A DNA stretch of 64,000 nucleotides from contig JAOPJY010000001.1 of NCBI GenBank assembly GCA_025517425.1, positions 1,474,217-1,538,216 on the forward strand, read 5' to 3'. The stretch is from Halobacteria archaeon AArc-dxtr1 (GTDB lineage: Archaea; Halobacteriota; Halobacteria; Halobacteriales; Natrialbaceae). Shown one piece after another: positions 1-64,000 of the stretch; positions within the stretch are counted from its first letter, which is position 1, and each line of letters begins with the position of its first letter. A program made the translations under genes and the position numbers. The notes under the pieces were generated by a model. That model saw only the letters and a list, made by a program, of their open reading frames with translations, did no database searches and was not told the DNA's origin.

Positions 1-1109
1 GAGCCGGTGTCGTCGCCGAGACAGAGCCGTCCACCGGCGTAGGCGGGTTCGGCGGTGGTGACACCGTCGAGACCGATCCCTTTCTTCGAGAAGAGCCAGC
101 CACGAACCTTCCGGGTGCCAAACTGCGTGTCCGTGACGTGGCAGTAACCGTCCGCCGCCGCGACGAAGACCGCGTCGTCGATCACCGTCGGGGCAGTCGT
201 AAACGCGTCGCGAATCTGGTAGGTGAACCACGTCTGGCCCGTCGCAGCGTCGAGTGCGAGCATGAGCCCGTCGTCGTCGGCGACGTAGACGCGATCTGGC
301 GCCTCGTCGGGAGCGACGACCACCGGTCCGCCGACGACCGTCCCATCGATCGGCGCTGTCCAGATCGACTCGTCGTCCGTGTCGGCGTCGTCGGCGTCCG
401 TGGCGGGGGTGTCGGCGTCCGTGGCGGGGGTGTCGGCGTCAGCGGCGGGGGTGTCAGCGGCGAGGGTGTCAGCGTCCGCAGCGGTATCGTCGTTTGGAGC
501 GGGGGCAGGGTCTGCAGCGAAATCGTCTGATTCCGCCCGAGAATCGGACGAACTGCTGTCGTTGGCAGCCGTCCGGAAGGCGCGAACGTCCTCGTCGCGC
601 GTCCCGACGAAGACGCGGCCGTCGTGGACCGCAGGGGTTCCGACAACGGGGGCGTTGATTCGTCGCGTCCAGCGTTCCTCGCCCGTTTCGACGGCGAGTG
701 CAGAGACACCCGCGGCATGGCCGACAACGAGGAGATCGCCGTCTGCCGTCGGAGGAGCCTCGACGGGTCCGGGAACCGAGACGCCCCAGCGCGGCTCGCC
801 GGAGCGCGCGTCGAGCGCGCGGACGGTTCCGTCGCGAGTCACGAACGCAACGACGTCGCCCGTTCGAATCGGCGCGTGTACCGCGGCATCGGTATCGAAG
901 CGCCACCGGCGGTCGCCGGTGTGTCTGTCGACCGCCACGATGCCGATTTCGGTACCGGCGTAGACGGCATTCCGATCGAGGATTGGCGATCCGATCGGCG
1001 TGGCGTCGAGATCAGCGGTCCAGGAGACGTCCGGTCGGGGCGGTGACGAGACCTCGTCTCGGCGCCCCGAGTTACGTTCGTCGCCGCGAAACTGTGTCCA
1101 CTCGCTCAC
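1..1109 (-). CDS. PQQ-type beta-propeller repeat protein (3' end outside window)
   Basis: Partial gene: about 369 codons are present and the C-terminus lies beyond the left edge. The frame from a GTG at 1109 begins SEWTQFRGDERNSG, the typical opening of BamB/PQQ-like propellers, and then shows blade motifs such as AVYAGTEIG, VYVADDDGLM and LDAATGQTWF. No signal peptide is visible, so it is probably cytoplasmic; the role of haloarchaeal members is mostly unknown. An acidic Ala/Asp/Thr/Pro segment built from DTPA(A/T)DA units interrupts the propeller at roughly 380-475. The GTG was chosen because a TATA-like box lies about 27 nt upstream, which suits leaderless translation. Confidence 0.85.
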   Translation of the reverse strand, partial: MSEWTQFRGDERNSGRRDEVSSPPRPDVSWTADLDATPIGSPILDRNAVYAGTEIGIVAVDRHTGDRRWRFDTDAAVHAPIRTGDVVAFVTRDGTVRALDARSGEPRWGVSVPGPVEAPPTADGDLLVVGHAAGVSALAVETGEERWTRRINAPVVGTPAVHDGRVFVGTRDEDVRAFRTAANDSSSSDSRAESDDFAADPAPAPNDDTAADADTLAADTPAADADTPATDADTPATDADDADTDDESIWTAPIDGTVVGGPVVVAPDEAPDRVYVADDDGLMLALDAATGQTWFTYQIRDAFTTAPTVIDDAVFVAAADGYCHVTDTQFGTRKVRGWLFSKKGIGLDGVTTAEPAYAGGRLCLGDDTG

Positions 1110-1130
1110 TGGCCGGGCGTTTCGACTCGG

Positions 1131-1140
1131 ACAGTATAAG
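1131..1140 (-). promoter_or_regulatory. TATA-like box of the PQQ-repeat gene
   Basis: Read on the minus strand this is CTTATACTGT, centred about 27 nt before the GTG at 1109. This is the spacing expected of a haloarchaeal promoter that starts transcription at the start codon. It is a single-site match by eye. Confidence 0.5.
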
Positions 1141-1181
1141 CGATCCGACACAGTACGAACGGAGGGCGGTCAAACGGCGAC

Positions 1182-1817
1182 TCACTCCCAGGGGTGCGTT
1201 CCGCCCTGGCTCGGCCAGAGCGGATACCAGTACTCCTTCTCGCGCTCGATCTCGAGTTCGCCGTCTAAGGCGGACTCGAGTGTGAACTCGACGCTGGAGT
1301 CGCGCTCGCGGCCGGCTCGGGGCGCGAAGGGGTAGAATCGACCGCGACGAAACGAGTAGATCCAGTAGACGCGTCCGTCCACGTCGTCGCCGCCACGCAG
1401 GCGATCGGCTGGCTCGCGATAGGCGAAGACGGCCGCCAGCAGCCGCGAGCCGTAGCCGTGCTCGATGAACGTATCCGCGGCGAAGTGCATGCTCGTGACG
1501 AGGTCCTCCGGATCGTTCTCCTCCAGGACGACCCAGCGGTAGCCGTGGTCGTCCGCGGTGAGGTCGAACTCGGTGCCGGTGGTTTCGCGGCCGGCTTCCA
1601 GAATCGCCTCGACCTCCTCGACGGCCTCGCGAAAGGTTCGGGAGTCGACGCCGGCGAAACAGAGCGCACCCGCGTTGGCGGACTCGAAGCCAAGGTCGGC
1701 CGACATCGTGATGTAGGCGGTGCTCATCCCGAAGAGGTCGTCCGGATCGGCGTCGCGGGAGGCGTCGGCTTCGGCGCGTAGGCCGAGTACCGACCGGAGG
1801 CCGTCGAGCAGTCCCAT
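1182..1817 (-). CDS. pspAB: PspA-associated protein PspAB
   Basis: A 211-residue soluble acidic protein beginning MGLLDGLRSVLGL, with a C-terminal motif KEYWYPLWPSQGG. The composition and the position directly behind htpX match the archaeal PspAB family, which is linked to the phage-shock (PspA) membrane-stress response together with HtpX. It starts 24 nt after the htpX stop on the same strand, so the two are probably co-transcribed. The biochemical role of PspAB is unknown. No transmembrane segment is seen. The family call rests on resemblance and context, not on a search. Confidence 0.75.
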   Translation of the reverse strand: MGLLDGLRSVLGLRAEADASRDADPDDLFGMSTAYITMSADLGFESANAGALCFAGVDSRTFREAVEEVEAILEAGRETTGTEFDLTADDHGYRWVVLEENDPEDLVTSMHFAADTFIEHGYGSRLLAAVFAYREPADRLRGGDDVDGRVYWIYSFRRGRFYPFAPRAGRERDSSVEFTLESALDGELEIEREKEYWYPLWPSQGGTHPWE

Positions 1818-1841
1818 GGTTCGTGTGGGGTCGCCGACCCC

Positions 1842-2726
1842 TTAGAAACCACTCATCTCTCGCTCGAGCTGGCGGAGCTGTTCGACCCGGCGCTCGGTCG
1901 AGGGGTGAGTGCTAAACAGCTTTCCGACGATGCCGGACTTCAGCGGGATGATGAAGAAGGCGTTCATCTCGGCTTCCTCCCGCATGTCCGTGTCAGGGAC
2001 CTTGTCGACCTCACCGGAGATCGTCATGAGCGCGGAGGCGAGCGCCGCCGGATTACCCGTAATGGCGGCCGCGCCGCGGTCGGCAGCGAACTCGCGGTAC
2101 CGCGAGAGCGCCCGAATGAGGATGTAGCTGATGATCCAGACGAGCAGCGAGACGAGGATTGCGACCACGATACCACCACCGCCGCGGCCGCCGCCGCGGC
2201 TTCGGCCGCCGCCGAAGAACGCCCCCCACCGGACGATCATGAACGCGATCGTCGAGAGGAACGAGGCGATCGTCATCACCATCATGTCGCGATTCTTGAC
2301 GTGAGCGAGCTCGTGGGCGATGACGCCGTCGAGTTCCTCCTGGTTGAGCGATCGCAGTAGCCCGGTCGTCACCGCGACGGCGGCGTTTTTTTGGTTTCGA
2401 CCGGTGGCGAAGGCGTTGGGAACGTTCGAGTCGACAACGGCGACGTTCGGCTTCGGTAGATCTGCCTGCTGGGAGAGGCGTTCGACGGATGCGTGTAGCT
2501 GTGGGTACTCCTCGGCCGAGACCGTCTTCGCGCCCATGCTCCTCAGCGTGAGCGTGTCGCTGAAGTAGTACTGGACGAGTGAGAAGCCGCCGAAGATCAC
2601 GACGAAAATCACGAAACTCCCCATGTACGCAGCGATTGCTCCGGCGAAGACGATGTACAGCACGAACAGCAGGAACATCGTGAGGAACATCCGAAACCGA
2701 AGCCCCCAGTCCGCCTTCCAGTCCAT
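1842..2726 (-). CDS. htpX: HtpX-family membrane zinc metalloprotease (M48B)
   Basis: A 294-residue membrane protease. Two N-terminal hydrophobic segments (about residues 12-52) precede the zinc motif HELAH at 138-142, with the later Glu ligand in the REFAADRGA segment. A Gly/Arg-rich loop (about 174-185) separates further membrane segments. HtpX degrades damaged membrane proteins with its active site on the cytoplasmic side. On the minus strand a TATA-like element near 2749-2757 lies about 27 nt before the ATG, so the transcript is probably leaderless. It is the first gene of a pair with pspAB. Confidence 0.93.
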   Translation of the reverse strand: MDWKADWGLRFRMFLTMFLLFVLYIVFAGAIAAYMGSFVIFVVIFGGFSLVQYYFSDTLTLRSMGAKTVSAEEYPQLHASVERLSQQADLPKPNVAVVDSNVPNAFATGRNQKNAAVAVTTGLLRSLNQEELDGVIAHELAHVKNRDMMVMTIASFLSTIAFMIVRWGAFFGGGRSRGGGRGGGGIVVAILVSLLVWIISYILIRALSRYREFAADRGAAAITGNPAALASALMTISGEVDKVPDTDMREEAEMNAFFIIPLKSGIVGKLFSTHPSTERRVEQLRQLEREMSGF

Positions 2727-3166
2727 GTCACAAGGTACGGTCCGAGGGGATAAGTATCACACGAGTGACGCCACGGAGTACCGAGCCGATTTCGCCGGTG
2801 GCCACGCCACAACCCCTTGACTTCGTATGGAAACCGTGGGATGAGAGCTCGTCTGACATGGGTTTCGAGCTCTGGGTGTGACAGACGGCAGACGAGTGGC
2901 AGACGGTGGCCTACGAAGGGGTCGTCGTACGGAATCGGATCGGGAGTCGAAAACGAAGCCACCGGCTCTCGAGCGCTCTAACCGGTGCGTGTCGGTCCGT
3001 TCGACGAACGTGTCGATGGGAGTCCCCAACAAGACCCCCGTTTCGCGTGGAAGCGAGCGCCGGTTCTCGAACCCCCTCATTTCGTGTGGAGTTCTCACGT
3101 GGTGAAACGAACCGAAAGCCGATCACGAGCGCGCCGTTTAACAGGCATAGTCCCCAACTGGCGCCA
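2727..3166. other. Divergent intergenic region htpX/nmd3
   Basis: This 440-bp gap holds the htpX promoter at its left end and, on the plus strand, a GTTTAAC element near 3136-3142 about 28 nt before the nmd3 ATG. The open frame extending upstream of nmd3 from 2906 is Arg/Ser-rich, unlike haloarchaeal proteins, and is not taken as coding. Nothing else is recognised. Confidence 0.5.
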
Positions 3167-4369
3167 ATGAGTGATTCGCGTGCGTTCTGTCCCCGGTGTG
3201 GGACACCGCTTTCCGACACCCACCGTGAGCCGACGGTAGCAGCGAGCGATGGCTCCGACACCGACGCGAGCGCCGCGGGCGGGCACGTATCGGCTGGCGA
3301 CACATCACCAGCCGACACAGATTCCGACACCGGTGTCGCCGAATCGGTGCGCCACTGCGACGAGTGTTACTTCGAGGCGTTCGAGTTTGTCGACGCGCCC
3401 GACCGGATCGACGTGCAGGTCTGTGCACGCTGCGGGGCGGTTCACCGAGGAAATCGGTGGCTCGACGTCGGCGCCGACGATTACACCGACGTCGCAATCG
3501 AGGCGGTGAGCGAGGCGATCGCAGTCCACGTCGACGTCGCCGACGTCGCCTGGCAGGTCGAACCCGAGCAGATCGATCCGAACACGATCCGGATGCACTG
3601 TTACTTCACGGGTGTCGTGCGAGACCAGGCAGTCGAAGAGCAAGTAACGGTCCCGGTTCGGATCGCCCGCCAGACCTGCCAGCGCTGTGGCCGAATCGCG
3701 GGCGACTACTACGCCAGCATCGTCCAGATCCGGGCCGAGGATCGGAGCCCGGCAGCAGACGAAATCGATCGCGCGAAAGAGATCGCCCACGACGTCGTCG
3801 ACGAGATGGAGGCGACGGGCGACCGCAACGCCTTCGTCACGGAGACGAGCGAAACTGACGACGGGCTGAATATCAAGGTCTCGACCAACAAGATCGGGAA
3901 GAAAGTCTCGAACAAGATGGTCGAGGAGTTCGGCGGCACGGTAAACGACGCCGAAACCCTCGTCACGGAGGACGAAGACGGCAACGAGGTCTACCGCGTT
4001 ACCTTCGCCGTCCGGCTACCGCCGTACCGCTCCGGCGACGTGATCGACCTGGCGGACGACGACGACGGGCCCGTTCTCGTCCGCAGCGCTCGCGGTAACC
4101 TGAAGGGCGTCCGACTGACGACCGGCGAGCGCTACGAGGCGAGCTACGAAGAGGGCAACTCGCCGGACGCGCGAAAGCTGGGCGACCGCGACGATGCCGT
4201 CGAGACGACGGTCGTCACCGTCGAAGACGAGCGCGCAATCCAAGTGCTAGATCCCGAGACCTACCAGGCAACGACGATCTCCCGGCCGGAGTACGTCGAT
4301 CCCGACGCAGAGACAGTTCCGGTTCTCAAGAGCCGCGCGGGGCTCCACATCTTGCCCGACGATGAGTGA
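3167..4369 (+). CDS. nmd3: NMD3-family ribosome-associated zinc-finger protein
   Basis: A 400-residue homologue of eukaryotic NMD3, the 60S export adaptor; in archaea it probably acts in late large-subunit maturation or as an anti-association factor. Four CxxC pairs at residues 8/11, 64/67, 86/89 and 171/174 form the N-terminal zinc-binding module. An Asp/Ser/Thr-rich insertion at about 22-60 splits the first and second pairs. The ATG at 3167 is chosen because MSDSRAFCPRCG begins the zinc module and a TATA-like GTTTAAC sits 28 nt upstream. It overlaps the next gene by 8 nt, so the two are translationally coupled. Confidence 0.88.
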   Translation: MSDSRAFCPRCGTPLSDTHREPTVAASDGSDTDASAAGGHVSAGDTSPADTDSDTGVAESVRHCDECYFEAFEFVDAPDRIDVQVCARCGAVHRGNRWLDVGADDYTDVAIEAVSEAIAVHVDVADVAWQVEPEQIDPNTIRMHCYFTGVVRDQAVEEQVTVPVRIARQTCQRCGRIAGDYYASIVQIRAEDRSPAADEIDRAKEIAHDVVDEMEATGDRNAFVTETSETDDGLNIKVSTNKIGKKVSNKMVEEFGGTVNDAETLVTEDEDGNEVYRVTFAVRLPPYRSGDVIDLADDDDGPVLVRSARGNLKGVRLTTGERYEASYEEGNSPDARKLGDRDDAVETTVVTVEDERAIQVLDPETYQATTISRPEYVDPDAETVPVLKSRAGLHILPDDE

Positions 4370-5540
4370 GCCAGACGGCTCATCACCGTCTGGCGGTAAC
4401 GACGGCGAGCAATCGACGGCGGTGGCGCTCGCCGCCGTCGTCGAAAAGCCACGATCCGAGACAGCCATCGCCGCCCTTCGTGCGGAAGGCGTCTACGACG
4501 ACGCACGCCACGTCCAGGAGTACGGGCCGGAGACGGTCGCACTCCCAGTTACGGAGCCGCCAGCGGAGACGCGAGTTCGAGCGGTGATCCGGCAGATCGA
4601 TCCGGAGTACCGAAGCAAGAGTCTCGAGGCGCTGCTGACAGAACGCGGCTGGAGCGAGGCGGAGCTGGCGTCGGCGCCGGGTTCGTGGGCCGTAATCGGC
4701 TCGAACGTCCTCGTGACGCTTCCCGCCGACTGTCCGGACGAGAGTGCGGTGGGCGAGGCGCTGTTGACACTCCACGGCGAAGCGGAGACCGTCCTCGCGG
4801 ACGAGGGGATCGAAAACGACGGCGTCGAGGGAACTCACCGAGAGCCGAAGACACGCCTGCTGGCTGGCGATCCCGAGACGGAGACGATCCACGTCGAACA
4901 CGGGACGAAGTACGCCCTCGACCCGACCCGGGTAATGTTCTCCCCGGGAAATCAGGCCGAGCGCGTTCGGATGGGCGAGGTGGTTGTAGGGAGGGATGAG
5001 TCGATTTCAGGGAGGGATGAGTCGAACAGAGAGCGCGTCTTCGACATGTTCGCCGGCATCGGCTACTTCACGCTGCCGATGGCCCGGGCCGGCGCGCAGG
5101 TGACCGCAGCCGAGATCAACCCGACGGCGTTTCGCTATCTGCTCGAGAACGCAGTCTTGAACGACGTCACAGAGCGCGTCGACGCCTACCGGGCCGACTG
5201 CCAGGAGGTCGCAGCAGATGTGACGGCCGACCGGGTCGTGATGGGGTACTACGGGGCCGGCGGCGAGGCGAGAGAGAGTGGTGGCGAGCAGAGAGAGACA
5301 GCGCCGCGGTCCCGGGAAGCCCACGAGTACCTTCCCGCCGCACTCGAGGCGCTGGTTCCTGGCGGCGTCGTCCACTACCACGAGGCGACGCCGGAGTCAC
5401 AGCTGTGGGAACGCCCGATCGAACGGCTCGAGGCAGCCGTCGAGGCGACAGACCGAACGGTGGGACAACTCGAAACGCGACGGGTCAAGAGCCACAGCGC
5501 GGGCGTCGCCCACGTCGTCGTCGACGCCGTGATCGAGTGA
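4362..5540 (+). CDS. taw2: Class I SAM-dependent tRNA-modifying enzyme, Taw2/Trm5-like
   Basis: A 392-residue protein with an N-terminal tRNA-binding part and a Rossmann domain whose SAM site is DMFAGIGYFTLPMA (from about residue 228). The catalytic-region motif VVMGYYG near 290 fits Taw2 (aminocarboxypropyl transfer to 4-demethylwyosine-37 of tRNA-Phe) better than Trm5, which carries an NLP-type motif. Two low-complexity insertions are seen: a duplicated 7-codon unit (4988-5025) just before the SAM domain and an Arg/Glu/Ser stretch near 5265-5315. It overlaps nmd3, a translation-related neighbour. Trm5b remains an alternative. Confidence 0.75.
   Translation: MSEPDGSSPSGGNDGEQSTAVALAAVVEKPRSETAIAALRAEGVYDDARHVQEYGPETVALPVTEPPAETRVRAVIRQIDPEYRSKSLEALLTERGWSEAELASAPGSWAVIGSNVLVTLPADCPDESAVGEALLTLHGEAETVLADEGIENDGVEGTHREPKTRLLAGDPETETIHVEHGTKYALDPTRVMFSPGNQAERVRMGEVVVGRDESISGRDESNRERVFDMFAGIGYFTLPMARAGAQVTAAEINPTAFRYLLENAVLNDVTERVDAYRADCQEVAADVTADRVVMGYYGAGGEARESGGEQRETAPRSREAHEYLPAALEALVPGGVVHYHEATPESQLWERPIERLEAAVEATDRTVGQLETRRVKSHSAGVAHVVVDAVIE
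4988..5025 (+). repeat. In-frame tandem repeat inside taw2
   Basis: A 17-nt direct repeat (AGGGAGGGATGAGTCGA) occurs at 4988-5004 and 5009-5025 with a 21-nt period, so one unit is exactly seven codons and the protein reads GRDES twice. It lies at the junction between the N-terminal part and the SAM domain. Confidence 0.85.
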
Positions 5541-5591
5541 CGGGGGTGGCAGGTCGTGACATTCATACTTCCCCGAATCGAAGGGCCGGCA

Positions 5592-5678
5592 ATGAGCAAA
5601 GGACAGGCTATCGCCCTCGGGTTCGCCGTGCTGATGGCGACGTCGATGATCGCGATGCCGGCGATGTACCTCTTTTAG
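5592..5678 (+). CDS. 28-residue single-span membrane microprotein
   Basis: A short frame with ATG at 5592 and TAG at 5676 encodes 28 residues, MSKGQAIALG then a hydrophobic run ending PAMYLF. Almost the whole peptide is one predicted membrane span. A TATA-like TTCATAC lies about 27 nt upstream, consistent with its own leaderless promoter after taw2. Similar tiny Met/Ala-rich peptides occur in other haloarchaea as I recall, but I know no function. It sits between taw2 and the convergent helicase gene. Confidence 0.6.
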   Translation: MSKGQAIALGFAVLMATSMIAMPAMYLF

Positions 5679-5711
5679 GCAGCCGGCTGGTCGAGCGAAA
5701 GGCGACCAGCG

Positions 5712-7592
5712 TCAGCGATCAGTGTCCCAGACGTCGGCTAACGGACTGGATCGCGAGCGACGCCCGGAGCTACTGTCGGTAGACCGGTCTGCGGTTCGCG
5801 CCCGGGTCGTCTCCCTGCTGGCGTCGGTGCCGGAATGTGAGCCGGCGTTGTCCGAACTGCCGGTCGACGACTCGAGGGCGGCCCGGGGCTCGAACGGCGG
5901 GAGGTCGGGATGGCTCATCCGCTCGATCTGGGCGGCGAACCAGTCTGGTGTGTCGGTTCGGGCGCGCTCGAAGAGATCGAGTAAGCTCGAGTCGGCGACG
6001 TAGGTCGCACCGTAGTCGTCGGGCGCACGGACGACCCGGCCGCAGGCCTGGATGACGGTTCGCAGGGCGGACCGGTAGTACCAGGCCCACTGGCCCTCCT
6101 CGAGTCGGTGAGCCACCCGGGAGTCGCCCGTGTTGAGGAAGGGGGCCTTACAGAGCACCTGAAAGCGACAGAGGTCGCCTTTCAGGTCGAGGGCCTCCTC
6201 CATCTTCACCGAGAGGAAGACGTCGGGGTCGTCGCTTCGCTTCCAGTCTTCTAAATCCGCGTCGCGGTTCTCGCGCGAGTGCGTGCGAACACGGTCGCCG
6301 ACGCCGAAGTCAGAGAGCAGTTCGGCGAGGCGCTCCTGGATCGCGTAAGAGTGGGCGTGAACGAGCCCCTTCTCGTCGGGGTGGTGTTGCATAATTCGGA
6401 CGATAACCCGAGCGAGTTTCGGCAGCGTCTCGGCGCGCTCGTCGTAGGTCATCTTCCCCTGCGTGACGTCGTACAGCGGCCGGTTCTCGACGGGGAAAGT
6501 GTGGCCGACGTCGACGAGGGCGACGTTGTCGGGAGTCAGGCCGACCTGGCGACAGAAGGCGTCCTTATTGAGGATGGTCGCCGAGAGCAGCGCGAACTTG
6601 TTGCCCCGGTCCCAGACGGTGTGTGCGAGGTACTTCTCGGGGTTCATCGGCTTGATCGTCAGCGGGCCGCCCGCGGGGTCGTCGGCGTCGTCGTCCGCCG
6701 AATCGGCACTGTCGTCAGCCGACGGCTCGGCCTGATCGACCAGCCACGTCGTCGGACTCTGGGGGTCGCGGTAGTCCGAGACGAACCACTCTAAGTCGCC
6801 GATCAGCTCCTGGAGGCGGTCACGCTCACGGACGTCCGCCGGCGTCAGCGTCTCCTGGGCGAGTAGGTCGTCTTTGCGCCGGCCGCAGGTCTGGGCGAGG
6901 TTCTCGGCGTACCGGGCAGCGCGCTCGACCGAGTCGACGGCCGGCACCCGCAGCTCGTCCCAGAAGGGGACCGAGCGGGGGCCGAGCTGAATCGTTGCGT
7001 ACATTTCGGCCCACTCCGCCAAGCCGTGGGCCTCGTCGATCACGACGGTGTCGCGCTTGCGAAACACGTCGCTGCCGGCGGTCTGCATGAAGTACGCGAG
7101 CGTCATCGCCGCGATCGATCGATTGGAAGCGATCGCCCGATCCGAGAAGTACGGACAGCGGTGGCGCACGGAGCAGTCGTAGCCGCGCTCGCGGACGCAG
7201 GGCGCCTGATTGACCGGCGTCGTCTCCTCGCCGGGCAGGATACAGGTGTAGTTCGACTTCCCGCGGATCACGTTCAGGTCGGCGAGCAGGTCGTCGCTGG
7301 CGACGTCGTCGAGTTGGGAGACCTGTGGCGTCGTGTAGTAGGCGCCGGTGGCCTCGCTGGGCTCGGCATCGTCAGCCGACCGAGCACAGCCCGCAATGGC
7401 GCGTGCGAGAAGCGACTTGCCGCTGCCAGTCGGGGCGCGCACGAGGACCACGTCGTTACCGGCTGCGAACGCGTCTTGGATGTCCTGTAGGGCCTGCTCC
7501 TGATTCCCGCGGTAGCTCGGGGCGGGAAACTCCTCGAAGATCCGCTCGGGGTTCACCGTTCGGGGTACCGACCGGCCGACTCCTAAAAGCAC
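5712..7592 (-). CDS. XPD/DinG-like Fe-S superfamily 2 DNA helicase
   Basis: A 626-residue ATP-dependent helicase. Walker A APTGSGKS at 53-60 and the DEAH box at 186-189 flank four cysteines at 117, 132, 140 and 146, which is the 4Fe-4S arrangement of XPD/Rad3/FancJ/DinG helicases. The C-terminal helicase domain includes QACGRVVRAPDD (motif VI). An acidic Asp/Ala insertion occurs before KPMNPEKYLAHTVWD. The last ~60 residues are Ser/Arg-rich and probably disordered. The longest frame starts at a GTG at 7592; a second GTG at 7556 (VNPERIFEEFPAP) matches the usual family start and may be the real one. Confidence 0.88.
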   Translation of the reverse strand: MLLGVGRSVPRTVNPERIFEEFPAPSYRGNQEQALQDIQDAFAAGNDVVLVRAPTGSGKSLLARAIAGCARSADDAEPSEATGAYYTTPQVSQLDDVASDDLLADLNVIRGKSNYTCILPGEETTPVNQAPCVRERGYDCSVRHRCPYFSDRAIASNRSIAAMTLAYFMQTAGSDVFRKRDTVVIDEAHGLAEWAEMYATIQLGPRSVPFWDELRVPAVDSVERAARYAENLAQTCGRRKDDLLAQETLTPADVRERDRLQELIGDLEWFVSDYRDPQSPTTWLVDQAEPSADDSADSADDDADDPAGGPLTIKPMNPEKYLAHTVWDRGNKFALLSATILNKDAFCRQVGLTPDNVALVDVGHTFPVENRPLYDVTQGKMTYDERAETLPKLARVIVRIMQHHPDEKGLVHAHSYAIQERLAELLSDFGVGDRVRTHSRENRDADLEDWKRSDDPDVFLSVKMEEALDLKGDLCRFQVLCKAPFLNTGDSRVAHRLEEGQWAWYYRSALRTVIQACGRVVRAPDDYGATYVADSSLLDLFERARTDTPDWFAAQIERMSHPDLPPFEPRAALESSTGSSDNAGSHSGTDASRETTRARTADRSTDSSSGRRSRSSPLADVWDTDR

Positions 7593-7690
7593 CGAACCGT
7601 CTCCGGGCGCGACGCGAGTCGTAAATACTGCGAGCCGAAACGCCGTCCTATCGCAACCGTATCCGCCGCCAACCTCGACGTAGGCGGACG

Positions 7691-7700
7691 ATTACAAATA
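7691..7700 (+). promoter_or_regulatory. TATA-like box upstream of the tRNA-like gene
   Basis: ATTACAAATA ends 27 nt before the predicted 5' end of the tRNA-like RNA at 7727, the normal spacing for archaeal tRNA promoters. The surrounding DNA is GC-rich, so the A/T cluster stands out. Confidence 0.5.
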
Positions 7701-7726
7701 CGAACCCCGCCGTTGGTCGAGAGCGA

Positions 7727-7814
7727 GGAAGGGTCGCTCAGCGGAAGAGCACCGCGGGCCACCTGGTCCGCGGCGGCCTCACGGCCGCGTGGCGTTCGAA
7801 TCCCACCCCTTCCG
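7727..7814 (+). tRNA. tRNA-like RNA gene with aberrant anticodon arm
   Basis: The ends pair as a perfect 7-bp acceptor stem (GGAAGGG 7727-7733 with CCCTTCC 7807-7813) with a G discriminator at 7814. The D arm is canonical (GCTC, loop AGCGGAA, GAGC) and the T loop is TTCGAAT (7795-7801). The T stem pairs fully only if C7793 bulges. The middle folds as a 9-bp hairpin with an ACCT tetraloop (7752-7773), so there is no 7-nt anticodon loop with U33. It is followed by a 6-bp arm with a TCAC loop (7773-7788), like a long variable arm. A decayed tRNA, a tRNA with an unrecognised intron, or a tRNA-like RNA are all possible. A TATA-like box lies 27 nt upstream. Confidence 0.5.
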
Positions 7815-7826
7815 TTCTCGCCGAAC

Positions 7827-8072
7827 TCACTCCTCGCGAAGCGTCGAGGACTCCTCGTCGACCGATTCGAGAGCCTCGACGGTCGACGCGGTCGGCTCGT
7901 CGGGCAGCGCATCGAGACACGGATAACACAGCAGGTGTGTCGAACCGTCGGCGAGTTCGAGAGTCATCGCCGTCCCGTCGCTGCCGTCGCGCTCGCCGAA
8001 CGTCCAGACGTTGGCGATACCGCCCGCGACCGAGACAGTGCGCCCACAGCCGTCGCAGCTGTTCGTTGCCAT
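7827..8072 (-). CDS. Small zinc-ribbon protein (DUF7561-like)
   Basis: An 81-residue protein from the ATG at 8072, with CDGCG near the N-terminus (residues 6-9) and CYPC in the middle. These form a two-CxxC zinc knuckle around a short beta-rich segment, followed by an acidic tail. It resembles a haloarchaea-only small-protein family (DUF7561 by memory). Function is unknown. The frame continues upstream to 8120, but that extension is Arg/Pro-rich and lacks support. Its 3' end lies only 12 nt from the tRNA-like gene on the other strand. Confidence 0.7.
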   Translation of the reverse strand: MATNSCDGCGRTVSVAGGIANVWTFGERDGSDGTAMTLELADGSTHLLCYPCLDALPDEPTASTVEALESVDEESSTLREE

Positions 8073-8192
8073 ACTCGCGTCTCGGGGCCGGCCGTGGAAA
8101 GTCGTTGCCCCGGTTGGCACGTTTGAGAGCCACTGGCGGTGGCGATTCCGTCGCTATCGAAGGGGTCACAGTCGACAACGCGGCAGAATGGC

Positions 8193-8366
8193 TCAGTTCG
8201 ACTTCATCTCCTGGAACTTGTTCAACAGCGCTTCCGCAGAGTCCCCCGAGTCGTACTCGACTTTGCCGTGGTAGATCGTCCGCTCGTCGTCGAAGTCCGC
8301 GTCGACAGTCGAGGCCTGCTTTTCGCGGCGCTCGTGTTCGTCTTCGTCGTATGCACCCATTGACAT
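8193..8366 (-). CDS. DUF5786-like haloarchaeal small protein
   Basis: A 57-residue acidic protein, MSMGAYDEDEHERREKQ at the N-terminus and SGDSAEALLNKFQEMKS at the C-terminus, with the recurring HGKVEYDSG segment. This matches the haloarchaeal DUF5786 family as I know it; function is unknown. The ATG at 8366 is used; an in-frame ATG at 8360 (MGAYDE) is equally possible. It is transcribed alone and divergently from the next gene. Confidence 0.75.
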   Translation of the reverse strand: MSMGAYDEDEHERREKQASTVDADFDDERTIYHGKVEYDSGDSAEALLNKFQEMKSN

Positions 8367-8474
8367 GGTAACTACACACATGTTGGTGGTTGCCGGTAAT
8401 CAATGTAACGGTCATTCACACCGGATTGGGTGGAGAAAGGAAGACGTATGCACGGCCGGGCCGTACGTGTGCGC

Positions 8475-9482
8475 GTGGCACGGCCGCTTCGCTTTCGATA
8501 CTCGCCCCGGCGCTGGAGCGAGCAGCGCGTTCGACAGGACATTTTACAGCCGCTTCGCAGCAACATCGGCGCTCGATCGGTCGCCCCGCAGTTCGACGTT
8601 GGCGGTGGCTGGGACACCCACCGCTTCGAGATGGCAAACGGCGACGTGGCGCTGTTTGCTCGCGACGAGGAGAAAGCCTACTGGATGGGCAACACGGAGA
8701 CGCCGTCGTCGCTGTGGCGCACCGACAAGGTCGGCTGGGGCGAGGTCCCGTATCGGGTCGCCCGCTGGACCCAGCGCGAACTGCTCGCAACACTTCACGA
8801 GACGGATCCCTGGCTCGCGGACTACCCCCATATCTCGTGGTTTTTCCTGCCCGTCTTCATGTCGAAAGACGGCCGGGAGTCGACGCGGGCGTTCTTCCGC
8901 GAGCACGCCGCCGGGTTTCCAGATGCGGGCCGCCGAGAGGCGACCCGGTACTTCGAGGAGTTTCTAGAGACCGGGGCGTTAGACGAGTACCGACACGTCA
9001 TGTCCGGCAAGCTGGGGACCAGCGACCACGTCGACCGTGTGCGCATGAGCGCCGCGATGGGTGAGTTCGTCGCGGCGAAGATTCTCGTCGACGCTGGATA
9101 CGACGTCGTCCCTGAAATCGAGGTGACGACGGGACACTCACTCGACTACCGAGCGGTCGACGAGGAAACGAACGTCTTGGTCGAAGTGACCCGCCCACAG
9201 CCACCTGGCAACAGAGCGGCTGCGGGCCCGGTCGCCGCGGTCCGGGACACCGCCGAGACGAAGACCAACGGTCAACTGGCCGAACACGGCGGCGGCGCGG
9301 TGCTGTTCGTCGACTGTTCGTCGTTTCGCGACGACAGCTGGGCCGCCGTCCGCGGCGAACAGCCGGACGTGAGACACCGTCCTGCAGTCGTCTATCGCGC
9401 GCGTCCGAGTGGACGCGTCGAAGCATACCGGAAGGGATCGGTGCCCCTCGATCTCGGAGCGGAGATCGAGTTCGTCGGGTGA
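8475..9482 (+). CDS. DUF5784-like protein with possible nuclease-fold C-terminal half
   Basis: A 335-residue protein from a GTG at 8475 (VARPLRFRYSPRRWSEQRV); in-frame alternatives exist at 8448 and 8430. It resembles the haloarchaeal DUF5784 family, with no known function. The C-terminal half contains HSLDYRAVDEE followed by LVEVTRPQPP, a D...ExT pattern on predicted strands that recalls PD-(D/E)xK nucleases, although the usual Lys is Thr. The N-terminal part has a conserved-looking WFFLPVFMSKDGR segment. No membrane segment or neighbouring operon gene is seen. Confidence 0.7.
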   Translation: MARPLRFRYSPRRWSEQRVRQDILQPLRSNIGARSVAPQFDVGGGWDTHRFEMANGDVALFARDEEKAYWMGNTETPSSLWRTDKVGWGEVPYRVARWTQRELLATLHETDPWLADYPHISWFFLPVFMSKDGRESTRAFFREHAAGFPDAGRREATRYFEEFLETGALDEYRHVMSGKLGTSDHVDRVRMSAAMGEFVAAKILVDAGYDVVPEIEVTTGHSLDYRAVDEETNVLVEVTRPQPPGNRAAAGPVAAVRDTAETKTNGQLAEHGGGAVLFVDCSSFRDDSWAAVRGEQPDVRHRPAVVYRARPSGRVEAYRKGSVPLDLGAEIEFVG

Positions 9483-9496
9483 GGGCGAGAGCCGGG

Positions 9497-9769
9497 TTAG
9501 GAAATCCGCTCTTCGGTTGGAGACGAACCGTCTCCGAGTTCGATGTGGCCAGTGCTATCGACGAGGATCTCGTGTTCGAGATGGGTGAACGCGACTTGAA
9601 TTCTGGCGTCGCCGTGGCTGACGAGGCGATCGAGCTGTTCGGGATCGATACTCTCGTACAGCGGTGGCTCGAGGTCGATCGGCGACGTATTCAGGTGATC
9701 GGCCAGAACGCGTACGACGAGGTCACTCGCGGCGGTACTGTTCGGATCGAATTGTGTGATTGCCGTCAT
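9497..9769 (-). CDS. HalOD1 output-domain protein
   Basis: A 90-residue protein built almost entirely of one HalOD1-type domain. It shows VVRVLADHLNTSPIDLEPPLYESIDPEQLDRLV read in two pieces, then the strand pair IQVAFTHLEHEILVDSTG. The domain is the presumed output module of haloarchaeal sensory systems, with an unknown target. The ATG at 9769 is preferred over TTG 9802 and GTG 9784. Upstream DNA at 9820-9832 is AT-rich with overlapping TATA-like elements. Stand-alone copies are common in haloarchaea. Confidence 0.75.
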   Translation of the reverse strand: MTAITQFDPNSTAASDLVVRVLADHLNTSPIDLEPPLYESIDPEQLDRLVSHGDARIQVAFTHLEHEILVDSTGHIELGDGSSPTEERIS

Positions 9770-9880
9770 CCCACGCTTCCCCACGGGTAACTCGTGACCC
9801 AATGCACAAATATCTCCATTATAAATTATAAATACACATCTCGGGCAGACACACTCATCGAAAGTAGACAGTCACGCATA

Positions 9881-10168
9881 CTATATCGACATAATGTCGT
9901 GTGTGTCCGGACTTCCGGGTGGCTCCGGGTCGCGGTCACTGTAGCCGACGCGACCGATCGCCTTCCGACTAACGGCGGCGTAGAGCGCGAACTGTGCATC
10001 CTCGGCCGTCTGGAACGTCTCCGGTTCGGAGCGCGAAAGCACCTCGGCCAGCGTTTCGGTTCCGTTCTGCAGGTCGAGCGTTCGATCGCCGTAGGCGTCG
10101 ATGAGATCGTCGGTCGTCGCTGGATACTCGTGCTCGGCCAGCAGCGAGCCGGTTCGATTGAGGAACAT
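9881..10168 (-). CDS. DUF5789-like small regulatory protein
   Basis: A 95-residue acidic protein, with DDLIDAYGDRTLDL near the N-terminus and ETLAEVLSRSEPETF and AVSRKAIGRVGYSDRDP in the second half. It resembles the haloarchaeal DUF5789 family. Function is unknown. The start at 10168 (MFLNRTGSLL) is chosen over longer frames to 10249 because a TATA-like TTATAATGG on the minus strand lies about 28 nt upstream. It neighbours a HalOD1 gene in the same orientation, but 111 nt separate them. Confidence 0.65.
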   Translation of the reverse strand: MFLNRTGSLLAEHEYPATTDDLIDAYGDRTLDLQNGTETLAEVLSRSEPETFQTAEDAQFALYAAVSRKAIGRVGYSDRDPEPPGSPDTHDIMSI

Positions 10169-10303
10169 TACAGCCAAATCATCACCAACAACCATTATAA
10201 TTGTTCTGCATAAGGAGTGCCCAAGATCCCCATAGACATTATACATCACAGTCGGGGGAGAACCGGAGAAACGTCTTTACCGCCCGCCGAACGCGTAGTA
10301 GAC

Positions 10304-11122
10304 GTGCCGTACGCGGACCTACACGTTCACACGACGCGATCTGACGGGAGCCTCGAACTGAACGCCGTGCCGAGTGTCGCCCGTCGAGCCGGGGTCGACG
10401 TCGTGGCACTCACCGACCACGACCGGTGTCAGCCGTTCGACGAACCCGTAATCGAGCGCGAGGGGGTAACGCTCGTCCACGGGATCGAGCTCCGAGTCGA
10501 ACTCGATGACGGTCAGCGCGTCGACTTGCTTGGCTACGGAATCGAGCCGACGGACGAGCTAGCGGGTGCACTCGCGGAGCTGCAGCGAAACCGCCGCGAG
10601 CGCGGCCGAGCGATCGTCGAGCGCGTCGAGGATCGACTGGGAGTCGATCTCGACGTGGCCGTCGAGTCGGGATTCGGTCGTCCCCACGTCGCTCGTGCCG
10701 TCGCGGATCATCCGAAGACAGCCTACGACTACCAGGACGCGTTCGACCACCTCATCGGGGACGGCGGGCCTTGCTACGTCCCTCGCGAGGTGCCGTCGTT
10801 CGCCCGAGGTCGACGGCTGCTCGCAGCCGCCGGCGAACTCGTCTCGCTTGCACACCCACTCCGGTACCCCGATCCAGAAAGGGCGCTCGCGGCGGCAGCC
10901 GATATAGACGCCGTCGAATGCGAGTACCCATACGACAGCGCGGTCGAGCGGGACCGAGTCGAACGTGTCGTCGAGGAAAACGGGCTGCTCCGAACCGGCG
11001 GAAGCGACGCCCACGACGAGCGACTCGGTCGAGCCGGACTCTCGCGAACAGAATATCAGCAACTGGGACTGTCAACGCCGAGAGAGCCGGCAGACGGGAG
11101 CGGAGGGTTCAATGCGTCTTAG
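10304..11122 (+). CDS. PHP-domain metal-dependent phosphoesterase
   Basis: A 272-residue protein starting at a GTG (VPYADLHVHTTRSDGS). HVHTTRSDGS and ALTDHDR are PHP motifs 1 and 2, and SLAHPLRYP and TGGSDAHDE supply later metal-binding His/Asp residues. Family members hydrolyse phosphoesters such as 3',5'-bisphosphonucleotides with di- or trinuclear metals. A TCTTTAC element about 28 nt upstream suggests a leaderless transcript, which supports this start over the longer frame from 10217. The substrate here cannot be read from sequence. Confidence 0.87.
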   Translation: MPYADLHVHTTRSDGSLELNAVPSVARRAGVDVVALTDHDRCQPFDEPVIEREGVTLVHGIELRVELDDGQRVDLLGYGIEPTDELAGALAELQRNRRERGRAIVERVEDRLGVDLDVAVESGFGRPHVARAVADHPKTAYDYQDAFDHLIGDGGPCYVPREVPSFARGRRLLAAAGELVSLAHPLRYPDPERALAAAADIDAVECEYPYDSAVERDRVERVVEENGLLRTGGSDAHDERLGRAGLSRTEYQQLGLSTPREPADGSGGFNAS

Positions 11123-11137
11123 TGCGTAGGCACTCGC

Positions 11138-11302
11138 ATGCACTGCCACTACTGTGACCGTGAAGCGGCCTTCGCTGCCGAATCCGACGGTCTGAAGGTC
11201 GGGCTCTGCGAGGAGCACTTCCGGGAGCGGTTACAGGAACTCGCCGAAGCGGATGGGTTAGAGACCTTAAAGGAGAAAGTGGACGTCGACCGCGCCGAGT
11301 AG
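11138..11302 (+). CDS. DUF6757-like 54-residue zinc-binding protein
   Basis: A 54-residue protein, MHCHYCDREAAF at the N-terminus and GLCEEHFRERLQEL in the middle. HCHYC and CEEH form a plausible CxxC...CxxH zinc site. It matches the very small haloarchaeal family DUF6757 as I remember it. It begins 15 nt after the PHP gene on the same strand, so co-transcription is likely. Function is unknown. Confidence 0.75.
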   Translation: MHCHYCDREAAFAAESDGLKVGLCEEHFRERLQELAEADGLETLKEKVDVDRAE

Positions 11303-11324
11303 GCACCGGTCGCACCGAGCACGT

Positions 11325-12100
<776 letters not shown>

Positions 12101-12183
12101 GACGCACAACAGCACCATATCGTTGACAGCCCCGCAGAGGGATCGAACGCATCGCTTTTGCGGACGCCGACGAATAGCCAGAT

Positions 12184-13215
12184 ATGGATCTCACCCACCG
12201 CCCGCGCCGACTCCGCCAGGATCGGCTGCGCTCGCTGGTCCGCGAGACGCGCCTCGATGCGACCGATCTCGTCGCGCCCGTATTCGTCGACGCGACGGCA
12301 GACGAACGGATTCCGATCGAGTCGATGCCCGGCCACGAGCGAGTCCCGATCGAGGCGGCCGTCGACCGCGTCGAGGAGGTACTCGAGACAGGCGTCGAAG
12401 CGGTCATCCTCTTTGGAATCCCACAGTCGAAAGACGCCGAGGGAAGCCGGTCCTGGGCCGACGACGGCGTGATCCAGGAGGCGACGAGGCGGATTACGGC
12501 CGCGACGGACGCCTACGTCATTACCGACGTCTGTCTCTGTGAGTACACCGATCACGGTCACTGTGGACCGCTGGAGTCCGGCGTCGGGGCGGCGTCCGAC
12601 CGTGACGGCCGGTCGGAGACGAGCACAGAGGGTGACACCGGCCCAACGCTGACGGTCGACAACGACGCGACCCTCGAGTCGCTGGAGCAGATCGCCGTCT
12701 CCCACGCGAAGGCGGGCGCAGACATGGTCGCACCGAGTGGGATGATCGACGGGATGGTCGGCGCAATTCGGGAAGCGCTCGACCGCGAGGGGTTCGAACA
12801 CGTGCCGGTCATGAGCTACGCGGCAAAGTACGAGAGCGCCTTTTATGGCCCGTTTCGGGATGCAGCCGACGGCGCCCCCTCGTTCGGCAATCGCCGCCAC
12901 TACCAGATGGACCCGGCAAACGCCCGCGAGGCGCTGCGAGAGGTCCGACTCGACGTCGAGCAAGGCGCAGACGTCCTCATGGTCAAGCCAGCGCTTCCGT
13001 ACCTGGACATCGTCGGGGACCTCCGCCGAGAGTTCGACCGACCGATCGCTGCCTACAACGTCTCCGGCGAATACGCGATGCTCCACGCCGCAGCCGAAAA
13101 GGGGTGGCTCGATCTCGAGGCGGCAGCGCTCGAGTCGCTGCTCTCGATCAAGCGAGCCGGCGCAGACCTGATCATCACGTACTTCGCCGAAGACGTCGCG
13201 TCGGAACTCGGGTAA
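12184..13215 (+). CDS. hemB: Porphobilinogen synthase (delta-aminolevulinate dehydratase)
   Basis: A 343-residue enzyme that condenses two 5-aminolevulinate molecules to porphobilinogen. Active-site lysines are K215 (MSYAAKYESA) and K268 (MVKPALPYLD). Cys117, Cys119 and Cys127 in VCLCEYTDHGHCG form the zinc-binding triad, so this is the Zn-dependent form. An acidic Ser/Thr-rich insertion at about 133-155 replaces a normally short loop. The ATG at 12184 begins MDLTHRPRRLRQD, the usual start. It supplies the hemC-cobA-hemD operon at 40.6-43.4 kb. Confidence 0.97.
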   Translation: MDLTHRPRRLRQDRLRSLVRETRLDATDLVAPVFVDATADERIPIESMPGHERVPIEAAVDRVEEVLETGVEAVILFGIPQSKDAEGSRSWADDGVIQEATRRITAATDAYVITDVCLCEYTDHGHCGPLESGVGAASDRDGRSETSTEGDTGPTLTVDNDATLESLEQIAVSHAKAGADMVAPSGMIDGMVGAIREALDREGFEHVPVMSYAAKYESAFYGPFRDAADGAPSFGNRRHYQMDPANAREALREVRLDVEQGADVLMVKPALPYLDIVGDLRREFDRPIAAYNVSGEYAMLHAAAEKGWLDLEAAALESLLSIKRAGADLIITYFAEDVASELG

Positions 13216-13503
13216 CGCTCGCCTCGTCTGCCGAGCCCCACATTCTGACGATCGTACATCTGATCTTCAGTTGACTCGTCGAACGGTAATATTTGCTGCG
13301 CGCGAGCGTCACCACTCTCTGAGACGGACTAAGGCGCTACTGACACCAGTTCTTGTCAGATTCACCGGTGGACAAACGGCCAGTATATAGCCACACCATG
13401 GAAAGAGCGTAATATTCAACATCCTTATACAGATTTGATTTCCTCTAGATTTTGACGATGTTTCCTAGTACAGCTCTATTTTGGACACTTATCAACGCTA
13501 ACC

Positions 13504-13514
13504 CTTATATTAAG
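13504..13514 (+). promoter_or_regulatory. Probable promoter TATA box of the Amt-PII gene
   Basis: CTTATATTAAG in an AT-rich patch. Transcription would begin near 13535, giving a leader of about 95 nt, unlike most genes in the window. Confidence 0.45.
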
Positions 13515-13617
13515 CAAGTCCATGCCAGCTAAACGTGATTCAGAACACTACCACGCGGATATCGGAATCGTTCGTGGACAATCGTCTATCAGAAATCAGT
13601 GCTAGGACGTGCGCCGA

Positions 13618-13624
13618 GGAGGTG
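13618..13624 (+). promoter_or_regulatory. Shine-Dalgarno sequence of the Amt-PII gene
   Basis: GGAGGTG lies 5 nt before the ATG at 13630 and is complementary to the 3' end of 16S rRNA. It fixes the start codon and shows that this gene is translated from a leadered mRNA. Confidence 0.75.
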
Positions 13625-13629
13625 GGTAG

Positions 13630-15465
13630 ATGATCGATCCCATCGCACTCGAAGTCGCGGCGAGCGATCTCGAACAGCTCGCGACGGGGATGAACCTGAT
13701 GTGGGCGCTGACCGTAACCTTCCTCATCTTCTTCATGCACGCCGGCTTCGCGATGCTCGAGGCGGGGCAGGTCCGATCGAAGAACGTCGCGAACCAGCTG
13801 ACCAAGAACATGCTGACCTGGGCGGTCGGCATCGGGGTCTTCTTCGTGATCGGTATGGGGCTCTCGAACAACGTGGGCGCAGCGCTCACCGGCGGCGAGG
13901 GTGGCCCGCTGACGATGTTTGGCGAGGAATCGTTCGATTGGGCGATGTGGCTCTTTAGCGCGGTGTTCGCGATGACCGCCGCCACGATCGTCTCCGGTGC
14001 CGTCGCAGGTCGCGCAAAGCTTCGCGCGTACGTGGCGTACACCTTCCTGCTCGCAGCGTTCATCTACCCGGTCGTGGCGGCGATGGTCTGGTACACTGGC
14101 CCAGGCGGGACGACGCCGATCCTCGCTGACCTCGGCTTCGCTGACTTCGCGGGCGGTATGGTCGTCCACGGCGTGGGCGGCGTCGCCGGCCTCACCGCGG
14201 CGTGGATCATCGGCGCCCGCATGGACAAGTACAACAGCGACGGGAGCGTCAACATTATCCCAGGTCACTCGATGACCTTCGCCGTCCTGGGTACCTTGAT
14301 CCTCTGTTTCGGCTGGTTCGGCTTCAACGTCGGCACGGCCGCAACGGTCGTCGACGTCGACACCGCAGCCGAAGCCGGTAGCGTCGTCGCCCTGGCAGAC
14401 TTCGACTACGTCGGCAGCGTCGCGATGGTCACCGCCCTCGGCATGGGGCTGGGCGCCATCGGCGCCTCGACGATCTCGCTCGCGATGAACGGCAAGGTCG
14501 ACACGCTCTACGTCGCGAACGGCATGCTCGCCGGTCTCGTCGGCGTCACCGGCCCGACCGACCTCATCACCCCGATGGGTGCGATCGCGATCGGCTTCAT
14601 CGCCGGCGCACAGCTCCCGATCGTCTTCAAGATCGTCGACGAGAAACTCAAGATCGACGACGTCTGTGCGGTCTTCCCGGTCCACGGGACCGCGGGGATG
14701 CTCGGCCTGATCCTCTTCCCGCTCTGGTCGATCGATGGAACCCCGGTCGGCGAGGGCCTGATCGCAGGCGGCATCGTCTCGGTCGAAGCCAGCGCGTTCG
14801 CACCACAGATTATCGGCGTCGCCGTGATCACGATCTGGACGGTCGCCGCCACGGCGGCTGTCTGGGGCGCGTTCAAAGCGATCGGCCAGGCACGCGTCAC
14901 GCCCGAGCACGAGCGTGACGGCCTCGACCTCGCCGAGCACGGCGTCGACACCTACCCCGAGTTCGGCGGCCCGGACGTCGCCACCGACGGCGGCAGCGAG
15001 CGTCCGATCCGAACCGACGGCGGAAACGCTTTCGACGAGGGTCAGCGAGAGATTAGAACGGACGGCGGAGAGCCAATTGAGGAGGCAGCCCACGAGATTC
15101 GAACCGACGGTGGCGTCGACGGAGAGATCAAGATGGTTACCGCGGTCGTACGCCCGGACCGTCTGGGCGCGATCAAGCAGGCACTCGCCGAAGTCGGCGC
15201 CCCATCGCTGACAGTCACGAACGTCTCCGGGCGCGGCAGCCAGCCCGCCAAGAAGGGGCAGTGGCGTGGCGAGGAGTACACGGTCGACCTCCACCAGAAG
15301 GTCAAGATCGAGTGCGTCGTCGCCGACATCCCCGCCGAGGACGTCGTAAGCGCGATCCGCGAAGCCGCCAACACTGGCGAGCCGGGTGACGGCAAGATCT
15401 TCGTCTTGCCTGTCGAGAGTGCGACGCAGGTCCGCACCGGCAAGACCGGAACCGACGCGGTCTAA
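13630..15465 (+). CDS. Ammonium transporter Amt fused to a C-terminal PII (GlnK) domain
   Basis: A 611-residue fusion. Residues 1 to ~430 are an Amt channel with about 11 membrane spans and the twin pore histidines in VVHGVGG and VFPVHGTAG. Residues 449-498 are a hydrophilic linker with four TDGG units. Residues 499-611 are a PII domain with T-loop RGEEYTVDL, the uridylylation-type tyrosine at Y550, and a GKIFVLPVE ending. Normally GlnK is a separate trimer that plugs the Amt trimer when nitrogen is ample; here the plug is tethered. The 584-residue reverse-strand frame over this gene is a shadow. Confidence 0.95.
14974..15123 (+). repeat. TDGG repeats in the Amt-PII linker
   Basis: Residues 449-498 contain DVATDGG, PIRTDGG, EIRTDGG and EIRTDGG spaced 10-15 residues apart, with acidic filler between them. 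The DNA copies share GAACGGACGG/GAACCGACGG-type cores but differ at third positions, so the repeat is conserved at protein level. Confidence 0.85.
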
Positions 15466-15595
15466 CCACGCACCAACGCGGCCGATACAGACGGTCCACT
15501 GCGGGACCCACGCTTTTCAGCGGGACCTACGCTTTTGACCGGGCTCGCGAGCCGACCTCGGTACTACTTTGCCGTCCGATCGCCAAGCCCCGCGC

Positions 15596-16870
15596 ATGAA
15601 CCACGACCACTCGCGTGAACTGTACGATCGGGCGCTGTCGGTGCTTCCCGGCGGTGTCAACTCGGCGGTCAGAGCGGCGATAGAACCGTATCCGTTTTTC
15701 GTCCAGAAGGGCGACGGCGGGCACGTCATCGACGCCGACGGCAACCGATACATCGACTGGGTGATGGGACTGGGCCCCCTCCTGCTGGGACACGACCTCC
15801 CCGAGGAGGTACAGGCGGCGATCCAGCAGAAGGCGAGCGAGGGGCCGATGTACGGCACACCCACCGAGGTCGAAGTCGACCTCGCAGAGTTCGTCGTCCG
15901 CCACGTGCCGAGCGTCGAGAAGATCCGGTTCGTCAACTCGGGGACCGAGGCCACCGTCTCCGCGGTTCGGCTCGCCCGCGGCTACACCGGCCGGAACAAA
16001 ATCGTCGTCATGCAGGGAGGCTATCACGGCGCCCAGGAGTCGACGCTGGTCGAAGGTGACGCCGAGAACCCGCGACCGTCCTCGGCAGGGATTCCCCAGT
16101 CGTTCGCCGAGCACACGCTTCCCGTCCCGTTCAACGACGAGGAAGCGATGCAGGCGGTCTTCGAGGAACACGGCGACGACATCGCAGCCGTCCTCACCGA
16201 ACCAATCCTCGGAAACTACGGCATCGTCCACCCCGAAGCGGGGTACCACGAGTATCTCCGGGAGATTACCGACGAACACGGCGCATTGCTGATCTTCGAC
16301 GAGGTAATTACTGGATTTCGCGTCGGTGGCCTCGGCTGTGCCCAGAGCGAGTTCGACATTACGCCGGATCTGACGACGTTCGGCAAGATTGTCGGTGGCG
16401 GCTTCCCAGTCGGCGCGATCGGCGGTCGCGCCGAGATCATCGAACAGTTCGCCCCCTCCGGACCGGTCTTCCAGGCAGGGACGTTCTCGGGCCATCCAGT
16501 CACGATGGCCGCCGGCCTCGAGACCTTGCAGTTCGCCGCGGAGAACGACGTCTACGAGCACGTCAACGCACTCGGAAACCAGCTGCGTGAGGGACTTTCG
16601 GAGATCGTCGCTGATCAGGCGCCGCGGTACACCGTCGCCGGGACCGACAGCATGTTCAAGGTGATCTTCACTCGTGACGGAACGGCGCCGAAAAACGCTG
16701 GCGAGGTGAAAGCGGCCGAGACGGAGCGCTGGCGCCGGATATTCTGGGGGCAGATGAACGACCAGGGAGTGTTCCTCTCGCAGAATCAGTTCGAGTGTCA
16801 GTTCGTCAGCTACAACCACACCGAGGCGGACGTCGAAGAGACGCTCGAGGCCTACAAACAGGCACTATAA
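15596..16870 (+). CDS. hemL: Glutamate-1-semialdehyde 2,1-aminomutase
   Basis: A 424-residue PLP enzyme that makes 5-aminolevulinate in the C5 pathway. The start [20 protein letters not shown] is typical. [17 protein letters not shown] and the Schiff-base lysine in [16 protein letters not shown] are the PLP-binding hallmarks. The ATG at 15596 is preferred over the frame start at 15569. It forms the first dedicated step before hemB in this window. Confidence 0.97.
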
Positions 16871-17068
16871 ACAGAAGAGAGTTTATTAAATAAGAAATGT
16901 GGAGCAGATAATAGAGAGCACAGGTGAGGAATTCTAATTCACCATCTTACAGAGAGTGTGTTGGTTCAAATATACTTATATAAACATGTGAAGGTTTATT
17001 TTTCCGAATTCGTCAGTAGGCATTACAAACATATGGGTGAAACGGGCAGTCGAAGTGAGTAGAAGTAA
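16871..17068. other. AT-rich gap between convergent hemL and IclR genes
   Basis: About 200 bp of unusually AT-rich DNA between two 3' ends. CTTATATAAA (16975-16984) is a near-symmetrical TATA box readable on both strands, and TTTATTTTT (16995-17003) is a plausible U-rich terminator for hemL. No coding frame is seen. A promoter here would produce a small RNA or an antisense transcript. Confidence 0.45.
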
Positions 17069-17833
17069 TCAGGAGTACTGAATGTTTAGCTCAATGACGT
17101 TCGCTGCGCCCAGGACCGTCTCGGTGAACTCGGATCGGAACCGCTCGTCTTTCATCCGGTGAGTCGGACCCGCAATACTGATCGCACCGAGAACGGTGTC
17201 CGACTGATCGAGAATCGGCGCGGCGACACAACGAAGGCCGTCGAGTCGTTCAGCATCGTCGAACGCAATCTGTCGCTCCCGGACCGTCTCGAGTTCGGCG
17301 AACAGTTCGTCGCGGTCGGTGATCGTGTTCTCGGTGATCTCGGCTAGCCCGTGCTGGTCGACGATCTCCTCGCGACGGTCGGCGGGGAGGAACGCGAGAA
17401 TCGCCTTTCCCAGCGCGGTACAGTGAAGCGGCACCCGGTCGCCGATCGCTGTGTCGATGTGGGCCGCTTCCGCTCCTCGCCCGCGGTAGATAAAAACGCC
17501 CTCGCCGTGCTCTTCAGTCATGAGACCCGAGATTTCACCGGTCTGTTCGGCGAGTTTGTCGACCTGAGCTCTGGCAACATCATAGAGATCGTGGTGGCGT
17601 CGGGCGCGCTCGCCGAGTTGTAAAAACTTCAGCCCGACACGATACTCGTCGCCGTGGTGGACGACGTATCCGGCCCGTTCGAGCGTCCGGAGATGGTTGT
17701 GGACGGTGCTCTTGGGCAGGTCGACAGCGCGTGCCAGCTCGGAGACTCCGGCGCCCTCAGCGGTACGGAGGGCTTCGACGATACCGAACGTTCGATCGAT
17801 CGCCTGAATCCCGTCCGATTTGGACCGTGCCAT
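17069..17833 (-). CDS. IclR-family transcriptional regulator
   Basis: A 254-residue regulator with an N-terminal winged helix-turn-helix (about 10-65; ELARAVDLPKSTVHNHLRTLE is split around the recognition helix) and a C-terminal effector domain (about 80-250) with CTALGKAILAFLPADRR and GAISIAGPTHR. IclR proteins typically control adjacent catabolic genes in response to a pathway metabolite. The ATG at 17833 is preferred; the open frame upstream to 18241 is the shadow of the next gene. A 7-7-7 inverted repeat lies 31-51 nt upstream. The gene borders the amidohydrolase/Mo-hydroxylase cluster, its likely target. Confidence 0.93.
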   Translation of the reverse strand: MARSKSDGIQAIDRTFGIVEALRTAEGAGVSELARAVDLPKSTVHNHLRTLERAGYVVHHGDEYRVGLKFLQLGERARRHHDLYDVARAQVDKLAEQTGEISGLMTEEHGEGVFIYRGRGAEAAHIDTAIGDRVPLHCTALGKAILAFLPADRREEIVDQHGLAEITENTITDRDELFAELETVRERQIAFDDAERLDGLRCVAAPILDQSDTVLGAISIAGPTHRMKDERFRSEFTETVLGAANVIELNIQYS

Positions 17834-17863
17834 ACGATACCAGTACGAGTGGACCCGCCATAA

Positions 17864-17884
17864 GTGTTCAGTATCGTTGAACAC
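17864..17884. promoter_or_regulatory. Candidate IclR operator (inverted repeat)
   Basis: GTGTTCA and TGAACAC form a perfect 7-bp inverted repeat separated by 7 nt. It lies between the IclR start (17833) and the stop of the upstream gene (17898), overlapping the expected core promoter. Autoregulation by IclR is the simplest reading. Confidence 0.55.
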
Positions 17885-17897
17885 CTGCCGGTAACAC

Positions 17898-19328
17898 TCA
17901 CTCGATCGAGACGCCTTCGGGACCTCGGGGGAGGTAGTTTCGGCCGCCAGGATCGGCAAGCAGTTCGCCGTCCTCGACGACGACCTCACCGCCAACGATG
18001 GTGTGGGTCGGGAGGCCAGTGAGTTCCTCACCGTGGAACGTCGAGTAGCCCGGCTCCATCGTGTGATAGAAGTCGTCGTCGACGACGGCGCTCTTTTCCA
18101 AGTCGACGAGGACCATATCGGCGTCAGAGCCTTCGACGAGGGCACCCTTGCGCGGGTACAGCCCCCAGCGCTTGGCGTTGTTCTCAGCACAGACCTCGAC
18201 CAGCCGCTCCATGCTGATCCGGTTCTTGTTGACGCCCTCACTTACCATCACCGGCAGGAGGTACTCGATCCCGTTGTTGTCGCCGGGGATCGCGTCCCAG
18301 ATGTCGCCGTGTTTCCCCTCGCCTTTCTCCTTGAACTCGATTTTGTGCGGACAGTGGTCGGTGCCGACGTAGTCGACGACGCCGGTTCGGATCCCCTCCC
18401 AGAGCCGTGTTTTGCTCTCCTCACCGCGCAGCGGTGGCGAGATCTTCCCCCAGACGCCTAACTCCTCCTGGTCGTTGGTGTGGCTGAGGAAGGCCGGTAG
18501 GGTTTCGGCGTGGAGATTGACTCCCTGCTCCTGGAAGCGCTCGCAGATGTCGACACCCTCACCCGTACTCATGTGGACGATATACGCTCGCGAGTCCGTA
18601 TACTCCGTCAGCCGGCCGATCTGTTCGATCTGCATCGCCTCGCAGATGTTCGGCGCGGACTCGCTCCAGGCTTTGAGGTCGTTTCGCCCCTCCTCCTGGA
18701 GCTCCTTGCGGCGCTCGATGGCCAGATCCTCGTTCTCGGCGTGGAACATCACGACGCCGCCTGGCATCTCCGACACTTTGTCGAGCACCTTGTAGACGCG
18801 GCCAGCGTCGGAGTGGTCGATCCCCAGCTCCGGCGAGGCGTGTTTGTACCAGTTGAAGAAGACCTTGAACGAGCGGATCCCCTCCTCGGCTAACTTCTCC
18901 ATCTCCGCGACGTGGTGGTCCTGGTGGACGATCGCGTGGTAGGCGAAGTCGATGTAGGAGTTCTCCGCACCTGCCCGTTTGAAGAAGTCCATATCGGGGA
19001 GATACGGCTCCTTCTGGAGGAGGAAGTTCACGACGGTCGTGACGCCGCCGTGGACCGCCCCGCGGGTCTCGGTCTCGAAGTCGTGTTCTAACCCCTCGTG
19101 ATAGTCGTACTCGTACCGGGAGAGTCCCCAGTGGACGTGGGGGTCGATGAATCCCGGAAGGAGGTAGTTGCCGTCGGCGTCGATCTCGCGATCCGCGTCG
19201 GGAAGGGTTCGTTCGTCGCCGACGGCCACGATCGTGCCGTCGGTCGCCGCAACGCCACCGTGGATCGTCCCCTCGGGGGTGACGACACGGGCATTCGACA
19301 CTCGTAGGTCTGCAGTCGATTCGACCAT
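17898..19328 (-). CDS. Hydantoinase/dihydropyrimidinase-like amidohydrolase
   Basis: A 476-residue cyclic-amide hydrolase of the dihydroorotase/allantoinase/hydantoinase superfamily. Binuclear metal ligands are visible: HVH in FIDPHVHWG, the carbamylated lysine in RSFKVFFNW, His in VMFHAEN and YIVHMSTG, and Asp in YVGTDHCPHK. It probably opens a lactam or hydantoin-type ring in the cytoplasm. The ATG at 19328 (MVESTADLRVSNARV) is the family-like start; the frame upstream to 19424 is not supported. It faces away from xdhS across a 133-bp divergent region and ends 65 nt before the IclR gene, so all three may share control. Confidence 0.9.
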   Translation of the reverse strand: MVESTADLRVSNARVVTPEGTIHGGVAATDGTIVAVGDERTLPDADREIDADGNYLLPGFIDPHVHWGLSRYEYDYHEGLEHDFETETRGAVHGGVTTVVNFLLQKEPYLPDMDFFKRAGAENSYIDFAYHAIVHQDHHVAEMEKLAEEGIRSFKVFFNWYKHASPELGIDHSDAGRVYKVLDKVSEMPGGVVMFHAENEDLAIERRKELQEEGRNDLKAWSESAPNICEAMQIEQIGRLTEYTDSRAYIVHMSTGEGVDICERFQEQGVNLHAETLPAFLSHTNDQEELGVWGKISPPLRGEESKTRLWEGIRTGVVDYVGTDHCPHKIEFKEKGEGKHGDIWDAIPGDNNGIEYLLPVMVSEGVNKNRISMERLVEVCAENNAKRWGLYPRKGALVEGSDADMVLVDLEKSAVVDDDFYHTMEPGYSTFHGEELTGLPTHTIVGGEVVVEDGELLADPGGRNYLPRGPEGVSIE

Positions 19329-19428
19329 GGTTCTACGTGTTTCCGATCCTACTTGAGTGTACGCCCCGGCTGACTTCGAGGAAAATCGTCCGATCACCGG
19401 TGGAGAAAAGACATGCAGCGGCACAACG

Positions 19429-19435
19429 CTTATAG
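19429..19435 (+). promoter_or_regulatory. TATA box of the molybdenum hydroxylase operon
   Basis: CTTATAG is centred about 30 nt before the ATG at 19462, consistent with a leaderless transcript for the 2Fe-2S subunit gene. Confidence 0.55.
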
Positions 19436-19461
19436 TTCGTTCCCCGGATAATTAGATATCT

Positions 19462-19971
19462 ATGAGCACCGATAGCACGAACCGGACAGAGGGACCCGTC
19501 ACCGAGGAGATCACGGTGACCGTCAACGGCGAGGAGGTTACCAGAACGGTCGAACCGCGGCTCAAACTCTCCGATTTCCTGCGGTACGAGTGTGACCTTC
19601 GCGGCGTCCGCGTGGGCTGTGAGCACGGCGTCTGTGGCGCCTGTACCGTCCAGCAGGACGGAGACGCGGTCAAGAGCTGTCTCTCCTACGCGGTCCAGGC
19701 CGACGGCGCCGAGATCGAGACCGTCGAAGGGCTCGCCGAGGAAGACGGCACGCTCCACCCGATCCAGGAGGCCTACCACGAGAGCCACGCGCTCCAGTGT
19801 GGGTTCTGTACCAGCGGCTTCGTGATGGCGACGAAAGAGCTGTTAGAGGAGAATCCCGACCCCTCCCGCGAGGAGATCCAGACCGGACTTGCGGACAACA
19901 TCTGTCGCTGTACCGGCTACCAGAACATCTACGAGGCAGTCGAACGCGCCGCCGACCGAATGGAGGAGTGA
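19462..19971 (+). CDS. Molybdenum hydroxylase 2Fe-2S subunit (XdhC/CoxS type)
   Basis: A 169-residue electron-transfer subunit. The plant-type 2Fe-2S site is C53, C58, C61 and C73; the helical 2Fe-2S domain has C113, C116, C148 and C150 (CGFC and CRC). It passes electrons from the molybdenum centre to FAD. It lies 3 nt before the large subunit gene. Its length and motifs fit both xanthine dehydrogenase and CO dehydrogenase families, so the partner subunit decides the type. Confidence 0.94.
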   Translation: MSTDSTNRTEGPVTEEITVTVNGEEVTRTVEPRLKLSDFLRYECDLRGVRVGCEHGVCGACTVQQDGDAVKSCLSYAVQADGAEIETVEGLAEEDGTLHPIQEAYHESHALQCGFCTSGFVMATKELLEENPDPSREEIQTGLADNICRCTGYQNIYEAVERAADRMEE

Positions 19972-19974
19972 AAG

Positions 19975-22518
19975 ATGTCCGAATCTCAGCCACAGACACC
20001 CGAGGCGGACGGAGAGGTGGATCCCGGCGCCCAGAGCGAACCCGGCTCTGAGGGCCAGCAGTTCACCGGCCAAGGGCTGCGCCGGGTCGAAGACCACCGG
20101 ATCCTCACCGGCGAGGCCGAGTACATCCACGACAAGACGCCGGCGAATTGCGTCCACATGGCGCTCGTTCGGAGCATGCACGCCCACGCGGAGATCGTCT
20201 CAATCGATACCGAGGCTGCCGAGGACCACCCCGACTGCGAGCTCGTCCTCACCGCCGAAGACCTCAAAGCGGCGTACAACCCGATGCCGACGGGCATCCC
20301 AGAAGTCGAGACCGACGACGGCGTCCGGCCGCTAGAGGAGTGGTCGCTGGCCGACGGAAAGGTCCGGTTCGTCGGGGAGCCCGTCGCCGCCGTGGTCGCC
20401 TCGAACCGGTACGCCGCCGAGGACGTCGCCGACCTGGTCGACGTCGAGTACGAGACGCTCGACGCCGTCGCCGACGGGATGGACGCACGCGAGGACGAGG
20501 TCGTCGTCCACGAGACGGTCGGAACGAACGTCGTCGACGGCGAGCGGATCAGCTTCGGCGACCCCGAAGCGGCGTTCGAAGAGGCAGATCACGTCGTCTC
20601 CGGATCGTACTCGTGGGGACGGATTTCCGGGGTCCCCCTCGAGACCGCAGGCGTCGTCGCGACCTACGACGACGACACCGACAGCTTCGACATCGACTGT
20701 AACATCCAGTTGCACACGCTCGTCGACGACACGATATACGAGACGCTGGGCTACGACGCCGACGACGTCCGGGTCTCGGTGCCGCCAGACGTCGGCGGCA
20801 GCTACGGGACGAAGATTGCCATCCACCGCTACTGCTGTCTGGCCGCGATGGCGAGCAAGGCCCTCGACCGGCCCGTGAAGTTCGAGGAGGACCGCATCGA
20901 GAACCTCCAGGGCGGAGACATGCACTGCTCGGAACGGGACTACGAGATGCGCCTGGCGGTCGACGACGACGGTCGGATGCGCGGGCTCGACGTCTGGTTC
21001 GTCGACGACTTCGGCGCCTTCCCCCGGTACCCGGTCAACCAGGTCCTCAAACCGCTATCGGTGCTGACGAACTCCTACGACATCGACGACGCCGTCTACG
21101 AGTACGAACTCGCGCTGACGAACAAGACCTCACAGACCGCCTACCGCGGCTTCGGCGTCGACCCACACATCTACGCCCTGGAGATGATCGTCGACGACGC
21201 GGCCCGCGAGCTCGGGATGGACCCCACGGAGCTGCGCCGCCGGAATCTGATCACGCCCGATCAGATGCCCTACGAGTTGCCCTCGAAGAACATCTACGAC
21301 TCGGGTGACTACCCGGCGACGTTAGACCGCATCGAGGAGATCATCGAGGACGAGCGCGACGGCGGACTGTTAGATCCCGAAATCGTCGAACAGAAGCGCT
21401 CGGAGGGGAAGTACCGCGGCGTCCAGCCAAGCGTCATCATCGAGCCGGGCGTCAGCGGCTCCGACTGGACGAACCGCCAGCGCTCGGATCGAGACTCCCT
21501 CCCGGAGCGCTCACGCGAGGACGTCGACGAACTACCTGAGCACCTTCGAGCGCGCCTGCGCGAGGACGGCACCGTCCTCGCCTCGCTGGCGACCGACTCG
21601 TCCGGACAGGGCCACCAGACGCTCGTCTCCCAGCTGCTGGCCGACGAGCTCGGCGTCCTGCCCAGTGAGATCGAGGTCGACTACCTGCACAGCGCGGAGG
21701 CGCCGACGGAGTACGGCAGTGCGGCCTCCCGGATGGCAGTGATGCTCTCGGGGGCGACCGTCGGCGTCGCAGAGCAGTTGATCGCGGGCGTCGAGGCGGT
21801 CGCAGCAGACCACTGGGACGTCTCGACTGACGCGGTCACCTACCGAGACGGCCGGGTGCAGCGCCGGGGTGGTGGCGAGTCGGCAGACGAGAGCGAGACG
21901 CTCACTCTGGCCGAGATTGCCGGGCTCGAGTCTGACCGCGACGCCGCCGACCGCCACACGACCGTCAGCTACGACTACGACCACCCCGCGACCGAACATG
22001 CGGAGTTCGACGAGGCGTTCGCCCAGAAGTTCCCCGTCTACCCGACGGCGGCCTTCGGCGCGAACGCGCCCATCGTCGAAGTCGACGTCCAGACCGGCGA
22101 GGTCGAGATCCTGAAATTCCACACGATCCGGGACTGCGGAACGATGCTCAACCCGATGATCGTCGAGGGACAGGCCCACGGCGGCATCGCCCAGGGGGTC
22201 GGCGCCGCGCTGATGGAAGAGTTCGGCTACGAGGACAACGGCCAGCCCCAGTCGATCACCCTCTTCGACTACCTGCTTCCCTCCATCGAATCGATTCCCG
22301 AGATCGAGATGGAACACACCGAGACGCCCTCGCCGTACACCGAGACGGGGGCGAAAGGCGTCGGTGAGGGTGGGATGATCGACGCGCCCGCCGCGATCGC
22401 CACCTCGATCAACGCCGCGCTCGAGCCACTCGACGTCGACGCCCCCGCAGACCGGATTCCGGTCGCGCCAGACCATCTCCGGCGACAGCTCCGAGCCGCC
22501 AGAGACGACGCCGAGTAG
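19975..22518 (+). CDS. Molybdenum hydroxylase large (molybdopterin) subunit
   Basis: An 847-residue Mo-cofactor subunit. TAYRGFG near residue 388 and the catalytic glutamate in VGEGG near 799 place it with xanthine dehydrogenase-type hydroxylases. Form I CO dehydrogenases carry a Cys in the equivalent AYRCSFR loop, absent here. SSGQGHQT and GAAL motifs are pterin-contacting. GGAGG 8 nt before the ATG supports the start. It likely hydroxylates a carbon next to nitrogen in a heterocycle. An acidic/Ser insertion sits near 495-520. The substrate is unknown. Confidence 0.93.
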   Translation: MSESQPQTPEADGEVDPGAQSEPGSEGQQFTGQGLRRVEDHRILTGEAEYIHDKTPANCVHMALVRSMHAHAEIVSIDTEAAEDHPDCELVLTAEDLKAAYNPMPTGIPEVETDDGVRPLEEWSLADGKVRFVGEPVAAVVASNRYAAEDVADLVDVEYETLDAVADGMDAREDEVVVHETVGTNVVDGERISFGDPEAAFEEADHVVSGSYSWGRISGVPLETAGVVATYDDDTDSFDIDCNIQLHTLVDDTIYETLGYDADDVRVSVPPDVGGSYGTKIAIHRYCCLAAMASKALDRPVKFEEDRIENLQGGDMHCSERDYEMRLAVDDDGRMRGLDVWFVDDFGAFPRYPVNQVLKPLSVLTNSYDIDDAVYEYELALTNKTSQTAYRGFGVDPHIYALEMIVDDAARELGMDPTELRRRNLITPDQMPYELPSKNIYDSGDYPATLDRIEEIIEDERDGGLLDPEIVEQKRSEGKYRGVQPSVIIEPGVSGSDWTNRQRSDRDSLPERSREDVDELPEHLRARLREDGTVLASLATDSSGQGHQTLVSQLLADELGVLPSEIEVDYLHSAEAPTEYGSAASRMAVMLSGATVGVAEQLIAGVEAVAADHWDVSTDAVTYRDGRVQRRGGGESADESETLTLAEIAGLESDRDAADRHTTVSYDYDHPATEHAEFDEAFAQKFPVYPTAAFGANAPIVEVDVQTGEVEILKFHTIRDCGTMLNPMIVEGQAHGGIAQGVGAALMEEFGYEDNGQPQSITLFDYLLPSIESIPEIEMEHTETPSPYTETGAKGVGEGGMIDAPAAIATSINAALEPLDVDAPADRIPVAPDHLRRQLRAARDDAE

Positions 22519-22569
22519 CGGCGTCGCTTCGTGGGTTGCGAAAGGGCAGAAAACGGTACCGAGTTCGAT

Positions 22570-23112
22570 TCAGTCCGAGGCTTCTGCGTCCGCGTCGGCG
22601 CTCTCGGCCTCGACGTCGAGATCCGCGTCCTCTTCCGGGGCGGCCTCGAGTTCGGACTCGGCCTCGACGCCCTCCTCGACTTTGCCCTCCATACAGGAGA
22701 AGAACTTCTTGACGAGTCGGTTGGTCACGCTCTTGAGTGCGCGCCCGCCCAGACTCGCGATCGTTCCCGAGACGTCGGCGGTCGCCGACCAGACGACCTT
22801 CGTTCCACCGTCATCGGTTTCCTCTAAGTGCATCTCGGCGGTCGTCTCGAACTCGTTTCGCGGCGCGTGGCCGACCGCCGTCATCTCCAGATGGTGGGGT
22901 CGGTCGGTCCGGGTGACGACGACGTCGACGTCGAACTCGGGTTTGACGCTGCCGACGCCGACCGCCATCACGGCGTCGATCTCGTGGGGTGACTCGAGGC
23001 TCATCTCCTTACAGCCCGGCGCACAGTCGGCGAGGACGTCGGTGTCCGTAAAGTAGTTCCAGAGTTCGTCTGCAGGCTGTGCCATCTCGTTTTCGCCAGT
23101 GAATTCTAACAT
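22570..23112 (-). CDS. CoxG-like SRPBCC protein
   Basis: A 180-residue protein. Residues 1 to ~145 match the CoxG/SRPBCC fold (MLEFTGENEMAQPADELWNYF is read in parts, then LADCAPGCKEM, and TVVWSATADVSG-like strands). An acidic Ala/Glu/Asp tail of ~35 residues follows. CoxG proteins anchor or mature CO dehydrogenase-type Mo enzymes at the membrane; here the partner is a non-CODH hydroxylase. It is convergent with the large-subunit gene and downstream of the FAD subunit gene by 26 nt. Confidence 0.88.
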   Translation of the reverse strand: MLEFTGENEMAQPADELWNYFTDTDVLADCAPGCKEMSLESPHEIDAVMAVGVGSVKPEFDVDVVVTRTDRPHHLEMTAVGHAPRNEFETTAEMHLEETDDGGTKVVWSATADVSGTIASLGGRALKSVTNRLVKKFFSCMEGKVEEGVEAESELEAAPEEDADLDVEAESADADAEASD

Positions 23113-23138
23113 TGGTAAGATTCTCGTTTAATATCGCT

Positions 23139-24029
23139 TCAGCGGTCGATCGCGCGTTCGTAGGCCGTCTCGAGCGAGCGTTTCGCGTACTCGCCGGCAA
23201 CCTCTTCTTTGTACTCTCTGTCTGCGTGCATCTCGCCTTCCGGATCGACGGTCGCCGAGACAGTTTCGGCGGCCGCGTCGAGGGCCCCATCGGAGAGGGG
23301 CTCGCCTTCCAGTTCCGACTCGGCATCGGGGACTCGCAGCGGGATGTCGGCGGCGTTGGCCAGCGCGAGGCGAGCGTCCTCGACGACCGGGTCGTCGGCC
23401 GTCGGGTCGTCGACTCGGATCGCGCCGGCAGCGCTCACGGTCGGCCACGTCTGGGCTGCCCGTTTCAGTTCGAGAAACGCCATCCCGGTACGATCGGTCG
23501 GGAACGGTTCGCGGGGGATGGAAACGCTCTCGATGAGCTCGTTCTCCCGAAGGTCCGTGAACATGTAGGCGACGAAGTACTCGTCGACGGGAACCGATCG
23601 CTCCCCCTCGGCCGACCGGAGGTGTAGCGTCCCCTCGAGCGCGGCGAGTGCGGCCGGATAGTTCCCCGCCGGATCGGCCTCGCCGATGCTCCCGCCGACG
23701 GTTCCCCGGTTGCGCACCGCAGGACCGGCGATCTGCTCGGCGGCTTCGGGGAACATCGGAACGACCTCAGCGAGTGTCTCAGAGCGCTCTATCGTTCGGT
23801 GGCGCGTCATCGCGCCGATTCGAATGCGGTCGTCGTCGACGTCCACGTACGCGAGCTCGTCGACACCGTTCAAATCGACGAGGTGCTCCGGCGTCGCCAG
23901 CCGGTTGGCCATCACGATGCCGAGGGACTGGTTCCCGGCGAGCAGTTCCACGTCCTCTAGCTCCTCGAGTAGCTCCAGTACCTCGTCGACGGTCTCGGGC
24001 CGGTGGTGAGTAAACGGGGCAGGCTTCAT
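23139..24029 (-). CDS. Molybdenum hydroxylase FAD-binding subunit (CoxM type)
   Basis: A 296-residue flavoprotein subunit. The FAD loops are AGNQSLGIVMANRLA (residues ~30-45) and TVGGSIGEADPAGNYPAAL (near 110-128); a C-terminal CO dehydrogenase flavoprotein domain follows. It accepts electrons from the 2Fe-2S subunit. It is transcribed opposite to the other two subunits, followed by coxG, so the enzyme is encoded by two convergent units rather than one operon. Confidence 0.93.
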   Translation of the reverse strand: MKPAPFTHHRPETVDEVLELLEELEDVELLAGNQSLGIVMANRLATPEHLVDLNGVDELAYVDVDDDRIRIGAMTRHRTIERSETLAEVVPMFPEAAEQIAGPAVRNRGTVGGSIGEADPAGNYPAALAALEGTLHLRSAEGERSVPVDEYFVAYMFTDLRENELIESVSIPREPFPTDRTGMAFLELKRAAQTWPTVSAAGAIRVDDPTADDPVVEDARLALANAADIPLRVPDAESELEGEPLSDGALDAAAETVSATVDPEGEMHADREYKEEVAGEYAKRSLETAYERAIDR

Positions 24030-24151
24030 AGCCCCTCGTCGTGCGACCGAGCCCGAGGCGTCCGCCGCGCCAGCTCCCTCGATACAAATCCGTCCCGGTA
24101 AGCGTATTGTCTACACATGTCGCGATCACGTGGATACGTCATACCTTACCG

Positions 24152-24170
24152 AACACGAGTAATAAGTGTT
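24152..24170. promoter_or_regulatory. AACAC/GTGTT dyad in the divergent FAD-subunit/cyclase promoter region
   Basis: AACAC and GTGTT are separated by 9 nt in the 250-bp gap between two divergent transcripts. The pentamers also occur in the IclR-upstream repeat, but in the opposite arrangement, so a shared regulator is only a suggestion. A GTTTAAG element at 24255-24261 is a plausible TATA box for the cyclase gene. Confidence 0.3.
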
Positions 24171-24279
24171 GGCACGCGACAGGAGATTGGCAGGCGTGCG
24201 TCGCCAACCGAGCGTGAGCGGGAATAGAGGCGGCGAGGCCCGCACTATCACGTACGTTTAAGTTTCGACGGCGAGAGTA

Positions 24280-25047
24280 GTGAGTATGCTCGATGGCTAC
24301 GAGATGCACGATCTGACACAGCCGTGGTCACAGGATACGCCGGCGTGGCCCACCTACGATAACCCGAAGGTGTGGTACGAGAAGAGCCTGGACACGGAGA
24401 AGGTGAATGGACAGAAGATCGAGTTCATGAACCACACGGGAACCCACTTAGACGGCGAGAAACACTTCATCGCCCACGGGCGGGACATCGAAGAAGTGGG
24501 TCTCGACGAACTCGTCGGCGACGCCGTCGTCGCGGACATCTCGGACAAAGTCGGCGACTACGACGTCTACACGAGCGAGATGATCGAGGACGTCTGTGAC
24601 GTCCAGAAGGGTGACATCCTGTTTATCCACACAGGGTACCAGGACTACGCCTGGCACACTGAAGAAGCAGATCCCCACCGCTACTTCTGCAAGCATCCCG
24701 GTCCGAACGCCGAGTTCGCCGACTGGTGCAAGGAGATGGAGATCAACTACATCATCTTAGACTGTGGCAGCGCAGACCACCCGATGAACACGGTGATCCG
24801 CGATATCCGACCCGAGCTCGCCGAGGAGGCAGCAGATCACCTCGGCGTCGACGACCTGGATGAGGTCTTCCCACCGGAGGGCTACCAGCTCATGCACACC
24901 GAGCTGTTCCCCGAGGGCATTATCCACGTCGAGAACGCCCAGGTGCCCGACGAGCTGCTGAACGAGCGCGTCCAGATCGGCACCTTCCCGTGGCGCTTCC
25001 GCGGCGGCGAGTCGAGCGTCTGCCGGTGCGTGGCGTTCCAGGACTGA
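24280..25047 (+). CDS. Cyclase-family (kynurenine formamidase-like) metal hydrolase
   Basis: A 255-residue member of the PF04199 cyclase family. NHTGTHLDGEKHF carries the HxGTHxD metal-binding motif that defines kynurenine formamidase, isatin hydrolase and related amide hydrolases. A GTG at 24280 and an ATG at 24286 are both possible starts; a TATA-like box sits about 26 nt upstream. Family members open or hydrolyse aryl-amide or lactam bonds using Mn or Zn. Placed between Mo-hydroxylase genes and amidohydrolases, it probably takes part in the same catabolic path. The substrate is unknown. Confidence 0.87.
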   Translation: MSMLDGYEMHDLTQPWSQDTPAWPTYDNPKVWYEKSLDTEKVNGQKIEFMNHTGTHLDGEKHFIAHGRDIEEVGLDELVGDAVVADISDKVGDYDVYTSEMIEDVCDVQKGDILFIHTGYQDYAWHTEEADPHRYFCKHPGPNAEFADWCKEMEINYIILDCGSADHPMNTVIRDIRPELAEEAADHLGVDDLDEVFPPEGYQLMHTELFPEGIIHVENAQVPDELLNERVQIGTFPWRFRGGESSVCRCVAFQD

Positions 25048-25104
25048 AAGCGAGAGAACGGAGCGGCCCCAAGCGTTTTGCCGTCTGCCTTCGAGCCGAG
25101 AGCC

Positions 25105-26355
25105 ATGAGTGTCGACCTTCTGGTTCGGAATGCAAGGGTCCCCGGCGCCGACGCACCGACGTCGATGGCGGTCGTAGACGGACGAATCGTCGACCCGGCG
25201 GACGTCGATCCCGACGAGGCAGACCGCGTCCTCGACGCCGCGGGCGGGCTCGTCGCCCCGGGGTTCGTCGATCCCCACGTCCACCTAGACAAGGCGTACG
25301 TCGAACCGGACCTCCGGCCGGCCGAGACCGGGACGCTGGGCGAGTCGATCGATCGGACCCACGAGCGAAAGGCAGAGTATACGGTCGACGACGTTCGCGA
25401 CCGCGCCATTCGAGCGATCGAAGCCCACGTCGAACACGGCTGTACGCGCATTCGCACACACGTCGACGTCGACACGATTGGCGGGCTGACGCCGCTTCGC
25501 GGCGTGCTCGCGGCCCGCGAAGCCTGCGAGTCGATCGCCGACGTCGAAATCGTCGCCTTTCCACAGGAGGGGGTCCTGCAAGATCCCGGCACCGAGGCGT
25601 TGCTCACCGAGGCCGTCGAATCGGGGGCGGATCTCGTCGGCGGAATGCCCGACAACGAGCGCACGGAGGCCGACCGCCGGGCGCACGTCGACGCCTGTCT
25701 CGACCTGGCCGAGCGGTTCGATGTCGGCGTCGACATGCACGTCGACGAGACTGACGATCCGTCGGCGCGCTCGCTCGAGTACCTCGCTGCGACCGTCATA
25801 GAGTGCGGGTTCGAGGCGCCGGTGACCGCGGGTCACACCTGCGCGCTGGCGGCCTACGACGATCCCCACGCCGCCAGGGTGATCGACCTCGTCGCGGAGG
25901 CCGGCCTTTCGGTGATCGCCAATCCGCCGACGAATCTCGTCCTGCAGGGCCGCCACGACGGCTATCCGAAGCGCCGGGGGATCACCCGGATCGACGCCCT
26001 CCGTGAGGCCGGCGTCACCGTGGCCATCGGGCAAGATTGTATTCTGGACGGCTTTTACCCCTACGGGCGGGCAAGCATGCTCGAGGCGGCGCTGCTCGCA
26101 GCTCACGCGGCACAGCTCGTGACGCCCGCAGAGCGCCGGCTGGCGTGGAATCTCGTCAGCCAGAACGCCGCCGCGGTCGTGGGCTCGGAACACGGCCTGG
26201 AAAACGGGCAGCCGGCGACGTTTAACGTCTTCCCGCCCGGCGTCGACGGGCGCCACGAGGCGATCCGCCGCGGCGGGGCGCCACGCGCCGTCGTCCACGA
26301 GGGAACGATCGTCGCCGAAACGAAGCGAGAATCGACGGTCTACCGGGCCGACTAG
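25105..26355 (+). CDS. Amidohydrolase related to cytosine deaminase and AtzC
   Basis: A 416-residue aminohydrolase of the CodA branch. Metal and active-site residues are HVH in VDPHVHLDKAY, Gln in VAFPQEG, HxxE in DMHVDETDD, His in TAGHTCAL and Asp in AIGQDCILDG. The GQD (not GHDD) active-site segment resembles N-isopropylammelide aminohydrolase AtzC and relatives more than E. coli CodA. It follows the cyclase gene by 57 nt on the same strand. The ATG at 25105 is the family-like start. It probably deaminates an amino-substituted ring; which one cannot be told. Confidence 0.88.
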   Translation: MSVDLLVRNARVPGADAPTSMAVVDGRIVDPADVDPDEADRVLDAAGGLVAPGFVDPHVHLDKAYVEPDLRPAETGTLGESIDRTHERKAEYTVDDVRDRAIRAIEAHVEHGCTRIRTHVDVDTIGGLTPLRGVLAAREACESIADVEIVAFPQEGVLQDPGTEALLTEAVESGADLVGGMPDNERTEADRRAHVDACLDLAERFDVGVDMHVDETDDPSARSLEYLAATVIECGFEAPVTAGHTCALAAYDDPHAARVIDLVAEAGLSVIANPPTNLVLQGRHDGYPKRRGITRIDALREAGVTVAIGQDCILDGFYPYGRASMLEAALLAAHAAQLVTPAERRLAWNLVSQNAAAVVGSEHGLENGQPATFNVFPPGVDGRHEAIRRGGAPRAVVHEGTIVAETKRESTVYRAD

Positions 26356-27629
26356 CGCTCGAAGTCGATCTTGCGGCGCTCGTCGCCGCGGCGGACGTGC
26401 GTCGTTGCGGGCTCGGTCCGGGCGATCTCGCGGCCGTCTTTCAATACGAGCGTCCGCGGCGCCTGGGTCCGCAGCGCGTTGAACGGGTCCGGCGCGTCGT
26501 AGACGACCAGCGAGGCAGGGTTTCCGACATCGAGGCCGTACGCATCGGTGCCGAAGATCGAGGCGTTGGCGTCGGTGAGCATCTCCCAGAGCGGACCGAC
26601 GTCGCTCCGACCGCTCATGTGTGCGTAGTGGAGGAGGACGAACGCGGCGTCGAGAGGATCGCCCCGGCCGTAGTGGTACCAGGGGTCCATCACGGAGTCG
26701 TGGCCGATGCCGACGGTGACGCCGGCCTCGCGCAGCTGGTCGATCCGGGTGTGGCCCCGGCGCCGCGGGTAGTCGTCGTACCGCCCCTGCAAGACGGCGT
26801 TGTCCGGCGGGTTCGTGACGACGCCGACCCCGCTCTCTGCGAGCAGCGAGATCACCTTGTCGGCGTAGCTGTTCGGGTAGGAATGCATCGCCGTCGTGTG
26901 GCTCGCGGTCACTCGATCGCCGATTCCGCGCTTCGTGGCCTCGCTCGCGAGCACCTCGGTAAAGCGCGAGCCGGGATCGTCTGTCTCGTCGATATGGAGG
27001 TCCGCCGGGCGATCGTAGGACTCGGCAAGGTCCATCGCGAGTTTGACCGAGGCAACGCCGTCCTCGCGGGTGTGCTCGTTGTGCGGGATCGCGCCGACGA
27101 GGTCTGCACCGATCTCGAGGGATTCGCGGAGCAGATCTTCGTGGTGTTCGTCGGTGAAGATGCCGTCCTGTGGGAAGGCGACGACCTGCAGGTCGACCAG
27201 ATCCGAGACTGACTCGCGGAGGTCACAGAGCGCGCGGACGGCGGTCAGGGACTCCTCGGTCGCGTCGGCGTGGGTCCTGACGCGAGTGACCCCGTTGGCC
27301 GCGAGCCACTCGATCGTCTGCTCGGCGCGAGCCTGCACGTCGTCGGCCTCGAGTGACTCCTTTCGCTCGCCCCAGATCTCGATGCCCTCGGCGAGCGTGC
27401 CGGACTCGTTCCAGCGCGGGTCGCCGGCAGTGAGCGTCGCGTCGAGGTGGAGGTGCGGTTCGATCAACGGCGGGGTGACGAGCCGGCCGTCAGCGTCGTA
27501 GACGCGGTCGGCGTCCCCGGGATCGCCGGAGACGGCGTCCTCGAGACGGGCGATGGTCCCGTCTTCGACCGTGATGTCGACTGGGTCTCCCGCGAGCGTG
27601 CGTGCGTCGGTGATGAGCCACGAGGGCAT
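26352..27629 (-). CDS. codA: Cytosine deaminase-like amidohydrolase
   Basis: A 425-residue protein matching E. coli CodA along its length: EPHLHLDATLTAG, LQVVAFPQDG, DLHIDETDDPGSR, ASHTTAMHSY and GIGHDSVMDPWY. All metal and catalytic residues (HxH, Gln, His-x-x-Glu, His, Asp311) are present. The CodA residue D314 is replaced by S312 in GHDS; that position is known to tune pyrimidine specificity in CodA. It converts cytosine or a close analogue to the deaminated base plus ammonia. It shares the 26352-26355 CTAG with the stop of the convergent paralogue and is divergent from the NCS1 permease gene. Confidence 0.9.
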   Translation of the reverse strand: MPSWLITDARTLAGDPVDITVEDGTIARLEDAVSGDPGDADRVYDADGRLVTPPLIEPHLHLDATLTAGDPRWNESGTLAEGIEIWGERKESLEADDVQARAEQTIEWLAANGVTRVRTHADATEESLTAVRALCDLRESVSDLVDLQVVAFPQDGIFTDEHHEDLLRESLEIGADLVGAIPHNEHTREDGVASVKLAMDLAESYDRPADLHIDETDDPGSRFTEVLASEATKRGIGDRVTASHTTAMHSYPNSYADKVISLLAESGVGVVTNPPDNAVLQGRYDDYPRRRGHTRIDQLREAGVTVGIGHDSVMDPWYHYGRGDPLDAAFVLLHYAHMSGRSDVGPLWEMLTDANASIFGTDAYGLDVGNPASLVVYDAPDPFNALRTQAPRTLVLKDGREIARTEPATTHVRRGDERRKIDFER

Positions 27630-27779
27630 ACACGCCACATTCGCGGGGGCAACTAATAGTGCTGTGACTCTCCGATTGTACAGTTTCTTCAACAAATTCG
27701 TGTCACTAGCGTCCAAATAGCTGTGCGAAATTAGCAACTGTCGAAACCCTCATTACCCCTGCGCTGACTGTCGTGAGTA

Positions 27780-29168
27780 ATGACGAAACGTGATGGCGGA
27801 TTCGACTGGCGACGGATCGTCTTCGGACGAACCGATCTTCCCGATCCCGATTACCCACTCGACCACGTGCCCAAAGACGAGCGCAGGGGGCTCGTGAGCC
27901 TCTCGGCGGTGTTGCTCGGACTGGTGTTTTTCGCCGGGACGATGTGGGCGGGCGCGGAGGTCAGCGCGGCGATGGGCTTCGAGGAGATGCTGACCGCGAT
28001 GGTCGTCGGGCACATCATCCTCGGCGGCTACGTCGCGCTACTGTGTGCGATCTCGGCGAAGGCGGGGCTAACGACCGTCCTGTTGGCACGATACTCGTTC
28101 GGCCGCTTCGGCGCGAAGTGGGCCGACCTGCTGCTGGGTGGGACCCAGGTCGGCTGGTTCGGTGTCACCATCCCGATGGTGGCCATCCCGACGGCGACCT
28201 ATTTCGGACTCGAGAGCGCAGCGATGCTCAGCGCCCTGATCATCGTCTGGGGGCTGTTACACATGCTTACGGCGTACTTCGGCTACGACGGAATGGAGAA
28301 GCTCTCGTACGTCGCTGTTCCCTTCCTGATCCTGGTGGGGCTACTCTCGATCTACATCGCGGTCGGGGAGGTCGGCGGGGTCGACGGGCTGTTAGCCCAG
28401 ACCGGCGGCGGCGAGATGGGCTTCGGACTCGCAGTGACAATCGTCGTCGGGACGTTCATCAGCGCGGGGACGCAGGCGCCCAACTGGGCGCGCTTCGCGA
28501 TCAGTTCCCGGATCGCGTTCTGGGCGGGGTTGATCGCCTTCCTCGTCGGGAACAGCTTCCTCTTCCTGAGTGGCGCCGTCGGTGGCGCCGTCTACGACGT
28601 CACCCCGCAGGGTGACCTCTACGAGGTGCTTGTTGCACAGGGACTGGCGACCGTCGGCCTGATCGCGCTTATTTTGAACATCTGGACGACCAACGACAAC
28701 GCCGCCTACGCGTTCAGCGTCGCCGGCGCCGAGGCCTTCGAGTACGACCGCAAGCGGCCGTTCGTCATCGTCGGCTGTCTGGCCGGGATCGCGCTCGCAC
28801 TCGCCGGCGCGGACGCGTTGCTCCTGCCGTGGCTCGAAGTGCTCGGACAGTACATCCCGCCGCTTGGCGCGATCATTATCGCCGACTTCCTGCTGTGCTG
28901 GCGCCTCTCGGTCCCGCGGATGGATGACGTCGAGTTCACGAGCGTCCGGTGGACCGGCGTCCTCGCGTACGTCGTCGGCTGCCTGGTCGCGATCCTGACG
29001 GCCGGTTCGATCGTCCCTGGCGTCACCGCGCCCGCGGTGCTCCCGGGGATGGCGGCGCTCAATGGCATGCTCGCAGCAGCAATCGTCCACGTGGTCGGCT
29101 ACTACCTCCTCGAGGCCAACGGTGTGTTGCCGGGACACGTGGTTCCCGAGGACGCCGAGCGACTCTGA
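27780..29168 (+). CDS. codB: NCS1-family cytosine/purine permease
   Basis: A 462-residue protein with about 12 predicted membrane spans. The cytoplasmic N-terminus (PDPDYPLDHVPKDERR) leads into LVFFAGTMWAGAEV, and GTFISAGTQAPNWARF lies near the substrate-binding helix of NCS1 (Nucleobase:Cation Symporter-1) carriers. It imports cytosine or a related base with protons or sodium. The gene is divergent from codA across 150 bp, a codBA-like pairing. A CATTACCCC element ~28 nt upstream may serve as its promoter. Confidence 0.9.
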   Translation: MTKRDGGFDWRRIVFGRTDLPDPDYPLDHVPKDERRGLVSLSAVLLGLVFFAGTMWAGAEVSAAMGFEEMLTAMVVGHIILGGYVALLCAISAKAGLTTVLLARYSFGRFGAKWADLLLGGTQVGWFGVTIPMVAIPTATYFGLESAAMLSALIIVWGLLHMLTAYFGYDGMEKLSYVAVPFLILVGLLSIYIAVGEVGGVDGLLAQTGGGEMGFGLAVTIVVGTFISAGTQAPNWARFAISSRIAFWAGLIAFLVGNSFLFLSGAVGGAVYDVTPQGDLYEVLVAQGLATVGLIALILNIWTTNDNAAYAFSVAGAEAFEYDRKRPFVIVGCLAGIALALAGADALLLPWLEVLGQYIPPLGAIIIADFLLCWRLSVPRMDDVEFTSVRWTGVLAYVVGCLVAILTAGSIVPGVTAPAVLPGMAALNGMLAAAIVHVVGYYLLEANGVLPGHVVPEDAERL

Positions 29169-29204
29169 GACGGCAGCTCGGGCGCCCGCCGGGACCGTAG
29201 AGAC

Positions 29205-29630
29205 TCAGCGGGCCACTAACACCGGAATCGGCGACCGGCGAACCACTTTCTCCGCGACGCTCCCGAGCAGGACACGTGCAACTCCCTCTCGGCCGTGGCT
29301 CCCGATTACGACCAGATCGTAGTTCTCCTCGTCGGCGCGTTTGACGATCGCACGATCCGGTCGTCCGCGAGCGACCTCGGTCTCGATCTCGACGCCGCGT
29401 TCGGCGCCGCGCCTGCGAGCCGTGTCAAGCAGCTCCTGGGCACGTTCACGCTCCGGGGCGTCGTCGGGGAGATCCCCGGTCATTCCCGAGAAGGCGCCGA
29501 TGTCACCACGCCCCACTTCCACGGCGTGGAGTACGGTAATCGATGCGTTCGGGAACGTCTCGATGGCGTAATCGAGCGCGTCGGTCGATCCCTCCGAGCC
29601 GTCGACGGGTACCAGTATTCGGTCCGACAT
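29205..29630 (-). CDS. Universal stress protein, UspA family
   Basis: A 141-residue single-domain UspA protein. The start MSDRILVPVDGSEGSTDALDY and the ATP-binding-type pattern GSHGREGVARVLLGSVAEKVVRR are typical (G-2x-G-9x-G(S/T)). It is cytoplasmic with an unspecified role in stress. A minus-strand TATATTTAAC (29651-29660) is centred 26 nt before the ATG. It is convergent with the permease gene, 36 nt apart. Confidence 0.95.
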   Translation of the reverse strand: MSDRILVPVDGSEGSTDALDYAIETFPNASITVLHAVEVGRGDIGAFSGMTGDLPDDAPERERAQELLDTARRRGAERGVEIETEVARGRPDRAIVKRADEENYDLVVIGSHGREGVARVLLGSVAEKVVRRSPIPVLVAR

Positions 29631-29650
29631 GGCAATGTGTACGTATAATA

Positions 29651-29660
29651 GTTAAATATA
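29651..29660 (-). promoter_or_regulatory. TATA box of the universal stress protein gene
   Basis: TATATTTAAC on the minus strand lies 26 nt upstream of the start codon in an AT-rich patch; a clear leaderless haloarchaeal promoter. Confidence 0.6.
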
Positions 29661-29810
29661 GCTTTGGGCCGGTAGAGCACGCCAACGGGAGACACAGCAA
29701 TACGGATCCGGTTCACGTGATCGAAACAGCTTGCTACCGCCGAGAAACGCCACCAAGACCACGCACGAGTGGACAGTAACGCTATACGACAAGAGCACGT
29801 GGACGGACGC

Positions 29811-30848
29811 ATGAAGGCCTGCGTGCTCGACGAGTGGGGCGGATCGCTGTCGGTCGAAACGGTACCGGAGCCCGAGCCGGGACCGGGCGAGGTGCGGGTC
29901 GACGTACGCGCCTGCGGCGTCACCCGAACAATCGAGAACGCGGTCCAGGGTGGGCTCGACGACGATCCGTCGCTGACGCCCCGAATCCCGGGCCACGAGT
30001 TCGCCGGTGTCGTCGACGCCGTGGGAGACGGCGTCTCTCGGCTCGAGCCGGGTGACCGCATCCTCTCGTACTTTTATCTGACCTGTGGCGACTGCGATCA
30101 CTGTCGTCGCGGGCACGGAAACCGGTGTACCGAGTTCGGCGGCTGGTACGGCGTCAACTCCGAGGGCGCCTACGCCGAGAAGGCAATTCTCCCGGTCGAA
30201 AACGCACTCCCGTTGCCCGAGGGCGCGAGCTTCGCTGCGGGCGCGATCGCGGCCGACGGGTTGGCGACGCCGATCCACGTTTGCGACCGGACGGACGTCG
30301 GCGATACCGATACCGTCCTCGTGATCGGTGCCGCGGGCCGGATCGGGATCCACCTCTCACAGCTCGCGGCGAGCCGGGGTGCACACGTCCTGGCTGCGGA
30401 CGTCGACCCGGAGCGCTTGGATCACGTCGACGCCGTGACGGGCGCGGCAGTGGAACCGATCGACGCGCGTGGTGAGGACGCCGCTGATCGGCTCCGCGAG
30501 GCGACGCCACACGGGGACGGCCCGACGGTGATCGTCGACGCCGTCGGCGACGTCGAGACGCTGGGAGCGGCCTGGGACGCAATGGCGATGGGCGGACAGG
30601 TGGTTTCGCTCACCACCCACCACGAGCGCAGTTTCGCGCCGCTTCTGAAGGAGTTCGTGGTCAAAGAGGGTGCGCTGCTCGGCTCGCGGTACGCGACCAG
30701 AGACGAGGTCGTCCGCGCGGCGCGCCTGCTCGCGGACGGACGGATCGAGCCCGTAGTGACCGATCGCGTCGGACTGGCGGACGTGCCGGCGGTCCACGAG
30801 GAGCTACGGGCGGGCGAGCGCTACGGCATGGTCGTACTCGAGCCGTAG
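29811..30848 (+). CDS. Zinc-dependent medium-chain alcohol dehydrogenase
   Basis: A 345-residue MDR-family oxidoreductase. PGHEFAGVVDAVGDGV holds the catalytic-zinc His-Glu pair; CGDCDHCRRGHGNRC gives the four cysteines of the structural zinc; IGAAGRIGIHLSQLA is a Rossmann variant. The ATG at 29811 (MKACVLDEWGG) is chosen because GCTATACGA lies about 27 nt upstream; an in-frame GTG at 29769 gives 14 more residues. The substrate is unknown. The gene is free-standing and convergent with the NCS2 permease. Confidence 0.92.
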   Translation: MKACVLDEWGGSLSVETVPEPEPGPGEVRVDVRACGVTRTIENAVQGGLDDDPSLTPRIPGHEFAGVVDAVGDGVSRLEPGDRILSYFYLTCGDCDHCRRGHGNRCTEFGGWYGVNSEGAYAEKAILPVENALPLPEGASFAAGAIAADGLATPIHVCDRTDVGDTDTVLVIGAAGRIGIHLSQLAASRGAHVLAADVDPERLDHVDAVTGAAVEPIDARGEDAADRLREATPHGDGPTVIVDAVGDVETLGAAWDAMAMGGQVVSLTTHHERSFAPLLKEFVVKEGALLGSRYATRDEVVRAARLLADGRIEPVVTDRVGLADVPAVHEELRAGERYGMVVLEP

Positions 30849-30877
30849 AGCGAGACAAAACGAGAGCAGTAAGGGGC

Positions 30878-32272
30878 TTACTCGAGCGGATCCGGATCCT
30901 CGGTACGACCGGTATCTTCCAGTTGGCTCTGGCCCTGTCGAGTCCCGCCGTCTCCAGGGAGGAGGACGTTGAGGATCAGCGCAGTGACACCACCGACCAG
31001 GAGCCCAGAGCCGAGGATCACGGCAATCTCGTCGGGGAACTCGACGAGCAGGTCATCGGTAATCTCGACGCCGACGCCGAGGACGATCGAGACGGCGATG
31101 ATCGTCAGGTTTCGCCGAGTCAGCTCGACTCGGTTAGCGACGATTCGCAGCCCGATGGAGAAGATCATCCCAAAGAGGACGACCGCTGCACCCCCGAGAA
31201 CTGGGTCGGGCATTGCGGCGGCGATGGCTCCCACCTTCGGGATGAGTCCGAGCACAACGAGGAAGATACCACAGATCCCGACGACGAACCGGCTCGCGAC
31301 GCCGGTAAAGCCGATCAGGCCGACGTTCTGGGAGAAGGAGGTGTTGGGGAAGGCGTTGAAGAAGCCGGCGAACATGCTCATGAACCCGTCGGCGAGGAGC
31401 CCGCCGCGCATCTCCTCCGAGGTTGCTCTGCGCCCGACGCTTCCGGTCGTCCCCTCAATGTCGCCGATCGTTTCGATGGAGGTGATGACGTAGGCGAACG
31501 CCGCGATCAGGATCGCCACCGGGTGGAACTCGAGGCCGAACTCGAGGGGCATCGGCACGGCGACCCAGGACGCTTCAGCGACGCCACCGAAGTCGAGCAG
31601 ACCCATCGGCCAGGCGACGAGGTAGCCGACGACGACCGCGAGGAGCACGCTCGCGATCGAGACGAAGCCGTCGAAGTACTGGTTCAAGCCGACGGCAAGG
31701 AGGAAGACGAGTCCGGCGAGACCGAGGTTGTACAGCGCCCCGAAGTCGTCGGCCCCTGGGCCGCCGGCAGAGTAATCGATGGCGACCGGGATCAGCGTCA
31801 GTCCGACGAGCATGACGACGATGCCGGTTACGAGCGGCGGAAACAGCCGCTCGAGGTCGTCGTAAAAGTATCCGACGACGATCTCGACCGGAGCCGCAAC
31901 GATGATCGCCCCGAAGATCGCTGCGACGCCGAAGGCGGCGCCGATATCGATCAAGGGCGCGACGAAGATCGCACTCGTCCCCATCACGATCGGGAGCCGG
32001 GCTCCCACGGGACCGACGGAGTACACCTGAACGATCGTCGCGACCCCCGCTACCAGCAGCGCCATCTGGACAATAAACGCCGTTTCGGCGCCGTCGAGAC
32101 CAATTGCCCCCGCGATGACGAGCGGCAACGCGACCGTCGAGAGGAACATCGCCAAGAGATGCTGTAAGCCGAGTGGAATTGCTTCGGCTAACGGTGGCTT
32201 GTCTTCGATTTCGTACTCGATCAGGGCGGTATCCATCCCGCCTTCGGAAGGTTGTGTGGTATCACTGGCCAT
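30878..32272 (-). CDS. NCS2-family xanthine/uracil permease
   Basis: A 464-residue protein with about 14 membrane spans. The N-terminal YEIEDKPPLAEAIPLGLQH motif is typical of haloarchaeal NCS2 carriers; GTTGSVGRRATSEEMRGGLLADG and SFSQNVGLIGFTGVASR are read in short segments as the conserved substrate-site regions. It imports a purine or pyrimidine base. The ATG at 32272 (MASDTTQ) is preferred; TATA-like CTATCTATG lies ~26 nt upstream on the minus strand. It is divergent from an MFS gene. Confidence 0.92.
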   Translation of the reverse strand: MASDTTQPSEGGMDTALIEYEIEDKPPLAEAIPLGLQHLLAMFLSTVALPLVIAGAIGLDGAETAFIVQMALLVAGVATIVQVYSVGPVGARLPIVMGTSAIFVAPLIDIGAAFGVAAIFGAIIVAAPVEIVVGYFYDDLERLFPPLVTGIVVMLVGLTLIPVAIDYSAGGPGADDFGALYNLGLAGLVFLLAVGLNQYFDGFVSIASVLLAVVVGYLVAWPMGLLDFGGVAEASWVAVPMPLEFGLEFHPVAILIAAFAYVITSIETIGDIEGTTGSVGRRATSEEMRGGLLADGFMSMFAGFFNAFPNTSFSQNVGLIGFTGVASRFVVGICGIFLVVLGLIPKVGAIAAAMPDPVLGGAAVVLFGMIFSIGLRIVANRVELTRRNLTIIAVSIVLGVGVEITDDLLVEFPDEIAVILGSGLLVGGVTALILNVLLPGDGGTRQGQSQLEDTGRTEDPDPLE

Positions 32273-32444
32273 AGACCACGGTATCACTCACCATAGATAG
32301 CTGTTTTGGCCGAAATAGCGTGGTAGAGGGCACGATCGTGAATCAAACACGGGATCTGAGAGCTGTTCCGGAACCGCCGTCGGGAGGGCGGAGCCAGTCC
32401 CCGTCGTCGGAGCGTCGTAACCGATATAGTGGCGTGTCGGAGTT

Positions 32445-33614
32445 ATGGAGAGGATGACTCCGGAACCGGCGTCGGACGAGCCGAGCACGATCCCGTGGGC
32501 TGCGATTGCGGCCATCGGTCTGGGGTTGTTCGGACTCGGCCTCGCCGTCGGGGGCTACGGCGCGTACGTCTCCGTGCTCATCGAACGAGGAATCTCACCA
32601 GACGCGGCAGGGTTTGGGATGTCGCTGTTCTTGTTCGGACAGTTCGTCGCGGTGGTCCCGGCAGACCGGCTGACGCGGACGCGGCCGGTCGAACGGGTCG
32701 CTGCCGGCGGATTGGCACTCGCCGGCCTGGGAATCGCCCTCGGCGGAATCGTGACGCTCGAGGCGACGTACGCCTCCCGGCTCCTGCTCGGACTGGGGCA
32801 GGGGACGGCGTTCGTCGCCGGCATGAAGTACGTCGGCAGGCGGACGACGGGGGCGGATACGGCCACCGCGCAGGGACTGCTCGGCGCGTTGTTCACGCTC
32901 GGGCTGGCGGCCGGGCTGGCGATCGCACCGCCGGTCGTCCCAGCCGTCGGGCCGGTCGTTCCGGCAGCCGTCGCCGCCGCCGTGGCCCTGCTCGGTGCCG
33001 GGCTGACCGCCCGGGTGCCGACCACGGACGGGAACGCGATCGTGGAACTTCGATCGTACCTCGAGCCGTTCGCCTCGGCGGGCGGCCTCGCCCTCGGGCT
33101 CGGGAACATGGCCACGTTCGGCTTCCTGATGGTTGCGGCGACCTGGTACGCCGAGTTACTCGCGGGCGTCGCGCTTCCGGCGACGGCCGTGCTGGTCGGC
33201 TTTGCGCTAACGACGGTTTTGGGGCGGGCGATTGGCGGCTGGCTCTCGCGAGGGTACGGCGAGCGCGCAACGGTCGCCGGCTCGCTGCTGGGGCTCGCAG
33301 CGGTCCTTCTCGGGCTCGCCGCCGCAACCGCGGCCGGCTCGGCAGTCGGAATCGCTGCTGCGTTGATCGCAACCGGGTTCGGCTTTGGCATCCCGTTCGG
33401 ACCGCTGTTTAGCCTGGCGTTCTCGGAGCTATCGGAGGACGCGGGCGTGACGCTGTCGGGGATGATGCTGGTCGGCAACGCCGGCGCGCTCGCCTACCCG
33501 TGGCTGGTCGGCTGGCTGCTGACCGCAACCGCCGGCTACGCGGCCGGTCTGGCTGCGATGGGCGCGTCGGTCGCGGCGATCTGGCTGCTCTGGCTGCGAG
33601 CGGTCGGCTACTGA
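32445..33614 (+). CDS. MFS transporter
   Basis: A 389-residue protein with 12 predicted membrane spans and an Ala/Gly/Leu-rich sequence. DRLTRTRPVERVAAGGLALAG carries the MFS motif A after span 2. An in-frame ATG at 32454 (MTPEPASDEP) is an alternative start. Haloarchaeal relatives are annotated only as MFS carriers; the nitrate/cyanate-type CynX branch is a possible affiliation because of the many small residues, but this is a guess. It is divergent from the NCS2 gene. Confidence 0.88.
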   Translation: MERMTPEPASDEPSTIPWAAIAAIGLGLFGLGLAVGGYGAYVSVLIERGISPDAAGFGMSLFLFGQFVAVVPADRLTRTRPVERVAAGGLALAGLGIALGGIVTLEATYASRLLLGLGQGTAFVAGMKYVGRRTTGADTATAQGLLGALFTLGLAAGLAIAPPVVPAVGPVVPAAVAAAVALLGAGLTARVPTTDGNAIVELRSYLEPFASAGGLALGLGNMATFGFLMVAATWYAELLAGVALPATAVLVGFALTTVLGRAIGGWLSRGYGERATVAGSLLGLAAVLLGLAAATAAGSAVGIAAALIATGFGFGIPFGPLFSLAFSELSEDAGVTLSGMMLVGNAGALAYPWLVGWLLTATAGYAAGLAAMGASVAAIWLLWLRAVGY

Positions 33615-33639
33615 CCGCGGACCGCAGAAGGTGGCGACC

Positions 33640-35574
33640 TCAGCGCAGGATGGGCAACTCGATATGGGTCGCGTATTCTGCGTCGTGGTGGACGGTATTC
33701 GTCGCGACTCGGGACTCCTCGTCTCCATACAGTGGTCCACCCGTGTTCTGGTTGACATCGAACCGGGGCCAGTTCGACGAGGAGATGTCGAGTCGGATGC
33801 GGTGGCCCGCCTTGAACCGGTTCGCGGTGTCGTAGGGCTCCATGTAGAACTCGTAGACGTCGCCGGGTTCGAGAAGGTCGGGCTCCTCGCGATACCCCCG
33901 GTACCGACCCCGACAGATCGAGTCCGAGAGATTCAGCGCGTAGCCGTCAGGGTAGTCCTCACTTGGTGGGTGTTCGTCGATCAGTTTGGCCGTGAAGTCG
34001 GTGTCCTCGCCGTCGGTCGAGCCGTAGACCCGAACCCGAATCGGGCCGGCGATCTCGACGGCCTCCTCCAGTGGCGGCGTCCGGAAGACGAGAACGTCGT
34101 CGCGGTCGGCGAGGGGGCCGTAAGGTGCGGTTGCGCCGAAGGTGTCCTCGTCGGTGCGCTGGTCGTAGCCGCCGCGGCCGGCGAAGTCGATGATGTTTCG
34201 ATCACCGAGGGGATAGGCGCCGACGGGCTCCTCGCGGGGTTCGTAGGTCAGATACGAGGAGGTGTTACCGCCGATCGTCGGGACGGGATCGTCAGGATCG
34301 AACTCGAAACTCGTCGCGGCGTTCTCGGCGTCGGGCTTCTGCTGGGAGAGGGTCCCGTCGCCGTGGGCGTAGAACGCCGTCATCTCCGTGCCGGCAGGTG
34401 GCCACTCCTGCGCACTGCGCCACTCGCCGCCGTGGAAGAGGTGGCCTGCGCCGGCTGGGTGGTCGTCGTCGGTCCGGTGGCCGTCGCCGGTCCCCATCAG
34501 GAAGTACTCGACACGCGGTCGGTCCCAGGTGTCGTCGCCCTTGAGGTAGTGATCGAAAAACGCGAGGCGCGTCTCGCGGTACTTTCGGGTCGCCTCCTCG
34601 CCGAAGGCGAGGTCGCCTGCGGTGGGGTGCTCCCAGGTCAGTGGCGGGAAGAGAAGCGCCTCACTATGGTCGTGACCGCCCGGTAGGCGGGCGAGGTGTG
34701 TCCACGGCCCCATCAGGAGGTAGTGATCCGCATCTTTTCGGTCGGCGAGCCCCCGGAAGTTGTCACAGGTCGCACCGGTGTAGGAGTCGTACCAGCCGCC
34801 GGCATAGACGGTGGGGACGTCTGCCGACTCGTCGTAGTAGCGCTCGAAGTTGATGCCCGGATTCTGCCAGAGATCGTCGCTCGCGCTTCCGGCTTCCATG
34901 ATGTCGAACGCCCACTCCTCGTAGCCGGGGAGTTCGGCGAGGGCGGTCTCGCCGCGCTGGACGGGGGCGTCGTGCAGCACCTCTCGGAAGTCGACGTCGG
35001 CGAAGACCTGCTGGACCTCGGGATCGGCAAGCGACTCGTGGGCGAAGCCTGCACCAAGGGTGAACGCCCAGGAGAGCCAGCGCTGCTCGAAGGCGCCGTT
35101 GTGCCGGAACGTCTTCTTCCGGCCGTTGGCAGCCCCCATGTTGACGAACATCCCGCCGAGGCCGTCGGGATCCTGCGTCGCCAGCGCGCTCTGGACCCAG
35201 GCGCCGTAGGACGTGCCGAGCGTGGCGACCTGGCCGTCGCAGTAGGGCTGGTCGGCCAGCCACTCGACGGTGTCGGCGCCGTCTTCGGCCTCGTTGACGT
35301 AGATGTAAAAGTCGCCGTCGCTGTCGAACCGGCCGCGAACGTCCTGGATAGCGATGACGTACCCCCGCGAGGCGTACCACTCGCCGTGTCGGAGACGGCC
35401 GCCAGTTCGGTCGTACGGCGTGCGATCCAGCAGCACCGGTCTGGGCTCATCGATTGGCTCGCCGGTGTCGGGGTTGGCCGGGCGATAGATGTCTGTGGCG
35501 AGAGAGACGCCGTCGCGGGTCTCGATCTGTACGTTCAACTCGGCGTGAACCGCGTACTCCGGATCGGTCGGCAT
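33640..35574 (-). CDS. CocE/NonD-family serine hydrolase (X-Pro dipeptidyl-peptidase S15 type)
   Basis: A 644-residue alpha/beta hydrolase. The domain begins ETRDGVSLATDIYRP, the oxyanion and nucleophile region is VATLGTSYGAW with the catalytic Ser in GTSYG, and a C-terminal jelly-roll starts near VFRTPPLEEAVEIAGP. Family members cleave esters, acylated beta-lactams or X-Pro peptides. The ATG at 35574 (MPTDPEYAV) is preferred because GATACA upstream gives leaderless spacing; 35595 is an alternative. No signal peptide is seen, so it is probably cytoplasmic. Convergent with the MFS gene. Confidence 0.93.
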   Translation of the reverse strand: MPTDPEYAVHAELNVQIETRDGVSLATDIYRPANPDTGEPIDEPRPVLLDRTPYDRTGGRLRHGEWYASRGYVIAIQDVRGRFDSDGDFYIYVNEAEDGADTVEWLADQPYCDGQVATLGTSYGAWVQSALATQDPDGLGGMFVNMGAANGRKKTFRHNGAFEQRWLSWAFTLGAGFAHESLADPEVQQVFADVDFREVLHDAPVQRGETALAELPGYEEWAFDIMEAGSASDDLWQNPGINFERYYDESADVPTVYAGGWYDSYTGATCDNFRGLADRKDADHYLLMGPWTHLARLPGGHDHSEALLFPPLTWEHPTAGDLAFGEEATRKYRETRLAFFDHYLKGDDTWDRPRVEYFLMGTGDGHRTDDDHPAGAGHLFHGGEWRSAQEWPPAGTEMTAFYAHGDGTLSQQKPDAENAATSFEFDPDDPVPTIGGNTSSYLTYEPREEPVGAYPLGDRNIIDFAGRGGYDQRTDEDTFGATAPYGPLADRDDVLVFRTPPLEEAVEIAGPIRVRVYGSTDGEDTDFTAKLIDEHPPSEDYPDGYALNLSDSICRGRYRGYREEPDLLEPGDVYEFYMEPYDTANRFKAGHRIRLDISSSNWPRFDVNQNTGGPLYGDEESRVATNTVHHDAEYATHIELPILR

Positions 35575-35842
35575 ACCTCCTACAGAGTGAGGCATTCGGT
35601 AAGAGTGTATCCCCCAGCGAGCGGAGACGGGACAGCGGAGGGCGGTGAGGACTGCGGACGGCGATAGAAACGAACGTCGCTGCTCGAAAAAGTGCCCGAA
35701 CAGTGGCGTGAACGGGTGGAAATCGCCAGACACCGCCGGAACTTTTATGTGTGTCGGCTGGGACTTTTAGCCCAATCTGTGCGAGTGTGGGGCACGCCCT
35801 CGTACAGCATTCCCGGTGTGGGGCCGGGCGATACGATCACAC

Positions 35843-37417
35843 ATGACGGAACACAACGACAACACAGACGAGACGCGAACGGACGGAGGCGAGATCTCCC
35901 GGGAGGAGGCTTCGTTCGTCGAGTATGGGATCGAAGACAAACCGCCGTTGGGAGAATCGGCATTCTTAGGCGTCCAGCACTACCTGACGATGATCGGGGC
36001 GACGGTAGCGATTCCGCTCATCCTCGCAGATCTCATGGAGATGCCGGGGCCAGAGACGGCGCAGTTGGTTGGGACCTTCTTTGTGGTCTCAGGGGTCGCA
36101 ACGCTGTTACAGACGACGATCGGGAACCGGTATCCGATCGTCCAGGGCGGGACGTTCGCACTGTTAGCACCGGCGATCGCGATTATTCTCGCCGCAGGTG
36201 GACCGTGGGAAACCACGATCCTCGAACTACAGGGAGCGATCATCGCCGCAGCGGCGATACAGGTTATCCTGGGATACTCCGGCCTGCTGGGGAAACTCAA
36301 GTACTACCTCTCGCCGGTCGTCATCGCCCCGGTGATTGTGTTGATCGGGCTCTCGCTGGTCGACGTCGGTGAGGTAACTGACCCCGGTCAGAACTGGTGG
36401 TTACTCGGACTGACGCTGTTCCTGATCATCGCGTTCTCTCAGTACCTCGATCAGTACAGTCGGTACGCGAAACTGTTCCCAGTGCTGCTCGGCATCGCAA
36501 GCGCCTGGATCATCGCAGGCATCCTCACCGCAGCTGGCGTCTACACCGAAGCCAGCCACGAAGGAATGGGGTACGTCGACACTGCAGCAATGGTCGATGC
36601 CCCCCTCATCCAGCCGATCATGCCGTTCCAGTGGGGTATACCCGAATTTACACTGGCGTTCATGATCGGAATGTTCGCCGGTATCGTCGCATCGATGATC
36701 GAGAGTATCGGTGACTACTACGCAGTCGCTCGAATTGCTGGCGTCGGTGCGCCAAGCGAGAAGCGCATCAACCACGGGATCGGGATGGAAGGAATCGGCA
36801 ACATCTTCGCCGGTATCATGGGGACCGGTAACGGGTCGACCTCCTACGGTGAGAACATCGGCGCGATCGGCATCACCGGTGTCGCCTCCCGGTACGTCGT
36901 CCAGATCGGTGCGATCGTGATGCTGGTCGTCGGGTTCTTCGGACCCTTCGGAGCGCTTATTGTCTCGATACCGAACCCGATCGTCGGCGCGTTGTACATT
37001 GCGATGTTCGGACAGATCGCAGCAGTCGGACTGTCGAATCTGAAGTTCGTCGACTTGGACGCCTCGCGAAACGTCTTCATCGTCGGTATCGCGTTGTTCC
37101 TCGGGCTTGCACTCCCGAACTACTTTGGGAACTTCGCTGGCCCCGACGAGTTCCAGGCAGTGGCAGAAGGTGCGGCGGTTATCGGCCCTGTCCTCGGAGA
37201 GCAGATCGTCTCTGACACGATCTTCGTCATCGGTTCGACGACGATGGCCGTCGGTGGGATCATCGCGTTCGTCCTCGACAACACCGTCAGAGGAACGCGC
37301 GAAGAACGCGGTCTCTCCCAGTGGGAAGAACTCGCGGAAGACGAAGACGAGTTCCAGACGGTCTTCGAGCGGATGCGTTCCGACGGCGATTCGCCCGCAG
37401 TCGACAAGGCAGACTAA
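35843..37417 (+). CDS. NCS2-family xanthine/uracil permease (second copy)
   Basis: A 524-residue protein with about 14 membrane spans. It shares the YGIEDKPPLGES N-terminal motif with the 30.9 kb permease but is only distantly similar beyond that. Conserved NCS2 signatures are GTGNGSTSYGENIGAIGITG and SIPNPIVGALY. The N-terminus (DETRTDGGE) again carries a TDGG unit, as in the Amt-PII linker, and the C-terminal ~45 residues are acidic. It lies at the end of the transport region; a T7 run follows the stop. Confidence 0.93.
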   Translation: MTEHNDNTDETRTDGGEISREEASFVEYGIEDKPPLGESAFLGVQHYLTMIGATVAIPLILADLMEMPGPETAQLVGTFFVVSGVATLLQTTIGNRYPIVQGGTFALLAPAIAIILAAGGPWETTILELQGAIIAAAAIQVILGYSGLLGKLKYYLSPVVIAPVIVLIGLSLVDVGEVTDPGQNWWLLGLTLFLIIAFSQYLDQYSRYAKLFPVLLGIASAWIIAGILTAAGVYTEASHEGMGYVDTAAMVDAPLIQPIMPFQWGIPEFTLAFMIGMFAGIVASMIESIGDYYAVARIAGVGAPSEKRINHGIGMEGIGNIFAGIMGTGNGSTSYGENIGAIGITGVASRYVVQIGAIVMLVVGFFGPFGALIVSIPNPIVGALYIAMFGQIAAVGLSNLKFVDLDASRNVFIVGIALFLGLALPNYFGNFAGPDEFQAVAEGAAVIGPVLGEQIVSDTIFVIGSTTMAVGGIIAFVLDNTVRGTREERGLSQWEELAEDEDEFQTVFERMRSDGDSPAVDKAD

Positions 37418-37434
37418 CCGCTCGACGGCGACGA

Positions 37435-37441
37435 TTTTTTT
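37435..37441 (+). terminator. Poly-T terminator after the NCS2 gene
   Basis: Seven consecutive T residues 18 nt after the stop codon, in otherwise GC-rich DNA. U-rich tracts without a required hairpin terminate haloarchaeal transcripts. Confidence 0.65.
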
Positions 37442-37485
37442 GACGCGGGGAAACGTTCAATACCGGTCCGGACACAGTGTCGCCA

Positions 37486-37926
37486 ATGCCGAGTAGACGC
37501 GGCCTCGATCTCGATCAAGGGGAACGGTTGCACTACCGCGGCACCCTTCGGAAGGGGGGCGAAATAGCCGTTACCGAGAGCCGGGTGCTAGTCCATACCG
37601 ACGACGAGGTGACGAGCGTCCCCTACGAGAACGTCAGTGAGGTGGCAACCGAGAATCTCAACTGGTTTCTGGCGATCATGAGCGGCGCGCTCGTCCTGTT
37701 CGGGATCTACTCGATGACCGAAAACGCCTTCGTCGGCGCCTTCTTCGCCGCGTTCGGCCTGTGGAGCGTCTACCGGATCTACCGCAATCGCGATCGCATG
37801 CGGATTCACACCCACAGCCAGCCCAAGCCGGTCGAGGTCTTTCCCGAGGACGTCGACGCCCTGTACGCCGACTTGGAGCCGGCGATCGAGACCGTCCGGG
37901 CCGAACAGGAGCGCGACGCGGAGTGA
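37486..37926 (+). CDS. Small membrane protein with PH-like domain
   Basis: A 146-residue protein. An N-terminal beta-rich part (GERLHYRGTLRKGGEIAVTESRVLV) resembles PH-like domains of bacterial YdbS-type membrane proteins; two adjacent spans follow (LNWFLAIMSGALVLFGIYSM and AFFAAFGLWSVYRIY) and then a second short beta segment. The ATG at 37486 is preferred over GTG 37477. A TTCAATA element upstream may be the promoter. It ends 58 nt before the CaiB-type gene; function is unknown. Confidence 0.75.
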   Translation: MPSRRGLDLDQGERLHYRGTLRKGGEIAVTESRVLVHTDDEVTSVPYENVSEVATENLNWFLAIMSGALVLFGIYSMTENAFVGAFFAAFGLWSVYRIYRNRDRMRIHTHSQPKPVEVFPEDVDALYADLEPAIETVRAEQERDAE

Positions 37927-37984
37927 GTTCGAGTCGGCGTGAGGCGAAGGTTTTTGCCCACACACTCGGATTGATCGATATCCC

Positions 37985-39190
37985 ATGACAGGCGACCGCA
38001 TCCTCGAGGGCGTCCGCGTCCTCGACCTGACGACGTTCGTTACCGGCGGCTTCTGCTCGCTGATGCTCGCGAACCAGGGCGCAGAGGTTGTGAAGGTAGA
38101 ACGACCCGGCGCCGGCGACGACAACCGCCACTCCGGCCCCCCGTTCATCGACGGCGAATCGCCGTACTTCTGGACGGTCAACTACGGCAAACAGAGCGTC
38201 GAACTCGACCTCAAAAGCGAAGCCGGCCGAGAAGCGCTGTACGAACTCGCGAGCGAAGCCGACGTCTTCATCCAGAACTACCGACCGGGCACCGCAGCGC
38301 GACTGGACGTCGACGAGGAGACGATTCGCGCGCACAACGACGAGATCATCTACTGTGCGATCTCGGCGTTCGGCCAGACCGGCCCCTGGCGCGAACGGCC
38401 GGGATACGACCTGCTCGTCCAGGGGATGAGCGGGATCATGAGCGTCACGGGCGAGCCCGACGGTCGGCCCCTCAAGGTCGGGCTGCCGACGACCGATCTG
38501 ATCACCGCGATGTGGGCCGCCTTCGGCATCTCGACGGCCCTCTACCGCCGGGAGCGTACCGGCGAGGGCGAGTACATCGACTTAGCGATGCTAGACGCCG
38601 CCCTGCCGTGGCTCACGAAGCAGGCGGGAAAGGTCTTCGCCGGCGAGTCACCCTCGCGCATGGGGACGAAAGATCCGGTGCTCGCGCCCTACCAGACGTT
38701 CGAGACGAAAGACGGCTACATCAACGTCGCCTGCCTCAACCAGAAGCTCTGGCGGGCGCTCTGTACGGCGATCGACCGGCCAGAACTGGCCGAGGACGAG
38801 CGCTTCGCGACCAACGCCGACCGCGTCGAGCACATGGACGAACTCGAGGCCGAACTCGAGGAGACCCTCCAGGAGCTGACGACCAGCGAGTGGATGACGC
38901 TGCTGGTCGACGAAGCGGGGATTCCGGCCGGACCAGTCTCGGACGTCGAGGACGCGCTGTACAACGAGCAGACCGACGCACGAAACGCCGTGACGACGAT
39001 CGAAGACGACGAACGCGGCGAGATTCCGGTGATCGAGCATCCCCTCAACTACGGCCGGTCTGAGAGCGGCTTCGAGTCGCCGCCGCCCCGACTCGGCGAA
39101 CACAACCGAGACGTCTTCCGGGACCTTGGCTACGACGAGGACGAAATCGACGAGCTTGCCGACCGAGGTGCGTTCGGCGATGGAGAGTGA
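37985..39190 (+). CDS. CaiB/BaiF-family CoA transferase (class III)
   Basis: A 401-residue class III CoA transferase. It starts RILEGVRVLDLTTFVTGGFC, and the catalytic aspartate lies in DLAMLDAALPWL. VERPGAGDD and KPLKVG-like segments match the CoA-binding region. Such enzymes move CoA between carboxylic acids (carnitine, formate/oxalate, succinate and others). The gene is monocistronic here, so the acid is unknown. It marks the end of the catabolic region. Confidence 0.94.
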   Translation: MTGDRILEGVRVLDLTTFVTGGFCSLMLANQGAEVVKVERPGAGDDNRHSGPPFIDGESPYFWTVNYGKQSVELDLKSEAGREALYELASEADVFIQNYRPGTAARLDVDEETIRAHNDEIIYCAISAFGQTGPWRERPGYDLLVQGMSGIMSVTGEPDGRPLKVGLPTTDLITAMWAAFGISTALYRRERTGEGEYIDLAMLDAALPWLTKQAGKVFAGESPSRMGTKDPVLAPYQTFETKDGYINVACLNQKLWRALCTAIDRPELAEDERFATNADRVEHMDELEAELEETLQELTTSEWMTLLVDEAGIPAGPVSDVEDALYNEQTDARNAVTTIEDDERGEIPVIEHPLNYGRSESGFESPPPRLGEHNRDVFRDLGYDEDEIDELADRGAFGDGE

Positions 39191-39407
39191 GAGCCGCTTC
39201 ACTCACGTTCGGCGAGAGCGTATCGACAGCGGTACTAGACAGACGTTTTCTCGACAGGTCTTGAGAGATCCCGATATATACCTACAAATTTACCCAGAAA
39301 AGATCGCTTTAGCAGAGATTTTGCCATGTAATACTGAGAGAGTCCCTCACTCAGAAGTATAGGTATGTCGGTTGTTTCGGCGTTGTGACGGCTCCCAAGA
39401 ACGTCAG

Positions 39408-40145
39408 ATGTCGAGCGGAGGAGTATTCAAGTTCGACCGAGTATCTCGGTCCGTGATGGGTTCGGGCGACCGGATCGGGGAGGGGGCGATCGACTGGGGA
39501 CAGGTCATCGAGAGCCTAGTCTACCTCTTTCCGCCGGTGATCGGCGTCGGGATCGTGGGGCTGCTTCAGACGGCCGATCCCGGCGTTCCGGGGCTGCAGT
39601 GGGCGCTGGTGCTGTTCGGGACGTTTGGCTACGCCGTCCTTGCGCTGTCGCTTACGATCGCGCTGTTCGCCGACGCGCGGTCGTGTCGCGAGCACAGTGA
39701 CTGGTCGCCGCGGCCGTGGATCATCACGCTGCTCGCGCTCGCGTCGGCACCGTTTGCACTTGCACCGTTCGTCGCCGTCGCCTACCTCTACCGGCGCTAC
39801 GAGCACCTCGGTGCGACCGCGGGCTGGTCGGGATGGTGGCTCGTCGTCGCCGCCTCGCTCGCGGCGACGCTGTTCGGTCTGGTCGCGGCCGTCGTCGGGA
39901 TCGTACTCGTCATTCCAGGGCTGTTACTGACGGGGGCGGCGGTTGCTGGTGCGGTCGCGTTCGGCTCGTTCCCGATCGCGATCCACCAGGACGCCGCCTA
40001 CGTGGACTCTCGGGGGAGCGACTGGCAGCCCAATCCTGCGCTCTACCTGGGGCTCGCGCTCGCGAGTCTCTTCGTGGCGCCCCTACAGCCGCTGTTGGCG
40101 GGGTACTACCTGTGGCGACGGCGCCAGGCGCTCGGGGCGCCGTAG
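39408..40145 (+). CDS. Haloarchaeal multi-span membrane protein
   Basis: A 245-residue hydrophobic protein with about six predicted spans, among them VIGVGIVGLLQT, LLALASAPFALAPFVAVAYL and LVAAVVGIVLVIPGLLLTG, and an Arg-rich C-terminus YYLWRRRQALG. I do not recognise a family; similar 'hypothetical membrane proteins' are common in haloarchaea. The ATG at 39408 is chosen; a GAAGTATAGG element about 50 nt upstream suggests a short leader. The 217-bp gap before it is AT-rich. Confidence 0.75.
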   Translation: MSSGGVFKFDRVSRSVMGSGDRIGEGAIDWGQVIESLVYLFPPVIGVGIVGLLQTADPGVPGLQWALVLFGTFGYAVLALSLTIALFADARSCREHSDWSPRPWIITLLALASAPFALAPFVAVAYLYRRYEHLGATAGWSGWWLVVAASLAATLFGLVAAVVGIVLVIPGLLLTGAAVAGAVAFGSFPIAIHQDAAYVDSRGSDWQPNPALYLGLALASLFVAPLQPLLAGYYLWRRRQALGAP

Positions 40146-40166
40146 TGGTGGACGAAAGCGGGTCGT

Positions 40167-40535
40167 TCAGGCAGGCTGCGTGACAATCTCGTCCTCGTAG
40201 CTCGCGACGGCCTCGAGCACCGCCTCCCGATCCTCCGGATCGACGTCGAACTCGACGAGCGTCTCCGCCAGGTACGTCGCGATGGCCTCGAAATCGTCGG
40301 GCGTGATCTCGAGGTGGTCGTGTGCGGCGTCCATCTCCTCGCCGTCGTACTCGACGGGTCCGCCGGCGACGGCGCTGATAAATTGGGTCTGGTGGGCTCG
40401 CTGGGCCTGCATGTCGACGTCTTCGAAGAAGTGTTCGAGCGAGTCGTCGGCGAGGACCTTCTCGTAGAAGCGATCGACGACAGTGCCGACCCCATCGTTC
40501 CGGCCGAGTCGCTCGTACAGCGCCTGGGAGGTCAT
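40167..40535 (-). CDS. Group 1 truncated haemoglobin
   Basis: A 122-residue truncated globin. LYERLGRNDGVGTVVDRFYEKV contains the B10 tyrosine, and the proximal His is in AAHDHLEI. It binds haem and O2 or NO in the cytoplasm and is thought to act in NO detoxification or redox sensing. ATGs at 40538 and 40535 are adjacent. It is divergent from hemC, within 120 bp, so globin and haem synthesis genes share a promoter region. Confidence 0.94.
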   Translation of the reverse strand: MTSQALYERLGRNDGVGTVVDRFYEKVLADDSLEHFFEDVDMQAQRAHQTQFISAVAGGPVEYDGEEMDAAHDHLEITPDDFEAIATYLAETLVEFDVDPEDREAVLEAVASYEDEIVTQPA

Positions 40536-40651
40536 CATCCGCGGGTTTCGACGACTCGGATAAGTTCCCGGCGGGAATTCCCACTCCGAGGGGGAAGTGT
40601 CTCCCACCGCGAGAGCGTGCGCTTTTCATACCCCAGGCGCCCAGTTGACCT

Positions 40652-41875
40652 ATGAACACGCGTGGGACGATACGGCTGGCGACGCGGGGATCGACGCTTG
40701 CCCGACGGCAGGCGGGCCTCGTCGCGGAGGCACTCGAGAACCGGCGGTACGAGGTCGAACTCGTCACCGTCGAGACGACCGGCGACCAGCTCACAGACGA
40801 GCTCATCCACCGGCTCGGAAAGACCGGGGCGTTCGTGCGGGAACTGGACGAGCGAGTCCTCTCGGGCGACGTCGACGGCGCGATTCACTCCATGAAGGAC
40901 ATGCCGACCGAACAGCCCAGCGAGCTCGTGACGGCGGGCGTCCCCGAGCGAGGTGCTCCCGGAGACCTTCTCCTGACACCCGACGGAACCGGGCTCGAGG
41001 AGTTGCCCGAGGGAGCGACCGTCGGTACCTCGAGTCTGCGCCGGGGCGCCCAGCTTCGAGCCGAGCGACCCGACCTCGAGATCGAACCGCTTCGCGGGAA
41101 CGTCGACACCCGGATTGAGAAGCTACTCGCGCCCGCGCTCCAGCGCGAACATCAGGAGCGAAGCGAGGCCGACAAGGAGCGCAAAGGGAACGCAGGAGAC
41201 AGCTACAAGCCGTCGTACGACGACAAAAGCGGGGACGAGGAGGGGACCGACGACCAGACGGTCGACGACTGGTTCGACGACCTGTCGGAACTCGAAAAGG
41301 AAGCCCTCGGCCGCGAAGTCGACGTCGAGTACGACGCGATCGTACTGGCGGAGGCGGGCCTCGAGCGAAGCGGGCTGGCCCACCACGTCGAGTACGAGCG
41401 CCTCCCGCTCTCGGAGTTCGTCCCCGCACCCGGCCAGGGTGCACTCGCGGTGACGGCGACCGACGGCGAGACGGCTCGCGACCTCCAGACGCTGCTGGAT
41501 CACCCGCGCAGCCGCGTCGAGACGACCGTCGAGCGCTCGATTCTCGCCGAACTGGGCGGGGGCTGTATCGCACCGATCGGCATCTACGCCGTCCTCCAGG
41601 GCGAGTACGTCCACGCATCCGTCGCAGTCTTCGACCGCGAGGGCGAGGAGTCGATCCGGGAGAGCCGGGACCTGCCGGTCGAGAGCCACGCGGAGGCCGC
41701 CCGCGAGTTCGCCGGCGACCTCCGAGAGCGTGGCGCAGCCGACCTGATCGAGGCGGCTCGTAGAGCAGCGGAAGATGAGGGAGACGAGGAAGCTGAGGAC
41801 GAAGACGAAGGGGAAAGAGCGGACAACGCAGCCGCCGTCCCCGATCGGACCGACGAGGTGGAAGAGGAGCGATGA
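40652..41875 (+). CDS. hemC: Hydroxymethylbilane synthase (porphobilinogen deaminase)
   Basis: A 407-residue enzyme that polymerises four porphobilinogens. The start RLATRGSTLARRQA and the dipyrromethane-binding Cys305 in GGGCIAPIG are diagnostic. Compared with the usual ~310 residues it carries an insertion of about 65 residues (159-225, charged: KERKGNAGDS, SGDEEGTDDQ) in place of a short loop, and an acidic C-terminal tail of ~40 residues. It overlaps cobA by 4 nt (ATGA), the first of three overlapping genes. Confidence 0.97.
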   Translation: MNTRGTIRLATRGSTLARRQAGLVAEALENRRYEVELVTVETTGDQLTDELIHRLGKTGAFVRELDERVLSGDVDGAIHSMKDMPTEQPSELVTAGVPERGAPGDLLLTPDGTGLEELPEGATVGTSSLRRGAQLRAERPDLEIEPLRGNVDTRIEKLLAPALQREHQERSEADKERKGNAGDSYKPSYDDKSGDEEGTDDQTVDDWFDDLSELEKEALGREVDVEYDAIVLAEAGLERSGLAHHVEYERLPLSEFVPAPGQGALAVTATDGETARDLQTLLDHPRSRVETTVERSILAELGGGCIAPIGIYAVLQGEYVHASVAVFDREGEESIRESRDLPVESHAEAAREFAGDLRERGAADLIEAARRAAEDEGDEEAEDEDEGERADNAAAVPDRTDEVEEER

Positions 41876-42669
41876 CGGCCGGAGCGACCGACACCGAAGC
41901 CGGAACCGTCGCGCTCGTCGGCAGCGGCCCCGGCGATCCGGAGCTGCTGACGGTGAAAGCGAAGCGGCTGCTGGCGGAGGCGGACGTGATCCTCCACGAC
42001 AAGCTGCCAGGTCCGAAGATCATCGAGGAGCTACCCGAGGCAAAGCGCGAGGACGTCGGCAAGCGCGCAGGCGGCGAGCGCACGCCCCAGTCCGAGATCA
42101 ACGAGCGACTGGTCGAGCTTGCCCGCGACGGAAAGTCGGTGGTGCGGCTCAAAGGCGGCGACTCGTTCGTCTTCGGCCGCGGCGGCGAGGAAGCCGAATA
42201 CCTCGCCGAGCACGGAATTCCTTTCGAGGTCGTCCCCGGCGTGACCTCCCCGATCGCCGCCCCCGCAGTGGCGGGAATCCCCGTTACCCACCGCGATCAC
42301 GCCTCCTCGGTCTCGTTCGTCACGGGCCACGAGGACCCCACCAAGGACGAGTCCGCGGTCGACTGGGAGGCCCTCGCCGCCACTGGCGGCACCATCGTCG
42401 TCCTGATGGGCGTGGGTCGACTGCCCGACTACACCGCCGCGCTCCGCGAGGCTGGAATGGGCCCTGAGACGCCGGTCGCGCTCGTCGAGCGCGGGACGTG
42501 GCCCGGCCAGCGCGTCGCCACCGGCTCCCTACAGACAATCGTCGACGTCCGCGACGAGGCCGGCATCGAGCCGCCCGCAGTGACGGTTATCGGCGAGGTG
42601 GCGGCCACCAGAGAGCGCGTCCAGGAGTTTCTCGCGAACGAATCAGGATCGAATGGAGGAGCAATATGA
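41872..42669 (+). CDS. cobA: Uroporphyrinogen-III C-methyltransferase
   Basis: A 265-residue SAM-dependent tetrapyrrole methylase giving precorrin-2. VGSGPGDPELLTVKAKRLL, RLKGGDSFVFGRGGEE and VVPGVTSPIAAPA are the SUMT signatures. It overlaps hemC at its start and hemD at its end (ATGA both times), so the three are translationally coupled. In archaea precorrin-2 leads to siroheme, cobalamin and, through the Ahb route, haem. Confidence 0.97.
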   Translation: MTAGATDTEAGTVALVGSGPGDPELLTVKAKRLLAEADVILHDKLPGPKIIEELPEAKREDVGKRAGGERTPQSEINERLVELARDGKSVVRLKGGDSFVFGRGGEEAEYLAEHGIPFEVVPGVTSPIAAPAVAGIPVTHRDHASSVSFVTGHEDPTKDESAVDWEALAATGGTIVVLMGVGRLPDYTAALREAGMGPETPVALVERGTWPGQRVATGSLQTIVDVRDEAGIEPPAVTVIGEVAATRERVQEFLANESGSNGGAI

Positions 42670-43442
42670 GAGATCTCAGCGTCGCCGTCTTCCGGCCCGA
42701 TGACGAACGGCTCAGCGAGGCCGTCGAACTGGTCGACTCGCTAGGTGCGACCGCCGTTCCGGATCCGATGCTCGCGGTCGACCCAACGGGGGACTCCCCC
42801 CGATCGGACGCCGACTACGCCGTTCTGACGAGCAAGACCGGCGTCGAACTCGCCGCCGAGGCGGGCTGGGATCCCGAGGGCGCGACCGTCTGTGCCATCG
42901 GTCCGAAGACCGCCGATGCTCTCCGCGGTGCCGGCTACGAGGTCGATTTCATCCCCGAGACGTACACGTCGAGCGGACTGGTTGCCGGGATCGAGGCAGA
43001 CGGCGCCGAGACGGCAGGCGGACACGAGATCGACGTCGACGGCACGCGCGTCGAGGTCGCCCGCAGCGATCACGGTAGCGACGTCTTGACTGACGGTCTC
43101 GAGAACGCGGGCGCGTACGTCCACGAGACGGTTCTCTATCGCCTCGTCAGACCCGCAGGGAGCGGCGAGTCAGCCGAACTGGCCGCGGCGGGAGATCTCG
43201 ACGCCGCCTGCTTTACCTCCTCACTGACCGTCGAGCACTTCCTCGAGGCGGCAGCCGAGCAAGGGATCCGCGAGGCCGCCGTCGAGGGGCTCACGGACGC
43301 GGTCGTCGGCGTCATCGGTGAGCCGACCCGGGAGACGGCGGCTGGACACGGCATCGACGTCGACGTGGTGCCCAGCGAGGCCACGTTCGAAGCACTGGCC
43401 TGTGACACGGTCGAACGGGCCGCGCCGACGTACCACGAGTGA
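42666..43442 (+). CDS. hemD: Uroporphyrinogen-III synthase
   Basis: A 258-residue enzyme that cyclises hydroxymethylbilane with inversion of ring D. The sequence is diverged as usual for HemD, but VLTSKTGVELAAEAG and AACFTSSLTVEHFLEAA are recognisable motifs in the two lobes. The ATG at 42666 is fixed by GGAGGA (42655-42660) at 5-nt spacing and the ATGA overlap with cobA; the longer frame from 42498 is rejected. Last gene of the hemC-cobA-hemD operon. Confidence 0.94.
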   Translation: MRDLSVAVFRPDDERLSEAVELVDSLGATAVPDPMLAVDPTGDSPRSDADYAVLTSKTGVELAAEAGWDPEGATVCAIGPKTADALRGAGYEVDFIPETYTSSGLVAGIEADGAETAGGHEIDVDGTRVEVARSDHGSDVLTDGLENAGAYVHETVLYRLVRPAGSGESAELAAAGDLDAACFTSSLTVEHFLEAAAEQGIREAAVEGLTDAVVGVIGEPTRETAAGHGIDVDVVPSEATFEALACDTVERAAPTYHE

Positions 43443-43488
43443 CGGCGCTCCGGCCGGATCCGATCGACGGGCGGCGGCGGTGCGGAAC

Positions 43489-43495
43489 TTTATAA
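43489..43495 (+). promoter_or_regulatory. TATA box of the DHH nuclease gene
   Basis: TTTATAA is centred about 29 nt before the ATG at 43521 and just beyond the hemD stop. It is one of the best TATA matches in the window. Confidence 0.65.
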
Positions 43496-43520
43496 CCGAG
43501 AGAGCGTCTACTCGAGAGCA

Positions 43521-45023
43521 ATGACCGGGCCAGTTCCAGAACTCGCCGACCACGCACAGGCGTGCGCCGAGCGCCTGCTCGCCGCCGATCGCGTGCTGCT
43601 GGCCTCGCACATCGACGCAGACGGGCTGACCAGCGCCGCGGTCGCCGCGACCGCACTCGAGCGCGCGTCGATTCCGTTCGAGACGGTCTTCGAGAAACAG
43701 TTAGACGAACCCGCGATCGAACGGATCGCGGCCACTGAGTACGAGACCGTCCTCTTTACCGACTTCGGGAGCGGGCAACTCGACGTGATCTGTGCGCACG
43801 CAGACGGCGCGTTCACGCCCGTGATCGCCGACCATCACCAGCCCGCGACGGACGAGGGGAGGTCGCGCATCGACACCGAATACCACCTCAATCCGCTGCT
43901 GGTCGGCATCAATGGCGCTTCGGAACTATCGGGCGCCGGTACGAGCTACGTGCTGGCGCGGGCGCTAGCCGCAGAGAGCGGCGGCACAACAGCCACGACC
44001 GAAGCGGAGACCGCCACAGACGGGGGCACTGCCGCCTGCGCGGGCGCGTCCACAACCGGAAACCGGGATCTGGCCGCCCTGGCGGTCGTCGGCGCCGTCG
44101 GCGACATGCAGGCCTCCGGCGGCGAGCTTCACGGAGCCAACGAGAACATCGTCGAAGAGGGCGTCGCAGCCGGCGTGCTCGAGACTGCGACCGACCTCGC
44201 AGTGTATGGCACACAGACCCGACCGCTGCCGAAGCTACTCGAGTACGCGACCGACGTCCGCATTCCGGGCATCTCGAACGACGCCAACGGCGCATTGCGA
44301 TTTCTCGACGGACTCGATCTCGAGTTGAAGCGAGACGGGGAGTGGCGTCGATGGTCGGGGCTCACCCCCGAGGAGAAACAAACCGTGGCCAGCGCGCTGG
44401 TCAGGCGCGCGGTTGAGCGCGGTGTTCCAGCCGGAAAGATCGACGATCTCGTCGGTACCTCCTACGTCCTGACGCAAGAGCCAGTCGGCACGGAGCTGCG
44501 CGACGCAAGCGAGTTCTCGACGCTGCTCAACGCCACCGCGCGCTACGAGCGCGCTGACGTCGGTCTCGGCGTCTGTCTGGGCAACCGGGAAGGCGCGCTC
44601 GAACGAGCCCGAAGCCTCCTGCGGGAACACCGGCGAAATCTCTCCGCAGGGATCGATCTCGTGACCGAGGAGGGGGTAACGGTCGAAGCGCACGTCCAGT
44701 GGTTCGACGCGGGCGATCGGATCCGCGAGACCATCGTCGGCATCGTTGCGGGGATGGCGATGGGCAACGACGGTGTCAGCGCTCGAAAGCCGATCGTAGC
44801 CTTCGCTGCGAAAAGCGAAGCAGAGACGAAAGTCTCTGCGCGGGGAACACATCGACTCGTCCGCGACGGGCTCGACCTCTCGGCTGCGATAAGCGAGGCC
44901 GCTCGCACGGTGGGTGGCGACGGCGGCGGCCACGACGTTGCGGCGGGCGCGACGGTTCCCGCGGGCGCCGAGCAGGAGTTCGTCGAACAGATCGACGACC
45001 TCATCGGCGAACAGCTCTCCTGA
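43521..45023 (+). CDS. DHH-family phosphoesterase, RecJ/GAN-like
   Basis: A 500-residue protein with the DHH catalytic core, SHIDADGLTSA, LFTDFGSGQ and IADHHQP, then NGASELSGAGTSYVLARAL. The C-terminal DHHA1 domain has DGGGHDVAAGATVP with the GGGH substrate-binding motif. A Thr/Ala/Gly-rich insertion of about 30 residues sits after LARALAAE, before DLAALAVVGAVGDMQ. Archaeal relatives include the GINS-associated RecJ-like nuclease and RNA-directed exonucleases. Haloarchaea have several copies and which one this is cannot be told. Independent TATA promoter. Confidence 0.88.
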   Translation: MTGPVPELADHAQACAERLLAADRVLLASHIDADGLTSAAVAATALERASIPFETVFEKQLDEPAIERIAATEYETVLFTDFGSGQLDVICAHADGAFTPVIADHHQPATDEGRSRIDTEYHLNPLLVGINGASELSGAGTSYVLARALAAESGGTTATTEAETATDGGTAACAGASTTGNRDLAALAVVGAVGDMQASGGELHGANENIVEEGVAAGVLETATDLAVYGTQTRPLPKLLEYATDVRIPGISNDANGALRFLDGLDLELKRDGEWRRWSGLTPEEKQTVASALVRRAVERGVPAGKIDDLVGTSYVLTQEPVGTELRDASEFSTLLNATARYERADVGLGVCLGNREGALERARSLLREHRRNLSAGIDLVTEEGVTVEAHVQWFDAGDRIRETIVGIVAGMAMGNDGVSARKPIVAFAAKSEAETKVSARGTHRLVRDGLDLSAAISEAARTVGGDGGGHDVAAGATVPAGAEQEFVEQIDDLIGEQLS

Positions 45024-45510
45024 GACGCGAACAGTAGGCGGTCACGAGTAGCGACAAGCGCAGAGAACGGCGAGCGCCGAGGATCTGTCGTCCGAAACGC
45101 ACCAGTGTCGATAGTGATCAGCATACATCTGCAATTGATATAGCGTTATAAGATGTACGCAAAGCAGAGTGCAGGAACGATCCGTCGAAGGCGCTAATGG
45201 AGAGCCATCAGCCGTGCGCGTTCCCAGCGAGAGTGACAAGTCTCTGAGCTTGAGGAGACAACCTGCCCGCACCACGGCTGAAGTCGTGGAGTTATACTGA
45301 CCACAGGCCAGCGCTGCTCCCAAGCGAGTCACGTGGGGTGTCGGCTGGCAGGACCTCGGTCGAGCCAGTACGACCCCGACTCAGACAGCGGAGATGGTGA
45401 GCCTGGCAGTATCTCGAAATCAGACGAGTCGAACCGCATACAGACTCGGTACAAGGTTGAGCCAACGGTTCCCCTACTCTCGCGGCGAACCACCGGTAAA
45501 CCACATTCCC
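45024..45510. other. Gene-poor spacer, 487 bp
   Basis: No frame with haloarchaeal protein composition was found. The spacer contains a GTCTC...GAGAC short dyad (near 45243-45262) and the strong hairpin at 45272-45289, both reminiscent of insertion-element ends. The DNA is more A/T-rich than neighbouring genes. Confidence 0.45.
45272..45289. repeat. Hairpin resembling an IS200/IS605-type element end
   Basis: CCACGGCTGAAGTCGTGG folds as a 7-bp stem with one G-T pair and a TGAA loop, followed by AGTTATAC. The CCACGGCTTGAAGCCGTGG-type hairpin recurs at ends of haloarchaeal IS200/IS605/TnpB elements as I recall. No transposase or TnpB is in the window, so this would be a solitary end or relic. 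Confidence 0.35.
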
Positions 45511-45897
45511 CTATATTGAATGTCGAGGGGCCGAAGGATCGGGAATGGAAGCAGACAACGGGACACTCTCGAACAGTTGGCGGAGAGTGAACGGATCGGA
45601 GGACTCCTCGAGATGAACACGCCGCATGCATTCGAGAAGCCCGTTCAGCGCAGCCTGACGAGTCGTAACGGAGCCGATCGTTCCGGTCGTCGAACAGTCC
45701 TCAAACGAATACCGGTAGCGTAGCACCCAGCACCGGATTGGACCGATCGGATACGAATGCGTCGTCGCCCGACAGACTCCCTCGAGTTCGATGGGTGAGC
45801 GAAGATGGCGGTAGACGAGCCGATCGTCGGTTACGGTTCCGCTACACCACCCAGGCGGGAGTTTTTCGGGTGGAATTGGCGGCTCGATGGTGTACAT
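45511..45897 (-). CDS. Conserved-looking hypothetical protein, 128 aa
   Basis: The frame gives YTIEPPIPPEKLPPGWCSG, then strand-rich segments (RCWVLRYRYSFEDC) and QAALNGLLECMRRVH. The composition is less acidic than its neighbours and Cys-richer, but the pattern of Pro, Trp and Arg positions looks like a real folded haloarchaeal protein. I do not recognise a family. It stands alone between an IS-like hairpin and DUF5783. Horizontal acquisition is possible from its base composition. Confidence 0.6.
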   Translation of the reverse strand: MYTIEPPIPPEKLPPGWCSGTVTDDRLVYRHLRSPIELEGVCRATTHSYPIGPIRCWVLRYRYSFEDCSTTGTIGSVTTRQAALNGLLECMRRVHLEESSDPFTLRQLFESVPLSASIPDPSAPRHSI

Positions 45898-46058
45898 ACA
45901 GGCGGGACGCGACTATCGGGGGTCTTCGTTTGGCTTGCATACGCAACCAGAACATACCCGACAAGACCGGATTTACCTCGAACGACTACGACAGACGCAG
46001 ATCGACACGCCACGTTCGGATCGCCCGATTTTTGGTCACACCACCCGTTCGGAGGTGT

Positions 46059-46373
46059 ATGACGGACTTCGATCCCGAGCAGTTCGAGGACAAGTACGCG
46101 AACTACTTCCCAGAGCTCCAGCAGGCGTACAAGAACGCGTTCAACCGCATGAACGACCGATACGACTCCGAGTTGGTCCACGCGATCGACCAGCAGGTAC
46201 TAAACGAGAGCGAACCGTTCTATGAAGACGAGGACGGGTTCCGCGTCGAGCTTCCCGACGAGCCCTACAAGCGGCTCTCTGGCGTGATCGTCGAGGAAGA
46301 ACGGTTCGAGACGGTTCTTGATGCCCACGTCACAGAGATCGAAACGGAGCTGGAGCGCGTATTCGGACTCTAG
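46059..46373 (+). CDS. DUF5783-like haloarchaeal protein
   Basis: A 104-residue acidic, helix-rich protein: EQFEDKYANYFPELQQAYKN then FNRMNDRYDSELVHAIDQQV. It matches the haloarchaeal family DUF5783 from memory; function is unknown. The ATG at 46059 is preceded by GGAGGTG at very short spacing (1-3 nt), so either an unusual Shine-Dalgarno or a leaderless start applies. The frame open to 45738 upstream is not protein-like. Confidence 0.78.
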   Translation: MTDFDPEQFEDKYANYFPELQQAYKNAFNRMNDRYDSELVHAIDQQVLNESEPFYEDEDGFRVELPDEPYKRLSGVIVEEERFETVLDAHVTEIETELERVFGL

Positions 46374-46452
46374 ACCCGGCCTGCTGGTTCTGTTCGGCAT
46401 CGAGAGTAGCGACGACGGAAGGTCTAAGGAGGTTCGCCACCAACCACGAGTC

Positions 46453-46809
46453 ATGAGCACCGAAACCCAAGAGGGAGACGACCTGGAAGAACGAGTCACC
46501 AACTTCCTGCGTCGAAACTTCCCGCAGATTCAGATGCACGGCGGCAGCGCGGCGATCCAGGACATCGACCGGGAGACCGGCGAGGTCCACATCCAGCTCG
46601 GCGGTGCCTGCAGTGGCTGTGGCATCTCCCCGATGACGATCCAGGCGATCAAGAGCCGGATGGTAAAGGAGATCCCGGAGATTCAAAAAGTGCACGCGGG
46701 AACCGGAATGGACGGCGGTGACGAAATGGGTGGCGGGATGAGCCCGTCGTTCCCCGGCGAGACCGTCGACGACGGCGAGGCAGACGAAGGACCAGAAGCT
46801 CCGTTCTAA
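46453..46809 (+). CDS. NifU C-terminal-domain Fe-S cluster scaffold protein
   Basis: A 118-residue protein. The NifU-type domain (about 10-85) has the cluster-binding CxxC in GACSGCGISPMT; FLRRNFPQIQMHGG and VHIQLGG are typical flanking segments. A Gly/Met/Asp-rich tail (~30 residues) follows. It acts as an Fe-S carrier. Stop codons of this gene and the convergent panE-like gene overlap by 4 nt. Confidence 0.92.
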   Translation: MSTETQEGDDLEERVTNFLRRNFPQIQMHGGSAAIQDIDRETGEVHIQLGGACSGCGISPMTIQAIKSRMVKEIPEIQKVHAGTGMDGGDEMGGGMSPSFPGETVDDGEADEGPEAPF

Positions 46810-47705
46810 CGGTTTTCGAGGTTCGTTTTTGCTGACGTTGTACGGACCAGCGCCGCGAGCAGTCGGTTCGTTGGCGCGTCGAGCCCAGCGGCAGCCGCAG
46901 CGTCGGCTACGTACCCCGAGATGGCGTCGATCTCCGTTGGGCCGCCGGCAGCGACATCCTGGAGCATCGAGGAGGTGTTCTCTGCGGTCGCCTCCGCGAC
47001 GGACTCCATCGCCGAGACGGCCTCGCGATTCGAGAGCGAGACGCCTCGCTCGCGGGCGAGGCGGGCAGCCTCACGAGTCGCGGCCCGGGAAATTGGAGTT
47101 GCCGCCGGCTCCAGGACGACGCGATTGCGGCGCCGAGTCAGTGCCGTCACCGGATTGATGCCGGCGTTGATCGCGAGCTTTTCCCACTGGCGTCGGGGCA
47201 TATCGGTGGCCGCAGTCAGGGCTAGGTCGCCGGGTGTGTCGGAGAGACGATCCGAAACCGGCGATTGCCCTCCGCCGTGGGGTCCCAGAGCGATCTCACC
47301 GAGACCGGTACACTCGACGACGCCCGGTTCACGCAGAACCGCGCCGTAGGTCGCCGTCCCCGAAAGAATCTCGGCATCCGTGTAGCGCGCGAGCGTCTCC
47401 TCGTTACCCATTCCGTTCTGGAGAGAGCAGATCGCGTCGAACGAGCCCGTTGCAAGCGTTCGAGCCGCGTCTTCGGTGTCGAACGCCTTGACCGTGAGGA
47501 GCGCGAGGTCGCCGGCCAGATTCGAGCCGTCAGCGGTCGCCTGCGGATGGACGGTGCGCTCGAACGCACCAGTCAGTCGCAGCCCGGAGTCCCGGACGGC
47601 GTCGGTGTGGTCCGGTCGGCCGACGAGGGTGACGGCATGATCGTCGGCGAGCAGCCCGCCAACGAGGCTGCCGAGGCTGCCGGCGCCGAAGACGACGATT
47701 TCCAT
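46806..47705 (-). CDS. panE: Ketopantoate reductase-like (ApbA/PanE) oxidoreductase
   Basis: A 299-residue NADPH-dependent dehydrogenase. GAGSLGSLVGGLLA at residues 7-20 is the dinucleotide-binding loop; KLAINAGINPVTAL contains the catalytic lysine and asparagine region. It would reduce 2-dehydropantoate to pantoate for CoA synthesis, which fits archaeal pantoate metabolism. Nearby genes give no functional support, so a related 2-oxoacid reductase is possible. Confidence 0.87.
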   Translation of the reverse strand: MEIVVFGAGSLGSLVGGLLADDHAVTLVGRPDHTDAVRDSGLRLTGAFERTVHPQATADGSNLAGDLALLTVKAFDTEDAARTLATGSFDAICSLQNGMGNEETLARYTDAEILSGTATYGAVLREPGVVECTGLGEIALGPHGGGQSPVSDRLSDTPGDLALTAATDMPRRQWEKLAINAGINPVTALTRRRNRVVLEPAATPISRAATREAARLARERGVSLSNREAVSAMESVAEATAENTSSMLQDVAAGGPTEIDAISGYVADAAAAAGLDAPTNRLLAALVRTTSAKTNLENR

Positions 47706-47764
47706 GGCGAGAGGTGAGAGAGCGCGAATAAAATTGCTTTCGTGCGAGAGACGTCGAGATCAGC

Positions 47765-48064
47765 TCAATCTTCAGTCCAGTAGTACAGTGACTCGCGTTC
47801 GGCCCCGCAGTTAGGACAGGTATCGGGGAGGTCGTCGCGTAGATCGCCCATTTCACCGCAGTCGAGACACCGCCACATCAACTCCGCCTCGCCGAGGTTC
47901 TTGCCTGACCTGACGTGGTGGACGCTCATGCCCTCTACTCCCTCGCGAACGGTAACGTAGAATCCCTCCTCGTCGAAGCCGCGAACGTGACCGACCTCGG
48001 TCCCGTCTTCCGTGTAGACCGACGTTCCGAAGCCGAGTGTCGATGGATCGTTATTAGTTGCCAT
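47765..48064 (-). CDS. Rubredoxin-like zinc-ribbon protein (DUF7130-like)
   Basis: A 99-residue protein. A PRC-barrel-like N-terminal half (SVYTEDGTEVGHVRGFDEEGF) is followed by a zinc or iron ribbon with CLDCGEMGDL and CPNCGAE, the rubredoxin-type two-knuckle arrangement. It matches the haloarchaeal DUF7130 rubredoxin-like family by memory. The ATG at 48064 is taken; the longer frame begins at 48079. Function is unknown, possibly electron transfer or RNA contact. Confidence 0.75.
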   Translation of the reverse strand: MATNNDPSTLGFGTSVYTEDGTEVGHVRGFDEEGFYVTVREGVEGMSVHHVRSGKNLGEAELMWRCLDCGEMGDLRDDLPDTCPNCGAERESLYYWTED

Positions 48065-48547
48065 AGGTTTGAATAGCACCCCAGTGCACTATAATCTAGT
48101 TGCAGCGGTTGATAGGCCTGAATTTGGAAGTTTCGAGAGGGTGCAGCTTGAGCGAACGTAGCCAAGATAAATCGCATAGCGCAATATAGAATGAGCTGTG
48201 AACGCATTCGTGCCGTTCGTGACCGCGTGGAGTTCTCCCGATGGAGCCGTTTCTGTTCTTCTCGGAGAGATCGAGAAGTCCCACGGTTGTGGTCGCTCTC
48301 GGGGTGTCGGAAAGTACGGCGCTGAGTGAACCGCTCGGGGTCAAGCCCCGAGGGACTTGCCTTGCTTTCTCTGTAGAAGTGTTGCCTATCGGTCAGCTGT
48401 ACTTTCGAAAGCCCATGTCGCGGGCCATCTCCCGAAACGACTGCCGACACAGCCAAATATCGTACTTGCCGATCAAGCCCTGTTCTCGACCAGTGTCTCT
48501 GCAGACGCGTTGATTTCCGGTACGTCCATCCTCGGGATCGGTATCAG
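48065..48547. other. Gene-poor spacer with degenerate insertion-element-like hairpins
   Basis: 483 bp with no credible coding frame. It contains GTGGAGTTCTCCCGAT (48228-48243) and, on the other strand at about 48262-48290, the related GTGGGACTTCTCGAT, arranged as an imperfect inverted repeat. A perfect 7-bp hairpin lies at 48334-48352. These resemble haloarchaeal IS200/IS605-type end sequences. The left third is AT-rich. Confidence 0.45.
48334..48352. repeat. Perfect 7-bp hairpin
   Basis: CTCGGGG and CCCCGAG are separated by TCAAG. The hairpin is followed by GGACTTGCC. It could be an insertion-element end or a transcription terminator structure. Confidence 0.5.
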
Positions 48548-48805
48548 TCATGCTAACTCGTCCGCTCGCTGCCGCAAGGACGGTTCGACCGTCGTGTCCT
48601 CAGCGAGTTCCTCCAGAACTGTCGACGCGTTACAGTCGGCGAGTGCGTTGAGTGCGTGTCGACGGAACTCCCCACGGAGGCCGCCCATCTGGACGAGAAT
48701 GCCGAGGTTCGTCGTCTCGTTCTTTCGAGCAAGCGAATCGATTGCGTCGTATCGTTGCGTTCGTGAAACGTTCTTCTTGACTGCTGTTTGGAATGTTGTA
48801 GACAT
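48548..48805 (-). CDS. Small helical protein, last gene of the CobW operon
   Basis: An 85-residue protein: [20 protein letters not shown], then [20 protein letters not shown] and [21 protein letters not shown]. The repeated helix-turn-helix layout recalls a pair of HEAT-like repeats. Similar short proteins are found next to CobW GTPases in haloarchaea as I recall. It follows the DUF7511-like gene by 23 nt on the same strand. Function is unknown. Confidence 0.75.
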
Positions 48806-48828
48806 CGTTCAGTAGGTTTCGGTGGTGG

Positions 48829-49041
48829 TTATCGTGCGTCTTCGAGTGTACAATACGAGCCGTCGTGGGCCGAGATCCACGCAGTCACCAGCGAGTCTTC
48901 GGGCACAACCGAGTAGATTGTACACAGATCCGGCTCCGAGTCCCTCGATTCGACGATCGCGAGACACTTCGACGCTGGATGCGTGACCGCCGGTGGTGCT
49001 CCCGATTCGGCTACGTGATCGGTCGAGTGCTCGGAGGTCAA
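48829..49041 (-). CDS. DUF7511-like small protein
   Basis: A 70-residue protein with ESRDSEPDLCTIYSVVPEDS and VTAWISAHDGSYCTLEDAR, a pattern I associate with the haloarchaeal DUF7511 family (Cys-Thr-Ile followed by Trp-Ile-(S/T)-Ala). Its start overlaps the CobW stop by 4 nt, so the two are translationally coupled. Function is unknown. Confidence 0.72.
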   Translation of the reverse strand: MTSEHSTDHVAESGAPPAVTHPASKCLAIVESRDSEPDLCTIYSVVPEDSLVTAWISAHDGSYCTLEDAR

Positions 49042-50306
49042 TCTGCGATTCCGATCTCCGTCTGGCCATCGTGTTGTTCTGGCTCACCGTCTTCGAGCTG
49101 TGCTGGCTCCTCGAACGTCGGGAATCGATCGTCGAATGCATCCCACTCGGCGTCCATCTCCTCGTCCGTGAGCAGACAGAGTTCGAGATGTTCTCGGATC
49201 GACTCGTGGTCCATCTCGGTGCCGATCAGTACCAGTTGACTGCCGCGGTCGCCCCACTGTTCGTCCCACATCTCCTCGAGTTCAGGGTAGGCGTCGAACT
49301 GCTCTTCGCGCTCTTCGGGTGGGAGGGTGGCGATCCAGTTGCCGGCGAGGGCAACCCGAATCGACTGTCCAGCGACGTTCAACATGAGCGCCATCTCCTC
49401 GCGCCCAGCGAGCCAGAAATGGCCCTTGGATCGGACGACTTCCTCTGGAAACGCGTCAAGTAGTTCGGCGAAGCGCTCGGGGTGAAAGGGACGGCGAGCT
49501 TCGAAAACGAAGGAGGTGACGCCGTGTTCGTCTTCGGCGGACTGGTGAGGTTCTTGGAGTTCTTGTATCCAACCGGCCGACTGGCTCGCCTCCTCGAAGT
49601 CGAACCGACCGGTCTCTACAACCTCGTCGATGTCGACCTGTCCATTGGTCGTCCGGATGATTTCCGCGCGGGGCTGGAGCATCTCGAGGGTCTCCTCGAT
49701 TTCCTCGAGGGTCGTTTGGTCGACGAGATCGCACTTGTTGAGCAAGAGGACGTCACAGAACTCGACTTGCTCGACGAGGAGGTCGCCGAGATGTTTTTCG
49801 GTGCCGTCGTCGTCGAGAATCTCGTCGGACTGCATCGCCTCGTGGAACTGGTGGGCGTCGACGACCGTCACGGTCGTATCGAGATGGCAGTGTTCGAGCG
49901 GTTCGATACCCGTCTCCTCGTAGAACTCGGTCGGATCGAGATCAGACTGGTCGAACCCGTGTGTAAGCGTCTGAGCGACCGGAAGCGGTTCGGCGACGCC
50001 GGTCGACTCGACGATGAGCGCGTCGAACTCGCGCTCGCGGGTGAGGTTCCCGACGGCGTCGAGTAAGTCTCCGCGTAGCTCACAGCAGATGCAGCCGTTC
50101 GAGAGCTCGACTAGCTCTTCGTCTTCGGCGGAAATGTCCGAGGACTCGGCGACGAGGTCGGCGTCGACGTTGACCTCGCCCATGTCGTTGACCAGCACGG
50201 CGAGATCGCGGTCGCCGCCCTCGTGTAGGAGGTGGTTCAGCGTCGTCGTCTTCCCCGCACCCAGTGTTCCCGAAAGCACCGTTACAGGGATCGTCTGCTC
50301 TTCCAT
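49038..50306 (-). CDS. CobW/COG0523-family metal-chaperone GTPase
   Basis: A 422-residue GTPase. Walker A is GTLGAGKT at 13-20, the metal-binding GCICC motif has C72, C74 and C75, and ESTGVAEP and LLNKCDLVD are the later nucleotide motifs. The C-terminal CobW domain spans about residues 270-370. Members deliver zinc or other metals to target enzymes. The operon continues into a DUF7511-like and an 85-aa protein. An 11-nt palindrome overlaps the predicted transcription start, suggesting repression, plausibly by metal. The C-terminal 30 residues are acidic. Confidence 0.92.
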   Translation of the reverse strand: MEEQTIPVTVLSGTLGAGKTTTLNHLLHEGGDRDLAVLVNDMGEVNVDADLVAESSDISAEDEELVELSNGCICCELRGDLLDAVGNLTREREFDALIVESTGVAEPLPVAQTLTHGFDQSDLDPTEFYEETGIEPLEHCHLDTTVTVVDAHQFHEAMQSDEILDDDGTEKHLGDLLVEQVEFCDVLLLNKCDLVDQTTLEEIEETLEMLQPRAEIIRTTNGQVDIDEVVETGRFDFEEASQSAGWIQELQEPHQSAEDEHGVTSFVFEARRPFHPERFAELLDAFPEEVVRSKGHFWLAGREEMALMLNVAGQSIRVALAGNWIATLPPEEREEQFDAYPELEEMWDEQWGDRGSQLVLIGTEMDHESIREHLELCLLTDEEMDAEWDAFDDRFPTFEEPAQLEDGEPEQHDGQTEIGIAD

Positions 50307-50307
50307 G

Positions 50308-50318
50308 TATTGCCAATA
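50308..50318. promoter_or_regulatory. Palindromic operator candidate upstream of the CobW gene
   Basis: TATTGCCAATA is a perfect 11-nt palindrome immediately before the ATG at 50306. The minus-strand TATA-like GATATATTAG (50331-50340) places transcription start near 50310, inside the palindrome. Repressor binding there would block initiation. Confidence 0.5.
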
Positions 50319-50478
50319 AAAATGCCCGAACTAATATATCTTATTATCTCAGTAGATCTTTTTATTAACGTTCAAGAGCGGTGGCTGAGGAAATTCGAGT
50401 AGCACGCTGGCTGTTACGAATTGGATCAGTACGTCACGAGTGAGGTGAGTTCGTCCGGCGAACTGGGTTCGATTCAGT

Positions 50479-51717
50479 TCACAGCGTGGCTGTTCGTTTC
50501 TCGGCGGTGCGTTCGGACTCGAGGAATCCAACGATCAATTTTCCCGCCCGCCTGGCACCGATCACATTGCGAGCGAACGGTCCAAGGACCTGCTGTGCGG
50601 CGACGCCCGAAACCGCAATCCGCGAGGGCGCCCCGTCCTGGCGCATCCACCGGAGCGTATCGTCGTCGAGAACTGGCGCCCCGCGATAGCCCGTCTGTAG
50701 CGTCGATTGGTGGCGAAGATGACGGAACAGCTCACCGTCGTATGGTGATCCAAACCCCGTCGCACAAACTAGTTTGTCGAGACAGAACGCGCTGTCATCC
50801 TGACAGGTGACGACGACTGCTCCGCCGGCTTCGGTTGCAACCGCAATCTCCGATCGTTCGAGTTCGATCCATTCTCGCTCGAACGCTCGCTGTAGTCGAC
50901 GAAACACGTACGGAGGCATCGTTCCGTCGTATCGGGCGTCGACAACCAGTTCCTCGCGAGCACGCGAACCGGGTGGACGGGCGTGGAGGTCCTCGATACG
51001 CCCCGAGAAATGCATCCAGTCGGTGCTCGCCTCGATCGTCTCGACGCGAAACGGGCTTCGAGCGAAGAGGATGACGTCGCGGCCCGGTTGAGCGAGCGTC
51101 GTGGCAAGCTGTGCCGCAGTAATCCCGCCTCCGACGATTCCGACCGTCGACGTCTCCCCGATAGCACCAGGGTCGAACCCCGAATCCCAGACGTGAGTTA
51201 CCGGTTCCGTCGAGGCCAGGTCCGTCGCCCACGCTGGATAGGTGACCGAGCCACCGTGGCCGACAGCGAGGAGACACCACTGGGAGCGAACAGGCCCGGC
51301 GGTTGTCTGGATCTCGACGGAGTCGCCTTGATCGACGATATTCGTAACATGAGCGTCGACCCGGATCGACTCGAGATCGTACTGCTCGCAAAGTGACTCC
51401 GCGTGATCAAAAAACAACGACACAGTCGGTCGCTCCGCCCCAATCGTACTCGGAATGAGCTCGTCTTCGCGCCCGTGTGTTCGGGCAAAGTCCCTGAGTG
51501 AAAACGGATCGGTATCGACGTGGTGGACAAGTGGTGATCGAAACTCGACCATTCCACACTGGCGGCACTTCCGGCGAAACGAGTCGAGAAGGCCCGAGGA
51601 GTCAACGATACGAAGCTCACCCGGGTCGACCAGATCCGCTTGTAATAGCCGAACAGCGAGATGAACGCCGTGGACACCGCCACCGACAATCGTGACTACC
51701 GCGTCGGTGCGTCTCAT
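50479..51717 (-). CDS. FAD/NAD(P)-binding oxidoreductase
   Basis: A 412-residue flavoprotein-like protein. The FAD loop is TIVGGGVHGVHLAVRLL (about residues 9-24) and a second dinucleotide loop is TVGIVGGGITAAQLATTL (about 198-215). CQDDSAFCLDKLVCATGFG resembles the ATG motif of flavin monooxygenase-like proteins. The ATG at 51717 (MRRTDAVVTIVGGG) is supported; the frame to 51870 is not. On the minus strand GATTATATCTAAG (51787-51800) is a promoter candidate with a leader of ~45 nt. A possible metallophore or redox link to the CobW operon is unproven. Confidence 0.88.
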   Translation of the reverse strand: MRRTDAVVTIVGGGVHGVHLAVRLLQADLVDPGELRIVDSSGLLDSFRRKCRQCGMVEFRSPLVHHVDTDPFSLRDFARTHGREDELIPSTIGAERPTVSLFFDHAESLCEQYDLESIRVDAHVTNIVDQGDSVEIQTTAGPVRSQWCLLAVGHGGSVTYPAWATDLASTEPVTHVWDSGFDPGAIGETSTVGIVGGGITAAQLATTLAQPGRDVILFARSPFRVETIEASTDWMHFSGRIEDLHARPPGSRAREELVVDARYDGTMPPYVFRRLQRAFEREWIELERSEIAVATEAGGAVVVTCQDDSAFCLDKLVCATGFGSPYDGELFRHLRHQSTLQTGYRGAPVLDDDTLRWMRQDGAPSRIAVSGVAAQQVLGPFARNVIGARRAGKLIVGFLESERTAEKRTATL

Positions 51718-52089
51718 CGCCCGCCATGGTTCATCGGCGAGACCGCAATGCTCGGCTCGAGGCGACACAGTGTTATCGAATGTTCCCTTAGATATAATCA
51801 AAATTGTTATTCTGAAGTGTACAGTTAATACCAAATTCACGATATGGCTGATAGAGAATATAAATGGCACGCCTCTACGACACTGATGAGGAAACTAACC
51901 GACCCGTGGACAACGCCGAAGATCGGTGCTCTTCGCGTTCGTCCGTTGTCGCGGTAAGGGCAAGGTATCGATCCGAGTCGAAATTACGAGTATCGAGGGC
52001 GATAACGAGGAGAGAACAGGCTATCGCTCGAAGTTGCGGAAGATCCGTAGAAACAGCTAGGCTACGCGTGGGGAGACGAAACGCAACTG
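51718..52089. other. 372-bp AT-rich spacer with promoters on both strands
   Basis: It contains the minus-strand promoter of the flavoprotein gene (51787-51800) and a plus-strand GAATATAAATGG TATA box (51855-51866). The plus-strand transcript would start near 51888 and run into the 3' end of polD2 in antisense. The short plus frame at 51864-52097 is Arg/Ser-rich and not credible as protein. Confidence 0.45.
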
Positions 52090-55000
52090 CTACATGAAGT
52101 CTTCAATACCCGACTGTTTGTTCTTGTCATTCTCGAAAATACTCTCGAGAGCCTTTTCTAAGACCTCGAGGCGCTGTTTCGTGTAATCTCGACAGTCGTA
52201 CTCGTCAGCGACGTTGATCGCTGTCTGCATGTACTTGTTCACCGAGCCCTTGTGGACGGTGAGGTTGACCCGACCACCACACTCCCGGCAGTCACCGGTC
52301 AGGGGCATCCGACGGAACTTCTCGCCACAGTCGAGACAGCGGGTTTCCTGGCGAGAGAAGGCGCGTAGGTTGCCGATCAGGTCCGGGAGGAAGTGGTACT
52401 CGATGACTCGCTCTGCGACGTCGGTCTCGTCGACTGCCTCAAGCTTGCGTGAGAGTTCGAGCTGGGCGTCCATCTTGTCCATCATCGAGCCGAGCGTCTT
52501 GTACGCTGAGAGGTCCGGCCCCATCGCGATGTCGGTCGTATCGTGGGTGTGTTCGAAGCCGGTGTACTCGCCGTCGGTGCCGAGCGTGTCCTCACCGATC
52601 TGGATGTCGATCTCCTCGGGGTCTGCCTGCTCTAAGGTCTCGAGATAGAACTCGCGGGGATACTGGCTAACGATGTCCATATTGTGTGCCTCGTCGTCGA
52701 TTTCGGAGGGATCGATACGCGAGGACATGACGAGCGGCGCATCCATACGCCCCCCTCTCTTATCTGGCAAGAAACTGATACTGAAGTTCAATAGGCCATC
52801 CATGAGGAGCATCACACAATCTTCGTCACCATCACAGTTGCGGCGCTTCGCGGCGTGAAAGTACGGATGTGCGTATCCGACTGCGGCGCTCGTGAATCCA
52901 ATCACTCTTCCGACAGTTGCGGCGCTCGTGTGGGGTGCCATCCCGAAGACGAGCTCACCGACCAGCTCCTGGCGGTCCTCGATCTCGTAGAACGGCTCGA
53001 GGCCGTAGTACTGCTCGAGTAGATCGTCGATGAAGTTCGCGGTCTGCATCATGTGCTGGGCCGCGCCGTCGGAGAGCACGACGTCTTGGACGTTTAGCTC
53101 GACAAGCTGGTCCTCGTGGACGAGGGGTTCGCCGTGAATATCTTCCTCGTAGCCGAGTGCCTGCAGCTGGCCGACGTCGATGTCGAGCTCACTGGCTCGA
53201 ACCGAGGTCACGGGGAGGTCGGTCATGTCGTAGCGGACGGTGCCGTCTTTGAACGCCGAGACGTCGTGCTTGGCTCGCAAAACGCCCTTCTCGATGGGTT
53301 CGGGGACCTTCGTCGTCGACATCAGCCCCTTGACTCCCTTCAGGATCTCGAAGGCGTTCTCGCGCTCGCCGACCGATTCGAGGGCGTCGCGGTACTCGCC
53401 GTGGATATCGACCTCGCGATTCTCGACGCAGGTCGCTTCGATCTCACAGCGGCCGCACTCGACGCGGCCGGCGTCGTCGGGATCGACGCGCTGGTCGCAG
53501 TCGGGACACCGGTAGTCGGGTTTCGTCCGGGCGTCACACTCCGGGCAGCGGTTCTTGAACGTCTCCGTCTCGCAGTCGGGGCAGCGCTGGCGGCCGATCT
53601 GGACCTCGACGACGCCGGGGGTGTCGGACATCGTCTCGGCGTGTGTGGCGGCGTCGGCGACGTTTCGCTGCGTGCCGCCGGCTTCGCCGATGGGGAAAAG
53701 CGTGTGGACGGCGGGACTCAGATCTCGGCTCTCGGACTTCTCCGGGCGACCCATCCGGTTGCCGACGCGCGTTGGCGCGCGCTCTCGGACCGCGAAGGGG
53801 GCGACCTCGTTGACGGCCTCGATGGCGTTGTCGCCCGGTTCCTCGCCCTCGTGACTCCAGTTGTGCGCGCGCTGAGAGAGATCATCGTCGTCCCAAGTGC
53901 GCACGAGTTTGACGTCGGACTCGCCAAGAGCGCGGCCGCCAGCGGGTGCATCTGGTGGGCCCGCCTCAGACGCGCCGTCGGTCGCCGTCTGGCGGATCTC
54001 ACAGCCGAGCGTCCGAACGAACGGACGCCAGTCGTCGATCTCGAGTCGACCGTCGTCAGGGCGCTGGCGGTGTTCGATGACGATCGTTTCGAGCGCGCTA
54101 CGGGTATCCGCAGCGTACTCGAGGACGAGTGTGCCGTCGCCGACGTCAGCTGCGGCGTCGAAATCGGCGCCCTCGATCCAGCCGTCCGCGACCGCGTCTG
54201 CGAGGGCACAAAAGTCGCCTACCGAAAGGTCGTGCCAGAGGTAGGTGTACGTGGGGTGGAGCGGGGCATCGTACTTGCGTGCCCACTCCAGGACACGGTC
54301 GGCGTCGGGGTGCTCGAGGTCGATACTGGGATCGTCTTCGAACGCCTGAACGTCCGCGCCTGCCGCTTCGAGATCCTGAATCCACCACTCGGGAGTGTAA
54401 GAGGCGGGCGCGAGGGGGTGGTTGTTCTCGACGAACTCACCGTAGTTGACGAGGTACTCCCCGAGGTCCAGAATCTTCTCGACGCCGTTTCTGATCTCGA
54501 GAGCCTCCTCGGGGTCGTCTACCTGGCGAACGTCGCCGTTGGCGAGTTTGACGGTCGGACCCTCGATAGAGTCGACCGGGACGACACCGGCGGCCTTCCC
54601 GGGCCGTTCGGTCTTGATTTGAGTGCCGGTCGCGAGGAAGTCGTCGACGAGGTGCATCGCGGCGGGATGGACGCCTGCGGTCGCGAAGCCGTGGTTGCGC
54701 GCCCGACCGTACCGAAGGCGGAAGCCGCCGTTCGCACAGGGGTGTGAGAAGACGGGTCGGCCGGCGATCAGATCGCGGAGGAACTTCGTCGACTTCTCGA
54801 CGCGGGGCGGACCAGCCGGGTCGTCGGCGTCGGAATCGCCGTTCGTCGTCGCCCCTTCGTCATCGTCAGCGTGCTCGGTGTCCTCGTCGTCTTCACTCTC
54901 GCCCTCTCCGTCGGCTCCGCCTTCGTCGGCCCCGTCGGCGTCGCCAGCGTCGTCGCCGTAGGTGCCGTCGATCAGATCCTGAAGCCACGGCCAGTCGATC

Positions 55001-55794
55001 TCGTCCAAATTGCGGGTGTAGCGCTGGATCTTGGGTGCTTTGAGGGCGATCCCCTCAGCCATGACGAGACACATTCCGCCCCGGGCGTTGTTAGTGTCGA
55101 CGCGCTCGAGATCGCGGAAGCCCGAGACTTCCTCGTCGCCCGTCGCCTCCCCATCTAACATGATCGGGAGGTGTTTGGCGATGAATTTTGTCTCCTTGTC
55201 CTTGGGCGTATACTGCAGGCCGGTCTCCTTGTCGTAGAGGGCGACCTCTTCGGCGTAGCGCTCGACCTCGTCGTCGCGAGCGTCGTACTGGGAGAGCCCG
55301 ACGAGCGCACGGGTGTAGTCGGCGACGAGCACCGACAGCGCCTGGGCGGTCCCGCCAGCCGAGCGAATCGGCCCGGCGTAGTAGACGTTGACGAACTCGG
55401 AGCCGTCCCCGTTCTGTAACAGTTCGACCTTGTCGATTCCCTCGATTGGGGCTGCGACGACACCCTCCGTCAGGAGCGCGACCGCGGTCCGGACTGCACC
55501 CTCGACCTTCCCGGCTTTGGTCTCGTAGTCGCCGACTCGCCCCTCAGCGAAGTCTTCCGCGAGTTCGAGGGCGGCCTCCTCGCGGGACATCTCACCTTCG
55601 AGCTCGCGGACGCGCTCGGCGACGCCGTCGATACCGAGGATGTTCTCGACCCGGTCGGCCATGTCCTTCGCGACGGGGATCTCGACTTCGGGTTTCGGGT
55701 CCGCACCACGTTCTTTTGCTCGCTCTGCGACGTCGAACGCCTCGTCGAGCTGGGATTCGAGCCGCGAAAAGTACCGGGTGTCTTCCTCGCGCAT
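52090..55794 (-). CDS. polD2: DNA polymerase D (PolD) large subunit DP2
   Basis: A 1234-residue replicative polymerase catalytic subunit, found only in archaea. The double-psi barrel core and NCDGDEDCVMLLMDGLLNF carry the catalytic aspartates; this site, often invaded by inteins, is uninterrupted. Zinc modules are visible in the middle (CPDCETETF, CPECDARTK, CPDCDQRV) and at the C-terminus (CLDCGEKF, CRECGG). An acidic disordered insertion of ~55 residues (about 275-330) is species-specific. It is 1 nt downstream of the PPC gene, so likely co-transcribed. Confidence 0.98.
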   Translation of the reverse strand: MREEDTRYFSRLESQLDEAFDVAERAKERGADPKPEVEIPVAKDMADRVENILGIDGVAERVRELEGEMSREEAALELAEDFAEGRVGDYETKAGKVEGAVRTAVALLTEGVVAAPIEGIDKVELLQNGDGSEFVNVYYAGPIRSAGGTAQALSVLVADYTRALVGLSQYDARDDEVERYAEEVALYDKETGLQYTPKDKETKFIAKHLPIMLDGEATGDEEVSGFRDLERVDTNNARGGMCLVMAEGIALKAPKIQRYTRNLDEIDWPWLQDLIDGTYGDDAGDADGADEGGADGEGESEDDEDTEHADDDEGATTNGDSDADDPAGPPRVEKSTKFLRDLIAGRPVFSHPCANGGFRLRYGRARNHGFATAGVHPAAMHLVDDFLATGTQIKTERPGKAAGVVPVDSIEGPTVKLANGDVRQVDDPEEALEIRNGVEKILDLGEYLVNYGEFVENNHPLAPASYTPEWWIQDLEAAGADVQAFEDDPSIDLEHPDADRVLEWARKYDAPLHPTYTYLWHDLSVGDFCALADAVADGWIEGADFDAAADVGDGTLVLEYAADTRSALETIVIEHRQRPDDGRLEIDDWRPFVRTLGCEIRQTATDGASEAGPPDAPAGGRALGESDVKLVRTWDDDDLSQRAHNWSHEGEEPGDNAIEAVNEVAPFAVRERAPTRVGNRMGRPEKSESRDLSPAVHTLFPIGEAGGTQRNVADAATHAETMSDTPGVVEVQIGRQRCPDCETETFKNRCPECDARTKPDYRCPDCDQRVDPDDAGRVECGRCEIEATCVENREVDIHGEYRDALESVGERENAFEILKGVKGLMSTTKVPEPIEKGVLRAKHDVSAFKDGTVRYDMTDLPVTSVRASELDIDVGQLQALGYEEDIHGEPLVHEDQLVELNVQDVVLSDGAAQHMMQTANFIDDLLEQYYGLEPFYEIEDRQELVGELVFGMAPHTSAATVGRVIGFTSAAVGYAHPYFHAAKRRNCDGDEDCVMLLMDGLLNFSISFLPDKRGGRMDAPLVMSSRIDPSEIDDEAHNMDIVSQYPREFYLETLEQADPEEIDIQIGEDTLGTDGEYTGFEHTHDTTDIAMGPDLSAYKTLGSMMDKMDAQLELSRKLEAVDETDVAERVIEYHFLPDLIGNLRAFSRQETRCLDCGEKFRRMPLTGDCRECGGRVNLTVHKGSVNKYMQTAINVADEYDCRDYTKQRLEVLEKALESIFENDKNKQSGIEDFM

Positions 55795-55795
55795 A

Positions 55796-56215
55796 TCAGA
55801 GCCAGAGGTCGAGTTCGGTCGTCTCGTCGTATTCGCGCTCGAGGGAGGCGTCGAAGGCCCGCATGTAGACTTCGCCGGCCCAGACGGTCGCCTCGTTCAG
55901 GTGTCCTGCGAACGCCGCCCCGTCAGCGTCCGAGAGCACGGCGTGGGTGTGTGCAAACCGCTGCCCGTCTAAGAGCGAGACGTTTCCGACGCAGCTGGCG
56001 ACCTCGAGCGGTTCGTCGAACTCGATCGACGAGTACTCACAGGCGTCCTGATCGTAGAACCACAGTTCGGCGTCCTGTACCGCACCGAGTGCGGTGAACC
56101 AGGCGGCGTCGGCGTCGACCGCCGCGGCGAGCGCCTCGATCTCGGCCCGCCAGTCGGCCCCGGTCTCGAGGCGGGCGAGGTACTCTCCGTCCGTCTCGAC
56201 GGCGCGATAGTTCAT
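55796..56215 (-). CDS. PPC/DUF296-domain DNA-binding protein
   Basis: A 139-residue single PPC-domain (PCC, formerly DUF296) protein. RLETGADWRAEIEALAA and GNVSLLDGQRFAHTHAVLSD, with the HxH pair in HTHA, match the family. In plants PPC domains sit on AT-hook proteins; stand-alone archaeal copies form trimers and are thought to bind DNA or a metal. The ATG at 56215 is used; 12 further codons are open upstream. It is the upstream partner of polD2. Confidence 0.88.
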   Translation of the reverse strand: MNYRAVETDGEYLARLETGADWRAEIEALAAAVDADAAWFTALGAVQDAELWFYDQDACEYSSIEFDEPLEVASCVGNVSLLDGQRFAHTHAVLSDADGAAFAGHLNEATVWAGEVYMRAFDASLEREYDETTELDLWL

Positions 56216-56399
56216 ACCAGCGTACAGTGCGCGCCGGGCGAAAAAGTCCATCGGTCAGCGTCCGTGACTGGGACGACCAAGAACCAGCGGCAACTATCAG
56301 AGGCGCTACGCGCCGCCAGGAGCGGAAATTGGGGACGCGGCGGACGTTGTTCGGCGAGGGCGTAGAGGACTGTTGGGTGGAGGGCGTGCAGGGGCGAGA

Positions 56400-56561
56400 T
56401 TACCGCCAGTCCGACAGAGAGGGGGCATCGACGGCGCCCATCGAGAGCCACGCTCCGTCCGCGGAGATGTCCGCGATGACGTACTCCTCGCTCGAACCGG
56501 CCGCATCGATCGTCCCGACGATGGTGTCGTCTGCCGACGAGTGTGCGTGAGTCGTGGCCAT
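56400..56561 (-). CDS. DUF7556-like 53-residue protein
   Basis: A 53-residue protein, MATTHAHSSADDTIVGTID then EEYVIADISADGAWLSM and ending SLSDWR. The VIADIS...AWLSM...W ending fits a small haloarchaeal family I recall as DUF7556. Function is unknown. It is too short to be obvious and partly masked by longer frames. Confidence 0.75.
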   Translation of the reverse strand: MATTHAHSSADDTIVGTIDAAGSSEEYVIADISADGAWLSMGAVDAPSLSDWR

Positions 56562-56700
56562 GGTGAACAGTCACACATGACGACGTATAAACCCGTCGGA
56601 ACGGCCGTACTGGTCGTCTCGTGAGAGGTCGGTTAGGATCGGCGACCCGAACGCGCGTGAAACACTGGGTTTATACGGATTTTGGCCGTACGAGGGGGAC

Positions 56701-57552
56701 ATGAACGTAGCCGACGCGATGACGTCCGGTTCGGCGGTCGTGACCGTCGAGTTGCCGGGAACGAGAGGCGACGTCCTCGAGTACCTCCAAGAGCGATCGT
56801 TTTCCTCGGTTCCGGTGGTCAAACCGACCGACGACGGACTCGAGTACCGCGGGCTGGTCTCGCGGGATACGCTGATCGAACAGCCCGACGAGGACCAGCT
56901 CGTCATGCTGATGGACGACGTGCCGACGACGACGCGCGAGACCTCCCTCGAAGCGGTCGCACAGACGATGGTCGCAGAAGATGCCCGTCGAGTTCCCGTC
57001 GTCGACGGGGAGTTCGAGGGGATCGTGACGGTGACCGACGTGATCCACGCGATCGCCACGGGTGACCAGGAGACCGACGGAGAGGTCGCGTCTCACGCCA
57101 GCCAGAACGTAAACACGACCTACGAGGGCGCGCCCCTCCCCGTCGCCGAGCGCGAACTGTCCTACGCGAACGTCCCCTACACCGTCGCACTCGACGACGA
57201 CGGGCGTATGAGCGGCGTCTTAACCGAGGTCGACATCATCGACGTCGCCCGAATCGTCGAGGGCGAAGAGGAGACGGGGAACAACTTCCCCGACCAGGAC
57301 GCCGACTACTCCTGGGAAGGTATCAAGGGCGTCGGCAGCCGCTACCTCCCGACTCGGGACATCGAGATTCCAGCCGAACCGGTCCGGAAGTTCATGAGCG
57401 ACGACGTCGTGACCGTCTCACGACGGACCGCGATCCAGGAGGCCGCCCAGCGGCTGATCAGCAACGACATCGAGCAGATTCCGCTGGTCGCGGGCGACGA
57501 CCTCGTCGGCATCGTCCGAGATGTCGACCTGCTGTCGGCGCTGTACGAGTGA
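56701..57552 (+). CDS. Four-CBS-domain regulatory protein
   Basis: A 283-residue protein of two CBS pairs in tandem. The first pair begins VADAMTSGSAVVTVE and the second VRKFMSDDVVTVSRRTAIQEA; each has the usual V(V/P)VVD...G(I/L)VT pattern (RRVPVVDGEFEGIVT, QIPLVAGDDLVGIVR). CBS pairs bind adenosine nucleotides and sense energy state. It has no other domain, so it probably acts on a partner protein. It is followed by glyS after 37 nt. Confidence 0.93.
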   Translation: MNVADAMTSGSAVVTVELPGTRGDVLEYLQERSFSSVPVVKPTDDGLEYRGLVSRDTLIEQPDEDQLVMLMDDVPTTTRETSLEAVAQTMVAEDARRVPVVDGEFEGIVTVTDVIHAIATGDQETDGEVASHASQNVNTTYEGAPLPVAERELSYANVPYTVALDDDGRMSGVLTEVDIIDVARIVEGEEETGNNFPDQDADYSWEGIKGVGSRYLPTRDIEIPAEPVRKFMSDDVVTVSRRTAIQEAAQRLISNDIEQIPLVAGDDLVGIVRDVDLLSALYE

Positions 57553-57589
57553 GCACGAACGCGAGACCTGCGGAGACATCAATTCCACT

Positions 57590-59374
57590 ATGACACGAGC
57601 ACGCAACGAAGCGAGCGACGAGCCAGACACGGACGTCAGCGAGCAGCTGGTAGAGCTCGCGAAGCGTCGGGGGTATTTCTTCCAGTCGTCGGGCGCCTAC
57701 GGCGGCGTCGGCGGTTTCTACACGTTCGGACCACAGGGAGCAGCGCTGAAGGACAACGTCGAGGACGCCTGGCGCGACCGGTTCGCCCTCCAGGAGGGGA
57801 ACATGGAGATCGACGCGCCGACTATCATGCCCGAGCCGGTCTTCGAGGCATCGGGCCACTTGGACGGCTTCGACGACATGCTGGTCGAGTGCCCCGAGTG
57901 TGGCGAGAGCCACCGGGCCGACCACGTCGTCGAGGACGCAACCGACTACGAGGACGCCGAGAGCCTCCCCGTCACCGAAGTCGAGGACGTCATCGCGGAG
58001 TACGAACTCGTCTGTCCCAGCTGCGGAGCCGGGTTGGCCGGCCAGGCTGTCGAGGCCTTTAACCTCATGTTCGCGACGCAGATCGGCCCCGGCGACTCCC
58101 AGCCAGGCTACCTGCGACCCGAGACCGCCCAGGGGATCTTCGTCGAGTTCCCCCGACTCAAAGAGTACGCCCGCAACACGCTGCCCTTCGGCGTCACCCA
58201 GATCGGACGGGCCTACCGCAACGAGATCAGCCCGCGCCGGTCGATCATCCGCACGCGAGAGTTTACCCAGGCCGAACTCGAGTTCTTCGTCGACCCCGAC
58301 AGCGAGGGTCCCGACCTCGAGTCGGTCGCCGACGTCGAGGTAACGCTCTATCCCGCAAGCGAGCAGAACGCAGAGGGTGGGAGCGAGATCCGGACCACGA
58401 TCGGTGAGGCCGTCGAGGAGGGAATCGTCACGGACGAGTGGGTCGCCTACTTCCTCGGTGTCGCCAGACCGTGGTACGAGGCCGTCGGCGTCGACATGGA
58501 CCGGTTCCGGTTCCGCCAGCACCTCTCAGGCGAGCGCGCCCACTACGCCGCAGACTGCTGGGACGCCGAGGCCGAGATCGACGACAACTGGATCGAGCTC
58601 GCAGGATTCGCCCACCGCGGCGACTACGACCTCTCGAAACACGCCGAACACTCCGGCGACCGCTTTACCGTCTTCCGGCAGTACGACGAGCCCAAAACGG
58701 TCGAGCGCGCGACGGTCGACCCGGACATGAGCTACCTCGGACCGGAGTTCGGCGGCGACGCTCAGGCCGTGGTCGGGGCACTCGAGGAACTTGCAGAACA
58801 GGATCGGTCGGCGTTCGAGGGTGACACAGTCGACATTGATCTCGACGGCGACATCCACGGGATTCCCGTCGAAAAGACCGGCTTTTCGGTCGATGAGGAG
58901 ACCAAAGCCGGGGAACACATCGTCCCCCACGTCGTCGAACCCTCCTTCGGCGTCGACCGCCTCGTCTACACCGTCCTCCACCACGCCTACCGCGAGGATG
59001 AGGTTGACGGCGAGGAGCGCACCTTCCTCGAACTCGAACCGGCGATCGCCCCAACCTTCGTCGGCGTCTTCCCGCTGCAAAGCGACGACGAGCTGGAGGG
59101 ACAGGCCGAGGAGATCGCCACCGAACTCCGCGAGGCCGGGCTCTCCGTGACCTACGACGACTCGGGGAACATCGGCCGGCGCTACCGCCGCCAGGACGAG
59201 GTCGGGACGCCGTTTTGCGTGACCGTCGACTACGAGACGGTCGAACAGGAGCCGACGACGGTCACGGTTCGCGAGCGCGATTCGACCGCCCAGAAGCGCC
59301 TCCCGGTCGACGGCCTCGCCGAAACGCTGTCGGCGCTTCGCGAGGGCGAGGTCGCCTTCGAGGACGTGGCGTAG
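57590..59374 (+). CDS. glyS: Glycyl-tRNA synthetase (class II, archaeal type)
   Basis: A 594-residue alpha2-type glycyl-tRNA synthetase. FFQSSGAYGGVGGFYTFGPQG opens the class II domain; GYLRPETAQGIFVEF and FRNEISPR-like RAYRNEISPRRSIIRTREFTQ are motif 2, and VEPSFGVDRLVY contains motif 3. A zinc-binding insertion (VECPECGES and VCPSCGAGL) is seen near residues 95-140. The anticodon-binding domain forms the C-terminus. The ATG at 57590 (MTRARNEASDE) begins a short acidic leader. Confidence 0.97.
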   Translation: MTRARNEASDEPDTDVSEQLVELAKRRGYFFQSSGAYGGVGGFYTFGPQGAALKDNVEDAWRDRFALQEGNMEIDAPTIMPEPVFEASGHLDGFDDMLVECPECGESHRADHVVEDATDYEDAESLPVTEVEDVIAEYELVCPSCGAGLAGQAVEAFNLMFATQIGPGDSQPGYLRPETAQGIFVEFPRLKEYARNTLPFGVTQIGRAYRNEISPRRSIIRTREFTQAELEFFVDPDSEGPDLESVADVEVTLYPASEQNAEGGSEIRTTIGEAVEEGIVTDEWVAYFLGVARPWYEAVGVDMDRFRFRQHLSGERAHYAADCWDAEAEIDDNWIELAGFAHRGDYDLSKHAEHSGDRFTVFRQYDEPKTVERATVDPDMSYLGPEFGGDAQAVVGALEELAEQDRSAFEGDTVDIDLDGDIHGIPVEKTGFSVDEETKAGEHIVPHVVEPSFGVDRLVYTVLHHAYREDEVDGEERTFLELEPAIAPTFVGVFPLQSDDELEGQAEEIATELREAGLSVTYDDSGNIGRRYRRQDEVGTPFCVTVDYETVEQEPTTVTVRERDSTAQKRLPVDGLAETLSALREGEVAFEDVA

Positions 59375-59408
59375 TCGGATTCTGCGGGGGAGACGTTTCG
59401 GAAGGAAC

Positions 59409-60137
59409 TCACGAGCGTTCGTCTTCGACCTCTGCAACGTAGGTTTCAGTCTCCCTCGGAGTAGCGAATTCTCGAAAACTGAACGTTATTTTCGCAGTCG
59501 CCGGGGTATGTGAAACTCGGAAGAAGGTATAGACCCTTCCACCAGGAGGTTCTCCCCCTCCGCCAGCCCACGGATCGCCGACCCGGCAACAATAGATGTG
59601 GACTGTGTCATCGTTCTCGAGCCCGACTGCCTCGATTGCGATATTCTCGTCACCGCTCCATCTCCACGGGAAGACGATCAGGGCACTCGTTTCGAAATCG
59701 GTTTCTTCGATAAACGTCGGTTCATTCGCATCTTCAGGCCCGGTGAGCGGCGTATCGCCATCGAGGGCGCTGAGATTTAACCGATCTGTCGTCTCCTCGG
59801 TAATGATCGACACGCGGTTGTCGTCCGTTCTGTGATCGAGTTCCCAGTATCCGTCTTCGAGTAGCGTCGGCGTACCGGCGGTTGAATAGTGGGACGTCGT
59901 CCACGTTCCATACTCGATCTCGGTGAGTTTGTCCGGTGGCTCGGGGCACATCTCCTCCTGTGGTCGCATCTCCTCATCGTCGTTCTCGTCATCCCTGTTG
60001 CTGGTCTCGTCGTCATCGGGTTCGGCGGTGTCATCGTCGGACTGGTCGGGATCTACCCCTTGAATTTCATCGATACAGCCGCTCAGTCCCACGAGTGTGC
60101 CTGCACCAGTCATCGCAAGGACAGTACGACGTTTCAT
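59409..60137 (-). CDS. Tat-exported lipoprotein, unknown function
   Basis: A 242-residue secreted protein. The N-terminus MKRRTVLAMTGAGTLVGLSGC is a Tat-type signal with RR and a lipobox (LSGC), so Cys21 is the likely lipid-modified residue. An acidic Asp/Glu spacer (about 29-57) tethers a beta-rich domain (about 62-235) with one CC pair (IYCCRVG). No family is recognised. A minus-strand CTGTATAATTACT element ~27 nt upstream gives a leaderless promoter. Confidence 0.85.
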   Translation of the reverse strand: MKRRTVLAMTGAGTLVGLSGCIDEIQGVDPDQSDDDTAEPDDDETSNRDDENDDEEMRPQEEMCPEPPDKLTEIEYGTWTTSHYSTAGTPTLLEDGYWELDHRTDDNRVSIITEETTDRLNLSALDGDTPLTGPEDANEPTFIEETDFETSALIVFPWRWSGDENIAIEAVGLENDDTVHIYCCRVGDPWAGGGGEPPGGRVYTFFRVSHTPATAKITFSFREFATPRETETYVAEVEDERS

Positions 60138-60355
60138 AGTGGAAGGATTCAGTAATTATACAGTTATACTTTGGGGTCACTCAAATGGCGATTTTAGTTG
60201 GAAGAGGAACAATTGGGACGATCATGCAACTACTGCCGGGTATGGTGACAGGTGGTGGTCCATTTGCATACACACGAACCGCGTGGCACCCACCGCGACC
60301 GACCGGGGGAACCGTTTCGACGTACTGAAGGTCACATGCTCCAAGCACTCGGTAC

Positions 60356-60946
60356 ATGGCCGACGAACTGAAGCGACGGCTGGTCCACGCGAGCGGCGCC
60401 GGCCTCGTCGCGCTCTGGCTGCTCGCCCAGTCTCTCGAGGCGGGACTCACCTGGGCGCTGTTCGGCGCCCTGATGGTCGGCCTCTCGGTCGGCGTCCTCG
60501 TCCTCGAGTTCCTCCGGCTCCGGGTCGGCCTCGAGTGGTGGATCTACGAGAAGCTCACCCGCGAGTACGAGGCAGACCAGTTCGCCGGCTACGGCTACTA
60601 CATGCTGAGCATGACGGCCGTCGTGCTCGTCTTCCCGCCCGAGATTGCCCTCCCCGCGATGTTGATGCTCGCGATCGGCGACCCCGTAAGTGGGGCGGTC
60701 TCCGACGACACGCTCCGGCGGGTGAAAGGGGCCAAGGTACTCGTCACAATGTTCGTCGTGAGCGCCATGCTGGCCGCACCGTTCCTCGCCGAGTACCCCC
60801 AGGCCGTCGTGGCGGCCGCACTCGGCGCAACGCTGGCCGACGGCGTGACGGTTCGCATCGGCGACTACATCGTCGACGACAACCTGACGATCCCAATCTA
60901 CGCGGCCGTGCTGGCGTGGCTTGCGATCGAGTTCGTCCCTCTCTAA
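60356..60946 (+). CDS. Dolichol kinase/CTP-transferase-like membrane enzyme
   Basis: A 196-residue protein with about six membrane spans. GDPVSG and the later DGVTV segment are the CDP/CTP-binding motifs of the SEC59/CDP-diglyceride synthase group; VRRLVHASGAGL-like KRRLVHASGAG begins the domain. It probably phosphorylates dolichol or a related isoprenoid for protein glycosylation in the membrane. The ATG at 60356 is used. Its stop overlaps the convergent flavin-reductase stop by 4 nt. A 218-bp divergent gap precedes it. Confidence 0.85.
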   Translation: MADELKRRLVHASGAGLVALWLLAQSLEAGLTWALFGALMVGLSVGVLVLEFLRLRVGLEWWIYEKLTREYEADQFAGYGYYMLSMTAVVLVFPPEIALPAMLMLAIGDPVSGAVSDDTLRRVKGAKVLVTMFVVSAMLAAPFLAEYPQAVVAAALGATLADGVTVRIGDYIVDDNLTIPIYAAVLAWLAIEFVPL

Positions 60947-61569
60947 TCCAGTTCGAGTTCTTCCGTCCGCGCGTACGTCGTCCGTCCGAGGTGGCCGACG
61001 GCGTCGAGCTCCGAGGCGTCGATCAACTCGTTACTCGCCTCGTCTGAAATCGTCCCATGCGAAATCGCTCCGTCCGAGAGCACCCCGTCCACGACGTGGA
61101 CGGCGACGACCCGGCCGAACAGTAGCGTCCGGTCGCCGACGGCGAGGTCGTCGTGGTGGACGCACTCGAGCGTGACCGGCGCGTCCGCGACTCGAGGCGG
61201 ATCGATCCGATCGCAGGCGCCGCGTTCGACGCCGGCAACGTCGAACTCGCTTTCCTCGGGCGGGAGGTCGGCGGCGGTCGCGTCGGTCGCCTCGACCAGC
61301 GACGGGGTCACGAGATTGATCGCGAACGCACCGGTCTCGCGGGCATTTCGAAGCGTGTCCTTGGGTCGTCCGTCCTCCCGGTTTCCGATCGCGACTGCGA
61401 CGATGGGTGGCTCCGCGGAGACGTGCGTGTAGGCGCTGAAGGGGGCGAGGTTGTCGACGCCCGCGGCGCTCGTCGTACTGATCCAGGCGATCGGACGTGG
61501 CGAGACGACCGCAGAAAGAAGGTGGCCGGCTTCACCTGGAGAGAGGGAGTTGGCGTCGTAGGTGGGCAT
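60943..61569 (-). CDS. Flavin reductase-like FMN-binding protein
   Basis: A 208-residue flavin reductase-family protein. SPRPIAWISTTSAAGVDNLAPFS is split at the FMN-binding region and AINLVTPSLVEAT follows; the fold is an FMN-binding split barrel. It uses NAD(P)H to reduce FMN or to reduce a metal or substrate directly. The ATG at 61569 is chosen (MPTYDANSLS); the frame upstream to 61869 is not supported. It is not linked to an oxygenase here. Confidence 0.9.
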   Translation of the reverse strand: MPTYDANSLSPGEAGHLLSAVVSPRPIAWISTTSAAGVDNLAPFSAYTHVSAEPPIVAVAIGNREDGRPKDTLRNARETGAFAINLVTPSLVEATDATAADLPPEESEFDVAGVERGACDRIDPPRVADAPVTLECVHHDDLAVGDRTLLFGRVVAVHVVDGVLSDGAISHGTISDEASNELIDASELDAVGHLGRTTYARTEELELD

Positions 61570-61655
61570 ACTCGGACGGTTTTCGCGCGAGCGCCAAAGC
61601 GTTTGTCGCGGTAGGGGCGTCAGACCGGAAGCCACGGGGCTGGGAATCGCGCGGC

Positions 61656-62489
61656 TCAGAGATCGGCCGACCGGAACCGGTGGTAGCCAAGGCCGACGGA
61701 GACGACGATCCAGCCGAGCAAGATTCCGAGCGCGAAGCCGGGCCGCTCGTAGAACGCGGGCTCCGCAGGCGGCTGGACGAGCGTCCCTGGACTGACGTCT
61801 TCGAAGAGCCCGGAAACCAGGTGCGTGTAGGCGGCCACAGGGTTGAGCGCCTCGACGAAGGTGACCCACTCCGGCGACGCGTCGGGCATCGAGAAGCCGT
61901 GGCGAGCGTACAACAGCGCCTGGGGAACCGCCGTCCAGAGCTGGAAGTAAAAGAGCAAGAACAGCCCCATCGCGCCCGCAGTCGCTCGGGTCGTCGTCCG
62001 AGAGATCGCAGAGAGTCCGATCGAGAGGGCGGTAAACGTCACGCCGAGCAGCGAGAGCAAGAGGAGTGCGCCGACGAACCCGACGGGGTCGAGGGGAACA
62101 CCCTGAACCAGCGCGACGGGGACGGCTGCGAGAAAGGCCGCAAACAGGGCGCCACAGATGACGATGCTGCGGCCGAGGAAGGTCCCGAAGACGACGGTTC
62201 CGCGGGAGACGGGCAGCCCAAGAACGACTTTGAGCGCCCCACTGGCCCGTCGTTCGACGACCGCTGGCGCGAAGAAGCCGAGCGTAAGCAGGACGGTGAA
62301 CATGGTAAACAGCGGGAGCAAGGGTTCTGCGACGGTCGCCTCGTCGCTACCCGCCGACCGGCCTGCAGTGTAGGTCATAAACAAGCTCAACAGCACGTAG
62401 AGCCCGACGAAGATCTGTAACTGACGCTCGCGTCGCGTGTCGCGGATATCCTCGCGGACGAACAGCGAGAGTGCAGCGAGGCGGCTCAC
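61656..62489 (-). CDS. ABC-2-type exporter permease
   Basis: A 277-residue protein with six predicted membrane spans: LYVLLSLFMTYTAG, LFTMFTVLLTLGFFAP, GTFLGRSIVICGALFAAFL, LLLLSLLGVTFTALSIG, ATAGAMGLFLLFYFQLW and the last near residue 262. It starts at ATG 62489, overlapping the ATPase gene stop by 4 nt (ATGA), so it is translationally coupled to it. The substrate is unknown. Confidence 0.92.
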   Translation of the reverse strand: MSRLAALSLFVREDIRDTRRERQLQIFVGLYVLLSLFMTYTAGRSAGSDEATVAEPLLPLFTMFTVLLTLGFFAPAVVERRASGALKVVLGLPVSRGTVVFGTFLGRSIVICGALFAAFLAAVPVALVQGVPLDPVGFVGALLLLSLLGVTFTALSIGLSAISRTTTRATAGAMGLFLLFYFQLWTAVPQALLYARHGFSMPDASPEWVTFVEALNPVAAYTHLVSGLFEDVSPGTLVQPPAEPAFYERPGFALGILLGWIVVSVGLGYHRFRSADL

Positions 62490-63430
62490 TGGGCGACACC
62501 TCGCGTGTACCGCTCGAAGAGGTCGTCGAGGGAGGTCTCCCCAGTCTCGACGTTCGTCACCGTCGCCGGCGAGTCGTGGACAGCGGCGATGGCGGGTGCT
62601 TTCGCGGCATCGTTGCAGGTGACGACGACGGTCGTTCCCTCGGCCGTAACGCCGGCGACGCCCTCGATGGTGCGGATTCGGTCGAGAGTGGGTTCGGGAA
62701 GCGCCGCGTCACCCGAAAGTTCGATCTCGAGCGTCGCGGAACCGCCGGCCGAGTCGCGAAGGGCGTCGATCGTGTCGACGGCGACAAGCGTTCCGCCGTC
62801 CAAAATGCCGACGCGGTCGCAGACAGCCTCGACTTGCTCCATGATGTGACTCGAGAAGAACACCGTTGCACCGCGCTCGTTCTCCTCGCGGACGATCTCG
62901 CGCATCCGGCGGGCGCCGTTCGGGTCGAGTCCAGTCGAGGGCTCGTCGAGCACGAGGAGATCGGGCTCGCCGACGAGCGCGACTGCGAGCATGAGCCGCT
63001 GGGCCATCCCCTTCGAGTACTGCGCGACGGGGTAGGCGTCGGGCCCGCGCATGCCGACGCGCTCGATGAGCTCGTCGGGGTCGTCGTCGGCCCCTTTCGC
63101 TTCGATCGCGAACTCGACGTGCTCGCGGCCAGTTCGCTCCCCGATCGGACCGAAGCCGTCGGGGAGGACGCCGACCCGACTTCTGGCCGCGACGCCCTCG
63201 CCGGGAACGTCGTAGCCGAGCAGTTCGATCGAGCCGTCGGTCGGCTGCGTGTAGCCGAGCAGGATGTCAATCGTGGTCGACTTCCCGGCGCCGTTGGGAC
63301 CCAGAAAGCCGAAAACCTCGCCCTCGCGAACGGAGAGGTCGACGTCGCGCAGAGCGGTGACCGAGCGGTTTCCCAAGAGCCCGTAGCTGACGTAGCGCTT
63401 GGTGACGCCGCGGAGTTCGATGGCGGCCAT
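62486..63430 (-). CDS. ABC transporter ATP-binding protein
   Basis: A 314-residue ATPase with Walker A GPNGAGKST (44-52), signature YSKGMAQRL and Walker B LLVLDEPSTGLDP. A C-terminal extension of ~90 residues follows SSHIMEQVEAVCDRVGIL, typical of exporter ATPases of the CcmA/NatA type. It powers the neighbouring permease. On the minus strand a GAATTACAACC element upstream gives a plausible promoter. Confidence 0.95.
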   Translation of the reverse strand: MAAIELRGVTKRYVSYGLLGNRSVTALRDVDLSVREGEVFGFLGPNGAGKSTTIDILLGYTQPTDGSIELLGYDVPGEGVAARSRVGVLPDGFGPIGERTGREHVEFAIEAKGADDDPDELIERVGMRGPDAYPVAQYSKGMAQRLMLAVALVGEPDLLVLDEPSTGLDPNGARRMREIVREENERGATVFFSSHIMEQVEAVCDRVGILDGGTLVAVDTIDALRDSAGGSATLEIELSGDAALPEPTLDRIRTIEGVAGVTAEGTTVVVTCNDAAKAPAIAAVHDSPATVTNVETGETSLDDLFERYTRGVAQ

Positions 63431-63542
63431 ACTCGGAGGAGTGCAGGTAGGGGTTGTAATTCTTGTGGATCGAATTACACGTCTCCGGCGGTAGCGAGCG
63501 TCGCATGGACGGCAGGTTCACTTTCACCGCGGTACATCAACG

Positions 63543-63548
63543 CTTATT
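63543..63548 (+). promoter_or_regulatory. TATA-like element of hef
   Basis: CTTATT lies about 27 nt before the ATG at 63573, consistent with a leaderless transcript. It is a weak consensus match. Confidence 0.4.
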
Positions 63549-63572
63549 CGCGGCGGCGGCGAACGAGTGACA

Positions 63573-64000
63573 ATGGCAGCGACGGACGAGCACCAGCCCG
63601 CGATCGAGCATCCGCTTTTACAGCCGGACTTCTTGGAGCGCCGGCTCTACCAGTTGAAACTCGCCGGAACAGCGGCAAACGACCATACGCTCGTCTGTCT
63701 CCCGACAGGCCTCGGGAAGACGACCGTGAGCCTGCTCGTGACGGCACGGCGGGTAGACGAGGTCGGCGGGAAGTCGATGATGCTCGCACCGACCAAACCG
63801 CTCGTCCAGCAACACGCCGACTTCTACCGCGAGGCGCTACAGATTCCCGACGACGAGATCGTCGTCTTCACGGGCGACGTCAGCCCGGACGACCGCGCCG
63901 CCCTCTGGGAAGAGGCGACGGTCGTAATGGCGACCCCGCAGGTGATCGAGAACGACCTCGTCGGGAGCCGCATCTCGCTTGCGGACGTCACCCACCTGAC
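63573..64000 (+). CDS. hef: Hef-type helicase/nuclease (5' part only)
   Basis: The first 142 full codons of a superfamily 2 helicase cut off by the right edge. LVCLPTGLGKTTVSLLV is Walker A, preceded by RRLYQLKLAGTA, the Q-like motif, and followed by MMLAPTKPLVQQHADFYR (motif Ia) and VVFTGDVSPDDRA; VVMATPQVIENDL is motif Ic. Archaeal Hef adds an XPF-type nuclease domain downstream, not visible here. It acts on stalled replication forks. The gene is divergent from the ABC exporter. Confidence 0.88.
   Translation, partial: MAATDEHQPAIEHPLLQPDFLERRLYQLKLAGTAANDHTLVCLPTGLGKTTVSLLVTARRVDEVGGKSMMLAPTKPLVQQHADFYREALQIPDDEIVVFTGDVSPDDRAALWEEATVVMATPQVIENDLVGSRISLADVTHL

What the first reader, a model, noticed from the sequence alone, without database searches (positions are those of the whole stretch)
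7727..7814. tRNA-like gene with perfect ends but no standard anticodon loop
Seen: a 7-bp acceptor stem, canonical D arm and T loop, a G discriminator and a TATA-like box 27 nt upstream. The anticodon region instead folds as a 9-bp stem with an ACCT tetraloop, followed by a second hairpin like a long variable arm, and the T stem has a single bulged C. Known: archaeal tRNAs need U33 and a 7-nt loop. Inference: a decaying tRNA, an intron-bearing tRNA with non-standard splice sites, or a stable tRNA-like RNA with another role.
Basis: partly seen in the sequence, partly recalled or inferred. Interest (0 to 1): 0.75.

Follow-up and report, generated by a model that had tools for sequence, protein, structure and literature searches.

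The report
Conserved anticodon-less tRNA-like RNA
The window holds a small RNA gene built like a transfer RNA except that it has no anticodon and carries a kink in one stem; related copies are conserved across many salt-loving archaea, so it is a real non-decoding tRNA-like RNA of still unproven function, not a broken tRNA.

Summary
Window 7727-7814(+) is one member of an uncatalogued RNA family confined to Halobacteriales (184 distinct sequences collected). A strict pattern hits 117 contigs among 84,980 prokaryote species, all Halobacteriales, and none of 242 genomes from other orders of the phylum. The intron reading fails: splice solutions are no commoner than in shuffled sequence, while a real intron-bearing tRNA-Gln is solved correctly. 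Decay is excluded: 95-100% identity in acceptor, D and T arms against 20-35% in the flanks. Not tRNA-Sec. The mechanism is inferred only: most likely a non-translating tRNA mimic that engages a protein or the ribosome through its acceptor/T/D body. Discriminator switches between G, A and C argue against one conserved amino-acid identity. Transcription was not tested.

The parts
7690..7701 (+). archaeal promoter box (GATTACAAATAC), TATA-like, about 27-35 nt upstream of the RNA 5' end
   Evidence: mean pairwise identity 0.72 at -45 to -20 against 0.35 further upstream in 28 Natrialbaceae rows; an AT-rich peak near -30 appears in the larger haloarchaeal families, less sharply in Haloarculaceae
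7727..7814 (+). anticodon-less tRNA-like RNA gene, 88 nt
7727..7733 (+). acceptor stem 5' strand GGAAGGG
   Evidence: invariant in all blastn-found family loci inspected and in alignments A1 and A2
7736..7750 (+). D arm GCTC-AGCGGAA-GAGC
   Evidence: paired in 100% of sequences in A1 and A2
7752..7773 (+). 9-bp hairpin with ACCT loop in place of the anticodon arm
   Evidence: six of nine pairs show changes on both sides across the family; members fold as extended hairpins here
7774..7787 (+). second hairpin in the place of a long variable arm
   Evidence: reduced or missing in some lineages
7789..7806 (+). T arm, 5 bp with a one-nucleotide bulge (C7793) and loop TTCGAAT
   Evidence: the bulge is required in 184 of 184 sequences
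7807..7814 (+). acceptor stem 3' strand CCCTTCC and discriminator G; CCA not encoded
   Evidence: CCA encoded in 0 of 117

Best explanation
7727-7814 encodes a non-decoding tRNA-like RNA, one member of a family widespread in Halobacteriales. Shown by comparison: a gene with its own conserved promoter-like box, a constant tRNA body (acceptor stem, D arm, T loop and so the elbow), a constant one-nucleotide T-stem bulge, and no anticodon loop, replaced by structured hairpins that vary in sequence and length. Inferred: it is transcribed from its own promoter, matured and CCA-tailed by the ordinary tRNA enzymes, kept out of decoding by lacking an anticodon and probably by a T stem that fits elongation factor aEF1A poorly, and works by presenting the acceptor/T/D body to a tRNA-binding partner (tRNA-processing or tRNA-modifying enzyme, synthetase, or ribosome), as a decoy or regulator. 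I put the non-decoding, selected RNA at about 0.9 and the body-recognition mechanism at about 0.45.
For: Conservation: 109 of 125 family genomes, 28 of 29 genera; 179 of 392 genomes of the order by strict pattern, none with the reversed pattern; 117 contigs in 84,980 species, all Halobacteriales. Module identity within the family: acceptor 1.0, D arm 0.95, T arm 0.96, hairpin 1 0.81, hairpin 2 0.67, flanks 0.2-0.35 (this set was found by a pattern that fixes the ends, but blastn-found loci show the same). Covariation: 8 pairs changed on both sides against 3.9 in shuffles. T-stem bulge in 184 of 184, while 39 of 41 decoding tRNAs of the same genome have a plain 5-bp T stem. AT-rich box near -30 in several families. 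Lineage-conserved position: downstream of sdhCDBA on the same strand in 26 of 80 neighbourhoods, spanning several families, next to a helicase gene in Natrialbaceae and glmS in another family.
Against: No transcript was seen; expression is inferred from the promoter box. No binding partner is known and no neighbour is shared across all lineages. The family is patchy: in 40 order genomes without a pattern hit most scores were at the level of ordinary tRNAs, so it is dispensable for haloarchaea in general. Body conservation alone does not tell a protein decoy from a ribosome-bound or aminoacylated RNA.
Confidence: 0.55

Rival explanations
1. Aminoacylated, non-ribosomal amino-acid donor. A synthetase that ignores the anticodon, most plausibly SerRS (long variable arm and G73), charges the RNA, and the amino acid is used outside translation.
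For: All 50 Natrialbaceae and 11 Haladaptataceae members found by pattern have G73, and most fold with a long-variable-arm-like hairpin. Serine identity rests on G73 and the variable arm and is anticodon-independent (PMC9976931).
Against: The discriminator switches G/A/C, even inside Haloferax (7 G, 2 A), Halorientalis and Halobium, which should change identity; the variable arm is missing or unrecognisable in several lineages. The genome already has four ordinary tRNA-Ser genes.
Confidence: 0.14
2. Ribosome-associated regulatory RNA that binds the large subunit through its tRNA-like elbow and tunes translation.
For: H. volcanii has a precedent of similar size: rancRNA_s194, 97 nt, TATA box 28 nt upstream, bound to the 50S subunit and polysomes (PMC6104027). 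The Haloferax members here are 98-101 nt.
Against: s194 was mapped to HVO_2011s2 (PMC3956466), whereas the Haloferax loci read here lie directly after sdhCDBA, so it is probably a different gene; I could not obtain the s194 sequence. No ribosome-association data exist for this family.
Confidence: 0.15
3. Base-pairing small RNA on a tRNA scaffold: the variable hairpin loops are the active part and the body only gives stability.
For: The central region is the fast-evolving part and its loops are exposed.
Against: Loop sequence and stem length change between close relatives, while the body, which would be mere scaffold, is the constant part.
Confidence: 0.12
4. Intron-bearing decoding tRNA with non-standard splice sites.
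For: Archaeal tRNA introns can lie in unusual places; the own genome has an intron-bearing tRNA-Gln(UUG).
Against: No bulge-helix-bulge solution in the window; 4 of 183 overall against 4.65 in shuffles (relaxed 18 against 15.9), no shared anticodon, control solved correctly. The conserved T-stem bulge would remain after splicing.
Confidence: 0.02
5. Decaying tRNA or integration scar: sequence kept only as a relic or as an att site for mobile elements.
For: Short copies of the 3' end lie about 100-350 bp downstream in three loci, and some copies lie on plasmid-like contigs.
Against: Conservation of promoter, 5' half and paired hairpins over several families; an att site would not keep the D arm or the T-stem bulge. 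No hits in viral contigs or phage records.
Confidence: 0.04

Closest known systems
tRNAOther, pseudo-tRNA of Bacillus cereus (PMC3399842)
   Same: tRNA-like small RNA that works outside translation
   Different: tRNAOther keeps a Trp anticodon and is poorly lysylated in vitro; the haloarchaeal family has no anticodon, an invariant T-stem bulge and belongs to another domain of life
mascRNA / menRNA, tRNA-like RNAs of MALAT1 and NEAT1 (PMC9777231, PMC11693755)
   Same: tRNA-shaped small RNAs without a decoding role, made by the tRNA-processing machinery
   Different: mascRNA and menRNA are cut from long transcripts in mammals; here each is a stand-alone archaeal gene
t-element upstream of 5S rRNA in Haloferax volcanii, and the tRNA-like elements of Hoelzle et al. 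2012 (cited in PMC4326828)
   Same: tRNA-like structure in haloarchaea
   Different: the t-element is a processing signal next to 5S rRNA; this family lies elsewhere, has its own promoter box and is defined by sequence. The 2012 list could not be read, so overlap with it is not excluded
selC* tRNA-Cys and 8/4 tRNA-Sec with a bulge at 51a (PMC7609411)
   Same: single unpaired nucleotide inside the T stem, at the same place (between 51 and 52) in most members outside the window's family
   Different: those have an 8/4 acceptor/T arrangement and a real anticodon; here 7/5 and none
tRNA-Sec (RF01852)
   Same: the only Rfam tRNA-type family with a near match, 23.8 bits
   Different: below the 47-bit cut-off; 4-bp D stem, no UCA anticodon, and SepSecS absent from 21 genomes

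Membership tests
decoding tRNA | 7-nt anticodon loop with U33 on a 5-bp stem | tested here: not met
   such an arm can be drawn in only 5 of 183 sequences; not in the folds of the window sequence
decoding tRNA | match to the tRNA covariance model or to ARAGORN | tested here: not met
   not among 41 RF00005 matches of the own genome; not called by ARAGORN. In relatives ARAGORN sometimes calls it with inconsistent anticodons
decoding tRNA | 7-bp acceptor stem, D and T loops with the elbow nucleotides | tested here: met
intron-containing archaeal tRNA | bulge-helix-bulge motif whose removal restores an anticodon arm | tested here: not met
   with positive control and shuffles
tRNA-Sec | Rfam RF01852 above the gathering score | tested here: not met
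   23.8 against 47 bits
tRNA-Sec | Sec biosynthesis (SepSecS) in the genome | tested here: not met
   0 of 21 genomes; control Methanocaldococcus jannaschii positive
[quoted passage not shown]
   G, A and C discriminators; variable arm missing in several lineages. Met in the window's own sequence
pseudo-tRNA / tRNA-like RNA acting outside translation (the kind, not tRNAOther itself) | tRNA body conserved although decoding is impossible | tested here: met
pseudo-tRNA / tRNA-like RNA acting outside translation (the kind, not tRNAOther itself) | stable transcript with a role outside translation | not testable with these tools
   no RNA data available
rancRNA_s194 | same gene as HVO_2011s2 | tested here: inconclusive
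   size and promoter spacing alike, mapped location apparently different; sequence of s194 not available

The most novel reading that the evidence does not exclude
A lineage-wide class of tRNA that has abandoned decoding: a dedicated, promoter-driven tRNA mimic with an obligatory T-stem bulge that excludes it from elongation and assigns it to another partner, for instance as a charged amino-acid donor or a dedicated inhibitor of a tRNA enzyme.
Probability: 0.3. Interest if true: 0.9.

Novelty: new variant of a known kind. Interest (0 to 1): 0.72.

Why it matters
A conserved tRNA body from which the anticodon has been removed, over several families, is a natural separation of the decoding and body functions of tRNA. 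It is present in genetically tractable genera (Haloferax, Haloarcula, Natrinema), so deletion, pull-down and acylation tests are direct. It also warns annotators: tRNA finders either miss it or give it spurious anticodons.

Tried and rejected
Intron reading: my first bulge-helix-bulge scan had the bulges on the wrong sides and failed its own control; corrected and rerun with shuffles. rancRNA_s194 as the Haloferax ortholog: attractive by size and promoter spacing, but mapped elsewhere. Haloferax transcriptome and vesicle-RNA papers: no mention found of an RNA after sdhA. Plasmid and phage collections with the window sequence: no hit; a relative sits on a Halorientalis plasmid. Viral contigs: none. 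Weak model hits of 35-43 bits in other genomes were treated as background from ordinary tRNAs. A second rare anticodon-less form with acceptor GAAAGGG and no T-stem bulge was found in 3 of 293 genomes and left out of the family. ARAGORN's tRNA-Gln at 37180-37254 looks like a false call.

Full report
Observation. The window lies in a haloarchaeal genome (G000, 2.8 Mb). At 7727-7814(+) the sequence forms a 7-bp acceptor stem, a D arm with the usual nucleotides, a 9-bp hairpin with ACCT loop where the anticodon arm should be, a second hairpin, and a T arm with one bulged C, ending in discriminator G without encoded CCA. The fold has z = -3.9 against shuffles. ARAGORN misses it, Rfam has no match at threshold in the whole window, and only a weak tRNA-Sec match below cut-off. 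The Rfam tRNA model gives 41 matches in this genome, but not this one.

Conservation. blastn of 7690-7830 finds a match in 109 of 125 genomes of the family, 28 of 29 genera. The loci inspected from that search keep the acceptor stem, D arm and T arm, while the two hairpins vary in sequence and length. A covariance model from 33 sequences and then a strict pattern extend the family over the order: 179 of 392 genomes, 42 of 95 genera, none with the reversed pattern. In one genome for each of 84,980 species the pattern hits 117 contigs, all Halobacteriales, among them Natrinema, Natrialba, Haloarcula, Haloferax, Halobellus, Halorussus and Haladaptatus. None of the 242 sampled genomes from other orders of the phylum has it. 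In 40 order genomes without a pattern hit, a broader model found one clear further member, two members of a rare second form, and otherwise scores at the level of ordinary tRNAs, so the family is patchy.

Caveat on ascertainment. The strict pattern fixes the ends of the RNA, so invariance of the acceptor stem among pattern-found members is partly built in. The blastn-found and model-found members were not so constrained and show the same ends.

Anatomy. Within Natrialbaceae (28 aligned rows from 17 named genera and unassigned ones, at most two rows each) mean pairwise identity is 1.0 in the acceptor stem, 0.95 in the D arm, 0.96 in the T arm, 0.81 and 0.67 in the hairpins, 0.72 in the promoter region and 0.2-0.35 in the outer flanks. 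Pairing is supported by changes on both sides in 8 pairs against 3.9 in shuffles. Over 184 distinct sequences the T stem pairs only 2 of 5 positions if read plainly and 5 of 5 with one nucleotide bulged out: GCG-U-GG/CCCGC in most lineages, GUGG-C-G/CCCAC in the window's family; 39 of 41 decoding tRNAs of the own genome have a plain 5-bp T stem. The central region is 28-56 nt; apical loops are mostly 3-6 nt, and 7-nt loops appear in 6 sequences only. An AT-rich peak near -30 appears in several families, although the genomic contexts differ.

Position. In 26 of 80 neighbourhoods, from several families including two Natrialbaceae genera, the RNA lies downstream of sdhCDBA (or the part of it inside the stretch) on the same strand; I read this as the ancestral place. 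Most Natrialbaceae, the window included, carry it divergent from a helicase gene (Helicase_C_2), and another family next to glmS. Some genomes have two copies, one of them on a plasmid in Halorientalis-type genomes.

What it is not. Splicing: with the bulge-helix-bulge geometry checked on the intron-bearing tRNA-Gln, solutions restoring an anticodon arm occur in 4 of 183 sequences against 4.65 in shuffles, none in the window. Selenocysteine: below the Rfam cut-off and no SepSecS in 21 genomes. A fixed serine tRNA: the discriminator is G in 82, A in 34 and C in 1 of the 117 named members, changing within Haloferax, Halorientalis and Halobium. A relic or att site alone: it would not keep promoter, D arm and T-stem bulge, although short 3' copies nearby suggest that it also serves as an integration site.

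How it may work. Established knowledge: RNase P, tRNase Z, CCA-adding enzyme, elongation factor and many modification enzymes read the acceptor/T/D body rather than the anticodon; the T stem is where the elongation factor binds. From that I infer an RNA matured like a tRNA, unable to decode, probably disfavoured by the elongation factor because of the bulge, and acting through its body on a tRNA-binding partner. No step after the gene itself is shown. The nearest precedents are pseudo-tRNAs such as tRNAOther and mammalian mascRNA/menRNA. T-stem bulges are known from selC* tRNA-Cys, with a real anticodon.

Verdict. A genuine, uncatalogued family of anticodon-less tRNA-like RNAs in Halobacteriales; new variant of a known kind; function open but directly testable in model haloarchaea.

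Noticed in passing
window 37180-37254: ARAGORN calls a tRNA-Gln(ctg) here, but the Rfam tRNA model does not find it in the own-genome search and the stretch reads like coding sequence; probably a false call.
   Followed up: partly
L039, L040, L065 (copies of the family in other genomes): Short repeats of the 3' end of the tRNA-like gene lie about 100-350 bp downstream, like the scar of an integrative element that used the gene as an attachment site.
   Followed up: no
L051 (G035:C4, a 55% complete genome): An insertion of about 80 nt with inverted-repeat ends splits the second hairpin of the tRNA-like gene.
   Followed up: no
L214, L215, L360-L362: A rare second anticodon-less tRNA-like form, acceptor GAAAGGG/CCCUUUC and a plain T stem, in 3 of 293 genomes.
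   Followed up: partly
L143, L144 (G244:C2, G212:C3): A short-type copy on a plasmid-like contig beside an Orc1/Cdc6-like gene, while the same genome has a long-type copy on another contig.
   Followed up: partly
window 4362-5540(+): Trm5/TYW2-type tRNA methyltransferase gene near the tRNA-like gene; its cluster is shared by 17 of 80 neighbourhoods.
   Followed up: no
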